From Propionibacteriaceae bacterium (GTDB lineage: Bacteria; Actinomycetota; Actinomycetes; Propionibacteriales; Propionibacteriaceae), in contig JAUNVL010000006.1 in NCBI GenBank assembly GCA_030537675.1, forward strand, positions 1 to 60,447: DNA of 60,447 nucleotides, given 5' to 3'. A program made the translations under genes and the position numbers. The notes below the pieces were generated by a model. The model did not search any database. It saw only the letters and a list, made by a program, of their open reading frames with translations, and was not told the origin of the DNA. Within the stretch, counting starts at the first letter, position 1; each line of letters opens with the position of its first letter. Of the stretch, positions 1-60,447 are shown in pieces.

Positions 1-70
1 AAATCCGCAATGCACCAGGTGTGTGGCACTTCAAGATTTGGGGGTAGGTCCGAGGAAAGCGCGCTAGCTA

Positions 71-625
71 GTGGTCACCGTCGATTGGCCAGAGTGCAGA
101 GAGGAATTGTCAAGACCTGTGGACTGGCGGGTCATCGAAGCGAGCAGAAACAGTTCGGATTGTGGGTACCAGCGCGTCGAATTGGCTGCCCAGATCGAGA
201 AGGTCCTTGATGCGCACCCTCTTGTCAAGGTCCTGACCTCGATGCCAGGCGTCGGAGTCAGGACCGCAGCACGGGTCCTGCTCGACGTCGGCGACGCCAC
301 CTCGTTCCCGACCGCAGGGCACTTGGCCGCCTACGCGGGACTGGCCCCAGTCACTCGCCGCTCCGGGACCTCGATCCGAGGAGAGTTCCCCTCCCGAACC
401 GGGAATAGGCACCTCAAGCGAGCACTCTTCCTCTCATCTTTCGCAGCCCTGAGATCCGACCCGATCAGCCGCGCCTACTACGACCGCAAACGCGCACAGG
501 GGCAAGAAACACAACGCCGCCCTCATCTGCCTATCCAGACGGCGCTGCGACGTCCTCTTCGCGATGCTCCGAAACGAACAGCCTTACCGAACGCCGACGC
601 CCGCCGCCGCTTGCCACCGACATAG
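71..625 (+). pseudogene. IS110-family transposase remnant, C-terminal domain, frameshifted
   Basis: The readable part matches the C-terminal Transposase_20 domain of IS110/IS116 transposases: LTSMPGVGVRTAARVLL, then HLAAYAGLAPVTRRSGTSI, then GNRHLKRALFLSSFAAL and YYDRKRAQG. The N-terminal DEDD (RuvC-like) domain, about the first 200 residues of a normal roughly 400-residue protein, is missing. Near base 500 the frame breaks: the expected GKKHNAALICL continuation lies one base out and runs into MLRNEQPYRTPTPAAA from 564. Truncation plus frameshift mean it cannot be active. No sign of the upstream half is seen in bases 1-70. Confidence 0.85.
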
Positions 626-680
626 GGCGACCCCCCGGTTTGAGAACGCTGCATGCCATAGTCGCCGGGTTGGGCGGAAA

Positions 681-716
681 AGTTGGGGCGGCTCCCTTCT
701 TGGAGCCGCCCCAACT
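681..716. terminator. Perfect 15-bp hairpin downstream of the IS110 remnant
   Basis: Bases 681-695 (AGTTGGGGCGGCTCC) are perfectly complementary to 702-716, with a 6-nt loop CTTCTT at 696-701. No T-tract follows on either strand, so it is either a GC-rich actinobacterial-type terminator or a structural end of a mobile element. It lies between the IS110 and IS30 remnants. Confidence 0.5.
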
Positions 717-747
717 CACGGCGGTGTCATAGCCTCGAAGCGACAAC

Positions 748-1188
748 GTGACTCAGCAGAGGGAGCCGTCGGTGGTGGAGCGCCACAGCCGGTTCCTGAT
801 CATGCTGGGGCTGCCGGAGGGGAAGAAGGCCGCCGCTTTGCCTGATGTCTTGATTGACACCGTGAACGTCCTGCCGGCGTTGATGCGCGGTTCGTTGACG
901 TGGGACCAAGGAACCGAGATGGCCCGCCATGCCCAACTCAGCGTGGCCACGCAGATGCCGGTGTACTTCGCTCACCCCCACTCGCCGTGGGAGCGGCCCA
1001 GCAATGAGAACACCAACAGGCTGGTGCGGGAGTACCTACCCAAGGGCATCGACATCACGAGCCACCAGCCCTACCTCGACGCGATCGCAACCGAACTCAA
1101 CGACCGACCCCGCGCCGTCCTCGGATTCTTCACACCACGAGAAGTGTTCACCAAGCTACTCAACGACACTGCTGTTTTGACGGGTTGA
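748..1188 (+). pseudogene. IS30-family transposase, C-terminal catalytic fragment (copy 1)
   Basis: From VVERHSRFLIMLGLP onward this is the DDE/rve integrase core of IS30 transposases: LTWDQGTEMA contains the second catalytic Asp, and PWERPSNENTNRL contains the Glu-bearing helix. The end is also typical: LNDRPRAVLGFFTPREVF. The N-terminal helix-turn-helix and the first catalytic Asp are missing, leaving about 140 of roughly 350-400 residues. A second, more damaged copy of its last 292 bases lies at 3029-3320 in the same orientation. Confidence 0.85.
896..1188 (+). repeat. Direct repeat A1 (IS30 3' end), partner 3029-3320
   Basis: About 293 bp from TGACGTGGGACCAAG to the transposase stop codon recur at 3029-3320 with scattered substitutions and one single-base deletion. 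Both copies have the same orientation and enclose about 1.84 kb holding the sigma factor and probable anti-sigma genes. Similarity stops just after the stop codon in both copies. Confidence 0.85.
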
Positions 1189-1211
1189 TGCCACCGTTTC
1201 GGACGTCGAGG

Positions 1212-1237
1212 CAACCTCTTGGAGGGGCTGGCCGGTC
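1212..1237 (+). promoter_or_regulatory. Possible ECF-type autoregulatory promoter
   Basis: A CAACC element (1212-1216) is followed after 16 bases by CGGTC (1233-1237). This resembles the -35 AAC-type and -10 CGTC-type elements recognised by many actinobacterial ECF sigma factors. It lies just upstream of the sigma gene, whose AGGAGG ribosome-binding site is at 1248-1253. Autoregulation is common in this class, but the match is by eye only. Confidence 0.3.
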
Positions 1238-1258
1238 TTTCAAGGTGAGGAGGCGGGA

Positions 1259-1774
1259 GTGGATTCTGCATCGGGGGCTCACGCGTCATCGTTTGATGAC
1301 TTTGTGCGTGATCGCGGCCGCGCCCTTTGGCGCGCGGCGTTCCTGCTGACGGGAGACCCGCATACTGCCGAAGACCTTGTCCAGACTGCGCTGTCGCGCA
1401 CGTTTCGCCGCTACGACGGCATCGCCAACGATGCCACGTTCGACGTGTACGTGCGCACCACGATGTATCGGACGTTCTGCTCGTGGTGGCGTCGGGCGTG
1501 GCGCGGCGAAAGTCCCACTGCATCGATGCCGGAAACCCTATCCACAGATCCTGTCGATGAGGAGAGGCTTGATGTTTTGCGAGCCCTTCACGAGCTTCCG
1601 CCACGGCAGCGGTCGATCCTGGTCCTGCGGTACTTCGAGGACCGCTCCATCACCGAAGTTGCCACACTGCTCGGCGTCACCGAAGGCACCGTCAAATCCG
1701 CCTCCCACAAAGGTGTCGCAGCAATGCGCGACTCCGTTCACCTCATCGACCAGGAGGCAGATCATGAACGATGA
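1259..1774 (+). CDS. ECF RNA polymerase sigma factor, SigE-like family
   Basis: This 171-residue protein is the usual length for actinobacterial SigE-type ECF factors. The sigma-70 region 2 is seen at about residues 9-75 (RAAFLLTGDPHTAEDLVQTA, then a Trp-rich stretch TMYRTFCSWWRRAW). Region 4 is at about 105-160 (LPPRQRSILVLRYFEDRSI, TEVATLLGVTEGTVKSASHK). It begins at a GTG preceded by AGGAGG at 1248-1253 with 5-nt spacing. It would redirect RNA polymerase to a small regulon, probably under control of the next gene, whose start codon overlaps its end by 11 bases. The pair lies between two IS30 3'-end copies, so it may be mobile cargo. Confidence 0.9.
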   Translation: MDSASGAHASSFDDFVRDRGRALWRAAFLLTGDPHTAEDLVQTALSRTFRRYDGIANDATFDVYVRTTMYRTFCSWWRRAWRGESPTASMPETLSTDPVDEERLDVLRALHELPPRQRSILVLRYFEDRSITEVATLLGVTEGTVKSASHKGVAAMRDSVHLIDQEADHER

Positions 1775-2885
1775 CATCACGCGAATGTTGAATCACGCCG
1801 CACCCGAAGGCCCGAACCCTGCAGGGTGGGCTAACGCGGCACGGCGCCGCAGTGCCCGACGGCGAGCCGTCGGCGGGGCCATCACTGCGGTCGCGGCCGC
1901 CGCGCTCATCATTCCTGTATCTCTGTCCATCCGCGCCCCGAGCACCACCACGGTCTTGGCCACCGCATCTCCCAGCAGTCCTGTCCAAGCGGGGCCGGGT
2001 CAGCTCCAGCCAGCTGACTGCGCGCACCGAGCTGGCGACCAGGACGCCGGCTCGAAAGAAGACGGGTCACTGCCTGTTGGCGCCGACCGCGTCTGGTTGT
2101 GCGCAGAAACCCTGACGGCCTTCCGAACGCCGCCACTAGTCGGCTTCTGGATTGGCACCCCAGAACCGCTCACCATCGGGGTCGACGACGCCATCGCAAC
2201 TTTCAACGCGCTGCCCATCGCCCAAGTCAAACGATGCCCGCCACCCCGCCGTTACGAGGCAACCGTGGTGTTCGAGTATCCAGGCGGCAGCCGTCACATC
2301 ATGGGAGCGGTCGACGGTTCATGCGATGAAGTGGGCAACCGTGACGGCTGGCAGTCTTACCTCTCCACCCTGACAGGGCTCTGGAGTCATCAGCGAGAAG
2401 TTCAAGACACGAAGTTCACCCGCGAGGTCCAGGTCTGCCCGGCCACGGAGTCATTGCTACAGCCTCGGCCACAGGATGCGGCGCGCGGATACGTCTGTCC
2501 TGATGACTTCCAGACGGAGCCGCAAGTCGCTGTCGAACGTTCTTTGCCATCGCTACTTGTCTCGGACATTGCCGCCGAGATCAGTAATGCAGAAACGCGG
2601 GTGGACAGCATCCCGCCCGACATGGGCGTGCCGAGTCTCGTTCTCCTGAACACCTACGGCGACCCGGTCTCGTTGATCCAAACCCAAACTGAAGCGGGCA
2701 CCCCTTCACAGTGGCGATGGTCCGACACCGACGGCGTTCACCTCTGGACACCTTCCACGGACCTCGCGGCGCGCATCAACGCAGAACTAGCCCCGCCCAC
2801 CCAAGACTCGGCACCACCACCATCAGCGTTGGCAACGCCTTCAACCAGCACCTTGCGGGCCCCTGACCCGTCAGCCACTGGGTAG
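1764..2885 (+). CDS. Probable membrane-anchored anti-sigma factor partner
   Basis: This 373-residue protein starts at ATG 1764 with AGGAGG at 1752-1757, inside the end of the sigma gene, so translation is coupled. An acidic N-terminal segment (MNDDITRMLNHAAPEGP) is followed by an arginine-rich stretch and one transmembrane helix at about 35-57 (VGGAITAVAAAALIIPVSLSI). A large exported domain with cysteines (ADCAHRAG, VWLCAETL, VKRCPPP, VCPATES, GYVCPDD) and a Pro/Ser/Thr-rich tail follow. Topology and position match membrane partners of SigE-type ECF factors, but no zinc-binding HxxxCxxC motif is present. The function is inferred from context; the exported domain is not recognised. Confidence 0.65.
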   Translation: MNDDITRMLNHAAPEGPNPAGWANAARRRSARRRAVGGAITAVAAAALIIPVSLSIRAPSTTTVLATASPSSPVQAGPGQLQPADCAHRAGDQDAGSKEDGSLPVGADRVWLCAETLTAFRTPPLVGFWIGTPEPLTIGVDDAIATFNALPIAQVKRCPPPRRYEATVVFEYPGGSRHIMGAVDGSCDEVGNRDGWQSYLSTLTGLWSHQREVQDTKFTREVQVCPATESLLQPRPQDAARGYVCPDDFQTEPQVAVERSLPSLLVSDIAAEISNAETRVDSIPPDMGVPSLVLLNTYGDPVSLIQTQTEAGTPSQWRWSDTDGVHLWTPSTDLAARINAELAPPTQDSAPPPSALATPSTSTLRAPDPSATG

Positions 2886-3028
2886 ATGAAGACATGCACA
2901 GCAGCCAAGCGCGATGGCGACGCGCGGCCGTCATTCACACCCGAACAGAACGCTCCTCGCCAACGATGCCCTTCAGGAACTGAGCGATGACGTACGGTCA
3001 GGGCAAATCGTGGTGCCAGTCAGCTCAG

Positions 3029-3320
3029 TGACGTGGGACCAAGAAACCGAGATCGCCCGACATGCCCAACCCGACGTGGCCACGCAACTGCCGGTGTACT
3101 TCGCTCACCCCACTCGCCTCGGGAACGGCCCAGCAATGAGAACACCAACAGGCTGATTCGGGGGTACCTACCCAAGGGCATCGACATCCCGAGCCACCAG
3201 CCCTACCTCGACGCGATCGCAACCGAACTCAACGACCGACCCCGCGCCGTCCTCGGATTCCTCACACCACGAAAAGTGTTCACCAAGCTACTCAACGACA
3301 ATGTTGCTTTGACGGGTTGA
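3029..3320 (+). pseudogene. IS30-family transposase 3' fragment (copy 2), frameshifted
   Basis: This repeats the end of the 748-1188 fragment. It begins at VTWDQETEIARHAQ and ends with LNDRPRAVLGFLTPRKVF and the same stop context. One base is lost in the run before ACTCGCC, so the catalytic part is split: the upstream part reads in one frame and SPRERPSNENTNRL in another. It is too short and broken to be active. With copy 1 it forms the direct repeats flanking the sigma/anti-sigma pair. Confidence 0.85.
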
Positions 3321-3347
3321 CACCGCCCACGCTTGGTGTGGGTTTGT

Positions 3348-3722
3348 CTACGCGCCGACCGGTCGGAGCCAAGGGAAATTGGTGAATCGGACCATATTGT
3401 TGACGACCCAGTCGTTGGTCCACCGGTAGGTGCGCTGGCCGTTGACGACGCTTGATGTGATGTAGGAGGCCTTGATCCAACTCCGGCAACCATTACCGCC
3501 GCTGACGGGGGTGTCGCACTCGGTACGCCACTGACGCCCATCCGACGCGGTCCAGGAGCCCGTCCGGCCCAGCGAGTTGGTGCCCCACATGTGCCTGGTC
3601 ATCCCCTGGTAGGTGAGGTTGTTGAACGCCCAATCGTTGGTCTGGACGAACTTGCCTTTGACCTGCTTCACGACGGTGGCCATGATCTCGGTCCGGCAAC
3701 GGTCCTGTTGCTTCCCTGACAC
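3348..3722 (-). pseudogene. Truncated WRTxC-repeat protein (paralogue of the 5601-6179 gene)
   Basis: The product (up to 124 residues from a GTG) carries one full repeat, SWTASDGRQWRTECDT then GGNGCRSWIKASYIT and WTNDWVVNNMVRF, plus the second half of an earlier repeat (QDRCRTEIMATVV then NDWAFNNLTY). The related gene at 5601-6179 has both repeats complete, so this copy lacks the first NGREWRTTC half and any signal peptide. An in-frame stop lies a few codons upstream of the GTG, so no longer start exists. The family is not recognised; the paired cysteines and the paralogue suggest an extracellular protein. It is divergent from the protease gene. Confidence 0.6.
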
Positions 3723-3854
3723 CGCCCTTGACGTGTATTATAGTCGCACCATATGCGCGGGTTGGCCTTTGGCACGAGCGAGTAGCATCACATGAGCCAG
3801 TAGCAGCAGGGGGGACGCAATGGTGCGTCCCCGTAACGGGAAGGCGTAACATTC

Positions 3855-5084
3855 ATGACGAATCCTATCGGTCGCATTGCGCGATCCCTGGGTCTAGGGC
3901 TGGCCATTCTGTTGGCCCTCGGCGTTCCGGTTGCCGCTGAAGAACCAGACCCCACGGCATCCGCCGCTCCAGGGTTTGCCGCCGGAGAGTTTGAAGACGG
4001 GTCCGTTGAACTCCGGGCACAGGAACTCTTGGTTGCTGATCTCATGGCGCAGTTGGAAGATGCCCGATCACTGCTCAAGCACGAGGGCGCGGAAGATATA
4101 TACTTCGACCCGGGGACGCGCACCGCGACGGTGCTGGCTACCGAAATCAGTCCCGAGCTCAGGTTGGCGGCTGATCAGTTCAACGTCACGAGCACTTCCA
4201 GCTTCCGAGTTGTGTTGGAACTGACCCAGTATACAAGGGACGACTGGGACGCCTTGGCTGATGATCTTCTAAACAACACCTCTGGATGGTCAGACGGTCT
4301 GCCAGGCAAACCGGGTGGTGGCTACATGGTTGACAAAGGATATGTGGCTCTCTCTGTGATGGACTACGACGATCCCGATGTTTGGGTAGAAGCAGCCCGG
4401 CGACGAGCCGGTGATCGGGTCGTGGTCCAAGTGGCTCGGGACCCGGAGGCTGGAACCGCTGAAGAGGCTAGAAACAATGATCCGCTGCCACGCACGGGTG
4501 GGTCTTCACTGACTTTCGGAGCATCAGGTTGCACCGCGGGATTTAACTGGCGCGAATGGGGTAGCGGGCGCTTGTTGGGCTCAACTGCACAGCACTGTTA
4601 TGGCACCAGTTTCTATAACAACGGCAACCTTTGGGGCACCACGGTGGGCTCGGGGAACTTCACCGCTGATGTCCGTGGCCTTTCTGGCAGCAATCAATAT
4701 GGACCCACTGTCTACGTCGGTACCACTACTACCAACGATAAGCGCACAGTCGTCACAGCTAAGGCGTCGTGGGTGGTGGGTGACATCGTCGCATTCGGAG
4801 GTGGGCGCAGTAGCGGTTACAGCACGGCTTATGTGACCAATCCGAACTACGTGCTTCCCAGCGGCATTAGTTGTGGGCAAAACCGCCGCGGAGTGCTGAT
4901 GGATCGGCACAACACTACAGGTGGAGACTCAGGCGGTCCGTGGCTCACTGCCCGTAGTGATCTCAAGATCATCGCACATGGACAACATTATGGATATGAC
5001 ATCTGTCTTTCCGGGAACTCCTTCTTTATCCCAGTAAACACGATCTCGGGAGGACTCGGCGCGTCCATCCTGACTGGTTCGTGA
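3855..5084 (+). CDS. Secreted chymotrypsin-like (S1 fold) serine protease with long propeptide
   Basis: This 409-residue protein has a Sec signal peptide at 1-28 (hydrophobic core LGLGLAILLALGVPVA). A propeptide of about 180 residues follows, and the protease domain starts near 215. The triad can be placed by motif: His247 in STAQHC, Asp272 in TADVRG, and Ser359 in TGGDSGGPW. Cys226/248 and Cys340/384 are plausible disulphide pairs. The layout resembles streptogrisin/alpha-lytic-type enzymes, in which the propeptide chaperones folding and is then cleaved off. A small lipoprotein gene follows after 6 bases. It is flanked on both sides by minus-strand WRTxC-repeat paralogues, which could be substrates, inhibitors or unrelated. 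Confidence 0.88.
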   Translation: MTNPIGRIARSLGLGLAILLALGVPVAAEEPDPTASAAPGFAAGEFEDGSVELRAQELLVADLMAQLEDARSLLKHEGAEDIYFDPGTRTATVLATEISPELRLAADQFNVTSTSSFRVVLELTQYTRDDWDALADDLLNNTSGWSDGLPGKPGGGYMVDKGYVALSVMDYDDPDVWVEAARRRAGDRVVVQVARDPEAGTAEEARNNDPLPRTGGSSLTFGASGCTAGFNWREWGSGRLLGSTAQHCYGTSFYNNGNLWGTTVGSGNFTADVRGLSGSNQYGPTVYVGTTTTNDKRTVVTAKASWVVGDIVAFGGGRSSGYSTAYVTNPNYVLPSGISCGQNRRGVLMDRHNTTGGDSGGPWLTARSDLKIIAHGQHYGYDICLSGNSFFIPVNTISGGLGASILTGS

Positions 5085-5090
5085 TCCGCC

Positions 5091-5492
5091 GTGCCCCGTC
5101 GTTTGATCGCCGCTCTTGCTATTCCTGTATCAGTCCTTGCGCCGCTGATCGGGTGCACATCAGACTCGGTGGAGTCACCGAATCCGACACCGAGTCTGCC
5201 TGCGTTGGAGACCTCGGATCATACCTCAGCGAATGAAGTGCTGTTGGAAGGGGTGCTCGCGATCCAACCGGAGGGTTGCGTCACGATCGCGGGCATTTCA
5301 ACGGTTTGGCCGACAGGAACAACTCTGGAGTACGCCGAAGACGAAATCGTGTTGGTGGACCAGAATGGTGCAGTGAGGGCCGTGGTGGGAGATGCGATCA
5401 AGGTGGGAGGAGGGCCGTTGGGCTCACCGGACGGAGGGACAGTTGGCTGTGAGGGGGACCAGAAATTCGGAGTGACCGAATTCATGGACTGA
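5091..5492 (+). CDS. Small predicted lipoprotein, unknown function
   Basis: This 133-residue protein starts at a GTG 6 bases after the protease stop, so it is probably co-transcribed. The N terminus is a lipoprotein signal: MPRRL, a hydrophobic stretch, and a lipobox LIGC with the acylated Cys at about 22. A Ser/Pro-rich linker (TSDSVESPNPTPS) precedes a compact domain containing CVTIAGISTVWPTGT and ending in CEGDQKFGVTEFMD. No family is recognised. The tandem arrangement suggests a surface protein working with the protease, but that is inference only. Confidence 0.7.
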   Translation: MPRRLIAALAIPVSVLAPLIGCTSDSVESPNPTPSLPALETSDHTSANEVLLEGVLAIQPEGCVTIAGISTVWPTGTTLEYAEDEIVLVDQNGAVRAVVGDAIKVGGGPLGSPDGGTVGCEGDQKFGVTEFMD

Positions 5493-5600
5493 TCGCCGAT
5501 ACCAACGCAGGACGGCCGGTCGCCCTTGCCAGAGTTCCATCATCGGAGGGTGGAATTTGTCCCCGTTTGGGCGGTGATGAGTGAGAAGGTTTCAAGTGTG

Positions 5601-6179
5601 TCAGCGGAAGCGCACGATGATGTTGACGACCCAGTCCTGGGTCCATTTGTAGGACCATCCTGCGGAGGTGCGGGTGGCGGTGATAAGCGACGCCCAGATG
5701 TAGCTTCTGCAGCCGTTTCCGCCGGTTGCCTCGGTGTCGCATTCGGTGCGCCAGCGGCGGCCGTCCGATGCGGTCCAGCTGCCCGTTGTTGCGAGCGGGT
5801 TACCGGCCCATGCTGACCGGGGCATCTCACCAGCGTAGGTGAGTGTGTTGAAGTGCCATACGGTGGTGGCGGTGAACACGCCGTTGGTCTCAGTGACCAG
5901 GGTGGACAAAATGTCCGTGCGGCAGCGCTGGGTCTGTGAATAGGGTTCGCATGTTGTTCTCCACTCTCTTCCGTTCACCATGTGCCACCCAGGTGTGACA
6001 TATACGTCGATTACTGGGGGCCATGGAGGACCACCCCCACCCGGCGTGGGGACCACGCCAGGGGCGGTGGGGCGGAGTCGCCCATCGCGGTTGGCCCGCT
6101 CAGGAGCAGCGGAAGCAGCGCTAAGGACAGGGCCGCGCTCACCACGGAGGAGATTCTGAGTGCCTTTGACGGGGCTCAT
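5601..6179 (-). CDS. WRTxC-repeat protein with a signal peptide lost to compensating frameshifts
   Basis: From ATG 6179 (GGGGA about 7 bases upstream) the open frame gives 192 residues with two tandem repeats of about 55 residues. Repeat 1 is NGREWRTTC...QRCRTDI...VWHFNTLTY; repeat 2 is SDGRRWRTECDT...NGCRSYI...DWVVNIIVRF. The N-terminal stretch in this frame is polar and unlike a signal peptide. The neighbouring frame over about 6145-6080 instead encodes a good hydrophobic core (VVSAALSLALLPLLLSG). Two compensating single-base shifts would restore an N-terminal signal followed by the repeats. The gene may therefore be recently inactivated for export. Function is unknown. Confidence 0.55.
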   Translation of the reverse strand: MSPVKGTQNLLRGERGPVLSAASAAPERANRDGRLRPTAPGVVPTPGGGGPPWPPVIDVYVTPGWHMVNGREWRTTCEPYSQTQRCRTDILSTLVTETNGVFTATTVWHFNTLTYAGEMPRSAWAGNPLATTGSWTASDGRRWRTECDTEATGGNGCRSYIWASLITATRTSAGWSYKWTQDWVVNIIVRFR

Positions 6180-6228
6180 CGAATATCCCCAGAGTTGCTC
6201 ATCGAATTCCCCGGGTCGCGTGGTCAGG

Positions 6229-6512
6229 TTAGTGGGTGTTGGTGCCGGTTGTGATGCGGCGGAGCTCATTGGCTTGGGCGTGGTGGTTGCGGAGTCGGTA
6301 GGAGGGGCCGTCGAGGGTGACCACGACGGAGCGGTGCAGGAGGCGGTCGAGCATGGCTGCGGCGACGGTGGTGTCGCCGAGGATTTCGCCCCAGGCGCCG
6401 ACGGGTCGGTTCGTGGTGATCACGATGGAGGTTTTCAGGTAGCGCTGGTTGATCACTTGGAACAGCGCGGAGGCGGCTTCCCCGGGCAAGGGTAGGTAGC
6501 CGAGTTCGTCGA
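6229..6512 (-). mobile_element. istB: IS21-family istB, C-terminal fragment
   Basis: On the minus strand this reads LDELGYLPLPGEAASALFQ, the Walker B region of the IstB AAA+ ATPase, then VINQRYLKTSIVITTNRPV and a C-terminal RRIT tail. The N-terminal third of the same istB lies at 7105-7251. The middle, with the Walker A loop, is absent and is replaced by a foreign tyrosine-recombinase fragment and a palindrome. The break falls just before the Walker B aspartate. Confidence 0.85.
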
Positions 6513-6539
6513 GCTATGCGGATATCCGCATAGCTCGAC
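6508..6539. repeat. 32-bp perfect palindrome at the border of the inserted recombinase element
   Basis: The palindrome is centred between 6523 and 6524 with no loop; the inner arms read CTATGCGGAT / ATCCGCATAG. It sits exactly where istB stops matching, so it is probably the end of the inserted element. Related TATGCCGAGG motifs follow directly at 6541-6550 and 6558-6567, with an inverted near-copy CCTCGGTATA at 6634-6643. This is the kind of array a tyrosine recombinase could bind. Confidence 0.75.
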
Positions 6540-6705
6540 CTATGCCGAGGCTGCGACTATGCCGAGGGACCCGGCCGGAGGGTTGCTGATGGCGTAGCCA
6601 GACTGGATTTCTCTGTGATGTGGTTGCGGCGATCCTCGGTATAGTTCCGCGCGGGGTAGAGCCTTGGCCGTGGGGCACCGTGCTCCACGAAGGAGGTTCA
6701 GTGCG

Positions 6706-7104
6706 ATGACAGGTCCGCGGCGAAATGCCGGATTGTTGAGCTTGCAGGTCGAGGGATATCGGGCATGGCTGGCAGAGCGGGGGTATACGCCAGGCACGAT
6801 CCGGAACATGCTGAAGGACTTCGGCCAGGTCGGGGTGTGGTTGTTGGAGCAGCCGGTTCAGGTGGCCCAGCTCGATGAGGAGCTGATGGCGGTGTTCGTG
6901 GCTGCTCGACGCTCTGGACGTCGAACGGTTCCCGGGATTCGAGCTATGGCTCCTTCGTTGCAGTATCTCCGAGAGGCTGGCCTTGTTGAAGAAGCACAGC
7001 CTTCCTTGACGCCGCTGGATGAGTTGCTGGATGGGTATCGGACCTGGATGCTCAACGAGCGGGGCTTGGCCCCCACCACGATGCTGCGCTACGTGGAGGA
7101 GGTG
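6706..7104 (+). pseudogene. Tyrosine recombinase/integrase, N-terminal fragment
   Basis: ATG 6706 is preceded by AGGAGG at 6691-6696. About 133 residues remain, with features of SAM-like integrase N-terminal domains: SLQVEGYRAWLAERGYTPGT, then a region resembling core-binding helices, then LLDGYRTWMLNERGLAPTTM. The C-terminal catalytic domain (R...HxxR...Y) is missing; at about 7104 the sequence switches to the 5' end of istB on the opposite strand. The long open frame beyond this point is an antisense artefact. It resembles recombinases of integrase-type insertion elements, but the subfamily cannot be fixed. Confidence 0.65.
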
Positions 7105-7251
7105 CTCGAGTGCTTGGGTCAGGCTCCAGCCCTCGGCCTGGGCTTGGTCGAGGACGCGTGGGAGTGCCTCGGCGGCGTCGGCGAGTTTCAGGGCTGTGAG
7201 GTGGTTGCGGAGCCGCTGATAGACGGTTGCCGGGGTGGGTGTGGTGGTCAT
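7105..7251 (-). mobile_element. istB: IS21-family istB, N-terminal fragment
   Basis: The fragment runs from ATG 7251: MTTTPTPATVYQRLRNHLTA, LKLADAAEALPRVLDQAQ, LTQALEHLL, then the recombinase fragment. The start overlaps the istA stop by 4 bases, as in intact IS21 elements where IstA and IstB are translationally coupled. About 50 of roughly 250 residues remain here; the rest of the surviving protein is at 6229-6512. Confidence 0.8.
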
Positions 7252-8400
7252 GTGAGGGTGTTCCTGTTCTTCGCGGCCTGCTCGTATGCAGCCAGACTCG
7301 TCACGGTGCTGGTGGGTGTCGCGGGGTGGATCAGGAGGGCGGCGGCGCGTAGCGCTGCCTGTCCGGGTGGGATACGTTCCTTGCGGCGATGCGGCCGCCC
7401 TGGAGGTGCTGAGGCCATCGCGATCCGCTCCAGGGCGGTGACGTGGCCGGTGTCGCGGATCGTGACTCCCAGTCCCGGCTCGGCAACCTTGTGGCGGGCA
7501 ACAACCACTCCGCTGGGCGTGGAGATGTTAATGACCTTCACGCCTAGTCGTTGCTCGACGATGACTTTGGCTGCGGCCAGCTCGGGTGGGACGGTGTAGC
7601 GGTTCCCTCGCCAGTCGATCAGTGCCTGCCGGGTGGCGGTGCGTTCTTCGGAGACCGTCACTGGGAACACCGTCGGCGGCAATGGTCGCAGCCGCTCGGC
7701 GGTGAACATGACGGCTGCGGTAGTGGAGCCGTGGGTGTCCTCGCGGCGCCGGTCGTCCTGTCTGGTGGCGAACGCGGTGAGACTGGTCTGGGCTGCCTCG
7801 GCTGTCATGTCGTCGGCCAGGTTGCGCCACCAGCGCTGCGCGGCGGTGTGGTTGTTCTTCTCCACCACCCCTTTCCGGTTCCCGGAGCGGGGACGGCAAG
7901 CAGCGACGGTGACGCCGTGGTGTTTCGCGAAGGCGGCGAACATCGGTGTCAGGTCACTACTGTCGGCCTTGACGACCGTAGACATCCGATCGAAGCGCCA
8001 AACCCTGCTCACCCCGCCCAGCAGCCCAAGCAGGGTGGTGAGTGCTGCCAGCAGGTGGGGCAGGTCCATCGAGGGGGAGATCACGGCCCGCCAGACCCCA
8101 GAATGGGCAAGAGAGCCGACGAGCACGTAGGCCCGCTTCGTGGGGAATCCCCATCCCGGTGGTGCGTCGGGAAGCTCGACCCAGTCGAACTGGGTTTCCT
8201 CCCCAGGAGGATGGGCGATGACAGCGTTGGCCCGTTTCGTGACGTGGGCGCAGGCCACAGGCCGGCCGCAGCCCCCGGAGACGGATCTGGCGGGTCAGGG
8301 TCTGATACGACGACCCGAATCTTAGCCCGGTGAGTTCATCGAAGAGGGTCAGCGCCCATAGATGGGGGTCCTCGACGAGGCGGGTCCTCATTGGCCGCAA
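7248..8400 (-). mobile_element. istA: IS21-family istA transposase, truncated and frameshifted
   Basis: The main frame (7248-8258) carries the rve/DDE core: GEETQFDWVELPDAPPGW with the first Asp, VWRFDRMSTVVKADS with the second Asp region, and GNRKGVVEKNNHTAAQRWW with the Glu. A C-terminal beta-barrel (WRGNRYTVPPELA) follows. A preceding segment, GSSYQTLTRQIRLRGLRPAC at 8400-8258, is in another frame, so there is a frameshift near 8258. The N-terminal HTH is missing; the element ends abruptly next to the ABC permease gene. Confidence 0.85.
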
Positions 8401-8429
8401 AGAACCTGGGGCGCTTCAACCCGAGTAAG

Positions 8430-10805
8430 TCATTCTTGGTTGCGGGGTGGTATTTGTTGCCAAATGAGGGTGGCAAGTAGCGTCACGAGGATACCGGCGG
8501 CGAAGGGAAGCATCCAGATCTCTCCGTATCCACCGGGTTGTGGGAGGGCTGAAATTCGGATGCTGAGCAAGGTGAGTGCGGCGGCGAGCAGGAAGGCTGC
8601 ACAGGTGGGACCGAACAGGCCGAGGAGGAGGTGTCTCCGGTGTTCCACGGAGGTGTGAAGATCGAGGAGGATGCGGCGAGTGCGAGCGTGGGCTGCGCTG
8701 ATTGTTGCGGCGGCAATCAGGAGTATGACTACTGCGACGGAAGCGGCGCCGATGGCGGCGGTGCGGCCGGAGGCTCGCATGAGTGTGTAGTAGACAAACG
8801 GTGTTCCTTCGGCTGTTTGTGCTGCGCCAGCCGCCACTGATACAGCCGACCTGACCTGAGCCTGGGCCTCGGGAGCGAGGGTGGAGAAGTCGAGCATGAT
8901 GAGCATCCCAAACCCCGACGGCATCAGTCCGAGTTCATCGGCTAGTGGTGAGTTGGTGGGGATGACCATGCCGGGCAAGTTGCCACCCAACTCGTCAGCT
9001 CCTTCGGCGGACAGGTCGGGCAAAGTGGTCACGACGCTACCCCCGCTCCCGTCGGGCGTGAAGCGGATCAATCCTGCATAGTTGTTCTCAATAAGCCCTG
9101 GATCAGCCGAGACCGACTGAGCCGTAGCGGACAAGCCGACGATGTTGATCGGCGATGCGGTGTCTTGAGGCCAGCAGTGATCCGGAAGCTCGTCAAGGAT
9201 GTTGGTGGGTTGTTGAGTGTGACATCGGGTCAGCGTTGGCGAGGTCACTCTCACTTGACCGAGGGAACCTTCTTGTGGCAGGGATAGCTTCATCACCTTT
9301 TGTCCACCGAGGCGCGTATAGTCTGCGGCGACTTGGTCGACCACGGTATCAGATATTTCATAGACCGCGTAAGACCCGGCGGGTTGCGGGGCTGCCGACA
9401 TGGACTCTTGGACGTCTACGTTGTGGAGCGTGAAGCCGGCATACCAGCCGCCACCCACGGCGGCCGCAATAGCGAAGCCTGACGCCAGATATTGACCTAC
9501 CCCGATGTGTCGCACCACAGCGGCGGTGGCTGGTCTCAGCCGCCTGCGGACCAACAACCCCAGTCCCATTGGGAGTGCTGCGCTGATCATCGCTGCTCCC
9601 CACGGTGCGAGGAGCACAAACTCTTGACGCGGTGGAATGATCGCGCTTCGGCTAGCCGCTGCCACCCCAATCAGCGCTGCACCTACTGCGGTGATAGCCA
9701 GGGCCCAGCGATCCCACCTGACAAAGGAGAATCCCGCAACACCGACCCGGGCGCTGAGAGCGGCGGAGCATCGGACACCTTCACCCATGAACCGGCATGC
9801 AACCGCCGCACCCACGGTGCCCAGTAGCGTGAGCCACGGTGACGCCTTGACCCAGATCCACTGCTGACCAATCAGTGCCGACACCGGCTCGCGTAACACC
9901 CACAACCCAGCAAACGCCGTCGCGGCACCCAGCAGCGACCCCACCGCCAAACATATCCCAGCCGACAGACCAACCACCACCCAGCTGATTCGTGGTGATA
10001 TTCCTGCGTATACCAATGCCTCCCGGAGGGACCGGCGTGCCGTGACAGTCACCACCAACACCACGCCGATCAGCAGGAGCCCAACGCCGCCCAACGAGGA
10101 ACTCAATGCTGTTAACCCAGTCACCTGAGGCGGAAGATTGGCAGCCATGTCCTCGACTAGCGCAGCTGTCGACCGGTAGGTGATGGTCCTTTCAACCATG
10201 AATGATTCCAGCTCGGGAAAATTGATGAAACCTGTGTCGCTGACCCACGCAGTGGCCGTCATAGTGAGGGTGCCGGGATCCGTCACGAGAGCACCGACCC
10301 TGTCCGCGGTTGCCGGATCAACCAAAATCCCAGAAACTGTCAGCACCTCACCGGGATCACCCAGCATCACCGTGTCGCCGATCCCAACCTCTAGAGCATC
10401 AGCCAATGCGATAAAGAGTGCCGTTTGCCCCTCGGCGGGTCTTTCTCCATCGGTCAACACCCCCCAGGGGACACCAGGATCAGCCATTACATGAACCGGC
10501 GCCTCGACCCGATGCGTGGGGGTGAACACGGCTGCCCGAAACACGCCGAAGGTGTCCACGTCCTTGAGCCCCGACAGCGCCGCAACAGCATCTTTAGTGG
10601 CGGCCTGCGCAACATAGCTTCGGCCAGCGTGATCGGCCATCACCGAAGACTCCAAAGCCAACTCCGCAGAACTATGAATGGTCTGCAGACCAAATATCAC
10701 CGCCGCGACTGCGGCAGCCACCACGACCAGCACCACGGATCGGGCACGATCCCGCAGCGTCAACCTGCAAGCCAAACCAATCGGAGAGTTCAAGTGCTGG
10801 GACAC
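8430..10805 (-). CDS. FtsX/MacB-like ABC transporter permease
   Basis: This 791-residue membrane protein has duplicated FtsX architecture. It shows TM1 at about 23-42, an exported domain at about 45-230, and a TM block at about 235-465. A second exported domain at about 470-690 contains two cysteines (LTRCHTQQ, PDHCWPQD), and three TMs form the end (about 690-785). The start overlaps the 3' end of the ATPase gene by 16 bases. MacB-type complexes act mechanically on periplasmic or cell-surface substrates rather than as ordinary importers. Together with the small secreted protein encoded first in the operon, a role in export of, or protection against, that protein is plausible. The gene abuts an IS21 remnant but appears intact. 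Confidence 0.85.
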   Translation of the reverse strand: MSQHLNSPIGLACRLTLRDRARSVVLVVVAAAVAAVIFGLQTIHSSAELALESSVMADHAGRSYVAQAATKDAVAALSGLKDVDTFGVFRAAVFTPTHRVEAPVHVMADPGVPWGVLTDGERPAEGQTALFIALADALEVGIGDTVMLGDPGEVLTVSGILVDPATADRVGALVTDPGTLTMTATAWVSDTGFINFPELESFMVERTITYRSTAALVEDMAANLPPQVTGLTALSSSLGGVGLLLIGVVLVVTVTARRSLREALVYAGISPRISWVVVGLSAGICLAVGSLLGAATAFAGLWVLREPVSALIGQQWIWVKASPWLTLLGTVGAAVACRFMGEGVRCSAALSARVGVAGFSFVRWDRWALAITAVGAALIGVAAASRSAIIPPRQEFVLLAPWGAAMISAALPMGLGLLVRRRLRPATAAVVRHIGVGQYLASGFAIAAAVGGGWYAGFTLHNVDVQESMSAAPQPAGSYAVYEISDTVVDQVAADYTRLGGQKVMKLSLPQEGSLGQVRVTSPTLTRCHTQQPTNILDELPDHCWPQDTASPINIVGLSATAQSVSADPGLIENNYAGLIRFTPDGSGGSVVTTLPDLSAEGADELGGNLPGMVIPTNSPLADELGLMPSGFGMLIMLDFSTLAPEAQAQVRSAVSVAAGAAQTAEGTPFVYYTLMRASGRTAAIGAASVAVVILLIAAATISAAHARTRRILLDLHTSVEHRRHLLLGLFGPTCAAFLLAAALTLLSIRISALPQPGGYGEIWMLPFAAGILVTLLATLIWQQIPPRNQE

Positions 10806-11464
10806 AAAGCTCCTTCACCCATCCGAAAACGACGCACAGCTTTCGCAGCGACACCAAGGTCATGGGTGGCGACCACCACCGCGACACCATGCTCACGCGC
10901 CAGCTGCGTCAACAGCTCAGCCACATGCCCCGTGTTCTCCGCATCCAAGGCACCAGTTGGCTCATCGGCCAACAACACGGTGCATCCAGCAAGCAAGGTG
11001 CGCGCGATAGCGACCCTCTGCTGTTCGCCCCCCGACAACGTCTCCGGCATCCGATCAGGGCTAATCCCATCCAAACCCACCTGCGCCAGAGCCTGGAGGA
11101 CATCATCGTCGCTGGGACTGCCAGGTCTGCGAGTCTCCCACGCTAGTCTCAGATTCTCCCCAACCGTCAAGAAGGGAACCAGGCGGTAATCCTGGTGGAT
11201 CAAACCGATACGCGCATCACCCGAAGACCGCCACGAGGGGCGCCCCACAGGCTGACCGTCGATGAGCACATCGCCTGCATCTGCGGGCAACACTCCCGCG
11301 ATCACCCGCAACAACGTGGTCTTGCCGCTGCCGCTGGGACCGGTCACTGCCACCGGGTAATCCTCCGCTGAGAAATCAAAATTGATACCGTTCAGCGGCG
11401 TCGTAGCCGAAAAACGAACAGTGAGGTCGCGGCCCAGCAGCCGCGGCGAGAAGACGTCAGACAC
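10790..11464 (-). CDS. ABC transporter ATP-binding protein (LolD/MacB-like)
   Basis: From GTG 11464 this gives 224 residues; a GTG-TCT-GA overlap with the preceding stop suggests coupled translation. An alternative ATG at 11494 with GGGGAG upstream gives 234 residues. All nucleotide-binding motifs are present: Walker A TGPSGSGKTTLL, Q-loop IHQDYRLVPF, signature LSGGEQQRVAIART, Walker B VLLADEPTGALD, and H-loop VATHDLG. It powers the FtsX-like permease encoded immediately downstream. The gene trio (secreted small protein, ATPase, permease) is laid out as in lactococcin 972-type bacteriocin systems, although the small protein does not look like lactococcin 972 itself. Confidence 0.9.
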   Translation of the reverse strand: MSDVFSPRLLGRDLTVRFSATTPLNGINFDFSAEDYPVAVTGPSGSGKTTLLRVIAGVLPADAGDVLIDGQPVGRPSWRSSGDARIGLIHQDYRLVPFLTVGENLRLAWETRRPGSPSDDDVLQALAQVGLDGISPDRMPETLSGGEQQRVAIARTLLAGCTVLLADEPTGALDAENTGHVAELLTQLAREHGVAVVVATHDLGVAAKAVRRFRMGEGALCPST

Positions 11465-11804
11465 CCTTAATTTCTGTCCGTGCCGAAGAACCATAAATGG
11501 AGTCTCCCCACCCTGAGTAGTAATACTTGTTGAGGGACGTGAACCACGAGGTGTACAGGGCGGTAGGAACCAAATTGCGGTCCAAAACTCCGCGCGCCTT
11601 CGAGTCCCCCTGAAGGCTACTGCAAGATGCCCGGACCCTGTACAAGTCGGGAAGATTATTTCTCACTTGATGCTGCCGAATGGCCGAGCAGTTGCCCCCA
11701 ATGGCACTAGCGGTGGGGGCTTGGGCAACCAGAATCGTCCCTCCCACCAGCGCCGCGCTCAGTGCTAAAGCCTTGGCTTTTGATATAAACGGATGAGAGA
11801 ACAT
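11457..11804 (-). CDS. Small secreted two-cysteine protein, bacteriocin-like candidate
   Basis: This 115-residue protein starts at ATG 11804 with AAGGAG at 11811-11816. A clear Sec signal peptide (KAKALALSAALVGGTILVAQ, cleavage near ASA-IGG at about 34) leaves a mature protein of about 80 residues. The mature part has two cysteines (GGNCSAIR, RASCSSLQ) that could form one disulphide, and an aromatic, Gly/Ser/Tyr-rich C-terminal half (TSWFTSLNKYYYSGWGDSIY). It is the first gene of an operon with an overlapping ABC ATPase and FtsX-like permease. No known family is recognised. Candidates are a secreted antimicrobial or signalling protein with a dedicated ABC system. Confidence 0.75.
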   Translation of the reverse strand: MFSHPFISKAKALALSAALVGGTILVAQAPTASAIGGNCSAIRQHQVRNNLPDLYRVRASCSSLQGDSKARGVLDRNLVPTALYTSWFTSLNKYYYSGWGDSIYGSSARTEIKGV

Positions 11805-11948
11805 TCCAAACTCCTTCGATTGGGTTGCGTGTCAGACAAAATTAACAGGGAAGGATTCCAAGGTCAGCATGTGGCAAGTAGTATCACCGATCCGCTGAGA
11901 AGCGTCACCCCATGGTGATGTGATGTCGCCAATTGGTGAACCGACCCA

Positions 11949-12085
11949 CAGTGCCTCGACGACGAGACGTACCGGCGGCGCATCCTCACCCGGCTCAACG
12001 GCACCGAGAGCTGCCACTCCTCTCCCGAGCTGTCTTCCGCAGCCAGCGCGGGCAACTACGCCATCGCTACCACGAACTCGGCTGA
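11949..12085 (+). mobile_element. Tn3-family tnpA C-terminal scrap, frameshifted
   Basis: One frame reads DDETYRRRILTRLNGTESCH, a near match to the conserved YRRRILTQLNRGEGRH segment of Tn3-type TnpA. The next conserved block continues one frame over as LSRAVFRSQRGQLRHRYHE (usual form HALARAVFHGRRGELRQRY). About 45 residues of a roughly 1,000-residue transposase remain. No terminal inverted repeat was recognised. Confidence 0.7.
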
Positions 12086-12108
12086 ACCGCGCCGGCATGT
12101 CCGGAGAG

Positions 12109-12258
12109 TCACGTGTTTGACACCTCAGCGGGTTGCTGAGTCTGGGTTTTATCGTAGTAGAGGGCTTCGAGTTCGGCGGGCGGCATGTCTCCGCAGTACT
12201 CGTAGAGCCGGCGGTAGTTGTACCAGTCAGCCCACTCGGCAGTTGCGTACTCGACGTC
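12109..12258 (-). mobile_element. IS3-family transposase 3' end (minus strand)
   Basis: The minus strand reads DDVEYATAEWADWYNYRRLY, EYCGDMPPAELEALYYDKTQ and a short tail to a stop at 12109. This is the typical C terminus of an IS3-family OrfB integrase. Similarity ends near 12258, where a different IS3 fragment begins on the other strand, so the two 3' ends diverge from one junction. Confidence 0.8.
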
Positions 12259-12443
12259 GTCGGATGCAGATCGAGCTGCTGAACCGCCGGAAATGGAAGA
12301 CTCGGGTGGAATTGGCCAACGCAATTTTTGAGTACATCGAGATCTTCCACAACCGTCAACGACGCCACTCCGCCCTGGGCTACCGTTCCCCGATTGAGTA
12401 CGAGAGACTCAACGAACAAGAACAGCTCCCCGCTGCCAGTTAG
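12255..12443 (+). mobile_element. IS3-family transposase 3' end (plus strand)
   Basis: The plus strand reads MQIELLNRRKWKTRVELANA, IFEYIEIFHNRQRRHSALGY, RSPIEYERL and ends at a stop at 12443. This is the C terminus of an IS3-family OrfB of a different subgroup from the minus-strand fragment at 12109-12258. The two join back to back, consistent with successive insertions followed by deletion. Confidence 0.8.
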
Positions 12444-12512
12444 CCACCACGACTGGAACCCAACTGGTGGGGCAGGTCACACTGTCACCTGATCGTGCAG
12501 CAGACCCACCAT

Positions 12513-13010
12513 TCACTCAGGATCGGTCCCTAACAGCTTTTTTATGGTCGCTTTCGCTGCACTCAAAGACATATGCGGGGTCACGGATTCAAGCAAATGC
12601 AATTGAAACGTATGAACTTCAAGAACCCGAGGTGGCGCGTTTGTTTGCACTTCGTCGACCTCGAGAGCTACGTCTACTGCCCGGCAGGCTGCGCGCCAAG
12701 CACCATCCTTATCACCCTCTACTGCAGCGATTGCTTCCAACACGACTCCGTCGATCGCATCCACGTCCAGACTATCCCTGATGGTCGGTGATATGACGCA
12801 AGGTTCACCAGACTTGTCGGTTTCAAGGCAATGCCAACACTCCGTCAAGATCTCGAGGAACCTTTTATCTGCATGGGGCGAACTCCGTATGGCGTGCTCA
12901 GCGAATCCAATGGCGGCGGCCGCTCTTAGAGTACTAGGCAGGCAATTCAAGCTAGTCGCAATCTGCCTAGCAGCGCCACGTCGAAATCTTTCATCTGGTG
13001 GATGTCGCAC
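12513..13010 (-). CDS. Candidate immunity protein of the RHS toxin
   Basis: The chosen start is GTG 13010, 5 bases after the RHS stop (13018-13016), giving 165 residues; a start at 13103 would overlap the RHS tail by 88 bases. The protein looks mainly helical and has an acidic middle (DSLDVDAIDGVVLEAIAAVE, then DVALEVDEVQ). It has three cysteines and no signal peptide or membrane segment, so it should be cytoplasmic. No family is recognised. A small acidic cytoplasmic protein directly after a large toxin with a basic C-terminal tip is the usual arrangement for polymorphic-toxin immunity genes. Confidence 0.6.
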   Translation of the reverse strand: MRHPPDERFRRGAARQIATSLNCLPSTLRAAAAIGFAEHAIRSSPHADKRFLEILTECWHCLETDKSGEPCVISPTIRDSLDVDAIDGVVLEAIAAVEGDKDGAWRAACRAVDVALEVDEVQTNAPPRVLEVHTFQLHLLESVTPHMSLSAAKATIKKLLGTDPE

Positions 13011-13015
13011 TTGAT

Positions 13016-16000
13016 TCACCGACGCCTTGGAGTCTTCTTGGGCCCCTCCCAAGGACGGTGCCATTTGATACCGGGGCGACGGTGATGGTGCAGAACCTGC
13101 CAAGCTTTTTGACCAGGAAATTTGTGTGAATGGAGACCAAATACTCGTCGACCTCTATATGTGAGGTCTGTTCCTCTGGCGCTTCCTTTAGAAAATCGCA
13201 CGCCAAATTTGAATCGCGAGCTAAGCTTCCACCCGATTTTACTCGCCGCACTTCCCCACAGTAGGCCAGACGCCCCGCCAATTGCCGTCGCCCTCAACGC
13301 TCCCCGCCACTTCCACCGACTGGAACCAGCATGGGCGGCTGCGTATGTACCCAGCCCCGCCGCCGCTCCCACTGCAACTCCACATACGATCGAGGCACCG
13401 CAAGCGAGTGCTCCAACAACGGCCCCTGCAATGACGACACCCTTGAACACTTTTCTCCAGCGGCTCTCTTGACCGGTGGTGTCTTGTTTGTTGATGGGGT
13501 CGTTGGGGTAGGTGTAGGTGGTTTCGTTGCCGCCGTGGATGGGGTCGGGGCTGGTGAATAGTCCGGTGGTGGGGTTGTAGAGGCGGGCTCCCATGAGGGT
13601 GATGCCGATGCCTGTGGTGGTGCGTTGGTGTGCGCCGAGCCAGCCGTAGCCGTTACCTGCGGCGCCGCTGATGCCGGTGGGGGCAAGTGTGGTGGGGTGG
13701 CCGTATTCGGTGTATCTGGTCCAGGAATCCAGCCCGGTGGCTGTGTCGTTGGGGTTGGTGAGGGTGATGGTGGCGGCGATGTCGCCGCGGGGGGTGGTGA
13801 GTGCAAGTTCTCCTCGTGTGCCGAAGGTGTCGGTGATGATGGAGAGGCTGAGGTCGTCGGAGACGAGATCGCCGTAGACGGTGGTGGCTGTTTGCCCGTT
13901 TTTGGTGTGGGTGATCCAGCCGGGGTTGTCGGAATCGTCAACGTAGTGGTTGACGGTTTTCTCGGTGAGGGTTCCGGGGTTGGTGAGGGTGCCGCCGGTG
14001 TAGCTGGCCTGGGTGGTGCGTCGGCCGGAGGTGTCGAGGTCGTAGGTGGTGGAGTTGTTGCCTTGGCGGATCCGGCGTGCGGCATCACCGTCGAAGTACT
14101 CGAGGTAGATGTCGCCGTCGGTGGGGTTGGGGGCGTCGGCGGCGGGGATAGTGGTTTGTCGGCCGAGGGGGTCGTAGGTGTAGTCGCCTTGGCCTCCTGC
14201 CCCGGTGATGGGACGGTCGGCGATGTCGTAGCTGCGCGTCACGGTGGCGGTCACGACCGGATTAGTACATTGCCCACCCTCGGCGGTGGCGGCGGTGTGG
14301 GTGGTGCGGTTGCCGCGTTCGTCGAAGCTGTAGGTGCGTTTGCTGCAGACAATCTCGCTGTCGGGGTTGGGGGTGGAGAGGTCGGTTACGGTTGTGAGTC
14401 GGCCTGCTTTGTCGTAGCTGTAGTTCAGGTCTGCGTATTGGGCGTTGGCGCCGGTGAGTGCGGGGCCGTCGGGGTTGTATTCTTTGGTGATTTGTCCGGC
14501 GGCGTTGGCGCTGATGCTCCATGCCACCCATGGCACATCCTCTGTGACCTGTCCGGTGTCGGGGTTGGTGATCTGGCCGGAGTAGGACTGAGTGATTAGT
14601 TCCCCGGTGAGGTCATGGACGGAGTTGCGGGTGATTTCGCCCGGTAGTTTTTCCAGGGTGAGTTCGCCGTGGGCGTCGTAGGCGGCTGTGGCGGTGGTGG
14701 TGTAGCCGTTGACGGTGTTGGTGACTTCTGTGAGCAGTCCACGGGTTTCGGTGTTGCCTTGCGCGTCGGTCCCGTCCCACACCATCGTGGTTTCACCGTG
14801 GGGGGTGGTGATCTTGGAGATCTCACCGAGCTGGTTGTAGGTGGTGGTTGTCGTCTCGGCTGTGCCGCCGGTGGTGGTGGTGTAGGTGGTTTGGCGTCCC
14901 CAGGTGTCGTAGGTCATGGCGGTGGAGCCTCTGGCTGATGAGGTCTCTTTCACTTGGCCGGTCGTGTCGAAGTAGGTGGTTGTCACCGTTGGCTCAGAAA
15001 TGGAGTCAGGCAACCCGATCACCGTTGTGGACACCGTCTTGGGTCGACGCTTGTCATCGAGTGTGGTGGTGGTGGTACGCGTCGCCGAACCGGAAGTTTC
15101 GATCTGGGTAAGGGCTTGGCCGTCCCACTGGTAGTCGCTTGTGAGGGTGACCGGGACCGGACCTGTCGGGGGCTGGGTGGCTGGGGGTTGGGCGGCGGGT
15201 CCGACCTTGCAGAGGTAGCCCGCCCATGGTGCTTTGTTGCCGCATTGGGCGTCGCGTGGGTTGGGGCCGGCGGACCAGTACACCGTTTTGCGGGTCGCGG
15301 CGTCGGTGCCGGTGGAGCCGGGTTTGCGTTCCTCGACTGTGCGGCCCTTTTTGTCGTAGCGCACCTGCGAGATGAGATCAGGGATCTTGGTGCCGTCTTG
15401 GGCCGTTCCCATGTCGAGTGTGGTGGAGGTGGGCAAACCGAGGTCCCAACCAGTAATGGTGCCGTCCACGACGGGGGCGGTGTAGCCGCTCTTGGTGGTG
15501 GTCAACGTTTCAACAACCGTGCCATCGAGGCGCTTCGCGGTCACCGTAGCCGTGGTCGCCAGACCGTAAGGCCGCTGCGTTTGGGGGTTGATGCCGTTGT
15601 TGGGTGCACCTTGGTCGTAGTCGGTGTGGAGGTGGCGCCGCAGCATCTGTTCCTCGGTAGCTCCCGCAGGCAGGATCATTGCCGCCGGGGAGTACACGTC
15701 CGTCACTCTGGTCCCGGACGGCACCAAAACAGTCTTGCCGTCAGCTGTTGTGATGTCTGTGTTGTAGACGGTATTGGTCGCGGCGGCTGCGATGTCGGTG
15801 ATTTCTCCTGTCCGGATGGCGGCGGTGGCGCGGGTGTCCCAGGTGGAGATGATGTTGTCGGAGTCGTCGTAGATGTTGGCGCTCAGTTGCCATTGGCCGG
15901 CGCCGTAGCGGGCTTCGTGGATGGTGTAGCCGGCCTGGTCTGTGAGCCACACATCAGCCTTGCGCCATGCTGTGTCCCCCGCGGAAACAGGTGCCGTGGG

Positions 16001-19000
16001 GGTGTCGGGGCCGAACACCGCGAACGCCTTCGACGCTGTGCGGGGCAGGTTGTAGTTGGCGAATTGGGCCTCGAGGGCACCCAGGCCGGAGATGTCGGCG
16101 GGGGCTATGTCGTAGAGGAATGCTGCCAACTGTGATGTTCCGCCCCCGTCTGTGGCGGGTACCGGCCGGGTAACTCTTGCCAACTTTGACGGGGTGGTGC
16201 TGGTGTAGGTGTAGGTGACGGGGTCCTGACCGGGTTCGGTGATCGTGGCCAGACGGGGCTGGATGGTTGAGCCGGTCCAGGTGTAGGTGGTGGAGAGTCC
16301 CGTGATCGTGTCGGTGGCTTTGGTCATCCGGCCGAAGGTGTCGTAGATGTAGGTGGCCAACGTCTTGGAAGCTTCCCCGTTGACTTCCGCGGTGATGGAT
16401 TTCACTCGCTTGTTGGTGTCGTATTGCAGCTCCAGGGCCCGGCATCCGGGTGCAGAACCCGTGCTGGGACATGACGTGACGCCATCCGGCAGGCCAGCAG
16501 TGATCCTGGTGACTCTCCCTGTTGTGTCGTGGGTATAGGTGGTCTTGCCTTCCACCACGGGATCGATGACCTCCACCACGCGGAAGTCGGCTTCTGTTGC
16601 CGCCGTCACCATGGGTGCTGAGTACCTGGTGGTGATGGCGTCCTCGTCTGTGACAAGAATACTGATGGTCGTGTCGCCGGTCTTGATCTCTGCCACCGAC
16701 AGGCGTAGTCCCGAGGCCTCAGCATCGGCACCCACCGGCTTGTACACGGCCTTGGAAGCGAAAGCAGAGGCGCGGCGTTTCCCATCAAGGGAGAACGGCA
16801 GGGCAGTGCCGTCGGCATCGACGAGTACGAGGGTGCCGTCGTAGAGGGTGTTGTCGATCAACTCCATCCCGGAGGTGCCGGAGCCGTCGCCATCGAAGGC
16901 GGCAACCCAGCCCGGCCCAAACACCGCGTTCGCGACATTGGGATCCCCGGCGAAGGTGGAGTGGACCCGGGAGATCGAGAGGCCACCATCGGGGGTGGAC
17001 AGTTGGGCGTCGGTGTCACTGATTTGCAGTTCGCCGGTCCACAAAGCAACTTGCCCGCCGCCGGCCTCCGTGACGGGGAACCCGGCACCAAAGGCGTGGG
17101 GTACCCGCACCACATCCACCGGGTCGGTGTTGGTTTTACCGGAGGTGCCGTAGTCCAACACCACGCGCAGTTGGATGACGGTGGAGACCCGTTTGGCGAC
17201 CTTCACCCCGGACCCGTCAGCCAAGCCTTCCAGGGCGGCTGTGTCGAGTCGGCCACTGAAGGTCGTTCCTGATGTGGTGGCGGTGGTGCTCCATGCATTG
17301 TTCGGGGCGCTTGTCCAGGCGTTGTCGTTGGATCCCTTGATGCGCCACTGAATCGACCCTTTGACAGTCGGTGCTGCACCCTTGGGCTGCCCGGTAGCCT
17401 TCACCTCTATCTCGCCGTGGGTGACCATCCCCGCACCGGGGGAGGTCAGCTTCGCCTTTCCATAGCCAAATTGGTACGTCTGGGTGGCGGACTGCTTCCC
17501 CGTTGGAGAGACCGTTACCGCGCGCAGCGCGTGGACACCATCGCTGCCGCCCATTTGCACGCCGTGGCTGTTCGGGCTGGTGGGTGACGGCTGGGTTTTG
17601 GTCACTTCCTGCCATGCAGCACCATTGATCGACCACCTCACCTTGACCGGGGCCGAGGTTGCCTGTGCCGGGTTGACCGGCATCGTGATCACACACGTCT
17701 CTTTGGGTTTGGCCGTGTCGCCCCAGGACCCATTGGCCGTCGGGCAGGTGATCGTCGGGGTCACAGGGGTTGCGAAGGCGACCCTCGCTTCTTGGGCGGG
17801 TCCCCACCCAGACCAGCCACCGACCTCATCACCCAAGGTCGCGCGGATCCACACCGTGGTGTTGTCCTTCAACACCCCCGCGACTGCGGTACACGTGGCG
17901 GTGCCACCGGAGGCCACCAACCCTGACTGACACAAAGTGACAGGGGCGGCCGTCGATGTCGAGGAGGTGAACGCGGCGAAGTTGGCCTTGGAGGTGTTGG
18001 CGTCGGCGTCCCTGACCACCACACTCAACTTCGGGGCGCCAGCCACGAACGGCTTCACACCGGACTGGGTCATGGCATTGGTCAACCCACCCACCGTCGG
18101 GACAGCAGGGACATTGGGTGCCCGGTTGTAGCGCACCGAAATCACCGGCTTGTTCTGCCCCTTCGAGGAATGGAACCTCTTCCACGACACCACATCGGTT
18201 TCGTTGTCGGCACGCAGCATCATCCCGACCTGTGATGTAGAGGCCGTCGACATCGCCTTGGCATACGAGGTGGTGTCCAACTGGACCCGGGCGCCGGGAC
18301 ACGACGCCGAGTACCCGGCCGCCACATTCAACGTCGCATGCTTGACCCCCACGCTGGGTTGGTTTGCCCAGTTCGTGGATGTGGAGGCCAACCCTGCCGC
18401 GTACACCGAGAACGGGCGGGCCGTGCAGTTATACGACCACGACTCATACAACGACAACGTCGAGGAAATCACTTGACGGCCCTTGAACAAGGCCGCGTCG
18501 AAGTTCATGAAGGTGCGGGCGATCTGCCCCTGCCCGTTGTTGCCCAGCTTCAACTCCGCGGAGCCAGACTGATCCGAGGTGATGCCCTGCTGCACGAACG
18601 CATCAAAAGCCGGGATACGGTCATCCAGCGTATAGGTCGGGTCAATCACTACCGGGAACACCCGCTCCGGGTCGCTCAACCAGGCACCATCAGCCACCAC
18701 ATCCACTGGGGTTCCCGACGCACCAACCGGCTCGGCGGCAACCTCCATGACCACAGGCTCCACCACACCCTGCTCACCCGGGGTTTCGGTGTTCGTGTCC
18801 CACATCACCGGGTCCGCGAAGGAGCCCACCACATCACCTGCGGCGTCTTGGACCTGCACCACACCGCCACTATCGGCGGTAACGTCACCACCAGCGCTGA
18901 GCAGGGTCGGTAGCCGCAACTGCTCCTCCACGCCGTACTCCTCAAGGAGGGTGGTGGCGGCCTCGGGGGTCTTCACGATCCACAACACCTCGAACCCCGC

Positions 19001-19522
19001 TGAGCGGACCTCCACCGACAAATCCACCCCCGCCAGCACCTCCGGGTACACCGCGGTAGGTCCGTCCAGCACCGGTGTCGGCAACACCACATCGGGCAAA
19101 GCAAACTTCACCTCACCCGCAGCACCGGCATCGAAAACAACCGCCGGCTCCCCCGCCGTGCCGAGCTGCACATCCACCGGCATCGACACCGGCCCCACAC
19201 CCTCAGAGGTGGCCTGCAGAGTCGTGTCAATATCGCGCCACTGATCGGAGTCTTCCTTGAGGAAGCGCACCGCCGCAGCGGCTTGCTCCTCCTCCACAGA
19301 CCCGTCCGGGAATACCCACACCCGCCCGGTTTCAGACTTCTCCGACAACACCTCCACCCGCTGCCCTGTGGAGCGGGCCGTCACCGTCGCCGACACCCAA
19401 TCCGGCCGAACCAACTCCCCCACCACCGGATCAGGCGGATCCGCCCAAGCCGGACCTGAAACCCCAGCCCCAGCAATCAAAGCAACCGAGGCAACCAACC
19501 ACACCAAACGACGCACCCACAT
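13016..19522 (-). CDS. Secreted RHS/YD-repeat polymorphic toxin
   Basis: ATG 19522 gives about 2,168 residues; a GTG at 19534 would add 4. In order: a Sec signal peptide (VWLVASVALIAGAGVSGPAWA); a DNRLRE-like domain (GSAELKLGNNGQGQIARTFM, NWANQPSVG); beta-sandwich linker domains; and a long YD-repeat shell (TYSFDERGNRTTHTA, YTYDPLGRQTT). The RHS core hallmark follows (LMGARLYNPTTGLFTSPDPI, TYPNDPINKQD). The last 151 residues (13016-13471) are variable: a Gly/Ala-rich hydrophobic stretch (VVIAGAVVGALACGASIVCG), a second hydrophobic patch, then a very basic tip (GLHSHKFPGQKAW, HHHRRPGIKWHRPWEG). The His/Arg-rich tip suggests a nuclease, but the family was not identified. A candidate immunity gene follows. 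Confidence 0.88.
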   Translation of the reverse strand: MWVRRLVWLVASVALIAGAGVSGPAWADPPDPVVGELVRPDWVSATVTARSTGQRVEVLSEKSETGRVWVFPDGSVEEEQAAAAVRFLKEDSDQWRDIDTTLQATSEGVGPVSMPVDVQLGTAGEPAVVFDAGAAGEVKFALPDVVLPTPVLDGPTAVYPEVLAGVDLSVEVRSAGFEVLWIVKTPEAATTLLEEYGVEEQLRLPTLLSAGGDVTADSGGVVQVQDAAGDVVGSFADPVMWDTNTETPGEQGVVEPVVMEVAAEPVGASGTPVDVVADGAWLSDPERVFPVVIDPTYTLDDRIPAFDAFVQQGITSDQSGSAELKLGNNGQGQIARTFMNFDAALFKGRQVISSTLSLYESWSYNCTARPFSVYAAGLASTSTNWANQPSVGVKHATLNVAAGYSASCPGARVQLDTTSYAKAMSTASTSQVGMMLRADNETDVVSWKRFHSSKGQNKPVISVRYNRAPNVPAVPTVGGLTNAMTQSGVKPFVAGAPKLSVVVRDADANTSKANFAAFTSSTSTAAPVTLCQSGLVASGGTATCTAVAGVLKDNTTVWIRATLGDEVGGWSGWGPAQEARVAFATPVTPTITCPTANGSWGDTAKPKETCVITMPVNPAQATSAPVKVRWSINGAAWQEVTKTQPSPTSPNSHGVQMGGSDGVHALRAVTVSPTGKQSATQTYQFGYGKAKLTSPGAGMVTHGEIEVKATGQPKGAAPTVKGSIQWRIKGSNDNAWTSAPNNAWSTTATTSGTTFSGRLDTAALEGLADGSGVKVAKRVSTVIQLRVVLDYGTSGKTNTDPVDVVRVPHAFGAGFPVTEAGGGQVALWTGELQISDTDAQLSTPDGGLSISRVHSTFAGDPNVANAVFGPGWVAAFDGDGSGTSGMELIDNTLYDGTLVLVDADGTALPFSLDGKRRASAFASKAVYKPVGADAEASGLRLSVAEIKTGDTTISILVTDEDAITTRYSAPMVTAATEADFRVVEVIDPVVEGKTTYTHDTTGRVTRITAGLPDGVTSCPSTGSAPGCRALELQYDTNKRVKSITAEVNGEASKTLATYIYDTFGRMTKATDTITGLSTTYTWTGSTIQPRLATITEPGQDPVTYTYTSTTPSKLARVTRPVPATDGGGTSQLAAFLYDIAPADISGLGALEAQFANYNLPRTASKAFAVFGPDTPTAPVSAGDTAWRKADVWLTDQAGYTIHEARYGAGQWQLSANIYDDSDNIISTWDTRATAAIRTGEITDIAAAATNTVYNTDITTADGKTVLVPSGTRVTDVYSPAAMILPAGATEEQMLRRHLHTDYDQGAPNNGINPQTQRPYGLATTATVTAKRLDGTVVETLTTTKSGYTAPVVDGTITGWDLGLPTSTTLDMGTAQDGTKIPDLISQVRYDKKGRTVEERKPGSTGTDAATRKTVYWSAGPNPRDAQCGNKAPWAGYLCKVGPAAQPPATQPPTGPVPVTLTSDYQWDGQALTQIETSGSATRTTTTTLDDKRRPKTVSTTVIGLPDSISEPTVTTTYFDTTGQVKETSSARGSTAMTYDTWGRQTTYTTTTGGTAETTTTTYNQLGEISKITTPHGETTMVWDGTDAQGNTETRGLLTEVTNTVNGYTTTATAAYDAHGELTLEKLPGEITRNSVHDLTGELITQSYSGQITNPDTGQVTEDVPWVAWSISANAAGQITKEYNPDGPALTGANAQYADLNYSYDKAGRLTTVTDLSTPNPDSEIVCSKRTYSFDERGNRTTHTAATAEGGQCTNPVVTATVTRSYDIADRPITGAGGQGDYTYDPLGRQTTIPAADAPNPTDGDIYLEYFDGDAARRIRQGNNSTTYDLDTSGRRTTQASYTGGTLTNPGTLTEKTVNHYVDDSDNPGWITHTKNGQTATTVYGDLVSDDLSLSIITDTFGTRGELALTTPRGDIAATITLTNPNDTATGLDSWTRYTEYGHPTTLAPTGISGAAGNGYGWLGAHQRTTTGIGITLMGARLYNPTTGLFTSPDPIHGGNETTYTYPNDPINKQDTTGQESRWRKVFKGVVIAGAVVGALACGASIVCGVAVGAAAGLGTYAAAHAGSSRWKWRGALRATAIGGASGLLWGSAASKIGWKLSSRFKFGVRFSKGSARGTDLTYRGRRVFGLHSHKFPGQKAWQVLHHHRRPGIKWHRPWEGPKKTPRRR

Positions 19523-19534
19523 TATGAACAGCAC

Positions 19535-19779
19535 TCCTCAACCCTGAGAAACACCACCCACAACAGGAACGTTCACGGTGGAAACCAAAGAACCATCACA
19601 CGAAGCCACACGACACACCAAACCGCCACAAAAATCGACAACTTCAGATGATCCGAAATGGATATAACCCGCCCAGAGTTCCGCGGGCAGCAGGGATATC
19701 CGGCCCGGAGACAGACACATCAGGCCCGCCCCTTGGACGGACACGAGACCCGAGGTCGCCGGATGTGGACGGCGCTCGA
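19535..19779. other. Upstream region of the RHS gene, no gene recognised
   Basis: About 245 bases lie between the RHS start and an IS630 scrap. A GAGGAG stretch just upstream of GTG 19534 and ATG 19522 could serve as the RHS ribosome-binding site. Open frames here show no recognisable protein. A promoter for the RHS gene must lie here, but no convincing -35/-10 pair could be picked. Confidence 0.4.
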
Positions 19780-19893
19780 CCATCCGGGCTGCATCTGCAA
19801 CACCTCGATGCTGCGGTCAAGCTCCTGGAGCTGGGGCTTCTCGTCTACACATAACACCACCGCGTTCTCCGTTGGAGCATGCACAAGCCGATG
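19780..19893 (-). mobile_element. IS630-family transposase internal scrap
   Basis: The minus strand reads HAPTENAVVLCVDEKPQLQE then LDRSIEVLQMQPG. This is the conserved block around the first catalytic Asp (VVLCVDEK) of IS630-like transposases. Roughly 35-40 residues remain and no terminal repeats were seen. Confidence 0.65.
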
Positions 19894-20015
19894 ACATTGG
19901 GCAACTCGCCCTGGTGCGACGGCTACAGTGACACCCAGACCAATTCCACGCCAGGCCTCAACGCGCTGTCGGCGATCCGCGGCGGGATCGGGATGATCGT
20001 GGCGAAGGCCGGTCC

Positions 20016-20287
20016 ATGCCCAAGTCAATGCTGGCCGACACACCGTTCACGACCTTCACCATTCCAGGGCTGATCCTGTTGGTCGTCGTTGGCGGCACAC
20101 AGCTGGCGTCCGCCATGCTGCTCGTGAAAGAACGCGAATCAGCGTTGCTGCGGTCGGCGGTGGTAGGTTTCGGGATCTGATCTGGACCACCTCCGAGATC
20201 GGACTCATTCACGCGTTCACCTACGCACAGACGATCTACATCGCCTCCGGACTACTCCAACCCATCCTCGTCTTCGCACTGCTCGGG
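20016..20287 (+). pseudogene. Small membrane protein gene broken by a one-base deletion
   Basis: From ATG 20016 the frame encodes hydrophobic segments (FTTFTIPGLILLVVVGGTQL, ASAMLLVKERESALLRSAVV) and meets a stop at 20178. Shifting one base from 20177 continues with LIWTTSEIGLIHAFTYAQ, TIYIASGLLQPILVFALLG. Together these match a common four-helix actinobacterial membrane protein, in which the join would read GFGMLIW. A single missing G in GGGATCTGATC explains the break. The end is uncertain because the sequence decays after 20287. Confidence 0.6.
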
Positions 20288-20290
20288 GAT

Positions 20291-20887
20291 AGCGCAGTGG
20301 CCGCCGCGACAACAACTCCTGATGGCGCCGGACCCACACGAGAAGCGGCGGCCTCACAGGTCATCGCCAACGTCTGTCGACAGCCGACGACGCGACCAGT
20401 CCTTAGCGGACGCGGGACCGCACCCAACGCGCCTCCGGCTCAACGACGACCGCCCCGCCCCATGTCGGATGTGACGCAGGAGCCGCAGCAGCAACCGGCG
20501 GAGGGGCTGGCCGTTACGCCGCAGGTGAGAGCAGGCGATGTGCCAGGACTGAGTGTCAGCTCACGCAAGCTCGGGACTGTGTCCGCGTCCGTAACGGTGG
20601 TTCTGAGCCTGGCCTCCGCCATCCCACTCACGGCTCGGTTGCTGTCACTACCATCGCCGGACGCACCCACGACGAGCCGTGGTTCGCGTGAGGGAAATCC
20701 ACATCATTCTCACCATGCCAGCGATGACCAGACTCATGATCGCGGTGCGCGCCTGGTCTCCACCCGACAAGAAGGTGCTCGGTGTGGTGACCGACGTAAG
20801 TCCTGCACTGTTGCACGCAAGACGCACGACGAGGAGGAAGTTAATGGACCTGCGACAACAACACGTAGTCAGAGCCATATTGCGAGG
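20291..20887. other. About 600 bases without a supportable gene next to the tRNA
   Basis: Several overlapping open frames exist on both strands, but none shows a recognisable domain, a good ribosome-binding site and a sensible composition together. A minus-strand stretch near 20690-20760 reads ARTAIMSLVIAGMVRMMWIS, which is hydrophobic and could be debris of a membrane protein. This is most simply decayed sequence at the edge of the accessory region. Confidence 0.4.
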
Positions 20888-20969
20888 TGCCGAAGAAGGG
20901 ACTTGAACCCTCACGCCCGAAAGCACAGGATCCTAAATCCTGCGTGTCTACCAATTCCACCACTTCGGC
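20888..20969 (-). tRNA. tRNA-Leu (anticodon UAG)
   Basis: The 82-nt minus-strand gene has acceptor arms GCCGAAG / CTTCGGC with discriminator A, and a D arm GGTGGAATTGGTAGACAC. The anticodon stem CAGGA/TCCTG encloses the loop TTTAGGA (anticodon TAG). A long class II variable arm (TGCTTTCGGGCGT) and the T arm GAGGGTTCAAGTCCCTT follow. CCA is not encoded. Its 3' end points toward the mobile-element-rich side of the window, the usual orientation for an integration target. Confidence 0.95.
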
Positions 20970-20982
20970 TTGCAGCCCGGCG

Positions 20983-20988
20983 ATTCTA
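20983..20988 (-). promoter_or_regulatory. Probable -10 element of the tRNA-Leu promoter
   Basis: TAGAAT reads on the minus strand 14 bases upstream of the tRNA 5' end, close to a consensus TATAAT box. No strong -35 is visible 16-18 bases further upstream. Confidence 0.45.
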
Positions 20989-21363
20989 GCAGCGCCCGGG
21001 GCTGATCACAGGACGCCGTGATCCTTCCCCAACCTGGCCGAAAATCAACTTGTGGGGACTTTCGATCACCCACTGGCATCGGGGTTGATTCCCCGCTATG
21101 GTGATTGCAGACAGGATGTCCCGAACGAATTGTTCGAAAGATCCTGACTGAACCGTTCAGGCCACAACGTTCTTCTGGGGGGAAGGCCGCTGTGGATCCG
21201 ACGGCTCCGATGGTGGGTTTGATGCGTCTCCTGCATCGCCCGAGCGGCTCTGGCCGCAGATATCGCGGAGCTGTCCACGGTGAGCGGAATGGCGTCGAGG
21301 TTGGCTGATGAAGCCAACCTCGACGCGGTCCGCGCGTCCGGACATCACCGAGAAGCAAGACAG
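20989..21363. other. Spacer between tRNA-Leu and dinB, no gene recognised
   Basis: About 375 bases lie between the tRNA promoter and the dinB stop. Short open frames occur on both strands, including a 73-codon minus-strand frame at 21096-21317. None has recognisable domains or a clear ribosome-binding site. I see no terminator with a T-tract for dinB. Confidence 0.4.
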
Positions 21364-22674
21364 TTAGGGCAGCGCCGGAAGCTCGGGTTGCACATGCAGG
21401 GCCGGATCATCCTCCGCGAATGTTCTGACCGGACCCGGGCCCGTCTTTCTCGTCTCAAACCGCACTGTCACGCGGCCGAGCCCCGCACCCCACACCCACC
21501 CCCGCCCCCACTCCTCGTGTGAGACGTCAGCTCCGGGGAACCAGCCCTTCCCGCGCACCCCCGAGACATCCACGTCGCTCGTCGTCAGGGTGCGCGACGA
21601 TGCCGGGACGTCCTCGTCGAAGAGCCTTTCCTGCGCCGACTGGGCGAAGTTGGAGGTGGACACCCCGAGGAGACGGACGCCACTTCGCACATCCACCTCG
21701 CTCAGCAACTCGATGGCGACGGCGGCTATGGACTCCTCCCGATCGGTGGCCCCACCCAGCGAGCGGACCTTGGTCACCGTCGTGAAATCGGCCAGCCTCA
21801 CCTTGATGCCGACGGTCCGTGCGAAGAGCCCTGCATCCCTGACACGGCGCGCAACCTGCGCAGCGTCACGGCGGAGAATGCTCTCCAGAGCTGCCACGTC
21901 CACCAGATCCACGGGAAACGTGTCCTCGGTGGAAATCGATTTCGCTTCGCGCTCGGCCTTCACGATCCGGTCATCCTGGGCAAAAGCCAGTTGGGCCAGC
22001 CCCTCCCCCGATGCCCGGCCGAGCTCCCGGACCAGTTCCTCCCTGCTCGCCTTTCGCAGATCCGCGACGGTGTGCATGCCGATGGCCACCAGTCGCGTTT
22101 CCGTCACGGGCCCCACACCCGGGATGGCGCGGACGGGGAGGGCGGCGATGAAGTCGAGCTCCTCGCCCGGGAAGACGATCCGTGACCCGTTGGGCTTCGC
22201 GGCCTCCGACGCCACCTTCGCCACAAACTTGCTGGTCCCCACCCCCACGGACGCGGTCAGACCTCCCGTGCGACGCGTCAACTCGCGCCGCAGTTCCTCG
22301 ACGTGCTCGACCACCTTGTCCGGGTCCCAGTTGCTCAATGCCAGGTCGACGAACGCTTCGTCGAGGCTCAGCGGCTCAACGGCTGGGGAGACCTCACCCA
22401 ACAGCGCCATCACCACGTCGGAGGACTGGCGGTAGGCCTCGAACCGGCCCCCCAGAAAGGCAGCGTTGGGACAGCGGCGACGGGCCTCGGTGCCGGGCAT
22501 GGCTGAGCGCACCCCGAACACCCTCGCCTCATAGCTCGCTGTGGCCACCACCCCCCGGGGGCCGGCCCCACCCACCACAACGGCCTTACCACGCAGGCTG
22601 GGCTTGTCCCGTTGCTCGACCGCCGCGAAGAATGCATCCAGGTCCAGGTGCAGGATCGTGGCCGCGGAACGCAT
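21364..22674 (-). CDS. dinB: DNA polymerase IV (Y family)
   Basis: From ATG 22674 this gives 436 residues; a GTG at 22707 would add 11 and overlap the upstream LOG gene. It is an error-prone translesion polymerase. Catalytic acidic residues lie in ILHLDLDAFFAAVEQ (N-terminal) and LSLDEAFVDL, the DinB signature is ASYEARVFGVRSAMP, and helix-hairpin-helix thumb motifs follow (IPGVGPVTETRL). The little-finger domain follows, and the protein ends in a longer C-terminal tail typical of actinobacterial DinB2-type proteins. No canonical beta-clamp motif was confidently placed. It is the last gene of the minus-strand group that starts near 25990. Confidence 0.92.
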   Translation of the reverse strand: MRSAATILHLDLDAFFAAVEQRDKPSLRGKAVVVGGAGPRGVVATASYEARVFGVRSAMPGTEARRRCPNAAFLGGRFEAYRQSSDVVMALLGEVSPAVEPLSLDEAFVDLALSNWDPDKVVEHVEELRRELTRRTGGLTASVGVGTSKFVAKVASEAAKPNGSRIVFPGEELDFIAALPVRAIPGVGPVTETRLVAIGMHTVADLRKASREELVRELGRASGEGLAQLAFAQDDRIVKAEREAKSISTEDTFPVDLVDVAALESILRRDAAQVARRVRDAGLFARTVGIKVRLADFTTVTKVRSLGGATDREESIAAVAIELLSEVDVRSGVRLLGVSTSNFAQSAQERLFDEDVPASSRTLTTSDVDVSGVRGKGWFPGADVSHEEWGRGWVWGAGLGRVTVRFETRKTGPGPVRTFAEDDPALHVQPELPALP

Positions 22675-22684
22675 GGAGGAGAGG

Positions 22685-23803
22685 CTACCTCGCAGCCAAC
22701 CATGCACCTGCTTCCTCGACGGTCTCCACCAGAGCGATGGACTTCTCCATGGGTCTTCCAGAGGCGAGCGAGCGGAGCAGGGGCCACGCCGGCAGTGTCT
22801 CGTTCCACTGCTCGACGCCGACCAGCACGAGAGGCGTGATGGAGCCCGGGTCCACGGCGTAATAGTTTCCGGTCACTGCCTGGAAGAGTTCCTGGACTGT
22901 GCCCGCTGCCCCCGGCAGGAAGATCAGGCCTCCGCGACACAGGTCCAGCAAGGTGGCTTCCCGTACGGCGTTCGAGCAGTACTTCGCGATGCGGGTCGCA
23001 AAGGCATTGGGTGGTTCGTGACCGTAGAACCACGTCGGAACCCCCAGGGTGTCTGCTCCCCCGGCAAACTTGCTCTTGACGTCGAACGCCACGCGGACCC
23101 AATCATCGATGGAGGGCCGAAAGCTGGGAACGCGAGCCAGCATTTCAAGGGCCTCGGCCAGGGCATCCGAGCCGTGGGGTGCGAGCCGGGCACCCAGGTT
23201 GGCAGCTTCCATGGCGCCGGGTCCGCCGCCGGAGGCGACGAGGAATCCGGCCTCGGCAAGTGACATGCCCAGCGCCGCCGTTCTTTCGTACTCCGCCGAT
23301 CCTCTTGCCATCGCGTGGCCACCCATGATCCCGACCACCTGCTGTGGCCCCAGGCCTTCGATGTATTCGTTGAGGGCGTCGGAGATGGCGTGGTCGTGCA
23401 GCGCCGCCACCAGGGTCTTCCCCAGCGTCGAGACCTCGCCGCACGTCCGGGTCCAGGCGTACGCGATGGCGTCGAAACTCTCCGCATAGGTGCCCCCGGG
23501 CATCGTGTCGTAGAGGTTGATGGCTCGGTAGAGCGACGCCCGGTACGGGTCCAACGGGGAGTCGGGGATCCGGGGGAACAGCAGGGCCCCACGGGAGCGA
23601 AGATCGTCCGCGGCAACCGCGCCCAACTCGCAGCCCATGAACATGGCTGCGTCCACCCTGCACAGAGCGAGCACCTCTTCACGGCCCCTCAAATCGAGCG
23701 ACTGCACCACGGCGCGAGCGAGGTCGAAGCCGGAGCCGACGGCGGCGTCGAACTGTGACAGCGTCTCAATCTCTCGCGCCGCCCACCCAGAGCTGTCCCT
23801 CAT
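22685..23803 (-). CDS. LOG-family (SLOG Rossmann-fold) protein
   Basis: This 372-residue protein has a central Rossmann-like nucleotide-binding region: VVGIMGGHAMARGSAEYER, then the LOG signature VASGGGPGAMEAANLGA and LIFLPGAAGTVQELFQ (usual form PGGxGTxxE). Shorter LOG proteins are cytokinin-type phosphoribohydrolases; this one is longer, with an N-terminal extension of about 150 residues, so the substrate is unclear. Its ATG overlaps the stop of the preceding membrane-protein gene by 4 bases, indicating an operon. Confidence 0.82.
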   Translation of the reverse strand: MRDSSGWAAREIETLSQFDAAVGSGFDLARAVVQSLDLRGREEVLALCRVDAAMFMGCELGAVAADDLRSRGALLFPRIPDSPLDPYRASLYRAINLYDTMPGGTYAESFDAIAYAWTRTCGEVSTLGKTLVAALHDHAISDALNEYIEGLGPQQVVGIMGGHAMARGSAEYERTAALGMSLAEAGFLVASGGGPGAMEAANLGARLAPHGSDALAEALEMLARVPSFRPSIDDWVRVAFDVKSKFAGGADTLGVPTWFYGHEPPNAFATRIAKYCSNAVREATLLDLCRGGLIFLPGAAGTVQELFQAVTGNYYAVDPGSITPLVLVGVEQWNETLPAWPLLRSLASGRPMEKSIALVETVEEAGAWLAAR

Positions 23804-24456
23804 GCGAGGTCGTAGAAATCTTGGACGATCAACGAGAGATCCTCCACCGACAGGTTGCCGTCCGGGCTCTCCACCATGATTGCCCCGAGCGCCCCTGCCA
23901 TGAGGCAGTAGCTCGGCTCACGCTCGCCCGCATTCCGGCTTCCGCACACGGCCTTGCCCACCTTCTTCGGTTCCGCAAGATCAGCAACGGACGTGACATA
24001 GGCAAGTCGGTTTCCCATGATGCGCACGGTGAACGATGTGCCATCCTCCACGCTCGAGTACATGGCACTGCGGCCTGCCGTTGCGCCCCGTCCGCGCTCG
24101 TCGGTGAGTCGGTGACTGGCGTGGGCCTCGGGGAGTGTCAGGCAAGTGAGGTCGCGGAGATCGTATGTGGGCGCGAAATCGCCCATTTCCCCAAGAAGCG
24201 GCTCGACACCTTCTGAGCCCGGTGGTACGGCGCTCGCACACGGCGCAGCGTCGTTGACGGCGGGCGATGGTCGATCCGCCGTCAGTAAACCCACCAGCAT
24301 TCCCACGGTGAAGATGAGCGCGAGCCCGGCCATGCCCCACCACAGCAGGCTGCTCAGGGAGCCCAACGGCACGGCGCGTCGCGTGTGTCCCCGGTGCGTA
24401 GCAGGACTCCCGGGGTACTCGTCCTCTGGCCCGTTCGGCGGAGATGCATCGCTCAC
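23800..24456 (-). CDS. Single-pass membrane protein, paralogue of the next gene upstream
   Basis: The 218-residue protein has a Pro/Gly-rich cytoplasmic N terminus, one TM at about 36-58 (LLWWGMAGLALIFTVGMLVG), then an exported domain. The domain contains GDFAPTYDLRDLTCLTLPEA and a C-terminal PDGNLSVEDLSLIVQDFYDL. The protein encoded at 24498-25130 shares this plan and the motif FAPTYDLREL, with an equivalent ending TLEELARIIQAFYAFP, so the two are tandem paralogues. Cysteines are partly shared (AVCGS / AVCGV). No family is recognised. Confidence 0.75.
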   Translation of the reverse strand: MSDASPPNGPEDEYPGSPATHRGHTRRAVPLGSLSSLLWWGMAGLALIFTVGMLVGLLTADRPSPAVNDAAPCASAVPPGSEGVEPLLGEMGDFAPTYDLRDLTCLTLPEAHASHRLTDERGRGATAGRSAMYSSVEDGTSFTVRIMGNRLAYVTSVADLAEPKKVGKAVCGSRNAGEREPSYCLMAGALGAIMVESPDGNLSVEDLSLIVQDFYDLA

Positions 24457-24497
24457 CTCATCAGCCTAGTCACCAGCCGCGGCTGCTACCGAGAGCG

Positions 24498-25130
24498 TCA
24501 GGGGAACGCATAGAACGCCTGGATGATGCGGGCAAGCTCCTCCAGCGTCATGGTGTCACCCGCGCTGCTGATGCTGATGGAGCCATCGGTACCCGCCATG
24601 ATGCATTCCTTGAGCTCGCCATCCTCCGATGTGACCCCACACACAGCATCCCCGATCAAGGAAGGATCCGCGAGTTCCTCCAAGCCGTAGGCAAACTCGG
24701 ACGGCGCCAAGGCCACGATGACCTTGAACAGGCCCAGCTCAGCGTCCTTCATGTAATTGGCGAGCCGCACCTGGGACGAGCTTTGCTCTGAATCCAGGTC
24801 ATATCCGTCAAATGTCGGAGGGAACTCCAGAGTGGACAGCTCTCGCAGGTCATAAGTTGGTGCAAACTCGCCCAGACCCTCGGGATCGGTAACCGTACTC
24901 TCCGACGCAGGCGGCGTGGGCGTGGGCGTGACCACCACCGGCTGACGACTCCCCTGCAGGAGCATCACCGCCAGCACCACGATCACCAGGACTGCGACAC
25001 CGGCGGCCACCCACCAGCCCGCGGAACCGCGGGTGGAGCGGGGAGGAACCAGACCTTGTCGTGTGCCCGGGGCGGAGACGAACGGACCGTTCGAACCTGA
25101 GCCAGGGGCCGGCGGTTGCGTCTGGGACAT
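24498..25130 (-). CDS. Single-pass membrane protein, paralogue of the 23800-24456 gene
   Basis: The 210-residue protein has a Pro-rich N terminus (MSQTQPPAPGSGSNGPF), a TM at about 39-59 (WWVAAGVAVLVIVVLAVMLL) and a Thr/Pro linker (TPTPTPPASE). The exported domain has EFAPTYDLRELSTLEFPP, a matched cysteine pair (AVCGVTSEDGELKECIMAG) and the ending TLEELARIIQAFYAFP. Layout and motifs match the following gene 41 bases downstream. A Pro-rich N terminus with one TM and a small outer domain is common in actinobacterial envelope proteins, but no function can be assigned. Confidence 0.75.
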   Translation of the reverse strand: MSQTQPPAPGSGSNGPFVSAPGTRQGLVPPRSTRGSAGWWVAAGVAVLVIVVLAVMLLQGSRQPVVVTPTPTPPASESTVTDPEGLGEFAPTYDLRELSTLEFPPTFDGYDLDSEQSSSQVRLANYMKDAELGLFKVIVALAPSEFAYGLEELADPSLIGDAVCGVTSEDGELKECIMAGTDGSISISSAGDTMTLEELARIIQAFYAFP

Positions 25131-25165
25131 GTCATACCCTCGTCGTAGAGCTCAAGATTGCCACG

Positions 25166-25990
25166 TCAGGCATTGATCCCGGTGGGAGCGTTCCCACCGG
25201 GCCAGTGATCAGCGGGTAGGTCGGTGCTGGAGAGGACCCGCGAGGAGTGCTCGTCAATTTTGATGGCCGCGCGCAGTGATTTCAAGAGCTCCGGGTCCAC
25301 CGCGATCCTCAGCGTCACGACCGTGTGGATAGCTGCGGCCGTGCGCTGATAAAAGGATCCCCCTCCTGAACCGCTGCCAAGTATCTTGTTTCTGGCGCCC
25401 AACAGCTCTTGGACGACTTCCTCGAAACCGGCGTCGTTCAGCATTGCTCCTTGCCTGCAGGAGACAGCCACCTCGTCCATGATGGCGCTCAAGCTGGCGA
25501 GCGCACCGACCTGCACGCTCACAGCCTTCGCGTATTCCGGAGATGCCTTGTCGCTCCAGCCATCCACAGCGACCAACGCCTTCGCAGTGTTTTGGACCTT
25601 CTGCACCCGCGATGCCAGCGATACCCAGTGCTTTGCGTCCCCCCGCAGTTGTGAGGGTGCGCCCAAATGCGGCAAAATCTCCCTCTTCACAGCGGCATCA
25701 AGCGCATTCATCTCAGTATCCAGATGCTGAGTCAGCGCACCCGCTTTCGAGTCGAATGTCATTCGGGCGGCGGTGATGGCAGCGGTGATGGGCCCACCGG
25801 CCATGGAGGTGGCCCAGTGGAACGCGGCCTCTGTCTTGTCCCGCTGTTTCGCCGTCTCGCATGCATTCCGCAGGCTTGCGACGTGGCCCGCGATCGCCTC
25901 TCCCCTGCCGCCCGGCCCACCGCCAGCGTCTGGGGCGCCGTGCACGAAATCCGAGACCTTGTTCACGACGTTGTTGACGACATCCTGCAT
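25166..25990 (-). CDS. Helical protein of unknown function
   Basis: From ATG 25990, with GGGGAG about 9 bases upstream, this gives 274 residues; ATG 26008 adds 6 more. Longer starts would run into folA. There is no signal peptide. The sequence is rich in long amphipathic helices, such as REAIAGHVASLRNACETAK after a Gly-rich linker, and ALTQHLDTEMNALDAAVKRE. A glycine run (GSGSGGGSF) precedes the final helical part. General features recall ESX/WXG-type helical proteins but no WxG motif is present, so the resemblance is weak. It shares strand with the two membrane paralogues and may belong with them. Confidence 0.6.
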   Translation of the reverse strand: MQDVVNNVVNKVSDFVHGAPDAGGGPGGRGEAIAGHVASLRNACETAKQRDKTEAAFHWATSMAGGPITAAITAARMTFDSKAGALTQHLDTEMNALDAAVKREILPHLGAPSQLRGDAKHWVSLASRVQKVQNTAKALVAVDGWSDKASPEYAKAVSVQVGALASLSAIMDEVAVSCRQGAMLNDAGFEEVVQELLGARNKILGSGSGGGSFYQRTAAAIHTVVTLRIAVDPELLKSLRAAIKIDEHSSRVLSSTDLPADHWPGGNAPTGINA

Positions 25991-26076
25991 ACCCACGGGC
26001 TCCCCCATCAATCTGAACACCAAGGCCGGTTCAAGGGTAACAGCGCCACGGTTCGTGACCCCTGCGCTCTGACGTG

Positions 26077-26568
26077 TCAGAGGGGCGTCGGTCGATACTG
26101 CACGAAGTCGAATCCTCCGTGAAGCTCTCGCGAGATCTCCACCCATTCCCGCGCGCTGACGAGAGGAAACTTCGTGTCGCCGTCCGGTGACTGGTGGACG
26201 TGCGTGATGTCGAGCTCGGTCAGGTAGGGCCACGCCTCGCGGTAGATCTCCCCGCCACCGCCCACGTAACAGATCTTCTCAGGGGTCTGCGCTGCCAACT
26301 CCAGAGCTTCCTCGATGGAGTGGGCCACCTCCACACCATCGTCGGTCCACTCCCGATCACGCGTCACGACGATGATGCGCCGATTGGGCAGCACGCGCCC
26401 GATGCCCTCGTGCGTGCGGCGCCCGAAGATCAAAGTGTTGCCCGTCGTGACTTTTTTGAACCTTCTGAAGTCCTCAGGAATGTGCCACACCATGTCGGCG
26501 CCGTCGCCGATCACGCCGTTGCCAGCCACGCCGGCTATGGCCACGATCCTCAGCTCCTGTGCTCCCAT
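26077..26568 (-). CDS. folA: Dihydrofolate reductase
   Basis: The 163-residue protein reduces dihydrofolate to tetrahydrofolate with NADPH, regenerating the cofactor used up by thymidylate synthase, encoded just upstream. Family motifs are IAGVAGNGVIG, VWHIPEDFRRFKKVTTG (the WxxPED substrate-binding segment with the catalytic acid), LIFGRRTHEGIG, IIVVTRDREW and CYVGGGGEIYREAWP. The start ATG shares one base with the thyA stop (TGATG), so the two are coupled. ADM replaces the more usual N-x-L before the WH motif, a modest departure. Confidence 0.95.
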   Translation of the reverse strand: MGAQELRIVAIAGVAGNGVIGDGADMVWHIPEDFRRFKKVTTGNTLIFGRRTHEGIGRVLPNRRIIVVTRDREWTDDGVEVAHSIEEALELAAQTPEKICYVGGGGEIYREAWPYLTELDITHVHQSPDGDTKFPLVSAREWVEISRELHGGFDFVQYRPTPL

Positions 26569-27377
26569 CAGATCGCCACAGGTGCCTTGATGGGCGGCGC
26601 GGGGTGGTAGTCGCGCACCGCGATGTCGTCGAGCGTGAAGGCGTCGATTGCGGTCACATCCGGGTTGACCCAGAGCGTGGGCAGCGTGCCGGGAGTGCGC
26701 GAGAGCTGTTCGGACACCTGTTCACGGTGGTTGGAGTAGATGTGTGCGTCGCCGAGTGTGTGCACGAAGTCCCCGACGTCCAAGTCGCAAACTGCGGCCA
26801 CCAGGTGAGTCAGCAGCGCGTAGCTGGCGATGTTGAACGGCACGCCCAGGAAGACATCCGCGGAGCGCTGGTAGAGCTGGCAGCTCAGCCGGCCCCGACC
26901 ATCTCGAACCGGCGTCACGTAGAACTGGAACAGGGTGTGGCACGGCGGCAGCGCCATGTCGTCGATGTCAGCGACATTCCAGGCCGACACAATGTGTCGA
27001 CGGGAATCGGGGTTGGTGCGGACGGCCTCGATGACGCCTGCCAGTTGGTCGACGTGCCGACCGTCCGGGGTGGGCCAGGAGCGCCACTGGTGGCCGTAGA
27101 TGGGGCCCAGGTCCCCTGACTCGTCAGCCCACTCGTCCCAGATGGAAATTCTGTTCTCGTGCAGCCAGGCGATGTTGGTGTCGCCGCGGAGAAACCACAG
27201 CAGTTCGCCGAAGACGCTGCGCGTGTGAACCTTCTTCGTGGTGAGCAACGGGAAGCCCTCACGCAGGTCAAAGCGCATCTGGTGGCCGAAGATGCTGCGG
27301 GTGCCCGTGCCGGTGCGGTCCGATTTGTCCACGCCGTCGTCGAGGATCCTGTTCAGCAGGTCGAGGTACTGCTGCAT
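26568..27377 (-). CDS. thyA: Thymidylate synthase (ThyA type)
   Basis: The 269-residue enzyme methylates dUMP to dTMP with methylenetetrahydrofolate. It carries the substrate-binding arginine region [18 protein letters not shown], the fold segment [14 protein letters not shown], the active-site cysteine in [32 protein letters not shown], and the end [16 protein letters not shown]. Length is typical of the short bacterial form. It is followed with a one-base overlap by folA. Confidence 0.97.
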
Positions 27378-27378
27378 T

Positions 27379-27978
27379 TCAGCCCTCCTTCAACCACTCG
27401 ACGAATGCGCGGACAGCCTGGCCACGATGGCTGATGGCGTCCTTCTCCTCCGCCGACATCTCGGCAGTGGTCCTGCCCTGGCCCTCGGGGATGAAGATGG
27501 GGTCATAGCCGAACCCGTTGTCACCGCGACGAAATGGCGCGACGTGTCCAGACATCTCCCCCCGGAACACGCGACGCTTACCGCCAGGGGTGACGTGCGC
27601 CAGTGCACAGACGAACTGGCCTGCCCTGCGTGGCTGGGCAACGCCGTCGAGCTGGGCCAGCAGGAGCTCCAGGTTCGCGGTGTCGTCACAGGCGGGGCCC
27701 GCCCAGCGGGCGGAGCGGACGCCCGGCATGTCGTTGAGTTCCTCGATGGTGATGCCCGAGTCATCGGCGATCGCCTCGATGCCGGTGTGCCGCGCGGCAG
27801 CCTGGGCCTTCAGCATGGCGTTGCCCTCGAAAGTCCTCTCGGTCTCCTCCGGCTCCGGGTAGGACGGGAAGTCCGACAGGCCAAGGATCTGGACGTCCAG
27901 GTCCGCGGCTTCCACGACCCTCCGCAACTCCTCCAGCTTCCGCGGGTTGCCGGTGGCCACAACGATCTGTCGCGTCAT
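27379..27978 (-). CDS. rdgB: dITP/XTP pyrophosphatase (HAM1/RdgB family)
   Basis: The 199-residue enzyme hydrolyses non-canonical purine nucleoside triphosphates, keeping them out of DNA and RNA. Hallmarks are [13 protein letters not shown] at the N terminus, [20 protein letters not shown], the active-site [19 protein letters not shown] and GFGYDPIF, with a [11 protein letters not shown]-terminal motif. It overlaps the rph stop by 4 bases, a standard actinobacterial rph-rdgB pairing. Confidence 0.95.
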
Positions 27979-28724
27979 GCCAGCAGCGCCTTCGCCTGGA
28001 GAGCGGTCAGCTCCTTGCAGCCGACGGCGCCGAGGTCCAGCAGCACGTCGAGCTCGGCTCGGCTGAAGGGCTTGCCCTCAGCAGTGCCCTGCACCTCAAT
28101 GAAGTCGCCCGAGCCAGTCATGACGATGTTCATGTCGGTGCCTGCCGTCGAGTCCTCCTCGTAGGCGAGGTCCAGCAGCGGGACGCCGCCGACGTATCCG
28201 GCGGAGATGGCTGCGACGGAGTCCAGCAGCGGCTCCCCCTCGAGCCGTCCCAGGCCCCTCAGGTGGGAGACGGCATCGGACAGGGCCACGTAGGCGCCGG
28301 TGATGGCGGCGGTACGGGTGCCGCCGTCGGCCTGCAACACGTCACAATCCAGCACGATCGTGTTCTCACCGAGCGCCTTGTAATCGACCACGGCGCGCAG
28401 CGCGCGGCCAATCAGCCGGGAAATCTCGTGGGTCCGGCCACCGATGCGCCCCCGCACCGCCTCGCGGTCCGAGCGTGTGTGGGTGGCCCGGGGAAGCATC
28501 GCGTACTCGGCGGTCACCCAGCCCAGTCCGGAGCCCTTGCGCCACCGCGGAACGCCAGTCGTGACGCTCGCGGCCACCAGCACCCGGGTCTTGCCGTATT
28601 CGATGAGGACGGAGCCCTCGGCGTGGTCGAGCCAGCCACGCGTGATGCCGATGGGGCGGAGCTGGTCGGGCGCGCGGCCATCGATGCGGGTGCTGGAAGT
28701 CGAGGGGGTTGTCATGCCGAACAA
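27975..28724 (-). CDS. rph: Ribonuclease PH
   Basis: The 249-residue phosphorolytic 3'-5' exoribonuclease trims tRNA 3' ends. It begins near [20 protein letters not shown], carries [19 protein letters not shown], and shows PH-domain motifs [20 protein letters not shown] (phosphate-binding Arg), [20 protein letters not shown] and [18 protein letters not shown]. It is the start of the rph-rdgB unit, preceded by a short gap after the small zinc protein gene. Confidence 0.96.
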
Positions 28725-28799
28725 CCTAGCGCGCCCCTGAACCGCGGCCCGCGGCCGGTTCTGATTGCGGACCGCAACCGGAAACGCCGCAACGAGTGC

Positions 28800-28967
28800 T
28801 CACCAGGAGGAGACGCCCGCGCCCTTCGATGGCTCGTCGGTGCCCACGTACGCCTTGCAGTGGCAGCGATCAGCGACGGCGACGTCGCCCAAGGCGTGCT
28901 CGATGTGGTCGCCGCAGCCCTCCCACGTGGGCTTGCCGCACTTGTCGCAGGTGATCTTGTGGCACAT
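28800..28967 (-). CDS. Small zinc-binding protein
   Basis: ATG 28967 with AGGGAG 7-8 bases upstream gives 55 residues; the longer open frame upstream has no such support. Five cysteines and nearby histidines (MCHKITCDKCGKPTW, GCGDHIEHAL, DRCHCKAY) form a likely zinc ribbon. Small proteins of this type are widespread in actinobacteria beside housekeeping genes, but their role is not known to me. It lies between murI and rph. Confidence 0.75.
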   Translation of the reverse strand: MCHKITCDKCGKPTWEGCGDHIEHALGDVAVADRCHCKAYVGTDEPSKGAGVSSW

Positions 28968-28995
28968 GGTGTAGCTCCCTCGTCTGACGAATTCT

Positions 28996-29820
28996 TCAGT
29001 CGAGGGCAACTGTAGTGGCGCCCGTGACGAATCCCCCGAGCAATCGACGGCCAATCCCGTGGAAATCATCGGCGTCGCCCGTGGTGAGAAAGGTGCGGAC
29101 CGCGTCCCTCGGCTGCTCATGCAGGAGGCCGCGCCGGGTCATCCCGGAATACACCGCCTGCGCGCACGTGTCCGCGCTGGAGACCAGCGTCACCTCGTTG
29201 CCCATCACGTAGTTGATGACGCCTGCGAGCAGCGGGTAGTGCGTGCAGCCAAGGATGAGGGTGTCGACGTCAGCCTGCGACAGCGGTGCCAGGTACTGCT
29301 GAGCCACCCCCAGAAGTTCCGGTCCACCCGTGATGCCCGCCTCCACGAACTCGACGAACCGGGGGCATGCCTTGGTGGTCAGCGACAGGTCGGCCGCGAC
29401 CGCGACGGCGTCGTCGTAGGAACGCGACGTGGCTGTGGCCTGCGTGCACACAACCCCGACGCGACCGTTGCGCGTGGCAGCCACGGCACGTTTCGCTGCC
29501 GGCAGGATGACCTCGAAAATGGGGATGGAGTAGCGTTCCCGCGCGTCGTGCAGCACGGCTCCCGACGCGGAGTTGCAGGCGATGACGAGGGCCTTGACCT
29601 CAAGACCTGCAAGGTAGTCGAGCCCCTGCAGCGCGAACTGGCGGACCTCGGCGATGGGGCGGGGGCCATACGGCGCGCGGGCCGTGTCCCCCAGGTAGAT
29701 GAAGTCCTCATGCGGAAGTTGGTCCACGAGCGCACGCATGACCGTCAGACCACCGAAGCCGGAGTCGAACAAACCGATGGGCCTGTCCAGGACATCCCCA
29801 CCAGCCCGCTGGGATGTCAC
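28996..29820 (-). CDS. murI: Glutamate racemase
   Basis: GTG 29820, 2 bases after the preceding stop, is the earliest start not overlapping the upstream gene and gives 274 residues; a CTG a few codons later is also possible. The longer open frame to 30255 is antisense read-through. The enzyme makes D-glutamate for peptidoglycan. Both catalytic cysteines are present (VIACNSASG and LILGCTHYP), with FDSGFGGLTVMRAL and FIYLGDTARAPYG at the substrate pocket. Confidence 0.94.
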   Translation of the reverse strand: MTSQRAGGDVLDRPIGLFDSGFGGLTVMRALVDQLPHEDFIYLGDTARAPYGPRPIAEVRQFALQGLDYLAGLEVKALVIACNSASGAVLHDARERYSIPIFEVILPAAKRAVAATRNGRVGVVCTQATATSRSYDDAVAVAADLSLTTKACPRFVEFVEAGITGGPELLGVAQQYLAPLSQADVDTLILGCTHYPLLAGVINYVMGNEVTLVSSADTCAQAVYSGMTRRGLLHEQPRDAVRTFLTTGDADDFHGIGRRLLGGFVTGATTVALD

Positions 29821-29822
29821 CG

Positions 29823-30311
29823 TCAACTGTGCAGCCGACCCACGAACGCCAGCGCAACCATGGCTGCGCCGACCGCAATCGTTCCCGTCACGAAGTACTG
29901 GATGGCCGTGATGGCGAAGTCCAGCGGGATTGCGGCCTGTGCCTGCAAGCCGATTCTCACAGCGAGCAGACCTGCCTGCAGCATCAGCGAGGCGACCAGG
30001 GCTGCGATCCCCCACAGTGCCAGCATTCTGGCGCCCCTTTCTCCGACGTGTGCCTGCAGCATCCGCGTGGCCACCAGCATGCCAATCACACTTCCCGCGG
30101 CCAACATCAGGACGAAGCCGATGGAACTGAGGAAGCTGAGAAGCCAGAAAGGAATACCCGCCGCCAGCACCATCTGAGGAACCATTTCGAGGAGAAGTGC
30201 GAGCGCCACCAAACCCAAGGCGGCGAGCACGACGATGCCGTTGTGCATGCCCCATTGCTTCGACCCCTCACCGGTCGTGGTCTCGGGCTCGAATTCCAGA
30301 TCGTTGCTCAT
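29823..30311 (-). CDS. Four-helix integral membrane protein, unknown function
   Basis: ATG 30311 with GGAGG 5 bases upstream gives 162 residues. An acidic N terminus (MSNDLEFEPETTTGEG) is followed by four hydrophobic helices: IVVLAALGLVALALLLEM; FVLMLAAGSVIGMLVATRM; a third around ALWGIAALVASLMLQAGLLA; and a last around ITAIQYFVTGTIAVGAAMVA. No family is recognised. It sits between DUF2017 and murI. Confidence 0.75.
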   Translation of the reverse strand: MSNDLEFEPETTTGEGSKQWGMHNGIVVLAALGLVALALLLEMVPQMVLAAGIPFWLLSFLSSIGFVLMLAAGSVIGMLVATRMLQAHVGERGARMLALWGIAALVASLMLQAGLLAVRIGLQAQAAIPLDFAITAIQYFVTGTIAVGAAMVALAFVGRLHS

Positions 30312-30399
30312 GTTCGCCTCCGATGGTGACCGCGATGCGCGGGGATGCATCAAGCGTAGCGCCGAGGGGATCTGCTGAGAAGCAAAGCCGATTCCGGCA

Positions 30400-30942
30400 T
30401 CATGGGAGGAGCATGTGCGCGCCGAGTGCATCCTCAAGAACCCAGCCCAACCAGTCGCAGACGGTGGCTGCGGTGGGATTGCTTCGCATGTCGGCCCGTG
30501 TCACCCGAGCCGTGCGCTCCGCACTGCCCGTGAGTTCCACGGTCCAGGCCGCCCGGAGCGCGCCGAGCGTCGTGATCCATGCGTCGAGGTGCTCCAGGGT
30601 CACCCCGACCATCTCGTCATCGGCCACTGCGCAGTCGGACAGGACCGTTCGTCCTGCGTCCAACCGCGACCTGGCCTGCTGGCCGATGGCGTCACGCCGG
30701 AACTGGTCCGCCTCGGCTGAGTCCTTCAGTGCCGCCGGGAACAGCCGCGCCAGAACAGGGTTGGAATCCAGGAGTTCCACGGGTCGCTCCGACATCTCGG
30801 CCGCCAGCCGGGCCATCGGATCCTCCTGGTCCTCGGGCAGAAGTTCTTCGAGGACCCGCAGTTGCTGGGACACCAGCGCCATGAGGACATCGGTGCGGCC
30901 ATCGCCGCCGTCGAACTCCCAGATGATCTCTTCGGTGCTCAT
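30400..30942 (-). CDS. DUF2017-family protein
   Basis: ATG 30942 overlaps the clpS stop by 4 bases (ATGA), giving 180 residues. The helical protein starts [10 protein letters not shown] and contains [18 protein letters not shown] and an end [16 protein letters not shown]. The clpS-DUF2017 pair is conserved in actinobacteria, suggesting a link to regulated proteolysis, but its molecular role is unknown. Confidence 0.85.
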
Positions 30943-31244
30943 GCTCGCTCCATCGTGGCCCACAACGTGTAGTTCTGCAGCGCCATGACGTCGCGCTCCA
31001 TGGCCTCGCGGTTGCCGGTGGAGACCACCGCCCTGCCGTTCGTGTGCACCTGGAGCATCAGTGTCTCCGCCTTGGTCCGTGGGTACTTGAAGTACTCCAT
31101 GAAGACGTAGGCCACGTAACTCATCAGGTTGACCGGGTCATCCCACACGATGGTGACCCACTGGGACGCCAGATCAGGGGCCTCCGACGGTGCATCCAGT
31201 ACACCCACATTTGTCCCGCCTCCGGGACTCCCCTGCTCGCTCAT
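30939..31244 (-). CDS. clpS: ATP-dependent Clp protease adaptor ClpS
   Basis: ATG 31244 gives 101 residues. The family core is clear: [20 protein letters not shown], then a conserved helical segment and [20 protein letters not shown], ending with [18 protein letters not shown]. ClpS binds the N domain of ClpC or ClpA and delivers N-degron substrates to the Clp protease. It is divergent from pncB, with a 76-base shared promoter region. Confidence 0.95.
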
Positions 31245-31320
31245 ACCCCCATTGTTCCAAAGCATGCCGACAATGTGCATACCCACGCGTGGGGCTCACG
31301 TGCAGCTAGGCTTGCGGACC

Positions 31321-32673
31321 ATGACGACGGCGCTCCTGACGGACCATTACGAACTCACGATGGTGCAGGCCGCCATGGATGCCGGGACGGCTGATCGGCA
31401 CAGCCTTTTCGACCTGTTCACGCGCCGCCTGCCCGAGGGCCGCAGGTACGGGGTCCTGGCGGGGCTCGGCCGCGTGCTGCGGGGCATCGAGTCGTTCCGG
31501 TTCGACGAGGACGAGGTGGAATACCTCGTGAAGTCCGGGATCATCAAGGACAACCTGGCCGACTGGTTGGCGAACTACCGCTTCAGCGGCGACATCTGGG
31601 GCTACCCGGAGGGCGAGGTGTTCTTCCCCGGCTCCCCCGTCCTCTCCGTCGAGGGCTCATTCGCCGAATGCTGCGTCCTGGAAACCTTGCTGCTCAGCAT
31701 CTACAACCACGACTGCGCCATCGCCTCAGCCGCATCCCGCATGACCTCGATGGCCGAGGGACGGCCCTGCTCGGAGATGGGATCGCGTCGCACACACGAA
31801 TGGGCCGCCGTCGGCGCCGCCCGCGCCGCCTACGTGGCCGGCTTCTCGGCGACGTCGAACCTGGAGGCCGGCCGCAGCTGGGGCATCCCGACGATGGGAA
31901 CGGCAGCCCACTCCTTCACCCTCCTGCATGACACCGAGGAGGATGCCTTCCGTGCACAGCTCGCCGCGTTCGGCGACGGAACGACCCTCCTGGTGGACAC
32001 CTACGACGAGGAAGCCGCCATCCGCAAGGGCGTCGAGTTGACCGGCGGAAAGCTGGGCGCGATCCGCCTCGACTCCGGCGACCTCGCCAGCGCCGCCCGC
32101 CGCGCCCGCGACCTGCTGGATGACCTGGGCGCCACCGAGACCCGCATCGTCGTCACCTCCGACCTGGACGAGTGGCAGATCGCCGCGCTCCGCGGCACCC
32201 CCGTGGATGGCTACGGCGTGGGCACCTCCCTGGTGACCGGATCCGGCCACCCCACCGTCGGCTTCGTCTACAAGCTCGTGGCGCGTGCCGAGTCTGCAGA
32301 TCGCAGCGCTCCCATGATTCCTGTCGGCAAGAAGTCCAAGGGGAAGAACACCCTGGGTGGCCGCAAGTTCGCGATGCGCCGACTCGACGAGCGTGGTCGC
32401 GCAGAGGCCGAGGTCATCGGTCTGGGTACTGCCCCCGCGACCGACGGCAACGACCGCTACCTGCTGGTGGACATCGTCAAGGACGGCAAGATCATCGACG
32501 ACTCGACGCTGGAGGACGCCCGGCAGCGCCACCTGGACTCGCTGAAGGAGTTGCCGCCGTCGGCGCTGCGAATCAGCAAGGGCGACCCGGCCATCGAGAC
32601 GATCATCCTGGATTCCGGCGGACAGGAAACCACCAACCCGTACCAGGCAGCTCCGAAACCGGCCAACATCTGA
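31321..32673 (+). CDS. pncB: Nicotinate phosphoribosyltransferase
   Basis: ATG 31321 gives 450 residues, the usual length. The enzyme joins nicotinate to PRPP to make NaMN in NAD salvage. It begins LLTDHYELTMVQAAMDAG and carries EMGSRRTHEWAAVGAARAAY (the region of the regulatory histidine and substrate contacts), SNLEAGRSWGIPTMGTAAHS, LLVDTYDEEAAIRKG, AIRLDSGDLASAARRAR, and the phosphate-binding GVGTSLVTGSGHP segment. It is divergent from the clpS group. Confidence 0.95.
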   Translation: MTTALLTDHYELTMVQAAMDAGTADRHSLFDLFTRRLPEGRRYGVLAGLGRVLRGIESFRFDEDEVEYLVKSGIIKDNLADWLANYRFSGDIWGYPEGEVFFPGSPVLSVEGSFAECCVLETLLLSIYNHDCAIASAASRMTSMAEGRPCSEMGSRRTHEWAAVGAARAAYVAGFSATSNLEAGRSWGIPTMGTAAHSFTLLHDTEEDAFRAQLAAFGDGTTLLVDTYDEEAAIRKGVELTGGKLGAIRLDSGDLASAARRARDLLDDLGATETRIVVTSDLDEWQIAALRGTPVDGYGVGTSLVTGSGHPTVGFVYKLVARAESADRSAPMIPVGKKSKGKNTLGGRKFAMRRLDERGRAEAEVIGLGTAPATDGNDRYLLVDIVKDGKIIDDSTLEDARQRHLDSLKELPPSALRISKGDPAIETIILDSGGQETTNPYQAAPKPANI

Positions 32674-32846
32674 CGCGAGCCGCCGCCAGCCTGGGTGACG
32701 TCGCCACCACGCCGGCTCAGGCTACTTTCCGTCGGGTCAGCGCTTCGCGGTACGGACGAACGATGCGGCGAACCGGCGTGCAGCCACGGGCGAGAGCAGC
32801 CATGCCCGCAGGCGCACCATGGCCCGGCACTTGGGGTCGTAGCGCC

Positions 32847-34985
32847 TCAGAGGCCTTCGGCGTCGTTCATCACCGCGGCGAGCCGCTTGGGGAGCTCGGC
32901 CTCGAAGATTTCCTCCAGCGTCACCGCACGACCCGTCGCATCAGCCAGCGGGACACGCCAGTTGGGGTACTCATCGATGGTTCCCGGCTGGTTCTGCGTC
33001 CGTCGCTCACCGACGGCGTCGCCGAGGCTCGCCAGCAACACCCGTGACGGGGTCAGCAGCAGGTAGCGGTGCAGTGCCAGCATCACCTCTTCAGGGTCCT
33101 CACGAAGGTCAGCATCCAGCACACCCTCGTCGACCAACTTGTTGAGCCAGCCCGACTGCTCTGCCCGGGCAGCATCGAGCTCCTCCTGGAGCGGCTCGGT
33201 CAGCAGGTCCAACGAGTCACGCAGGTGGACGTGGTCCCCCGCGAGGTAGCCGAGCGTCGGCGGGAGGTCGTGCGTGGTGACCGACGCCAGGCAGTACTCG
33301 CGCCAGCGATGGGCATCCAGCGGTCGGCCGTGGTCGTTCTCGAACCACAGCACGGAGGTGCCGAGGATCCCGCGTCGGGACAGGTACTGCCGCACCCACG
33401 GCTCGACGGTGCCGAGGTCCTCCCCCACCACCAGCGCCTGTGCGCGATGCGCCTCGAGCGACAGGATCCCGATGAGTGCCTCGTGGTTGTTGCGGACGTA
33501 GGTGCCGTGCCGCGGCCCCAGTCCCTCCGGGACCCACCACAGGCGGAACAGCCCGATGATGTGATCGATCCGCACACCGCCGGCGCGACGCATGGCCGCG
33601 GCCACCATCTCCCGGAACGGCGCGTAGGCCACTTCTTCCAGCTTGTCGGGGCGCCACGGGGGCTGGCCCCAGTCCTGGCCGGACTGGTTGTAGTCATCCG
33701 GTGGTGCGCCGACGGTGACGCCGTCGGCGAAGAGGTCCGGCATGGCCCACGTCTCCGCGCTGCTGCGGCTGACGCCGACGGCGAGGTCGGTCATGACCCC
33801 GACGGGCATCCCCACCTCCTCGGCGACGGTCTGTGCGGCGGAGACCTGCTGACCGGAAACCCACTGCAACCACGTGTGGAACGACACCTCTTCCGCGTGG
33901 ACGGCGGCATACTCCAGGACTGCGGGCGAGCCCACCTCCTGGTACTCGGCGGGCCACTCACGCCAGTCGTTGCCGAATTCGACGGCCAGAGCGCACCACG
34001 TGGCGAAATCCTGCAGGGCCTGGCCCTCGCGACGCACGAAATGCTCGAGCGCGAGTTGGCGTGCGGGACGCCTGCCCGCCCGGTGGATCAGGCGCAGGGC
34101 CTCCTGCTTGACCTTCCAGGCACCGTCGCGATCGATCACACGAGCCTGCCCGTCGACGGGGCGAAGCTGCTTGCGAAGCCTGCGCACGCTGCTGCGGTCG
34201 TGCCTGCCGAGCGAGGTGAACTCCGGAATGGATTCCGGGCGGATGTAGAGCGGATTCATGAACCGGCGGCTGGCCGGAAGATACGGCGAGGGTTCCATGG
34301 GGGGTGTCGGTTCGGCGGCATGCAGCGGGTTGATCAGCACGTGGCCGGCACCCTGTTCCGCTCCCGAGAAGGCGATCAGGTCGGCCAAATCGGCCAGGTC
34401 CCCGACGCCCCACGACTTCTCCGAGACGACGCTGTAGAGCTGGGTGGCGTAACCCCAGGTGCGAGCCTCGCCCATAGCCGCGGGGAATCCCACGTGTGGC
34501 GGCGTCACCACGACGGTTGCCTCATGCGTGCCCTCATCGCCCGTGGCAAGCAGTCGGTGGTAGCCGAGCGGCAAGTCGTGTCCCAGGAAGAACGTGGCCT
34601 GTCCCCTCTGCTGGCCGTCGACCATGCGGTCGGGTTCCCAGTTGTCGATCTGGTGGGCGTCACGGCGGCCGCCGGTCTCCAGTTCCAGCCACACCTCCAC
34701 CCGTGTCCCTGCCGGCACGTGCGCATTCACGCTCACGCCATTGCCGAGTTCCACCACCGTGCACGGCGGGAGGGTGCGTCGCCAGCGCGCATCGGTGAGC
34801 TCTGTGAACGCGGCCACCCTCGATTCCGGGGTGGAAGCATCCACGCCGAGAGCACCCAGGACCGCAATCACGGATGCCTGGGATATTTCCAGGGATCGGT
34901 GCTTCCAATCACGGAACTCCAGAGCGATGCCGAAGTGGTCTGCGAGCCTGGTCAAATCTTCGGGGAGCTGGGACACGGCAGCCAT
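32847..34985 (-). CDS. malQ: 4-alpha-glucanotransferase
   Basis: The 712-residue GH77 enzyme disproportionates maltodextrins and glycogen-derived glucans. An N-terminal domain of about 170 residues, common in actinobacterial forms, precedes the barrel. Motifs are VGAPPDDYNQSGQDWGQPPW, the nucleophile region GGVRIDHIIGLFRLWW, the acid/base region VVGEDLGTVEPWV, and VTTHDLPPTLGY. The end overlaps no other gene; the stop is followed by about 170 bases of non-coding sequence before convergent pncB. Confidence 0.95.
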   Translation of the reverse strand: MAAVSQLPEDLTRLADHFGIALEFRDWKHRSLEISQASVIAVLGALGVDASTPESRVAAFTELTDARWRRTLPPCTVVELGNGVSVNAHVPAGTRVEVWLELETGGRRDAHQIDNWEPDRMVDGQQRGQATFFLGHDLPLGYHRLLATGDEGTHEATVVVTPPHVGFPAAMGEARTWGYATQLYSVVSEKSWGVGDLADLADLIAFSGAEQGAGHVLINPLHAAEPTPPMEPSPYLPASRRFMNPLYIRPESIPEFTSLGRHDRSSVRRLRKQLRPVDGQARVIDRDGAWKVKQEALRLIHRAGRRPARQLALEHFVRREGQALQDFATWCALAVEFGNDWREWPAEYQEVGSPAVLEYAAVHAEEVSFHTWLQWVSGQQVSAAQTVAEEVGMPVGVMTDLAVGVSRSSAETWAMPDLFADGVTVGAPPDDYNQSGQDWGQPPWRPDKLEEVAYAPFREMVAAAMRRAGGVRIDHIIGLFRLWWVPEGLGPRHGTYVRNNHEALIGILSLEAHRAQALVVGEDLGTVEPWVRQYLSRRGILGTSVLWFENDHGRPLDAHRWREYCLASVTTHDLPPTLGYLAGDHVHLRDSLDLLTEPLQEELDAARAEQSGWLNKLVDEGVLDADLREDPEEVMLALHRYLLLTPSRVLLASLGDAVGERRTQNQPGTIDEYPNWRVPLADATGRAVTLEEIFEAELPKRLAAVMNDAEGL

Positions 34986-34997
34986 CCTTCCAGACTT

Positions 34998-35714
34998 CTA
35001 CTTCTTGACGACGATGGTGGTGGCAATCCTGTCGTGCAATGTCTGCTTCCTGGCGGAGAACAGCATCGACAGGGGGTCCACGATGTTCAGTATCGGGACC
35101 TGACCGAACGCGACTGCCGCGACTGCCCGCAGTGCCGAGGTGCCCCATTTCACGGGGGTTCCCAGCTGGCCAGCAGTCGGGAGAACCCTCAGCCCGGTGA
35201 TGAGTTGGCCGAGCGTGCCGCCCAGCTTGGCAACCATGACGGTGCGGTAGATGACCGACAGGAGCCCCGACGCAATGCTGAGGACAGCGAGTGCCGCATC
35301 CGGCGTGTCCGGCATGGCGGTGCCCAGATAGCCGGAATTGAAGCTGTCGGCGAAATACTGCTGTAGTTCGCCGATGGGGCCCGGTAGGGCGAAAAACACG
35401 AGGAGACCGAAGGGGATGGCCGTGATCAACCCGTCGAGGAAGGCGGCGAGCACGCGCCACCAGAAGCCTGCCAGTACCGGTTGGGGGGTGAAGCCTCCCC
35501 CGTGGATCGGCTGGCCGTACGCCGTGGCACCGTAGGGGTTCTGTGGACTCTGCTGGCCTCCGGGCTGGCCCTGGTGCGGTGCGTACCCGGCCGCCATCCC
35601 TCCCACCGGTCTGGTGACCTGTGACCAGTCGCCGCCGTCCCAGTAGCGTTCACCGCCGGATCCAGCGGGGTCGGAGTACCACCCGGCGGGTGGGAGGTCT
35701 GCAGAAAAGCTCAT
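34998..35714 (-). CDS. DUF2510-RDD membrane protein
   Basis: ATG 35714 gives 238 residues. The N terminus is a DUF2510 module (PPAGWYSDPAGSGGERYWDG), followed by a Gly/Gln/Pro-rich linker. An RDD-type domain begins at about 90 (VLAGFWWRVLAAFLDGLITA) and carries three hydrophobic segments ending LHDRIATTIVVKK. RDD proteins are small membrane proteins, often linked to transport or stress, with no firm general function. It is divergent from the kinase gene, sharing a 71-base promoter region. Confidence 0.85.
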   Translation of the reverse strand: MSFSADLPPAGWYSDPAGSGGERYWDGGDWSQVTRPVGGMAAGYAPHQGQPGGQQSPQNPYGATAYGQPIHGGGFTPQPVLAGFWWRVLAAFLDGLITAIPFGLLVFFALPGPIGELQQYFADSFNSGYLGTAMPDTPDAALAVLSIASGLLSVIYRTVMVAKLGGTLGQLITGLRVLPTAGQLGTPVKWGTSALRAVAAVAFGQVPILNIVDPLSMLFSARKQTLHDRIATTIVVKK

Positions 35715-35785
35715 GGCGAACAGCATGCCATGTTGCCGGACGGATGATTTCCGGCTCGGCACGAGATGGGAGAGAATGTTCGGTG

Positions 35786-36898
35786 ATGGAAATGCTCGGA
35801 CGCTACAGGATCACCGGCCGCATCGGCGCCGGCTCGTTCGCGACCGTGTACCGCGGTGAGGACGACAGCCTCGAGGTACCCGTGGCCATCAAGGTGCTCG
35901 CCGACAACTGGTCCGGCAACGACGACGTCCGTGCCCGGTTCGTGGCCGAGGCCCGCCTGCTGCGGCGTCTGGGAGACGAGCGCATCGTGCGCGTCTACGA
36001 CATCGGGACCACTGAGCGTGGCCAGCCCTATTTCGTGATGGACCTGGCCGACGGTGGTTCGCTGGAAGGTCTCCGGAAACAGCCCGTCGCCCCCGGCCTG
36101 GCGTTGCGGCTCTGCGCCGAGGCCTGCCGGGCACTCGACGTCCTGCACCGCAACCAGTTGGTGCACCGTGACGTGACACCGGGCAACATCCTGCTGTCCA
36201 CCGGCCCCAGCGGGGTGCGTGTGATGCTGGCTGACCTCGGGGTGGCCAAGTCGCTGCTGGATGAGCAGCGCGACACCATGACAGCCGGTACCCCCGCCTA
36301 CATGGCCCCGGAGCAGGGGCGCTCCACGCAGCTCGACCAACGCTCCGACGTCTACTCCATGGCGTGTGTGGCCTACGCCCTCCTGACGGGGCGTCCCCCG
36401 TTCCCCGCCCGGACGCTGACGGAGCTCGTGGAGCGCAACCCAGCCGTCGGCCCGGCCCCCATCGCCCATCTGGTGGACGCGCCCCACCTCCTCGACGAGG
36501 TGTTCGCCTCGTCCCTGTCCTGGGACCCCAACCGTCGTCCGCAGACCGCCCTGCAACTGGCTGCTGCCCTGGATCGTCTGGCGGACGTGATGGTGGGAGG
36601 CGACCAGTACCAGCCGCGCCACGTGAGCGTGACCGAGCCGGGCACCATCGGTACCGCCGCCCCGTCCGCGCCCAAACCGTCGATCATCCACACCAGCGGT
36701 GGCCGCCACGATGAGCCCGGGCGGCCGGACGGCCAGACACCCACGGCCATGCTGGACAAGTACATCGGCCACGGTCGCTACCGGCCAGCGGTCTCGCGGG
36801 AGAAGCACTCACCGTTGATCTGGGCGTGGGTGGGACTCTCAGCCCTGGCGTTGCTCGGGTTGACCATGTGGGCCACCGTCCACTTCATGACGAGGTGA
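35786..36898 (+). CDS. Ser/Thr protein kinase, single-pass membrane form
   Basis: From ATG 35786 (alternatives GTG 35783 and ATG 35792) this gives 370 residues. Kinase motifs are the glycine loop GRIGAGSFATVY, Lys36 in VAIKVL, catalytic loop HRDVTPGNIL (Asp129, Asn134), DLG at 150-152 in place of DFG, and activation-segment end GTPAYMAPEQ. A Pro/Ser linker leads to one TM at about 345-366 (WAWVGLSALALLGLTMWATV) and almost no outer domain, so there are no PASTA sensors. The Lys of the usual HRDLKPxN is Thr131 here, which is uncommon, but the other core residues are intact. Confidence 0.92.
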   Translation: MEMLGRYRITGRIGAGSFATVYRGEDDSLEVPVAIKVLADNWSGNDDVRARFVAEARLLRRLGDERIVRVYDIGTTERGQPYFVMDLADGGSLEGLRKQPVAPGLALRLCAEACRALDVLHRNQLVHRDVTPGNILLSTGPSGVRVMLADLGVAKSLLDEQRDTMTAGTPAYMAPEQGRSTQLDQRSDVYSMACVAYALLTGRPPFPARTLTELVERNPAVGPAPIAHLVDAPHLLDEVFASSLSWDPNRRPQTALQLAAALDRLADVMVGGDQYQPRHVSVTEPGTIGTAAPSAPKPSIIHTSGGRHDEPGRPDGQTPTAMLDKYIGHGRYRPAVSREKHSPLIWAWVGLSALALLGLTMWATVHFMTR

Positions 36899-36900
36899 CC

Positions 36901-36920
36901 GGCCCCCTGCGGGCGGGGCC
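36901..36920. terminator. GC-rich hairpin between convergent kinase and MFS genes
   Basis: GGCCCC at 36901-36906 pairs with GGGGCC at 36915-36920 around an 8-base loop, directly after the kinase stop and 20 bases before the MFS stop. No T-tract is present, so it is only a possible bidirectional terminator. Confidence 0.4.
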
Positions 36921-36940
36921 ACCCCGACGACGGCCTCGCG

Positions 36941-38314
36941 TCAGGTGCTGACCCGGACCAGGGAGTCGTTCTCGATGGGTCCGATGCGTCGGCTGACCAC
37001 CACCGCGAGGATGCAGATCGCGGTCAGCGCCGAGAACAGCCATACGAAGCTGGTCTGCGGCGAGGCCTGCCGGGCCACCGCGACGTAGATGGCGCCAGCC
37101 AATCCCGTGAGCAGGGCGTTGCCCAGTCCTTCGCCCACCTGGAGCGCGGAGTTGTTGCGTCCCTGCTCCTGGGCGCTGGAGAGTCCCATGATGGCCACGG
37201 ACGTGCTGGGCATCATGACACCCATGCCCAGCCCCGCGATGACCCAGCCGAACACGCCGAACCACAGCGGCAGCGCGCTCCATCCGATGAAGCCCACCAT
37301 GGTCAGGAGTCCCACGGCGCACAGCAGCGCTCCGACGGTGATGAGCTGGTCGCGGCGCATCCGCACCCACGGCCGGGCCTGACTCCACGAACCCGTGGTC
37401 CAGCCAATGCTGCCGATCGTGAGCGCAAGGCCCGCCTCGAGCGGGTCCAGTCCGCGGACACGTTGCAGCATCAGCAGGACGAAGGCCTCGGCAGCGAAGA
37501 AGCAGCCGGCCATCAGCCCACGCGTCAGCACCACCGGCCCCAACCCTGATCCGAACAACCGGATGGAGCGCGGCATGACCCTGGGCACGCCCACCACCAG
37601 GCTCGCCACACCGGCGATACCCGCGGCGATCTGACCAGCGGCTCCTATCGGTTCGCCCGTCAGTTGCACGAGCGACGGCGCCAGCACCACGAGCGTGACG
37701 GTCCACCACGACATCGGCTCGGTCTCGTCCGCCGGGACGAACAGCGCCTGCACTCCCCGCATGGCTGGCAGTGCCAGGAGGGCGGCGACGGCCAACAGCG
37801 GCAGCATGGCGCTGAACACCAGCCGCCAGGAGATCACCGTCATCCACGCGGCGATCGGCGGTCCGATGAAGGCCGGCAGCAGCCAGACGAAGCTCAGTGC
37901 TCCCAGCACCGACGCCCGCTGGGCGCCGTCGAAGGTCATGGCGATCGTGACGAACAGCGCGAGCACGAGGGCTCCGGCGCCGAGACCCTGGACGAAACGC
38001 GCCCCGAGCAACACCCACACGTTGGGCGCAAGTGTCCCCAGCAGCAGACCCAGTGCGAACAGCACGTACCCCACCACCATGGGCCCCAGAGGGCCGATGC
38101 GGTCGACGATGCGCCCGGAGATCAGCGTGGACAGCAACATGCCCGTGACCATCGTCGAGAACGCCCAGGCGTAGAGCTGGGGCGCTCCCAGATCCAGCAT
38201 GACGGTGGGCATCGCCGTGGCCACACCGATGGTCTCGAACGCGATCCCGAAGATGCTCAGCACCAAACCGATCAGCAGCCGGGAGCGTCCCGGTACGTGG
38301 CGCGTGGTGCCCAC
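36941..38314 (-). CDS. MFS drug/metabolite exporter
   Basis: The 457-residue protein from GTG 38314 has 12-14 hydrophobic segments. The start shows MFS motif-like sequence: FGIAFETIGVATAMPTVMLD (drug:H+ antiporter type), then the A-like loop GRIVDRIGPLGPMVVGYVLF and FVQGLGAGALVLALFV. These suggest the DHA2-like drug export group. Substrate is unknown. It is divergent from the DUF3039 gene by 26 bases. Confidence 0.85.
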   Translation of the reverse strand: MGTTRHVPGRSRLLIGLVLSIFGIAFETIGVATAMPTVMLDLGAPQLYAWAFSTMVTGMLLSTLISGRIVDRIGPLGPMVVGYVLFALGLLLGTLAPNVWVLLGARFVQGLGAGALVLALFVTIAMTFDGAQRASVLGALSFVWLLPAFIGPPIAAWMTVISWRLVFSAMLPLLAVAALLALPAMRGVQALFVPADETEPMSWWTVTLVVLAPSLVQLTGEPIGAAGQIAAGIAGVASLVVGVPRVMPRSIRLFGSGLGPVVLTRGLMAGCFFAAEAFVLLMLQRVRGLDPLEAGLALTIGSIGWTTGSWSQARPWVRMRRDQLITVGALLCAVGLLTMVGFIGWSALPLWFGVFGWVIAGLGMGVMMPSTSVAIMGLSSAQEQGRNNSALQVGEGLGNALLTGLAGAIYVAVARQASPQTSFVWLFSALTAICILAVVVSRRIGPIENDSLVRVST

Positions 38315-38340
38315 TGTCCCTCCGAAGTTAGAATTGCCGC

Positions 38341-38589
38341 ATGAGTGAACTTGCCCCGGGGTCCCAGACAGTTGTTGACGAGCGCACGTCCCAGGTGGAG
38401 GACGGTGACCACGAGCGATTTTCGCACTACGTCCCGAAGGACAAGCTGATGAAGGCCATGGTCACTGGCACCCCCGTCGTGGCACTGTGCGGGAAGGTGT
38501 GGGTGCCCACCCGCAACCCCGAGAAATTCCCCGTTTGTCCTGAGTGCAAGGAAATCTGGCAGTCAATGAACCCGGGGGCGAAGCAGTAG
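38341..38589 (+). CDS. DUF3039-family protein
   Basis: The 82-residue protein has the family pattern HYVPKDKLMKAMVTGTPVVA, LCGKVWVPTRNPEKFPVCPE and CKEIW, with a Cys trio (LCGK, VCPEC) suggesting metal binding. DUF3039 is an actinobacterial family without known function. It is a single gene convergent with ahcY, with a hairpin terminator between them. Confidence 0.9.
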   Translation: MSELAPGSQTVVDERTSQVEDGDHERFSHYVPKDKLMKAMVTGTPVVALCGKVWVPTRNPEKFPVCPECKEIWQSMNPGAKQ

Positions 38590-38652
38590 TCGGGAAAGAC
38601 TACCGCCCCGACGCAACGCCTGCCCAACGTCGCAATGCCAACGGCGGAGCGA

Positions 38653-38686
38653 AACGCCAACCCAGAGCAGCTCGTGGGTTGGCGTT
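38653..38686. terminator. Bidirectional terminator between DUF3039 and ahcY
   Basis: A perfect 12-bp stem, AACGCCAACCCA at 38653-38664 and TGGGTTGGCGTT at 38675-38686, has a 10-base loop. It is followed on the plus strand by TTTT at 38691-38694. It lies between two converging genes. Confidence 0.75.
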
Positions 38687-38720
38687 CAGCTTTTCGGCAG
38701 GCGTTTCGCGCCACCGGCCA

Positions 38721-40145
<1,425 letters not shown>

Positions 40146-40207
40146 ATCGACAGCCTACCTGCCGGAAATGATGGCCGGCCTCACACGCGGACGCCCGCCC
40201 AAACGTT

Positions 40208-40235
40208 CGATGCCTGCCGAATTCGGCGGGCATCG
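40208..40235. repeat. 28-bp near-perfect palindrome upstream of ahcY
   Basis: CGATGCCTGCCGAA at 40208-40221 is followed directly by its reverse complement with one mismatch at 40222-40235. It sits between the aroQ stop and the ahcY start on the same strand, so it may be an aroQ terminator hairpin (inner GAATTC as loop) or an operator for ahcY. Confidence 0.55.
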
Positions 40236-40282
40236 ACGATCAGGACGGGCTTCCCGGATCAAGGCGGGCGTTGGCGAACAGG

Positions 40283-40726
40283 TCAGCCATCGACGACATC
40301 AGCGGTGGCGGCGATGTGCGTCAGCGCCAGGTCGTAGCCACCGAGCCCCAGCCCGGCGATGACACCCGTGGCGTAGGGGGACACGACGAGGTGCTTGCGG
40401 AACTCCTCACGTGCGTGGACGTTGCTGATGTGGACCTCCACCACCATCTCCACCTGCGCGACGGCGTCGGCGATCGCGATGGAGGTGTGCGACCACGCCG
40501 CCGGGTTCAGCACCACGGGGAGTCCCTCGTCGGCAGCCTCGCCCAGCCAGTCGAGCATCTCGCCCTCGTGGTTGGTCTGGCGCACGTCGACGTCCAGGCC
40601 CAGGGCGCGCCCCGTCTCGCGCAGGTGCTCAGCCAACTCGGGAAACGTCGTGGCGCCATAGATCTCCGGCTGGCGCACGCCGAGGCGTCCGAGGTTGGGA
40701 CCGTTGAGGACGAGGACTCGGATCAT
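40283..40726 (-). CDS. aroQ: 3-dehydroquinate dehydratase, type II
   Basis: ATG 40726 gives 147 residues; longer frames upstream are in the CDF gene. The third shikimate-pathway enzyme shows [20 protein letters not shown] with the catalytic Tyr in EIYG, the second-substrate region [32 protein letters not shown] with the catalytic His, and [20 protein letters not shown]. The start overlaps the CDF stop by 4 bases. Confidence 0.95.
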
Positions 40727-41706
40727 GGTTGCGGCTCCTGGTGGAGGGACGTGGTGGGTGTGTGGTGCGGGTTGTAGATGTCCGGTTCGATGTAGCAGAC
40801 CGTGACGTGGGGCACCGCCGCCCGGACGCTGGCCTCGGCACGGTTGATGAGGTCCGCAACGTCGGCGGCAGTGTCTGCCCTGTTGACACCCAGTTTGGCT
40901 GCGAGAAGGATCTGCTCGGGGCCGAGGTGGAGTGTGCGGAAGTGGATCACCCTGTCGACCCCGTCGGTTTCCTCGAGCGCCCGCTGGATGCGTTGCTGGT
41001 TCTCCTCCGATGCGCCCTCCCCCAACAGCATCGAGCGTGTCTCGATCGCGAGGATGATCGCCACCACCACCAGCAGCACGCCGATCATGGCCGTGCCGAG
41101 GACGTCGAAGATCAGTTGCTGGGTCAACAGCGTGAGGCCCACGCCAGCCAGTGCGAAGGTCAGACCCACGAGTGCTGCGATGTCCTCCAGCACGATGACG
41201 GGGAGTTCTGGTGACTTGGCTGAGCGGATGAACTTCAACAGGCTCTGCTGCCCCCGGACCTTGCCCACCTCCTTGAGCGCCGTGCGCAGACTCATGCCCT
41301 CGGCGCCGATGGCGAACACGAGCACCACCAGCGGCACCCACCACCACGGCGAGTCCAGGATGCTGTCCTCAGCGTGCGAAGGGTCGGCCAGCGCCTGGTA
41401 CTTGTGCCACGCCTCATAGAGCGCGAACAGGCCGCCCAGGGAGAACAGCACCACCGACACGAGGAAACCGGCGAGGTAGCGGGAACGTCCGTAGCCGAAC
41501 GGGTGTTCCTCATCAGCCATCTTCTTGGCGTTGCGGCCACCCACCAGCAGCAGTGCCTGGTTGCCGGTGTCCGCCACGGAGTGGATGCCCTCGGCCAGCA
41601 TCGAGGACGACCCCGTCAGGAGCCACGCGCCGAATTTCGTGATGGCGATGAACCCGTTGGCCGCAGCGGCGGCCAGGACAGCCTTGGTTCCACCTTCAGT
41701 GCTCAC
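40723..41706 (-). CDS. Cation diffusion facilitator family transporter
   Basis: The 327-residue membrane protein starts [20 protein letters not shown] and has about six TMs and a cytoplasmic C-terminal domain. The first metal site, HSVAD in [20 protein letters not shown], is normal. The equivalent of the second Hxxx[16 protein letters not shown], has Glu-Asp instead of His, as in SLC30A9-like members. The C-terminal part ([20 protein letters not shown]) has the usual fold. Metal and direction are unknown. It is coupled to aroQ by a 4-base overlap. Confidence 0.85.
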
Positions 41707-41746
41707 GAGACGCAGTCTGCCAGCGCCCGGGTCTATGTCGCCAGAT

Positions 41747-42763
41747 CTACGTCGTCAATCCGAGACGCAGGTATGCGGCGGCGTAACGGCCGTACTGCAG
41801 CAGGGTGACATAGCTCTCGACGTCACTGCCTCCCAGCGCCCGTTCACCGGAGCTGATCCGGCAGACGCGCACCCCCATGGCCTCGGCCAGTCTTGCCAGT
41901 TGCCGGGGCACTTCGGCCAGCCTGTCCGGGACCTTGTCGTCATCCAGCATCAACAACACGGGCGTCACGTCCGTGCCCGACTCGTCGGGATCGCTGAACG
42001 GATCACGTGGTGTCACCGCCCGCAGCAGGGTCTCCAGTTCGTCGGCGTCGGCGGCCAGCGCGGGCCGCCCACTGGCCCGGCGCAACGCCTCGGCGATACG
42101 CCTCGATGCCCGCATCGCCAGCGTGGTGCCTCCCCAGACCAGCGGCACAGCTTCCGCCAGTCCGATGGCCAGGTCCTTGGACGGGTTCTCCGCGAGGTTG
42201 CGGATGGGTGAGCAGGCCTCCGCCACCAGGTCGGCCGCATCGGCGACATGCTCCGGGTTCACCTGTGGTCCCAGCTCGAGCCTGCCCAACAGTTCGAGCA
42301 CCGCCACGGCAGCGGCCATGGGATCTGCGCCTGACACCGGTATCCGCGTCGTTGCGTGCGACGATCCCGCAACCGCCAGCGGAGAGGACTCGGGCGCAGC
42401 GACGATGAGGGTGGCCCCTCGGCGCGCCGCCTCGTAGGTGCACGCCACCTCCCACTCCGGTGCGTCGCGTCCCCCCATCACCACGACGAGGTCCAGCGGC
42501 CCCACCCAGGCCGGCAGCGCCGGTCCGGGCCACGCCAGAAACGGCACGGGACAGATGGGCTCCAGCACGGCACGCACGAGGCGCGCCTCCGCGCCGAGCA
42601 CCAGCACACCGCGTGGCCGGTCCATGCGCTCCAGCGTGCCGACCGGCTCCAGGAGGCAGGCACGACGAATGCGGGCCCCACTCTCTGCCAGTGTGCGCAG
42701 CTGCGCATCCTCCATCACGTCGGGATGATCCAGCCGTGCGTCGTCAAACTCCGGATTCCTCAT
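41747..42763 (-). CDS. SIS-domain protein, phosphosugar isomerase-like
   Basis: ATG 42763 gives 338 residues. Features recall the actinobacterial bifunctional phosphoglucose/phosphomannose isomerase-like proteins: an N-terminal ARRGATLIVAAPESSPLAVA type SIS loop, VPLVWGGTTLAMRASRRIAE and an end YVTLLQYGRYAAAYLRLGL. From memory, Rv3256c occupies the same place beside pmmA in mycobacteria. Sequence conservation at the catalytic positions could not be checked. It is the last gene of the manB-Trm112-SIS run. Confidence 0.75.
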   Translation of the reverse strand: MRNPEFDDARLDHPDVMEDAQLRTLAESGARIRRACLLEPVGTLERMDRPRGVLVLGAEARLVRAVLEPICPVPFLAWPGPALPAWVGPLDLVVVMGGRDAPEWEVACTYEAARRGATLIVAAPESSPLAVAGSSHATTRIPVSGADPMAAAVAVLELLGRLELGPQVNPEHVADAADLVAEACSPIRNLAENPSKDLAIGLAEAVPLVWGGTTLAMRASRRIAEALRRASGRPALAADADELETLLRAVTPRDPFSDPDESGTDVTPVLLMLDDDKVPDRLAEVPRQLARLAEAMGVRVCRISSGERALGGSDVESYVTLLQYGRYAAAYLRLGLTT

Positions 42764-42776
42764 GGTCACGGTGTCC

Positions 42777-42968
42777 TCACAGTGTGCTGCGGGCCTGGTC
42801 GATGAGCAGGACGGGGATGCGGTCACGAACGGGGTAGGCCAATCCACATGCCTGGCTGGTGCACACCAGTTCCGCCGCGTCGTAGTCGACGGCGAACTTG
42901 GCATGACAGGCCGGACAGGCCGCGATGGCCAGGAACTCCGGGGACAGGTCCATCTCGTGTTCACTCAT
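42777..42968 (-). CDS. Trm112-family small zinc protein
   Basis: The 63-residue protein has the Trm112/UPF0434 pattern: FLAIAACPACHAKFAVDYDA, then LVCTSQACGLAYPVRDRIPV and LLIDQAR, with two CxxC-type cysteine pairs. Such proteins activate methyltransferases in eukaryotes; in bacteria the role is unclear. Its ATG overlaps the manB stop by 4 bases. Confidence 0.88.
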   Translation of the reverse strand: MSEHEMDLSPEFLAIAACPACHAKFAVDYDAAELVCTSQACGLAYPVRDRIPVLLIDQARSTL

Positions 42969-44347
42969 TGCGCGCTCCTCGCGTCGATCGTTGCTCTCGT
43001 CTGTTGCACAATCCCCAGCACCTCATCACGCAGCGCAGCCATCGTCGCTGCATCGCGAGCCTCCACGTTGAGGCGCAGCAATGGCTCGGTGTTGCTGGCC
43101 CGCAGGTTCAGCCACCAGTCTGCAGCATGGTTGGCCACGGTCAACCCGTCCATCCAGTCCTGTTCGCCACGGCCTGCGAAGGCAGCCGCGACGGCGTCCT
43201 GGCACGCGGCGGCATCCGCCACCTGCGAGTTGAGCTCCCCCGAGCGGTGGTGCGTGTCGAACTGCTCTGCCAACTGCGACAGGGGATGGCCGGAGGCACG
43301 CATCATCTCCAGGACGTGCAGGGCCGCGAGCATCCCTGTGTCGGCGAACCAGAAATCCCGGAAGTAGTAGTGCGCGGAGTGCTCGCCACCGAAAATGGCA
43401 TCGTGTTCGGCCATCAGCGCCTTCACGAAGGTGTGACCGACGCGGGAGATGATCACCTCGCCCTTGTCGCCGACGGCCTCCTTGACGGCCCAGGATGTGA
43501 TCTTGTTGATGACGATGCTGGCTCCGGGCTCCTTCTCCAGCTCGGCGAGAGCGATCATGGCGGTCACCACGGACGGATCCACCACGTCGCCCCGCTCGTC
43601 GATGATGAAGCAGCGGTCAGCGTCGCCGTCGAACACCAGACCGAGATCGGCGTCGTGGCCCATCACGGCGGCCTGCGCATCCAGGAGATTCTCCGGCTCC
43701 AGCGGGTTGGCCGGGTGGTTGGGGAACGTGCCGTCCAGCTCCAGGTAGAGCCCGATGACTTCGAGTCCCCTGCCCTCGAGCGCCTTGGCCACCGTGTGGC
43801 CGGCCATGCCGTTGCCCGCATCGATGACCACCTTGATCTCCCTGCCAAGGCCCACCGGGACGAGCTCGGTCAGCTTCGCGGCGTAGGCGTCGAGGACGTC
43901 CATCGAACGCAGCGAACCCCTCACGCTGGAACCCAGCGGGATGTCGGAGGCGACGTCCCGGAGGCGGGTGGTGAAGTCGGGGGCCACCGGGCGCGCGTCG
44001 GCCCCGCAGAACTTGATGCCGTTGTACTGCGCCGGGTTGTGGCTGGCGGTGAACTGGACGCCCGGCAGGGACAACCAGCCGGAGGCGAACCACAGCTGAT
44101 CGGTGGAGGTGAGTCCAAGGTCCACCACACTGGCGCCCGCGCGGCGTGCGCCGTCGGCGAAAGCGGCCGAGAGTTCCTCGCCCCCGGTACGCATGTCGCG
44201 GCCCATGACGAACTCCTGGCCGTCGAGCTGCAGGAGTTTCACGAACGCGGCACCCAACTGTCGCGCCCCCTCGGCGTCCCACTCCGGGGAGCTGCCCGTG
44301 AAGACACCACGGATGTCGTTGGCCTTGAAAATTCCCGGTGTGAGCAC
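42965..44347 (-). CDS. manB: Phosphomannomutase/phosphoglucomutase
   Basis: GTG 44347 gives 460 residues; the open frame upstream is not coding. The enzyme interconverts mannose-6-P and mannose-1-P, feeding the ManC step encoded at 53140. The four family signatures are present: FTASHNPAQYNGIKFCG with the phosphoserine, metal loop GLVFDGDADRC, sugar loop FGGEHSAHYYF, and phosphate-binding LRASNTEPLLRLNVEA. The product GDP-mannose would serve glycan synthesis in the envelope. Confidence 0.93.
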   Translation of the reverse strand: MLTPGIFKANDIRGVFTGSSPEWDAEGARQLGAAFVKLLQLDGQEFVMGRDMRTGGEELSAAFADGARRAGASVVDLGLTSTDQLWFASGWLSLPGVQFTASHNPAQYNGIKFCGADARPVAPDFTTRLRDVASDIPLGSSVRGSLRSMDVLDAYAAKLTELVPVGLGREIKVVIDAGNGMAGHTVAKALEGRGLEVIGLYLELDGTFPNHPANPLEPENLLDAQAAVMGHDADLGLVFDGDADRCFIIDERGDVVDPSVVTAMIALAELEKEPGASIVINKITSWAVKEAVGDKGEVIISRVGHTFVKALMAEHDAIFGGEHSAHYYFRDFWFADTGMLAALHVLEMMRASGHPLSQLAEQFDTHHRSGELNSQVADAAACQDAVAAAFAGRGEQDWMDGLTVANHAADWWLNLRASNTEPLLRLNVEARDAATMAALRDEVLGIVQQTRATIDARSAQ

Positions 44348-44357
44348 GAGGGCGAGC

Positions 44358-44720
44358 CTAGTCGAGAGTCCCCAGCAGGCGCAGGTGTCCGGCCGTGCGC
44401 AGGACTTCGGGTTCCAGCGGTACGGAGACGGCGTCGGGCTCCGGATCGTCGTGGCGCAATCCGATCTCCCGAACCGCATCAGCCAGCGCGAACAGATCAT
44501 CCGAGGGCATCCTCACGGGCGCCGCATCCTCCAGCGGAAGCCGGATCACCTCCCACCCACGAGGGACGCTCGTGCGGCGGGCATGTTCGGCACAGAGGTC
44601 AAACGTTCCCGGCACGTGGGAGCTCGTGAGCGGTCCCAGCACCGCGGTGGAATCCGCATAGGCATAGGTCATGGTCGCCACGGCGGGCGAGAGGCAGGCT
44701 GTCCGGGTACATCGACGCAC
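44358..44720 (-). CDS. DUF3499-family protein
   Basis: The 120-residue protein starts MRRCTRTACLSPAVATMTYA, has DLCAEHARRTSVPRGWEVIR and two Cys/His clusters typical of this actinobacterial zinc-ribbon-like family. Function is unknown; it sits next to manB and the Zincin-like gene in many actinobacteria. It ends 11 bases before the manB start. Confidence 0.85.
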   Translation of the reverse strand: MRRCTRTACLSPAVATMTYAYADSTAVLGPLTSSHVPGTFDLCAEHARRTSVPRGWEVIRLPLEDAAPVRMPSDDLFALADAVREIGLRHDDPEPDAVSVPLEPEVLRTAGHLRLLGTLD

Positions 44721-44757
44721 GCGATGAGGCTACCGGTGAAGTGACTAGAGTTGCGGC

Positions 44758-45195
44758 ATGCCACGCAGCAGGGATCGACATGGTCGCGGGATCCGCGGCC
44801 CACTCGCGCTGCCCCACACCTGGTCAAGCAGACCGGTCCCCCTGAGGCATCCCAGCCGGACCGACTTCTTCACGAGCTGCGTGACCGACGCCATGGCCGC
44901 CATCGCGGCGGTGAATCCGAGCGCGCTCGACGGCATCCTCGTGGGTGTCGAGGACGTGCCCCAGTGGTCCCCCACCTGGTCCGCGGACCGCGTGCCGATG
45001 TCGGCCGCGCTCGAGGGCACGTCGTCGACGAAGGCTCAGGTGGTGCTCTACGAGCGGCCACTGGAACACCGCGCGGCCAGCCGCGGCCAGCTGCGGCGCC
45101 TCGTGTACCGCACCATCGTGGAACAACTGAGTGCACTGACCGGCGCCAGCCCACAGGAGCTCACAGGGCTCGACGACTCCGACTGGCAGGACTGA
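44758..45195 (+). CDS. Zincin-like metallopeptidase-family protein, HExxH lost
   Basis: The 145-residue protein starts MPRSRDRHGRGIRGPLALP, a typical family start, and has VVLYERPLEHRAASRGQL. The helix that holds HExxH in active Zincin_1 enzymes reads VYRTIVEQLSALTG here, with no His or paired His/Glu, so metal-dependent peptidase activity is unlikely. As I recall, related actinobacterial proteins are already degenerate at this helix. Its 3' end overlaps the convergent membrane remnant by 35 bases. Confidence 0.7.
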   Translation: MPRSRDRHGRGIRGPLALPHTWSSRPVPLRHPSRTDFFTSCVTDAMAAIAAVNPSALDGILVGVEDVPQWSPTWSADRVPMSAALEGTSSTKAQVVLYERPLEHRAASRGQLRRLVYRTIVEQLSALTGASPQELTGLDDSDWQD

Positions 45196-45475
45196 ACCCG
45201 GACGCCGGGTCGGCACCCGGGGCGCGGGACAGCGGGTCCCCCACGGGAATCCGGCCCTCGTACGCCCCACCCCAGAGGGTGACTGCTGCGCCGCCGAGTG
45301 CGACCACGTAGAAGACACCGGAGACCAGCACCGCCCACTCGGAGATGCTGCTGCCGACGAACTCCAGCAGCAGGAACAACCACAGGGCAGCGGGCACCCA
45401 GCGGGGCACCACGCGGCTGCGGAAGAGCCCGACGGCCAGCACCAGGATGCCGAACACGGTACCGAGCAGGCCCAT
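45161..45475 (-). pseudogene. C-terminal remnant of an integral membrane protein
   Basis: From an unsupported ATG 45475 (no ribosome-binding site) the frame encodes three hydrophobic helices: GLLGTVFGILVLAVGLFRSR, WVPAALWLFLLLEFVGSSIS, and VLVSGVFYVVALGGAAVTLW, then a short polar tail. This is the end of a longer multi-TM protein; the expected N-terminal half is missing and the sequence runs into the histidine kinase gene on the other strand. The two truncated genes probably share a deletion junction near 45475-45500. Confidence 0.55.
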
Positions 45476-45497
45476 CGGCGCAGGTGCCGCGGTGGCG

Positions 45498-46298
45498 ATG
45501 CTCCTGTTCATCACCTGGCGGGTTCCGGCGCTGCAGGACACCACGGAAGTCTTCTTCCACTGGATGGTTTTCACGCTGGCCTGGAGCTTCGGATTCGGGC
45601 TGAGCACGCTCGAGAGGCGGGCGAGGGAATCGACGCAACGGGCCATCAACGTCGAGGTGTCCGCGTCCCAGCAAACGATGGCCGCCATCGCTGCGGAGCG
45701 GGCACGCATCGCGCGTGAACTGCACGACGTCGTGGCCCACTCGGTGAGCGTGATGGTGGTGCAGGCGGGGGCCGCACGGGAGATGGTCGACGACGACACG
45801 GACTACGTCCGCTCCGCCCTGGAGTCCATCCGCACCACGGGAACGGGGGCGCTCACTGAGCTGCGCAGGGTACTCGAGGTACTGCGCGCGGACGGCGAAC
45901 CCGGAGCGCTCACACCCCAGCCGGGCGCGGACGGGCTCGGCGCACTGGTGGAGGATGCCAGTCGCGGTGGACTCGCCGTGGTCCTGGTCGTCGAGGGGAG
46001 ACCCCACACACTTCCTGCAGGGCTCGACCTGGCCATCTACCGGATCGTGCAGGAGGCGTTGACGAACGTGCGCCGGCACGCGTCCGCCACCCGCGCCAGA
46101 GTCCTGTTGAGCTACGCGGATGACCACGTCGCCGTGGAGGTGCGCGACGACGGCGTGGGCATGGCGCCGTCGTCGTTGGTCGACGGGCACGGACTCATCG
46201 GGATGCGGGAGCGCACCGACCTGTACGGCGGTCACCTCGAGACGCAATCCGATGGTGGTTTCACCGTCCGCGCGGTGCTGCCGATGGCATCGCCATGA
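45498..46298 (+). CDS. Histidine kinase (NarL-type partner), N-terminally shortened
   Basis: From ATG 45498 this gives 266 residues (GTG 45492 adds 2). Only one or two TMs remain (AMLLFITWRVPAL; FFHWMVFTLAWSFGFGL), fewer than the usual four to six of this class. A HisKA_3 domain follows with the phospho-His in ARIARELHDVVAHSVSVMVV, then a HATPase with EALTNVRRHA, DDGVGM and GHGLIGMRERTDLYGG. Its stop overlaps the response regulator by 4 bases. Signalling may survive, but sensing could be altered by the loss of the N terminus. Confidence 0.85.
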   Translation: MLLFITWRVPALQDTTEVFFHWMVFTLAWSFGFGLSTLERRARESTQRAINVEVSASQQTMAAIAAERARIARELHDVVAHSVSVMVVQAGAAREMVDDDTDYVRSALESIRTTGTGALTELRRVLEVLRADGEPGALTPQPGADGLGALVEDASRGGLAVVLVVEGRPHTLPAGLDLAIYRIVQEALTNVRRHASATRARVLLSYADDHVAVEVRDDGVGMAPSSLVDGHGLIGMRERTDLYGGHLETQSDGGFTVRAVLPMASP

Positions 46299-46978
46299 CC
46301 GGGCACCAGGGAGCGCGCAGTCTGCGTGTTCTGGTCGTCGACGACCAGGAACTGGTCCGCTCCGGATTCGCGTTGATCCTCCAGAAGGCGGGCATGGAGG
46401 TGGTGGGCCAGGCCGGAGACGGGGTGGCAGCACTCGTCATGGCCAGGGAAACCCTCCCCGACGTCGTCCTCATGGACGTGCGGATGCCACGCATGGACGG
46501 GATCGAGGCCACCCGGCGCCTCGTGTCGTCGGCTCCGGAGGTCCGGGTGCTGGCACTCACCACGTTCGACCTTGACGAGTACATCTACGCCGCCGTCCAG
46601 GCTGGGGCGAGCGGATTCCTCCTCAAGGATGTGTCGCCGGAGGACCTGGTGCACGCAGTCCGCGTGGTGGCACGCGGCGACGCAATGCTGGCTCCCTCCC
46701 TGACGCGCAGACTCCTCGACCGCTTCGTCCCAACCCCGCCACCGGGCAGCATTCCCGCCAGCCTGACGACGCTCTCGGAACGAGAACTCACCGTCGCCCG
46801 GTTGGTTGCACGGGGCCTGTCGAACGCCGAGATCGGAGCCGAGTTGTTCCTCAGCGAGGCGACCGTGAAGACGTATGTATCGCGCCTGCTCACCAAGCTG
46901 GATCTGCGGGACAGGGTCCAGATCACCGTCATGGCCTACGAAACGGGCCTCGTGAGGGCCGGAGGGGCCGCCGGGTGA
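46295..46978 (+). CDS. NarL/LuxR-family response regulator
   Basis: The 227-residue protein has a receiver domain with acidic pocket VVDDQELVRSGFAL, phosphoacceptor Asp in VVLMDVRMPRMDGIEATRRL, conserved Thr (LALTTFDLDEYIY) and Lys (FLLKDVSPEDL). A C-terminal LuxR HTH (LSERELTVARLVARGLSNAE, LFLSEATVKTYVSRLLTKL) follows. It is paired with the histidine kinase by a 4-base overlap. Target genes are unknown. Confidence 0.95.
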   Translation: MTGHQGARSLRVLVVDDQELVRSGFALILQKAGMEVVGQAGDGVAALVMARETLPDVVLMDVRMPRMDGIEATRRLVSSAPEVRVLALTTFDLDEYIYAAVQAGASGFLLKDVSPEDLVHAVRVVARGDAMLAPSLTRRLLDRFVPTPPPGSIPASLTTLSERELTVARLVARGLSNAEIGAELFLSEATVKTYVSRLLTKLDLRDRVQITVMAYETGLVRAGGAAG

Positions 46979-47039
46979 ATCTGCGGCTGAGCTGCACCCG
47001 CCGCCGGGCCTGTGAGGCCACTGCCATGTGGGTGCACCG

Positions 47040-47777
47040 CTAGGCGAGGACGGCGCTCACACCCCACGCGAGAACGGGGGCGATGGCCAGCGCCGGCAGC
47101 ATGTCGGCGACGCGGATGTCACGGATTTCCAGCAACCTCAGCCCGAGTCCGATGAGGATCACCCCACCGGTGGCCTCCAGGAGGTCCACCTGCAGCGGCG
47201 TCAGGAATCCACCCAGCAGGAAGGCGGCCAGCGTCAGACCTCCCTGGATGATGCCGACCGCGGCCGCCGAGAAGAGCACGCCCACGCCGAGGCTGGCCGC
47301 GAACGCGATGGAGGCGAAGCCGTCGAGCACCGACTTCACCAGCAGCTGCTGAGAACCGAGCCCGAGTCCGTCGGAGATGGAGCCCATGATGGTCAGCGGT
47401 CCAACGCAGAACACCAGCACCGGGGTGATCAGCCCCTCCACGAAGTGTTGCGAGCCCTGTTTGCCGAAGCGGCCCCGGAGGTGCTCCGCACCACGCTCCA
47501 GTTGTTCGGTCAGCCGCAGCCAGGACCCGAGCAGCGCCCCCGGCAGCAGCGCCCCCAGCACCACGAGCAGCCCCACCCCTTTGCCCAGTGCGGCGACGAC
47601 GGCGTCGCTGTTCATGGACAGGCACGCGAAGATGCCGATGACGATCGTGACCAGGCCGAGGCAGTCGGTGACCAGGGAGCGGGTGCGGGTGGGCAACCGG
47701 TTGCCCACCAACAACCCCAGTGAGGCTCCCGCCACAACGGTGAGCACGTTGACGAGCGTGCCGAATCCAATGAACAC
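47040..47777 (-). CDS. DUF554-family membrane protein
   Basis: The 245-residue protein has about seven TMs and the DUF554 pattern: FIGFGTLVNVLTVVAGASLG at the start, then ITPVLVFCVGPLTIMGSISD and LLVKSVLDGFASIAFAASLG. Members are proposed transporters of unknown substrate (YdfK-like). It ends 61 bases from the response regulator end, convergent. Confidence 0.9.
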   Translation of the reverse strand: MFIGFGTLVNVLTVVAGASLGLLVGNRLPTRTRSLVTDCLGLVTIVIGIFACLSMNSDAVVAALGKGVGLLVVLGALLPGALLGSWLRLTEQLERGAEHLRGRFGKQGSQHFVEGLITPVLVFCVGPLTIMGSISDGLGLGSQQLLVKSVLDGFASIAFAASLGVGVLFSAAAVGIIQGGLTLAAFLLGGFLTPLQVDLLEATGGVILIGLGLRLLEIRDIRVADMLPALAIAPVLAWGVSAVLA

Positions 47778-47803
47778 CGAAACTCGTGCCGCCCGTCAGT
47801 TCC

Positions 47804-49069
47804 TCATCGCAGCGTGGGCGCGATCTCGGCGTCAACCGGTTCGACGACCGGCGCCAGCGTCGATGTCAGTCCAATGACGCTCACTCCTGTGACGGTGTCG
47901 GTGATGGCGCCGAACAGCGCCACGCTGGACGTCACAGAGACCGCCTGTCCGCGGGGAGCGGTGGGCTCCAGTGGCGTGGAGAGAGTGGTGCCGGCAGGAA
48001 TGGTGGCCGTGGTGGTGGCCTGTTCGCCCCCGATCACGTCCACGGCGATGGTGACGGCCGCATCGGATTCGCCGGGGTTGGAGAGTTGCAGGACGCCGCC
48101 AGCGGGCCCGAAGGCGCCCAGCGCCTCGGCCGTGCCCACGGGTGAGGCGAATGCCAGGTCTGTGTCATCGCCCGTGGACACTCCGACGGCGACGTCGACG
48201 TCGGCGGTGACGCGCAGGCCCGTCGCCTCCCCCGCGAGTGAGGCGGCGAGGTCGACGGCGATGACGCTGTGGGCCGGCACGGAGACACCTGTTCCGCCCT
48301 CGGGCTGGTAGGCCAGGCTCATCCCCTGGGCGAGGACCTCGACGGCGGCACGCTCATTGCCGGGGTTGGCGATCAGCAGGGTGGCCACGGTGGCGTCCTG
48401 TGGGATCCCGGCCAGGAAATGTTCGGTGCCGGGCGCCGCGGACTGCGCTGCGTCACGAGTCTGCAGTGTGTCGGTGCGCGCCACCACGGTGGCGCGGCCG
48501 CGGCTGGCGCGGTACTCCACCGCCACGGGCCCATCCTGTTCCACGAGTACCGACAGGGCGATGGTGCGGCTGGAGCGCGGAGCCACGGCGATCCCGCGTG
48601 CGCCGAGCGCCACGATCTCCCCGCCGCTGCCGTAGAGATTCAGGTCGACCACGGCCTCGGACGCGTCCGGGTTGAGGATGATCAGGTCGGTCCCAGCAGC
48701 GCCGGGCAGGACGATCGTGCCCTGCGAGCGGGGCTCGCCACACGGCACCCAGGCGCGGGTGTCCGACTCCTCGACGAGCATTCCTCCCATGAGCGTGTGT
48801 CCGCCCCGGATCACGGAGGCCGTTTCCTGGTCCTCCAGCATTGTTGGCCCCGATGCCGCGGTGTCGTCCCGACCCAGTGTTGCGATCGCGTCTGCGCCGT
48901 TGACGAAGAGGCTTCCGCCCTCCCCCATGGCCGCGCACACCAACTTGGAGGTCACCGGTGGGACCACCTCCAGCGTGCGGGGCAGCGGGGTGGCGGGCAG
49001 GAACGTGAGCGCCAGCCCGGCGCCCACGGCGAGCAGGAGGGCCATCAGGGTGATGAGGTTGCGCTTCAT
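47804..49069 (-). CDS. DUF5719-family envelope protein
   Basis: ATG 49069 gives 421 residues and overlaps the GT2 stop by 4 bases. A signal or anchor helix (ITLMALLLAVGAGLALTFLP) is followed by beta-rich exported repeats with lines such as LIILNPDASEAVVDLNLYGS and LLIANPGNERAAVEVLAQG. DUF5719 proteins are found next to large GT2 genes in actinobacteria; a role in envelope glycan assembly is inferred from that. Confidence 0.88.
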   Translation of the reverse strand: MKRNLITLMALLLAVGAGLALTFLPATPLPRTLEVVPPVTSKLVCAAMGEGGSLFVNGADAIATLGRDDTAASGPTMLEDQETASVIRGGHTLMGGMLVEESDTRAWVPCGEPRSQGTIVLPGAAGTDLIILNPDASEAVVDLNLYGSGGEIVALGARGIAVAPRSSRTIALSVLVEQDGPVAVEYRASRGRATVVARTDTLQTRDAAQSAAPGTEHFLAGIPQDATVATLLIANPGNERAAVEVLAQGMSLAYQPEGGTGVSVPAHSVIAVDLAASLAGEATGLRVTADVDVAVGVSTGDDTDLAFASPVGTAEALGAFGPAGGVLQLSNPGESDAAVTIAVDVIGGEQATTTATIPAGTTLSTPLEPTAPRGQAVSVTSSVALFGAITDTVTGVSVIGLTSTLAPVVEPVDAEIAPTLR

Positions 49070-52000
49070 TCGCGTTCCCTTCGCGCGGAGGTTGCGCTCC
49101 CCAGCGTGGGGGCGAGCAACGTGAGGATGGCCAGAGCCACCACCACCTGCCATCCGAACGCCGCCCACGTGTTGCGCAGCCCCCAGGCGAGATCGCCGCC
49201 CAGTTCTGCCGGCACCGTGAACGTCACGGGCGGCCTCTCGGGACTCAGGTCCAGGTCGACGCCATTGACGCTGGCCCACCACCGCGGGTCCGCCTCCTCC
49301 GCCAGGACGAGGTGGCGCTCAGACGGCTTGGCCTCGGCGGATCCGTCGATCACCGGGGTGCTGGTCTGTGACTCGACGATTCTGAGCCGGCTGGGCAGTC
49401 CGGCGACGGTCCACACCGCGTCGCCCTCGCGCACCGCCGCCCGCGTCAGTCCCGGCGCGTTGCCGACACTGGCGAGGTCCTCCTCGCTGAATCCGCCCAT
49501 GTACACGTGGCTGACGCCGAGCCGGGTGAGTTGCGTGGCCAGGTCCTCAGGCACCATGCCTGCGCCCAGGGATTGGACGAGCGTCCCGAATTCGTCGGCA
49601 AAGGCGCCACCGAGTTCGCGTTCACCGCTTCCCCACTGGGGTTGACGGGCATCGACGGCGTTCCAGTCCAGCCCGCCGGCCGAGCGTTGCTGCAGCATGA
49701 GGACGCGCGTTGCACGTTCGGAGTCCATGACGTCGCGCACGTACCCGGGGAGCTGGCTCGAGGAGGGTCCCACCGGACCCTGGAAGCCCACGAAGGCCCA
49801 CGACCCCGCGGCCAGCACACCCAGCGCCACGAGGGCGGACGTCACCCCGCGCACCCGCCGGCTGGCCGTTTCAGCATCGTCCCGGACGCGCAACGGCACC
49901 AGAGCGGGCACCAGCAGTGCGGCCACCACGAGCAACGCCCAGCCGGACAGCAACGCCCGGGCCTGTCCACCGTTGGTGGCAAGCGCCACCTTGGAGGACA
50001 GCACACCGGCCACCAGCGGCACGGCGATGCAAGCGACCATCACGAGGCGGTGGCGAAGCCGTCGGACGTGCAGCAGGCCGAAGACGGCGACGAGCCAGAG
50101 CCCGCCGAAGAAGATCACGTTGATCCACGGGGGTATGCCCGAGGGGAGGATGCGTCCGGCCAGGAGCGCGAACCCTGCGGGAGGGAAGTCCGGCCATGCC
50201 AGCGGATCCGCACCCATCAGGAGCCGCGCGGGCCAACGCAGCAGGGTCGGCAGCCAGGGAGCCATGAAGAGCCAGGGCAATCCCACGGCGATCGCCGCAT
50301 CCCGCCAGCGGCGACGACGCACGGGTGCCCACACGGCCGCGGCCACGGTGGCGATGACCAGTGCCACGGGCCACGCGGCTGAGGTGAGGAGGAGCCAGAA
50401 TGCGACGGCCGCGGGGCTGCGGAGTCGCTCGGGGCCGACGGAGTTGTCGAGGGTGAGGCGATGGATGCTGCGCGCCAACAGGGGGCCTGTGATGGCCAGG
50501 GCCATGCCGGATAGATCCCCGGCACCCACGATTCCCAGCAGGAGAACGGCACCCGCCCAGGCACCGGCACCTGCCGCAGCAGCGCGGGCGTCGAGTTCCA
50601 GCGAGCGCAGGAGCAGCAGCGCCGCGACGCCTGCCAATGCCGGAAGCAGCACGAGTCCCGCCACCGCGAACCAGCCGGGCGAGGCGAACACGAACGTCGA
50701 GAAGAATGCTGCCAGCAGCAGCCATGGCGCATTGTTGCCAGCGACGCCCGCGGTGGGCCGCAGGTACGCGTCCCATGCAGCGCTCAGAGAGGAGGGTGCC
50801 GGCAGCATTCCGCCGCCCGCCACCCCCGTCGCGCCGAGCAGGGTCCGTCCCGCCGCGAGTCCTACCACGACGAGTACTGCGAGCAGCACCAGGATCGGGG
50901 ACAGCAGCACGCGCTTCTGGGACTGGGCACCGGCGAAGTCATCGCCCGTCAATTCATCCAGGCTGGTCTCGCCTCCGGTGGAGATCAGACCGCGGTAGCG
51001 TTGCGTCGCACTGTTGCCCACCCGGTCGATGCTGTGCCGCAGGGACCAGAACCGGCCCGGCAGCAGGTCTGTGTCGACGCGGTCCGCGGAAGTCGCGGCG
51101 GCACGCGCCCTCAGCGCCGTCGTGGCCTGGGGAGTCGCGGCGAAAGTACGTGCCGCGCTCAGTTCGGCCCTGGCCAGCTTCGGGGACTTGCCCAGCAGGA
51201 AACCCAGCGCACGCACTCCGCTCCCGGCGAGCAGTCGTGTTCGACCGGCAGGTTTCCTGCCGCGGGACGCCACCACCCTCAGGGCTGCCAGGCGGTCCGA
51301 CTCGTGAGAACCGATCTCCGGTGAGGTGACGCGCTCCCCCTTGCGGCCGGCCTGGCGATGGGTCAGCGCAGCCTGCGGCCACGTCGTGACGAGGTGTCCG
51401 GCCTGGTTGGCCCTCCATCCGAGGTCGACGCCGTCTCGGTGCAGTGGCAGTTCGGGAGCGAGGCCACCCAACTCCCGCCACACGTCGCCCCGCACCAGCA
51501 TCCCTGCGGTGGAACCGCCGAGCACGGGCTCGGGCTCGAGTTGATGCTGGTCGATGTCACCCTCGTCCACCGCCGACACGCGACGGCCGCTGCGACTGAT
51601 GGACTGGCCGGCCTCCAGTAGCGTTTCCGGGTAGTTTCTCCGGCGCGGTTGCAAGAGCTTGGGAACCACGATGGCTGCCCCGGTGCGCGAGGCGCCATCC
51701 AGCAGGTCCCCCAACGTGTGGGGAAAGGGTGAGGAGTCGTCGTGGAGGAGCCACACCCATTCCGGTTCGTCGTCGCCGAGAGCGGCCGCGACTGCCGTGC
51801 CGAATCCCTCATTGGTCCGCATGGTGACGACGGCGTCCACCACACCTTCGTCGGCAGCACGTGCCAGCAGGATGGGGTCGTCATCGGTGGAGGCGTTGTC
51901 GACGGCGATGATCCGCCCGGGTGGGGGGTCCAGTCGTGCCAGGGCCAGGAGTTGGCGCCCGAGCCACGGGCGCCCGTTGTGCACCACCATCACGGCCGTG

Positions 52001-52134
52001 ACAGTCGCCGGATCGATGTGGGGATGCCCGCTCTCCACGTCGTCAGGATCGAGCCACGCCCACAGGTCGTCGACAGGTTGCGCTTCCTGCGGTTCCTCGG
52101 TCAACGTTTCGCCTCCTGGGATCGCGATGTCCAC
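49066..52134 (-). CDS. Large GT2 glycosyltransferase with multi-TM C-terminal domain
   Basis: The 1,022-residue protein has a GT-A domain (residues about 45-330): VTAVMVVHNGRPWLGRQLLA, IIAVDNASTDDDPILL, acid motif VWLLHDDSSPF, and acceptor motif DGVDLGWRANQAGH. A linker leads to 10 or more TMs at about 415-780 and an exported end. The plan fits actinobacterial GT2 enzymes that add sugars to lipid-linked or surface glycans. It is coupled with DUF5719 and follows whiB by 22 bases on the same strand. Confidence 0.92.
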   Translation of the reverse strand: MDIAIPGGETLTEEPQEAQPVDDLWAWLDPDDVESGHPHIDPATVTAVMVVHNGRPWLGRQLLALARLDPPPGRIIAVDNASTDDDPILLARAADEGVVDAVVTMRTNEGFGTAVAAALGDDEPEWVWLLHDDSSPFPHTLGDLLDGASRTGAAIVVPKLLQPRRRNYPETLLEAGQSISRSGRRVSAVDEGDIDQHQLEPEPVLGGSTAGMLVRGDVWRELGGLAPELPLHRDGVDLGWRANQAGHLVTTWPQAALTHRQAGRKGERVTSPEIGSHESDRLAALRVVASRGRKPAGRTRLLAGSGVRALGFLLGKSPKLARAELSAARTFAATPQATTALRARAAATSADRVDTDLLPGRFWSLRHSIDRVGNSATQRYRGLISTGGETSLDELTGDDFAGAQSQKRVLLSPILVLLAVLVVVGLAAGRTLLGATGVAGGGMLPAPSSLSAAWDAYLRPTAGVAGNNAPWLLLAAFFSTFVFASPGWFAVAGLVLLPALAGVAALLLLRSLELDARAAAAGAGAWAGAVLLLGIVGAGDLSGMALAITGPLLARSIHRLTLDNSVGPERLRSPAAVAFWLLLTSAAWPVALVIATVAAAVWAPVRRRRWRDAAIAVGLPWLFMAPWLPTLLRWPARLLMGADPLAWPDFPPAGFALLAGRILPSGIPPWINVIFFGGLWLVAVFGLLHVRRLRHRLVMVACIAVPLVAGVLSSKVALATNGGQARALLSGWALLVVAALLVPALVPLRVRDDAETASRRVRGVTSALVALGVLAAGSWAFVGFQGPVGPSSSQLPGYVRDVMDSERATRVLMLQQRSAGGLDWNAVDARQPQWGSGERELGGAFADEFGTLVQSLGAGMVPEDLATQLTRLGVSHVYMGGFSEEDLASVGNAPGLTRAAVREGDAVWTVAGLPSRLRIVESQTSTPVIDGSAEAKPSERHLVLAEEADPRWWASVNGVDLDLSPERPPVTFTVPAELGGDLAWGLRNTWAAFGWQVVVALAILTLLAPTLGSATSARRERE

Positions 52135-52156
52135 GACCGACGATATCGCAGGCGGG

Positions 52157-52414
52157 TCAGACGACCTCGCGCCTCAACTTTCGCCGCTCCCGTTCGGACA
52201 GTCCACCCCAGATGCCGAATCTCTCGTCATTGCCCAGTGCGTACTCGAGGCACTCGGTCCTGACGGTGCACCCCTGGCACACCCGCTTGGCCTCGCGTGT
52301 GGAGCCACCCTTCTCGGGGAAGAATGCCTCCGGGTCGGTCTGCGCGCACAGTGCCTCTTCCTGCCAGGCGAACGCACCGTCATTTTCCATCACCAACGTC
52401 AAGCTTGTCTCCAT
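52157..52414 (-). CDS. WhiB-family iron-sulfur regulator (WhiB2-like)
   Basis: ATG 52414 after an AGGGGGG site gives 85 residues. The four cluster cysteines are Cys (EALCAQTDPEAFFPEKGGS), then VCQGCTVRTECLEYAL, followed by the G[V/I]WGG turn (FGIWGGLSERERRKLRRE) and a basic tail. WhiB2 homologues control septation and division. A good -10/-35 promoter with a palindrome lies upstream. The neighbouring GT2, ManC and LCP genes fit the usual whiB2 locus. Confidence 0.93.
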   Translation of the reverse strand: METSLTLVMENDGAFAWQEEALCAQTDPEAFFPEKGGSTREAKRVCQGCTVRTECLEYALGNDERFGIWGGLSERERRKLRREVV

Positions 52415-52435
52415 GTTGCCCCCCTTCTGCGTCGA

Positions 52436-52465
52436 ATTACACACGTGAAATTCACCTGTCGTCAA
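52436..52465 (-). promoter_or_regulatory. Predicted whiB promoter with palindromic operator
   Basis: On the minus strand, TTGACG (52465-52460) and TGTAAT (52441-52436) are separated by 18 bases, close to a sigma-A consensus. An 11-bp palindrome GTGAAATTCAC (plus-strand sense, 52445-52455) fills the spacer, where a bound repressor would block RNA polymerase. The start codon is about 22 bases downstream of the -10. Confidence 0.6.
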
Positions 52466-52512
52466 GCTCTGCGGCGAGTCGTAGTGAATTTGTCTGTGCT
52501 ATGTGCATACCG

Positions 52513-53121
52513 TCAGCGGCGCTGTCCCTGAGGCCGGGGTGGCCGGATCAACGTGCCTTCAGGATCGTTCTCGTCGCGCCGTGGCCAGGGCGTTGACACC
52601 GATGTCCACGGGGTTCTCAGCGCTGCTGGTTGCGCCATCCCGGCGCTCTTCTGCGGTGACGGGGCCGGCTCCGGAGTGCCCGTCACCGAGCGGCCCACCA
52701 GCGCCGTGCGCGTGGCCGCCACGTCGGCCACCGACCACACCACGAGCGCGATGCCGAGCAGGAGACCAGCCAGGCCAAGGACGGTGGTGCTCCACCCCGG
52801 AGCGCCGTTGTCAGCCGCCGCCACCCACCAGAGGATGGTCAGGACAAGCCGAGCCCCGACGAAGCCCGTGGCACCCGCTGCGGTGACGACCTTGACGAGT
52901 TGACCAGTGCGGGTGGGCGGCAGGAAGGCGGACCACACGACGGCCAGGGAGACGGGCACGAAGGAGGCAGGCCCCAGCAGCGCTGCGACCCCACCCACGT
53001 CGAGGGTGTCGAACGACACGGGGATCAGTGCGCTCAGTTCGAGGAACGCGACGAGGAGCAGCACCACGGGCAGCAGGTGCTGCACACCCCTGGCGAGGCG
53101 CACTGATTTGCCGTTGGTCAT
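52513..53121 (-). CDS. Four-helix membrane protein, unknown function
   Basis: ATG 53121 with GGAGG 6 bases upstream gives 202 residues. Hydrophobic segments include LLPVVLLLVAFLELSALIPV, LLGPASFVPVSLAVVWSAF, GARLVLTILWWVAAA, and VLGLAGLLLGIALVVWSVA; the C-terminal 60 residues are polar, Pro-rich and basic. No family is recognised. It lies between whiB and manC; in mycobacteria I recall fbiA-fbiB in this position. Confidence 0.75.
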   Translation of the reverse strand: MTNGKSVRLARGVQHLLPVVLLLVAFLELSALIPVSFDTLDVGGVAALLGPASFVPVSLAVVWSAFLPPTRTGQLVKVVTAAGATGFVGARLVLTILWWVAAADNGAPGWSTTVLGLAGLLLGIALVVWSVADVAATRTALVGRSVTGTPEPAPSPQKSAGMAQPAALRTPWTSVSTPWPRRDENDPEGTLIRPPRPQGQRR

Positions 53122-53139
53122 CTGAGCCTCCACGCGTGG

Positions 53140-54228
53140 TCAGGCAAACTCTGCCCCGTGCGTGGTTCGCACGAGTTCCACCAGTTCTTTGACGCGTTCG
53201 CTGGCATCCAGCGACGCGACCAGCGTGGAACTGTGGGTGTGGACCACGAGGAGGTCCGAAAGACCCAACCCTGCCACGAGGTGATCCTCGCCGGCCATGT
53301 TGATGAGGATGCAGCCGCTGGAATCCAGCGTTATTGTCAAGCCCTCCCGTGCGTTGCCGTCGGAGTCGGTGGAGAATTGCTCAGCGAGGCTGAGGTAGCC
53401 CCCCACATCGCGCCAGTCCACGTCGAGGGCCACCGCGAGCACGCGCGCGTCCGTGCGCCCGGCAGAGACCGGCTCCATGATGGCGTAGTCCACCGAGGTC
53501 TTCGTGAGCGTCGGGAACACCTCATCCAGCAGGGACGGGTCCGCGATGATGCGGGAGATCTTGGCGGCCGTGTCCGGCAGCAACGCATCGAGTTGCTGCA
53601 GCAAAGTGGCGGCCCGCCACACGAACATGCCGGCATTCCACCAGTACTCACCGCTTGCCAGGTACTTCTCGGCGACGTCCAGTGCCGGCTTCTCCTTGAA
53701 CTCCGCCAGCGCATGCACACCGTCGAAACCCTCCAGGGCTTCGGCCCGGTGAAGGTAGCCGTAGCCGGTGTGGGGTGACGTGGGCACCACACCCATCGTG
53801 ACCAGAGCGTCGGGGTGCACCTGCACCACGTCGAAGGCCTTCTCCACTGTTGCCTGGAACTCGTCCACTGGCTCGATGATCTGGTCCGCCGTGACCATCG
53901 CAACAATGGCGTCGGGGTCACGATCGGCCAACACTGCGGCAGACCAGGCGACGGCGTTCAGCGAATCACGGCCCACTGGCTCACCCAGGATGTTGTCCCT
54001 GGGCAACTCGGGCAGTTGCTCCGCCACGACGTCGGCGTACGTCCTGGAGGTGCAGGTGAGGATCTGGGCGTCGGGGACCAACCCGGCCACCCGCTCGTAG
54101 GCCAGCCGCAGCAGACTCTTGCCCCCGAAGATCTCCAGCAGTTGCTTGGGAGTGCCCTGCCGTGAGAGAGGCCACAATCTGGTGCCGGACCCGCCGGCCA
54201 TGATGACGACGTAACGCATGGCAGACAC
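53140..54228 (-). CDS. manC: Mannose-1-phosphate guanylyltransferase
   Basis: GTG 54228 with GGGGGA 5 bases upstream gives 362 residues; ATG 54219 is the alternative. The enzyme makes GDP-mannose from mannose-1-P and GTP. Signature MAGGSGTRLWPLSRQGTPKQ is at the N terminus, then NILGEPVGRDSLNAVAWSAA, the Mg-binding ADQII region, and FKEKPALDVAEKYL with WNAGMFVWRA. It has no fused isomerase domain. It supplies sugar nucleotide to the glycosyltransferases nearby. Confidence 0.95.
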   Translation of the reverse strand: MSAMRYVVIMAGGSGTRLWPLSRQGTPKQLLEIFGGKSLLRLAYERVAGLVPDAQILTCTSRTYADVVAEQLPELPRDNILGEPVGRDSLNAVAWSAAVLADRDPDAIVAMVTADQIIEPVDEFQATVEKAFDVVQVHPDALVTMGVVPTSPHTGYGYLHRAEALEGFDGVHALAEFKEKPALDVAEKYLASGEYWWNAGMFVWRAATLLQQLDALLPDTAAKISRIIADPSLLDEVFPTLTKTSVDYAIMEPVSAGRTDARVLAVALDVDWRDVGGYLSLAEQFSTDSDGNAREGLTITLDSSGCILINMAGEDHLVAGLGLSDLLVVHTHSSTLVASLDASERVKELVELVRTTHGAEFA

Positions 54229-54271
54229 CGTATCCCCCGCCCGGCCCGGCGGTGGGGGGACCTAGAATCAG

Positions 54272-54940
54272 GTGATGGCCATCTCCGCGCTCCGCCGCCG
54301 CTTGAACGCACTTCCGTCGCAGCCCTTCTTCACGCACTACGAGGGCGACGCACGCATCGAGCTCTCAGCAGTGACGTTCGCCAACTGGGTGGACAAGACC
54401 TGCAACATGCTCGAGGACATGGGCGTGGATGCAGGCGAGGTGGTGCAGCTCGATGTGGCCCGGTCCCACCCCGGGCACTGGGTCACGATGGTGTGGGTCG
54501 CCGCCTGCTGGCAGCGTGGCTGCACGGTCTCGCTCACCGAGGACGACACGGCCGCTCTGGTGGTGCAGGGCCCCGGGTCGCTCAGTGACGGCAGGCTGAC
54601 GGTGGCCTGTTCCCTGCATCCGCTCGGCCTGGGCTTTCCCGTGGTTCCGGCGGGCTGCTCGGACTACGCGGAAGTCCTGGCCCAGCCCGATGACCACGTT
54701 GCCGAGCCCGTCACGCCGGAGAACGTGGCTGTCACCCCGGACGTGACGTTCGAGGATCTCCGGCAGGTCACGCCCCGGGCAGAGCGCCTGCTCGCGACCG
54801 ACCCCGCGCCCGGCTGGCACACGATCCGCGACCTGCTCGTTGCCCCCCTGCTCGGCAACGGCTCGACCGTCGTCGTGGTGGAGGCGACGGAGGAACACAT
54901 CGAGAGAATCAGGGCTCAGGAGCACGCCGAGATCGGCTGA
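54272..54940 (+). CDS. TIGR03089-family protein
   Basis: The 222-residue protein (GTG 54272 or ATG 54275) has the family plan, an AMP-binding-like fold remnant: FFTHYEGDARIELSAVTFAN, WVDKTCNMLEDMGVDAG, VQLDVARSHPGHWVTMVWVA. It lacks the Ser/Thr/Gly-rich ATP loop of active adenylating enzymes, so catalysis is doubtful. In mycobacteria (Rv3268 as I recall) it sits near the LCP gene. Function is unknown; it is divergent from manC. Confidence 0.85.
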   Translation: MMAISALRRRLNALPSQPFFTHYEGDARIELSAVTFANWVDKTCNMLEDMGVDAGEVVQLDVARSHPGHWVTMVWVAACWQRGCTVSLTEDDTAALVVQGPGSLSDGRLTVACSLHPLGLGFPVVPAGCSDYAEVLAQPDDHVAEPVTPENVAVTPDVTFEDLRQVTPRAERLLATDPAPGWHTIRDLLVAPLLGNGSTVVVVEATEEHIERIRAQEHAEIG

Positions 54941-54980
54941 ACAGTCCGCCACGCCCCAACAGCGGCCGCCACCAGCGGAA

Positions 54981-55967
54981 TCAGCCCTCGGGCTTGCCCT
55001 TGATGAAACCGGCACCCCAGCAGATGTGCATGACGGCCAGCACCAACGGCAACCGCACGCGCGCGGCCGGCGGAAGGTCACGCATGCTCGCCGTGGCACC
55101 CACCAGGAACAGGATGTAGACCGCCGGGGCCACCAGCAGCAGCGTCAGGAGTCTGTTGCGGAGACACAGTCCCACCAGGCCACCCGCAGAGCCGACGGCG
55201 AGGCCCGCCACGGCGACGGGTGGCGCCAGGTAGCGCAGCGACAGGGTCTCCGGGTGCCGGCGGGCCACCTCGCGGCGCCATCTCCCGGTGAGGAAGAACT
55301 GCTTGGCCAGCGCCGGGATCGATGAGCGGGGGCGGTAGAGGACTCGCAGGTCAGGCGTGAACCACACCAGGTGCCCGGCCTGGCGCAGACGGTGGTTGAG
55401 CTCCCAGTCCTGGGCGCGGTGCAGGCTTTCGTCGTAGCCGCCCACCGCCTCCAGCGGCTCCCGACGGAACACTCCGAGGAACACGGTCGTGGCGGGACCG
55501 GCCGGGGTGTCGGCGAGGTGGAAGCCGCCCCCGCCCAGACCGACGCGCGAGTTGTACGCGGTGGCGATGGCCTGCTCCAGCGGTGTGCTGCCCTGTGCGT
55601 CCATCAGCCCACCCACGTTGGCGGCCCCGGTGCTCTCCAGCAGGTCGACGGCGAGCGTGATGTAGCCGGGGCTGAGTTCCCCGTGTCCGTCGACCCGGAC
55701 GATGATGTCGTGGCGGGCCTTGGCGATGCCGATGTTCATCCCCGTCGGCGTGTACCCCGAAGGGTTGTCGACCACCGTGATGCGGCGGTCGTTGCTTGCC
55801 AGGTCGTGCGCCACCGCCAAGGTGTCGTCCTCGCTGGGGCCGGCACTGAGGACCACCTCCAGTTCACCGGGGTAGTCCTGTTCGAGCACCCGCTCCACGG
55901 CCGCCCGAAGGTGTCGCTCCTCGTTGCGGATGGGCATGACGACGCTCACGCTCGGATGACCTGGCAC
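54981..55967 (-). CDS. GT2 glycosyltransferase (membrane-anchored, ExoA-like)
   Basis: The 328-residue protein has a GT-A fold: VSVVMPIRNEERHLRAAVER, LEVVLSAGPSEDDTLAVAHD, DIIVRVDGHGELSPGYI with the DxD-type DGH, and acceptor motif DWELNHRLRQAGHLVW. A C-terminal part has about three TMs (VAVAGLAVGSAGGLVGLCL; LLTLLLVAPAVYILFLVG). It probably transfers a sugar to a lipid-linked acceptor at the membrane. It follows the LCP gene on the same strand after 35 bases. Confidence 0.9.
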   Translation of the reverse strand: MPGHPSVSVVMPIRNEERHLRAAVERVLEQDYPGELEVVLSAGPSEDDTLAVAHDLASNDRRITVVDNPSGYTPTGMNIGIAKARHDIIVRVDGHGELSPGYITLAVDLLESTGAANVGGLMDAQGSTPLEQAIATAYNSRVGLGGGGFHLADTPAGPATTVFLGVFRREPLEAVGGYDESLHRAQDWELNHRLRQAGHLVWFTPDLRVLYRPRSSIPALAKQFFLTGRWRREVARRHPETLSLRYLAPPVAVAGLAVGSAGGLVGLCLRNRLLTLLLVAPAVYILFLVGATASMRDLPPAARVRLPLVLAVMHICWGAGFIKGKPEG

Positions 55968-56002
55968 GTGGGGCTCCTATCGGGAGAACTGTGTCCGTCA
56001 AC

Positions 56003-57454
56003 CTAGCTGACGGTGCAGATGGGCGGCGCTTCGGCGTCGTCATCATCGGTGGCTTCCGGCGCGGTTGTCCGTGTGACGTCGGGCACTGGCGCCGCCGATA
56101 CCGGGTCGCCGGTATCACCGGGCGGGGTCGATGACTCCGGTGCTTTCGTGCCCGGGTGGTCCAGTTCATCAGCTGCGGCGATGGCGTCGACGACGGTGGA
56201 CCGGATCAGCGAGAAGTCCGGATCAGCGGTGACGATCAGGGGCGGGGTGAAGTCGATGCTGGCGAGGTCCACCGACTTCGCCTTGAGCGCCAGTTCGACC
56301 AGTTCAGCCACGTGTCCCGCACCCACGTCGGTGACCACGATGTCCTTGCCTGCCTCGGAGAGGTCGACGAATCTCCTGGCGACGAGGGTGGGGTCGAGTT
56401 GCTTGACCATGGCCGACATCACGCACTTCTGTCTGTTCATGCGTTCGTAGTCGCTGGAACCCTCGCGTGAGCGCGCAAACCACAGGGCGTGGTACCCATC
56501 GAGTTGGACGTTCTCACCCGCCTCGATGTACCCGCTCACGGGGCTGGTGCCGCCGCCGATGGGCACGTCGCGCCCGATGTTGAGGGTGATGCCGCCCATG
56601 GCGTCGATGAGTGACTTGAAGCCGCCCATGTCCACCATGGCGTAGTAGTTGATCTCCAGCCCAAGGGTCTCCTCGACAACCTCGCGGGTGGCTTCAAGGC
56701 CGGCTTCCTTCCCGGGATACATCGTGGCGTGGTCCTCTGCCAGCGTGTACACCCCGTTCAGCATGCAGGCGGCGTCCTCGCACCGGAAGCCCTCGGGGTA
56801 CTTGTCGTGCAGCGGGGAGCTTGCAGGGAACGGGGCGCCCTGGAGGTTGCGGGGCAGCCCGAACAGCACCGTACGGCCGGTCTCCGCGTCGATGGAGGCG
56901 ACGTTGATGGAGTCCGGCCGGATGCCCTCACGGTTGGCTGCGGCATCCACGCCGAGCAGCAGGATGTTGTACCGGCCAGCCTTCTTCTTGGAGTCGCCGC
57001 CCCCACGCAGGACCTCGGACACATTGTTGGCCGCGGTGAATGCGTTGGCCGCGACGTTGGTGGCGAATCCTGCTGAGAGCACCAGGACCAGACACGCGGA
57101 TGTCAGGACCAGGCGGGTACCGCGAACCAGCCCCAGAGGGCGGCCGAGGCGCCAGGCGTCCAGCAGCAGCACCGCCCACCCGGCGAACGCGAACCAGGCC
57201 GCCACCCGGAGAGCGGCGGTGATGGGCCCGTTCAACAGCACGGCGAGGGTGGGACCACGAAACAGCCACAACCCCAGGAGGACCAGGATCACCATCATCC
57301 AGACGCCCGCCCAGACGCGCATGGCGATCCGTCCGAGCGCCCGGTTCCCGACCGCCACCTGTGCCGAGCCAGGCACCACTGCAGACATGGTCACGAGGGC
57401 AAGAGCGCGACGGGACCGAACGTGGGATTCGGTGGCCGTACGGTCAGTGGACAC
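56003..57454 (-). CDS. LCP-family protein with multi-TM N terminus
   Basis: The 483-residue protein has a hydrophobic N-terminal region of about four TMs (residues about 15-150) where most LCP proteins have one. The LCP catalytic domain follows: YNILLLGVDAAANREGIRPD, NVASIDAETGRTVLFGLPRN, an insert with two Cys (FRCEDAACMLNG), INYYAMVDMGGFKSLIDAMG and ALWFARSREGSSDYERMNRQ with conserved Arg. LCP enzymes attach glycopolymers from lipid carriers to peptidoglycan. A Thr/Pro/Asp-rich tail ends the protein. Confidence 0.92.
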   Translation of the reverse strand: MSTDRTATESHVRSRRALALVTMSAVVPGSAQVAVGNRALGRIAMRVWAGVWMMVILVLLGLWLFRGPTLAVLLNGPITAALRVAAWFAFAGWAVLLLDAWRLGRPLGLVRGTRLVLTSACLVLVLSAGFATNVAANAFTAANNVSEVLRGGGDSKKKAGRYNILLLGVDAAANREGIRPDSINVASIDAETGRTVLFGLPRNLQGAPFPASSPLHDKYPEGFRCEDAACMLNGVYTLAEDHATMYPGKEAGLEATREVVEETLGLEINYYAMVDMGGFKSLIDAMGGITLNIGRDVPIGGGTSPVSGYIEAGENVQLDGYHALWFARSREGSSDYERMNRQKCVMSAMVKQLDPTLVARRFVDLSEAGKDIVVTDVGAGHVAELVELALKAKSVDLASIDFTPPLIVTADPDFSLIRSTVVDAIAAADELDHPGTKAPESSTPPGDTGDPVSAAPVPDVTRTTAPEATDDDDAEAPPICTVS

Positions 57455-57603
57455 AACAAGCTCCTGAAGATGGGGTGCCCTACAGAGTGCCCTTCCCGGA
57501 CGCCGTGGAAAACGTGACGCGCCGACAGGTGCCCAATTGGTCCGGAAGGCGGCGGTTGGAACTGCGCAGGTACTGTTGACGGGTCACCAGGGGAGGGAGG
57601 CAC

Positions 57604-58803
57604 ATGTCGAACGGTCGCCGCGACGATGATCTGGAATGGCTCTACCGCCAGGAGGAGGAGGCCGAGCAGACGCGAGTCCTCTCCGCTGCCGAACTGGCAT
57701 CGCTGCAGGGCACCGCAGCAGCAGCACCGCAGCGCAGACCTGTTCCGGCCGCAGCAGCGCCCCCTGCACCACAGCAACAATTCTCGCCGCAGCCACGCGC
57801 CACGAGGTCCGGAGGCAACAGGCCACCGCCACGCACGCGCCGCGGCCGCCGTCGCCACCCCATCCGCAACACCATCCTGGTGTTGGCGTTGGCCTGGGTG
57901 CTTTTCATGGTGGGCACGCCCCTGTTTGCGCTGACTCGGGGCACGGTCGTGGACGCGGCACCCGCAGGCGAGCGTCCGCCGGAGCAACCCGGCCGCACGA
58001 TGCTGCTGGTGGGTTCGGACGCGCGCGAGGACATGACGCCGGAGGAACGCTCAAGGCTGCGGACAGGCAGCACTGACGGCCGCCGCACCGACACCATGTT
58101 GCTGCTCTACATCCCACCGTCCGGGAACTCCGCCCTCGTGTCGCTCCCCCGCGACTCGCTGGTCGCCATTCCCGGGCACAAGAAGAACAAGCTCAACGCG
58201 GCATACGCCATCGGTGGAGCCCCCCTGCTCGTCGAAACGGTGGAGCAGAGCACGGGCGTGCGTGTCGACGGATATCTGGAGATCGGATTCCTGGGACTCG
58301 TGGACATGGTCGACGCCGTCGGCGGCATCGAGGTGTGTCCCCCCAATCCCATGAAGGATGAGGATGCCCACATCGACATCCCCGCCGGTTGCCAGAACAT
58401 CGACGGCGTGACGGCACTGGGCTACGTCCGGATGCGCAAATCCGATCCCCGCGGAGATCTGGGACGCATCGAGCGGCAGCGCGAGGTCATCGCCCTGGTG
58501 ATGCGGGAGGCCACCCACCCTCTGAACATCCTCAACCCGTTCACCTATTGGAAGCTCAACATGGCGCTGGCCCGGTCAGTGGCCCGCAGCGAGGAAACCG
58601 GACTCGTGGCCCTCGGCTCCGTCGGGCTCGGCCTCTTCCAGACGGCGACCGGTTCCGGTCTCAGCCTGACGGTCCCCATTTCCGACGCCAACGCCTCCAC
58701 GAGCGTAGGATCTGCCATCATCTGGGACGAAAAGGCGAGCCAGCAGATGTTCGATGCCATCGCCACGGGTGACGTCGCCACCTTGGAGAAGTTCCAGGGC
58801 TGA
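57604..58803 (+). CDS. LCP-family cell-wall glycopolymer ligase
   Basis: The 399-residue protein has a cytoplasmic Gln/Pro/Arg-rich N terminus and one TM at about 82-104 (TILVLALAWVLFMVGTPLFA). The LCP domain follows: TMLLVGSDAREDMTPEERSR, RRTDTMLLLYIPPSGNSALV, SLPRDSLVAIPGHKKNKLNA, YLEIGFLGLVDMVDAVGGIE and the VRMRKSDPRGDLGRIERQRE segment with the catalytic Arg pair. AGGGAGG precedes the ATG by 4 bases. It is divergent from the other LCP gene, so the two share a promoter region. Confidence 0.95.
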   Translation: MSNGRRDDDLEWLYRQEEEAEQTRVLSAAELASLQGTAAAAPQRRPVPAAAAPPAPQQQFSPQPRATRSGGNRPPPRTRRGRRRHPIRNTILVLALAWVLFMVGTPLFALTRGTVVDAAPAGERPPEQPGRTMLLVGSDAREDMTPEERSRLRTGSTDGRRTDTMLLLYIPPSGNSALVSLPRDSLVAIPGHKKNKLNAAYAIGGAPLLVETVEQSTGVRVDGYLEIGFLGLVDMVDAVGGIEVCPPNPMKDEDAHIDIPAGCQNIDGVTALGYVRMRKSDPRGDLGRIERQREVIALVMREATHPLNILNPFTYWKLNMALARSVARSEETGLVALGSVGLGLFQTATGSGLSLTVPISDANASTSVGSAIIWDEKASQQMFDAIATGDVATLEKFQG

Positions 58804-58805
58804 GG

Positions 58806-59309
58806 TCAGTCCTGTTGGGCGGCGTCGCGGACCACAGCACCCTTGGCGTGTGCCGCATCCCGCAGGGCGTCCTGGAACGTCAGCATCCGCTCACGCAGGG
58901 CCACGTCGGAGGCGGCAAGGATCCTGACCGCGAGCAGGCCGGCGTTGCGGGCATTGTCGATGGCGACGGTGGCCACAGGAACCCCGGCCGGCATCTGCAC
59001 GATGGACAGCAGTGAATCGAGGCCGTCCAGCCGCTTCAGCGCCACGGGCACACCGATGACCGGCAGTGGTGTGAGCGCCGCGAGCATGCCCGGCAGGTGC
59101 GCCGCTCCCCCGGCGCCGGCGATGATCACCCTGATGCCGCGCCCGTGGGCGGCGTGACCGAACTGCAGCATCTCCTGTGGCATGCGGTGCGCGGAGATCA
59201 CATCGGCCTCGAAGGCGACGTCGAATTCCGACAGGGCATCGGCGGCGGCGCGCATGACGGGCCAGTCGGAATCCGAACCCATGACGATCGAGACGAGTGG
59301 TTCAGGCAT
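58806..59309 (-). CDS. purE: N5-carboxyaminoimidazole ribonucleotide mutase
   Basis: The 167-residue class I PurE converts N5-CAIR to CAIR in purine synthesis. Motifs are [80 protein letters not shown] and the Ala/Asn-rich [13 protein letters not shown]. It overlaps the purK end by 8 bases and converges with the LCP gene 2 bases away. Confidence 0.97.
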
Positions 59310-60447
59310 GAGGGTCCCCCATCAGGTAGCGAGCGGCGTGGCGGGCGCGGCGCAGGGCCACCTCCAGGTCGTGGTCGCAGGCCGTGACGTGGCCCACCTT
59401 CCGGCCGGCGCGCACGTCCTTGCCGTAGAGGTGCACGGCAATGGCGCGGTCTCGGGCGAAGACGTGTTGCAGTGCGCCGGTCAGGTCCGGCTCGCTGCCG
59501 CCCAGCACGTTGGTCATGACCACGTGTGGTGCGCGGAGATCCGGCGCACCCAGGGGAAGGTCGAGGACGGCTCGCAGGTGGTTCTCGAACTGGCTGGTGA
59601 CGGCGCCGTCGATGCTCCAGTGGCCGGTGTTGTGGGGTCGCATCGCCAGTTCGTTGACCACCACGCGGCCTGACGCCGAGGCCATGAGCTCCACGGCCAA
59701 CACCCCGACCACCCCCAGCTCGCCCGCGATCCGCAGCGCCATGGCCTGCAGTTCCGAGGCCTGGTCCTCAGCCAGGCCAGGTGCCGGTGTGATGGTCTCG
59801 ACGCACACGCCGTCGGTCTGCGTGGTCTCGCTGATGGGGTAGGCCACCGCCTGACCGGACGGAGAACGGACGACGATGGCGGAGAGTTCGCGGGTGAAGT
59901 CGATGAACTCCTCGGCCACGATCACCACCTCCTCACCGGCGGAGGTCTCGGGCTTGGCGGCGAAGGGTTCCTCCACCTCGTGGCTGCCATCCAGCTTCCA
60001 CACGCCCTTGCCGTCGTAGCCGCCGCGGGACGTCTTGGCGATGATCGGCCACCCGATGCGATCCCCGAATGCGGCCAGTTCCGCCGGGGTGCGGCAGACG
60101 GCGAACTGCGGGCAGGGGATGCCCATCGAGGTGAGGCGTTCCCGCATCAGCGCCTTGTCCTGTGCGTGGGACAGCGCGTCGGGTCCGGGCCGCACCTCCA
60201 CGGCGTCGGCGAGCAGGCGCAGGTGCCGTGTGGGGACGTGCTCGTGGTCGAACGTGAGGACGTCCACCTCGTCCGCGAAGCGGGACAGCACGTCCAGTTC
60301 GTTGTAATCGCCGATGACGGTGGTGGCGATGACCTGGGCGGCAGAGGTACCCGGCGCCTCGGACAGGAGGTGCACGTCGATGCCCAGCGCAATTCCTGCC
60401 TGGTGCATCATGCGGGCAAGCTGCCCACCTCCGACAATTCCCACCCT
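59302..60447 (-). CDS. purK: N5-carboxyaminoimidazole ribonucleotide synthase (5' end outside the window)
   Basis: At least 381 residues of an ATP-grasp enzyme that carboxylates AIR with bicarbonate. The first visible residues read [20 protein letters not shown], so the true start lies just beyond the right edge. ATP-grasp features are [80 protein letters not shown] and a C-terminal [18 protein letters not shown]. It pairs with purE. Confidence 0.95.

What the first reader, a model, noticed from the sequence alone, without database searches (positions are those of the whole stretch)
12513..13471. RHS toxin tip with a dedicated candidate immunity gene
The last 151 residues of the RHS protein follow the core hallmark PNDPINKQD and are unlike the shell: glycine-zipper hydrophobic segments, then a strongly basic His/Arg tip (HHHRRPGIKWHRPWEG). 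Five bases after its stop a small acidic cytoplasmic protein begins. Polymorphic-toxin loci have exactly this layout. The tip and immunity families were not recognised, so this may be an undescribed pair. The hydrophobic segments before the tip could take part in membrane entry.
Basis: partly seen in the sequence, partly recalled or inferred. Interest (0 to 1): 0.75.

Follow-up and report, generated by a model that had tools for sequence, protein, structure and literature searches.

The report
Swappable bacterial toxin tip, odd partner
A giant, probably secreted bacterial protein ends in an exchangeable tip that is probably a nucleic-acid-cutting toxin with relatives in other bacteria, but the small gene beside it, its presumed antidote, is unlike the genes beside the relatives that were examined.

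Summary
In detail: an intact 2172-residue RHS protein (13016-19534, minus) ends in a basic 151-residue tail, directly followed by a small acidic ORF (P0001).

The toxin-tip reading is well supported. Shell relatives in the same bacterial family keep the RHS core, but 22 of 23 have another, short or truncated tail. GC3 drops from 78% in the shell to 45-51% in the tail and 50% in P0001. The last 76 residues match eight other fetched loci (Actinomycetota, one Methylomonas plasmid). H-x-H-R and HRPW are invariant in the eight tips aligned, window included. Pfam, NCBIfam, PADLOC and PHROGs do not name the tip.

The 'dedicated immunity' reading is weaker. In 8 of 8 fetched relatives another gene stands beside the tip. 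Seven of these belong to one or two acidic families; L020 is a doubtful member. P0001 is unrelated to them and has no convincing relative in what I searched. I read P0001 as a replacement immunity gene; that it neutralises the tip is inferred.

The hydrophobic segment is not specific to this tip. Verdict: new member of a known kind with an unusual partner.

The parts
13472..19534 (-). RHS shell: hydrophobic N-terminus resembling a signal peptide, DNRLRE domain, RHS repeats, RHS core
   Evidence: NCBIfam NF033679 E 1.7e-20 and TIGR03696 40.5 bits against cut-off 32.5; Pfam PF05593 E 5.8e-8. Signal peptide read by eye only.
13247..13471 (-). Hydrophobic glycine-rich pre-toxin segment of the tail
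   Evidence: Maximum 19-residue Kyte-Doolittle mean 2.41; 2.1-2.2 in L009, L016, L048; below zero in L017, L018, L019; 1.26 in L020 (starts of these tails set by hand)
13016..13246 (-). Conserved basic toxin domain, 76 residues plus stop; H-x-H-R and HRPW invariant in eight aligned tips
   Evidence: Alignment A12; a profile of the seven other tips finds the window tip at E 1.9e-16 in a nine-source test set; GC3 45% against 78% in the shell
12513..13019 (-). Candidate immunity ORF (P0001): 168 residues from the GTG overlapping the RHS stop, 165 from the GTG at 13010
   Evidence: no convincing relative; unrelated to the usual partners
12117..12507 (+). Mobile-element debris (IS3 type recalled); a probable element end about six bases past the stop codon of P0001
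   Evidence: rve_2 E 2.4e-10 in ORF 12117-12443; matches to three actinobacterial plasmid records, 70-82 bases, 79-90% identity, all beginning at 12506 or 12507. That this is an element end is inferred; the two records opened carry no annotation.

Best explanation
This is a WapA-like RHS polymorphic toxin of a high-GC Gram-positive bacterium. The RHS shell is exported and carries its C-terminal tail to a neighbouring cell, where the last 76 residues, a small basic His/Arg-rich domain, act as a nuclease, most likely a metal-independent RNase using the conserved histidines and arginine. Tail and next ORF arrived together as a foreign cassette swapped in after the RHS core. The ORF, probably cotranslated through a GTGA overlap, makes a soluble acidic protein that binds the basic tip and protects the producer. 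It is not the partner this tip family normally has, so it is a replacement immunity gene. Shown: gene order, swap point, composition break, tip family, mismatch of partner. Inferred: export, delivery, joint arrival, nuclease activity, start codon, neutralisation.
For: Swap: the six same-genus loci with a full core (L023 to L028) share 62-67% of the last 200 shell residues but 16-26% of the tail in a forced global alignment; of 23 loci only L032 (the L009 locus) keeps the tail, 47%. Tip family: a profile of window, L009, L016 and L048 finds L049, L017, L019 and L018 at E 1e-15 to 1.1e-5 and L020 at 0.0033 in a nine-source test set. Composition: GC3 shell 78%, tail 51%, its last 76 residues 45%, P0001 50%. 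Position, overlap and acidity of P0001. Open-frame test 7 of 20000. Precedent for one toxin family with unrelated immunity proteins: PMC13392607 (outline with abstract, sections 5 and 8).
Against: P0001 has no convincing relative, so neither its family nor its function has independent support. In 8 of 8 fetched relatives another gene stands in its place. The window tip differs from the seven others at one otherwise invariant residue (tyrosine, here histidine, between the two histidines of H-x-H-R), so an altered activity is not excluded. No structure could be predicted. RNase activity is argued from conserved residues only; a metal-dependent His nuclease is not excluded. Delivery is by analogy with WapA.
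Confidence: 0.6

Rival explanations
1. P0001 is not the immunity protein of this tip. It is a bystander or a leftover of an earlier tip, and the true partner was lost; the toxin is tolerated because it is not expressed, is altered, or the cell resists it.
For: 8 of 8 fetched relatives have a different neighbour. Mobile-element debris begins about six bases after P0001. No usual partner was found in the window or the held genome. One otherwise invariant tip residue is changed.
Against: P0001 overlaps or abuts the toxin gene, shares the tip's low GC3 and is open well beyond chance. The tip keeps 8 of the 9 residues invariant in the seven others. In the relatives the partner is the next gene, the place P0001 holds. 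The genome is 93% complete in 213 contigs, so absence of a partner is not proven.
Confidence: 0.3
2. The tip is a metal-dependent His nuclease of HNH/EndoVII or beta-beta-alpha-metal type acting on DNA.
For: Three invariant histidines; the residue after HRPW is acidic in 6 of 8 tips. Such domains are common tips (PMC3482391, passages), and Tde5 depends on three histidines (PMC13392607 section 5).
Against: No acidic residue is invariant in the eight tips. No Pfam or NCBIfam nuclease family is listed for the tips scanned, up to E 5, though HMMER's filters drop many weak matches.
Confidence: 0.3
3. The tail acts on membranes: the hydrophobic segment is the toxic part (pore former) and the basic end only helps binding.
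For: Strongly hydrophobic glycine-rich segment, KD 2.41. An RHS pore-forming toxin, Tse5, is described (PMC10684867, title and start of abstract in the listing).
Against: Four of eight tails of the tip family lack such a segment at the cut-off used but keep the basic end; 14 of 20 unrelated tails of related shells have one, including L025, whose tail is a GIY-YIG nuclease. P0001 and the eight partners have no strongly hydrophobic stretch.
Confidence: 0.08

Closest known systems
WapA/WapI of Bacillus subtilis (RHS toxin of a Gram-positive bacterium)
   Same: RHS protein with a C-terminal toxin; WapA is a delivered tRNase toxin (PMC5566331, start of abstract in the listing). Downstream immunity gene, DNRLRE domain and signal peptide of WapA are recalled.
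   Different: The tip here matches no named family, and its neighbour is not the usual partner of the tip family.
MafB toxins of Neisseria
   Same: Polymorphic toxins with a downstream immunity gene (PMC4287609, passages). MafB2-CT is an RNase with an RNase A fold needing three histidines (PMC9970974, passages). Two N. gonorrhoeae records match the Methylomonas form of the tip at 64.5% over 62 residues.
   Different: That match lies where the table lists no gene and was not fetched, so it is not shown to be a MafB tip; the same records do not match the Methylomonas partner gene at E 1e-3. No solved structure matches the tip by sequence (best E 0.15).
Tde5 with Tdi5a, Tdi5b and alternative immunity proteins
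   Same: One toxin family served by unrelated immunity proteins in different genomes (PMC13392607 section 8).
   Different: Different toxin, delivered by a T6SS, shown by experiment.
Polymorphic toxin domains catalogued by Zhang et al. 2012
   Same: Same architecture; several predicted two-histidine RNases such as Ntox18, 19, 22, 26, 30 (PMC3482391, passages).
   Different: No such family is listed for the tip in Pfam or NCBIfam up to E 5; the paper's own alignments were not compared.

Membership tests
RHS polymorphic toxin (WapA-like) | RHS repeats and RHS-associated core directly before the tail | tested here: met
   PF05593 E 5.8e-8; TIGR03696 40.5 bits, cut-off 32.5, ending at residue 2022
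RHS polymorphic toxin (WapA-like) | Conserved shell, exchangeable tail | tested here: met
   22 of 23 core-bearing loci outside the window have another, short or truncated tail (forced identity 13-28%); L032 alone shares it, 47%
RHS polymorphic toxin (WapA-like) | Sec signal for export | not tested
   Hydrophobic N-terminus seen in the sequence; no predictor was run
RHS polymorphic toxin (WapA-like) | Toxic tip neutralised by the product of the next gene | not testable with these tools
   Needs expression tests
Unnamed H-x-H-R...HRPW tip family | Residues invariant in the seven other aligned tips | tested here: met
   8 of 9 kept, H-x-H-R and HRPW among them; the tyrosine of HYHR is histidine in the window
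Unnamed H-x-H-R...HRPW tip family | Usual acidic partner gene directly downstream | tested here: not met
   P0001 stands there; the profile of 8 partners finds nothing in the window better than E 1.3 and nothing in the held genome
Named toxin domains in Pfam, NCBIfam, PADLOC, PHROGs | Match above the curated cut-off (Pfam, NCBIfam) or within the E limit | tested here: not met
   Only sub-threshold hits: DUF2976 E 0.02 and TIGR03745 E 0.034 on the hydrophobic part, Gly-zipper E 3.9, MelC1 E 0.19
RNase A or BECR-type metal-independent RNase | Fold and catalytic histidine pair | not testable with these tools

The most novel reading that the evidence does not exclude
The tip belongs to a widespread, unnamed toxin family shared by Actinomycetota and Pseudomonadota that normally travels with its own partner gene, and in this genome the partner has been replaced outright by an unrelated protein of no known family: a natural case of immunity replacement under an intact toxin.
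Probability: 0.45. Interest if true: 0.6.

Novelty: new member of a known kind. Interest (0 to 1): 0.42.

Why it matters
Polymorphic toxins serve competition between bacteria, and many tips have no named family. Comparison here yields a definable tip family with a conserved motif, a usual partner gene, and one natural exception. If P0001 does neutralise the tip, the locus shows how a toxin can change its antidote, a question that the recent Tde5 work raises (PMC13392607; outline with abstract, sections 5 and 8 seen).

Tried and rejected
Rejected: that the hydrophobic segment belongs to this tip in particular. Rejected: five marginal tip hits (L004-L008, E 7e-4 to 9e-3), which lack the motif. 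The three marginal P0001 hits (L011-L013, E 0.001 to 0.004; E 8e-4, 9e-4 and 0.028 in the small set) lie in frames of 330 to 1025 codons, one with a stop inside; I treat them as chance. P0001's PHROG hit (E 0.028) and its NCBIfam hits (E 0.095 and 0.15) are treated the same way. Plasmid hit H6 was dropped: annotated neighbours there are metabolic genes and a hydrolase. PDB hits (best E 0.15) are treated as chance.

Led nowhere: genome-contig scans, viral-contig scans, phage tblastn, text searches: HYHRR found 0 papers; HRPWE listed 6 and 'Rhs' with HRPW 14, and none of their titles concerns such a toxin (listings only).

Weak points: the direct link from the window tip to L017 was E 0.8 and from L017 to L020 E 3e-3; the family rests on the profile test, in which L020 is reached at E 0.0033 from the window's subgroup and 1.7e-5 from all others, while the reverse test (profile of L017, L018, L019) finds L016 at 1e-10 and the window at 1.1e-4 but L009, L048 and L049 only at E 0.02 to 1.8. 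The eight partners fall into two subgroups (L017, L018, L019 against the rest) joined weakly (hhalign probability 15%, E 0.0017). Leaving one out, 7 of 8 partners are recovered at E 2e-5 or better and L020 is not (E 0.21); several recoveries rest on close siblings in the profile. The genome scans are samples: tip in 198, 394, 35, 396 and 152 genomes; P0001, a single sequence and so a weak query, in 198 and 391. L019 and L047 are taken as one locus from matching coordinates and counted once.

Full report
What is there. On the minus strand an intact RHS gene (13016-19534, 2172 residues) ends in a 151-residue tail after the core sequence PNDPINKQD-TTG. NCBIfam finds a DNRLRE domain and the RHS-associated core, ending at residue 2022, and Pfam finds RHS repeats. 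The tail has a hydrophobic glycine-rich segment and then 76 very basic residues. The next ORF (P0001) is acidic. Its likelier start is a GTG at 13019 that overlaps the RHS stop codon, with AAGG five bases upstream (inferred choice), giving 168 residues. The frame is open over all 168 codons in 7 of 20000 dinucleotide-preserving shuffles, any of three frames in 16.

Swap point. The last 200 shell residues were searched in 197 genomes of the same bacterial family: 20 matched at E 1e-20 or better, the window's own included, giving 23 loci outside the window. The six same-genus loci with a full core (L023 to L028) share 62-67% of those residues with the window but 16-26% of the tail in a forced alignment. 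Of all 23, only L032, the L009 locus of another genus, keeps the tail (47%, shell 48%); the rest have other, short or truncated tails. One swapped tail is a GIY-YIG nuclease (L025, Pfam E 1e-9). This is the known polymorphic-toxin pattern. GC at third codon positions is 78% in the shell, 51% in the tail, 45% in its last 76 residues and 50% in P0001, which fits tail and ORF being foreign and arriving together.

The tip family. Relatives came from several steps: L009 (E 3.4e-19), L016 (E 2.3e-18), the Streptomyces plasmid L017 (only E 0.8 from the window), L018 and L019 from L017 (E 6e-17 and 3e-13), the Methylomonas plasmid L020 from L017 (E 3e-3), and Streptomycetaceae genomes L048 and L049 (E 1.2e-12 and 1e-9 with a seven-tip profile). 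A direct test supports one family: a profile of window, L009, L016 and L048 alone finds L049 at 1e-15, L017 at 1.1e-9, L019 at 1.4e-6, L018 at 1.1e-5 and L020 at 0.0033 in a test set of nine sources; the reverse test with L017, L018 and L019 is weaker (window 1.1e-4; L009, L048 and L049 0.02 to 1.8). L049 is a short orphan tip of 127 codons and was not aligned. In the eight aligned tips one glycine, H-x-H-R and HRPW are invariant. The seven others also share the tyrosine of HYHR, which is histidine in the window. Two Neisseria gonorrhoeae records match the Methylomonas tip at 64.5% over 62 residues but not its partner gene at E 1e-3; they were not fetched. Pfam, NCBIfam, PADLOC and PHROGs do not name the tip (L018 and L020 tips), no solved structure matches by sequence, and text searches for HYHRR and HRPWE listed no paper on it by title. 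It looks uncommon: convincing matches in 2 of 198, 2 of 394, 1 of 35, 2 of 396 and 3 of 152 genomes, the seed genome included each time.

The partner. In 8 of 8 fetched relatives (L009, L016, L017, L018, L019, L020, L048, L049) the gene beside the tip is a small acidic protein (pI 4.2 to 5.4) without a strongly hydrophobic stretch. They form one or two families: 7 of 8 are recovered by a profile of the others, L020 is not (E 0.21), and the two subgroups are joined only weakly. In the plasmid collection the L018 partner is found in 3 records, each beside a tip, and the L020 partner in 1. P0001 belongs to neither subgroup (hhalign probability 0.1% against both). No usual partner is found in the window (best E 1.3) or in the held genome, which is 93% complete. 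The tool warns that an empty answer without a positive control shows little; the leave-one-out test is my partial control.

P0001 itself. No convincing relative was found in 198 family genomes or 391 order genomes, in the genome and viral collections by pattern, in plasmids or phages, or among 43 fetched loci (its best hits, E 8e-4 and 9e-4, are loci picked for weak similarity and lie in unrelated frames). Mobile-element debris starts about six bases past its stop codon, judged from three plasmid matches that begin within one base of each other and an integrase-core fragment. The stop codon lies outside the matched stretch, so there is no sign that the element truncated the ORF, but the region further downstream is rearranged.

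How it most likely works. The shell is exported and delivers the tail (by analogy with WapA; PMC5566331 listing and recall). The basic His/Arg domain is a nuclease. I prefer a metal-independent RNase because the invariant polar residues are histidines and arginines with no invariant acid, as MafB2-CT is an RNase A-fold toxin needing three histidines (PMC9970974 passages). A metal-dependent DNase such as Tde5 is a live rival (PMC13392607 section 5), and the residue after HRPW is acidic in 6 of 8 tips. P0001 most likely binds and masks the tip. That one toxin family can be served by unrelated immunity proteins is reported for Tde5 (PMC13392607 section 8). The hydrophobic segment looks like a general pre-toxin feature: 14 of 20 unrelated tails of related shells have one, and four of eight tails of this tip family do not at the same cut-off.

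Verdict. The toxin tip belongs to a family without a name in the libraries searched; the dedicated pair is not shown, and the comparison speaks against a fixed pair. The best reading is a replacement immunity gene, at about 0.6.

Noticed in passing
window 8430-11804 (-): A small protein with a signal-peptide-like start (11457-11804), an ABC ATPase (10790-11494; best NCBIfam hits FtsE 148 bits and the bacteriocin-export type TIGR03608 144.6 bits, both below cut-off) and a 791-residue protein (8430-10805) without NCBIfam or Pfam match at E 0.1. The layout recalls lactococcin-972-type bacteriocin loci (recalled).
   Followed up: partly
window 6514-8258 (-): Transposase with Mu-type C-terminal and rve domains (7248-8258) next to another frame at 6514-7251; IS21 type is recalled, not tested.
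   Followed up: partly
window 3855-5084 (+): Secreted serine-protease-like protein with GDSGGPW seen by eye; no Pfam match at E 0.1.
   Followed up: no
L009 3878-10481 (-): The RHS gene of a close relative lies in two overlapping frames (1672 and 630 residues), either a real frameshift or a sequencing error; left as is.
   Followed up: no
L049: Orphan tip of the same family in a 127-codon frame with a short partner-like gene directly downstream, like the displaced cassettes known from Rhs loci (recalled).
   Followed up: partly
L025, L027: Two shell relatives carry similar tails of GIY-YIG pattern (Pfam-tested for L025 only), followed by proteins that look like leucine-rich repeats (by eye).
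   Followed up: partly
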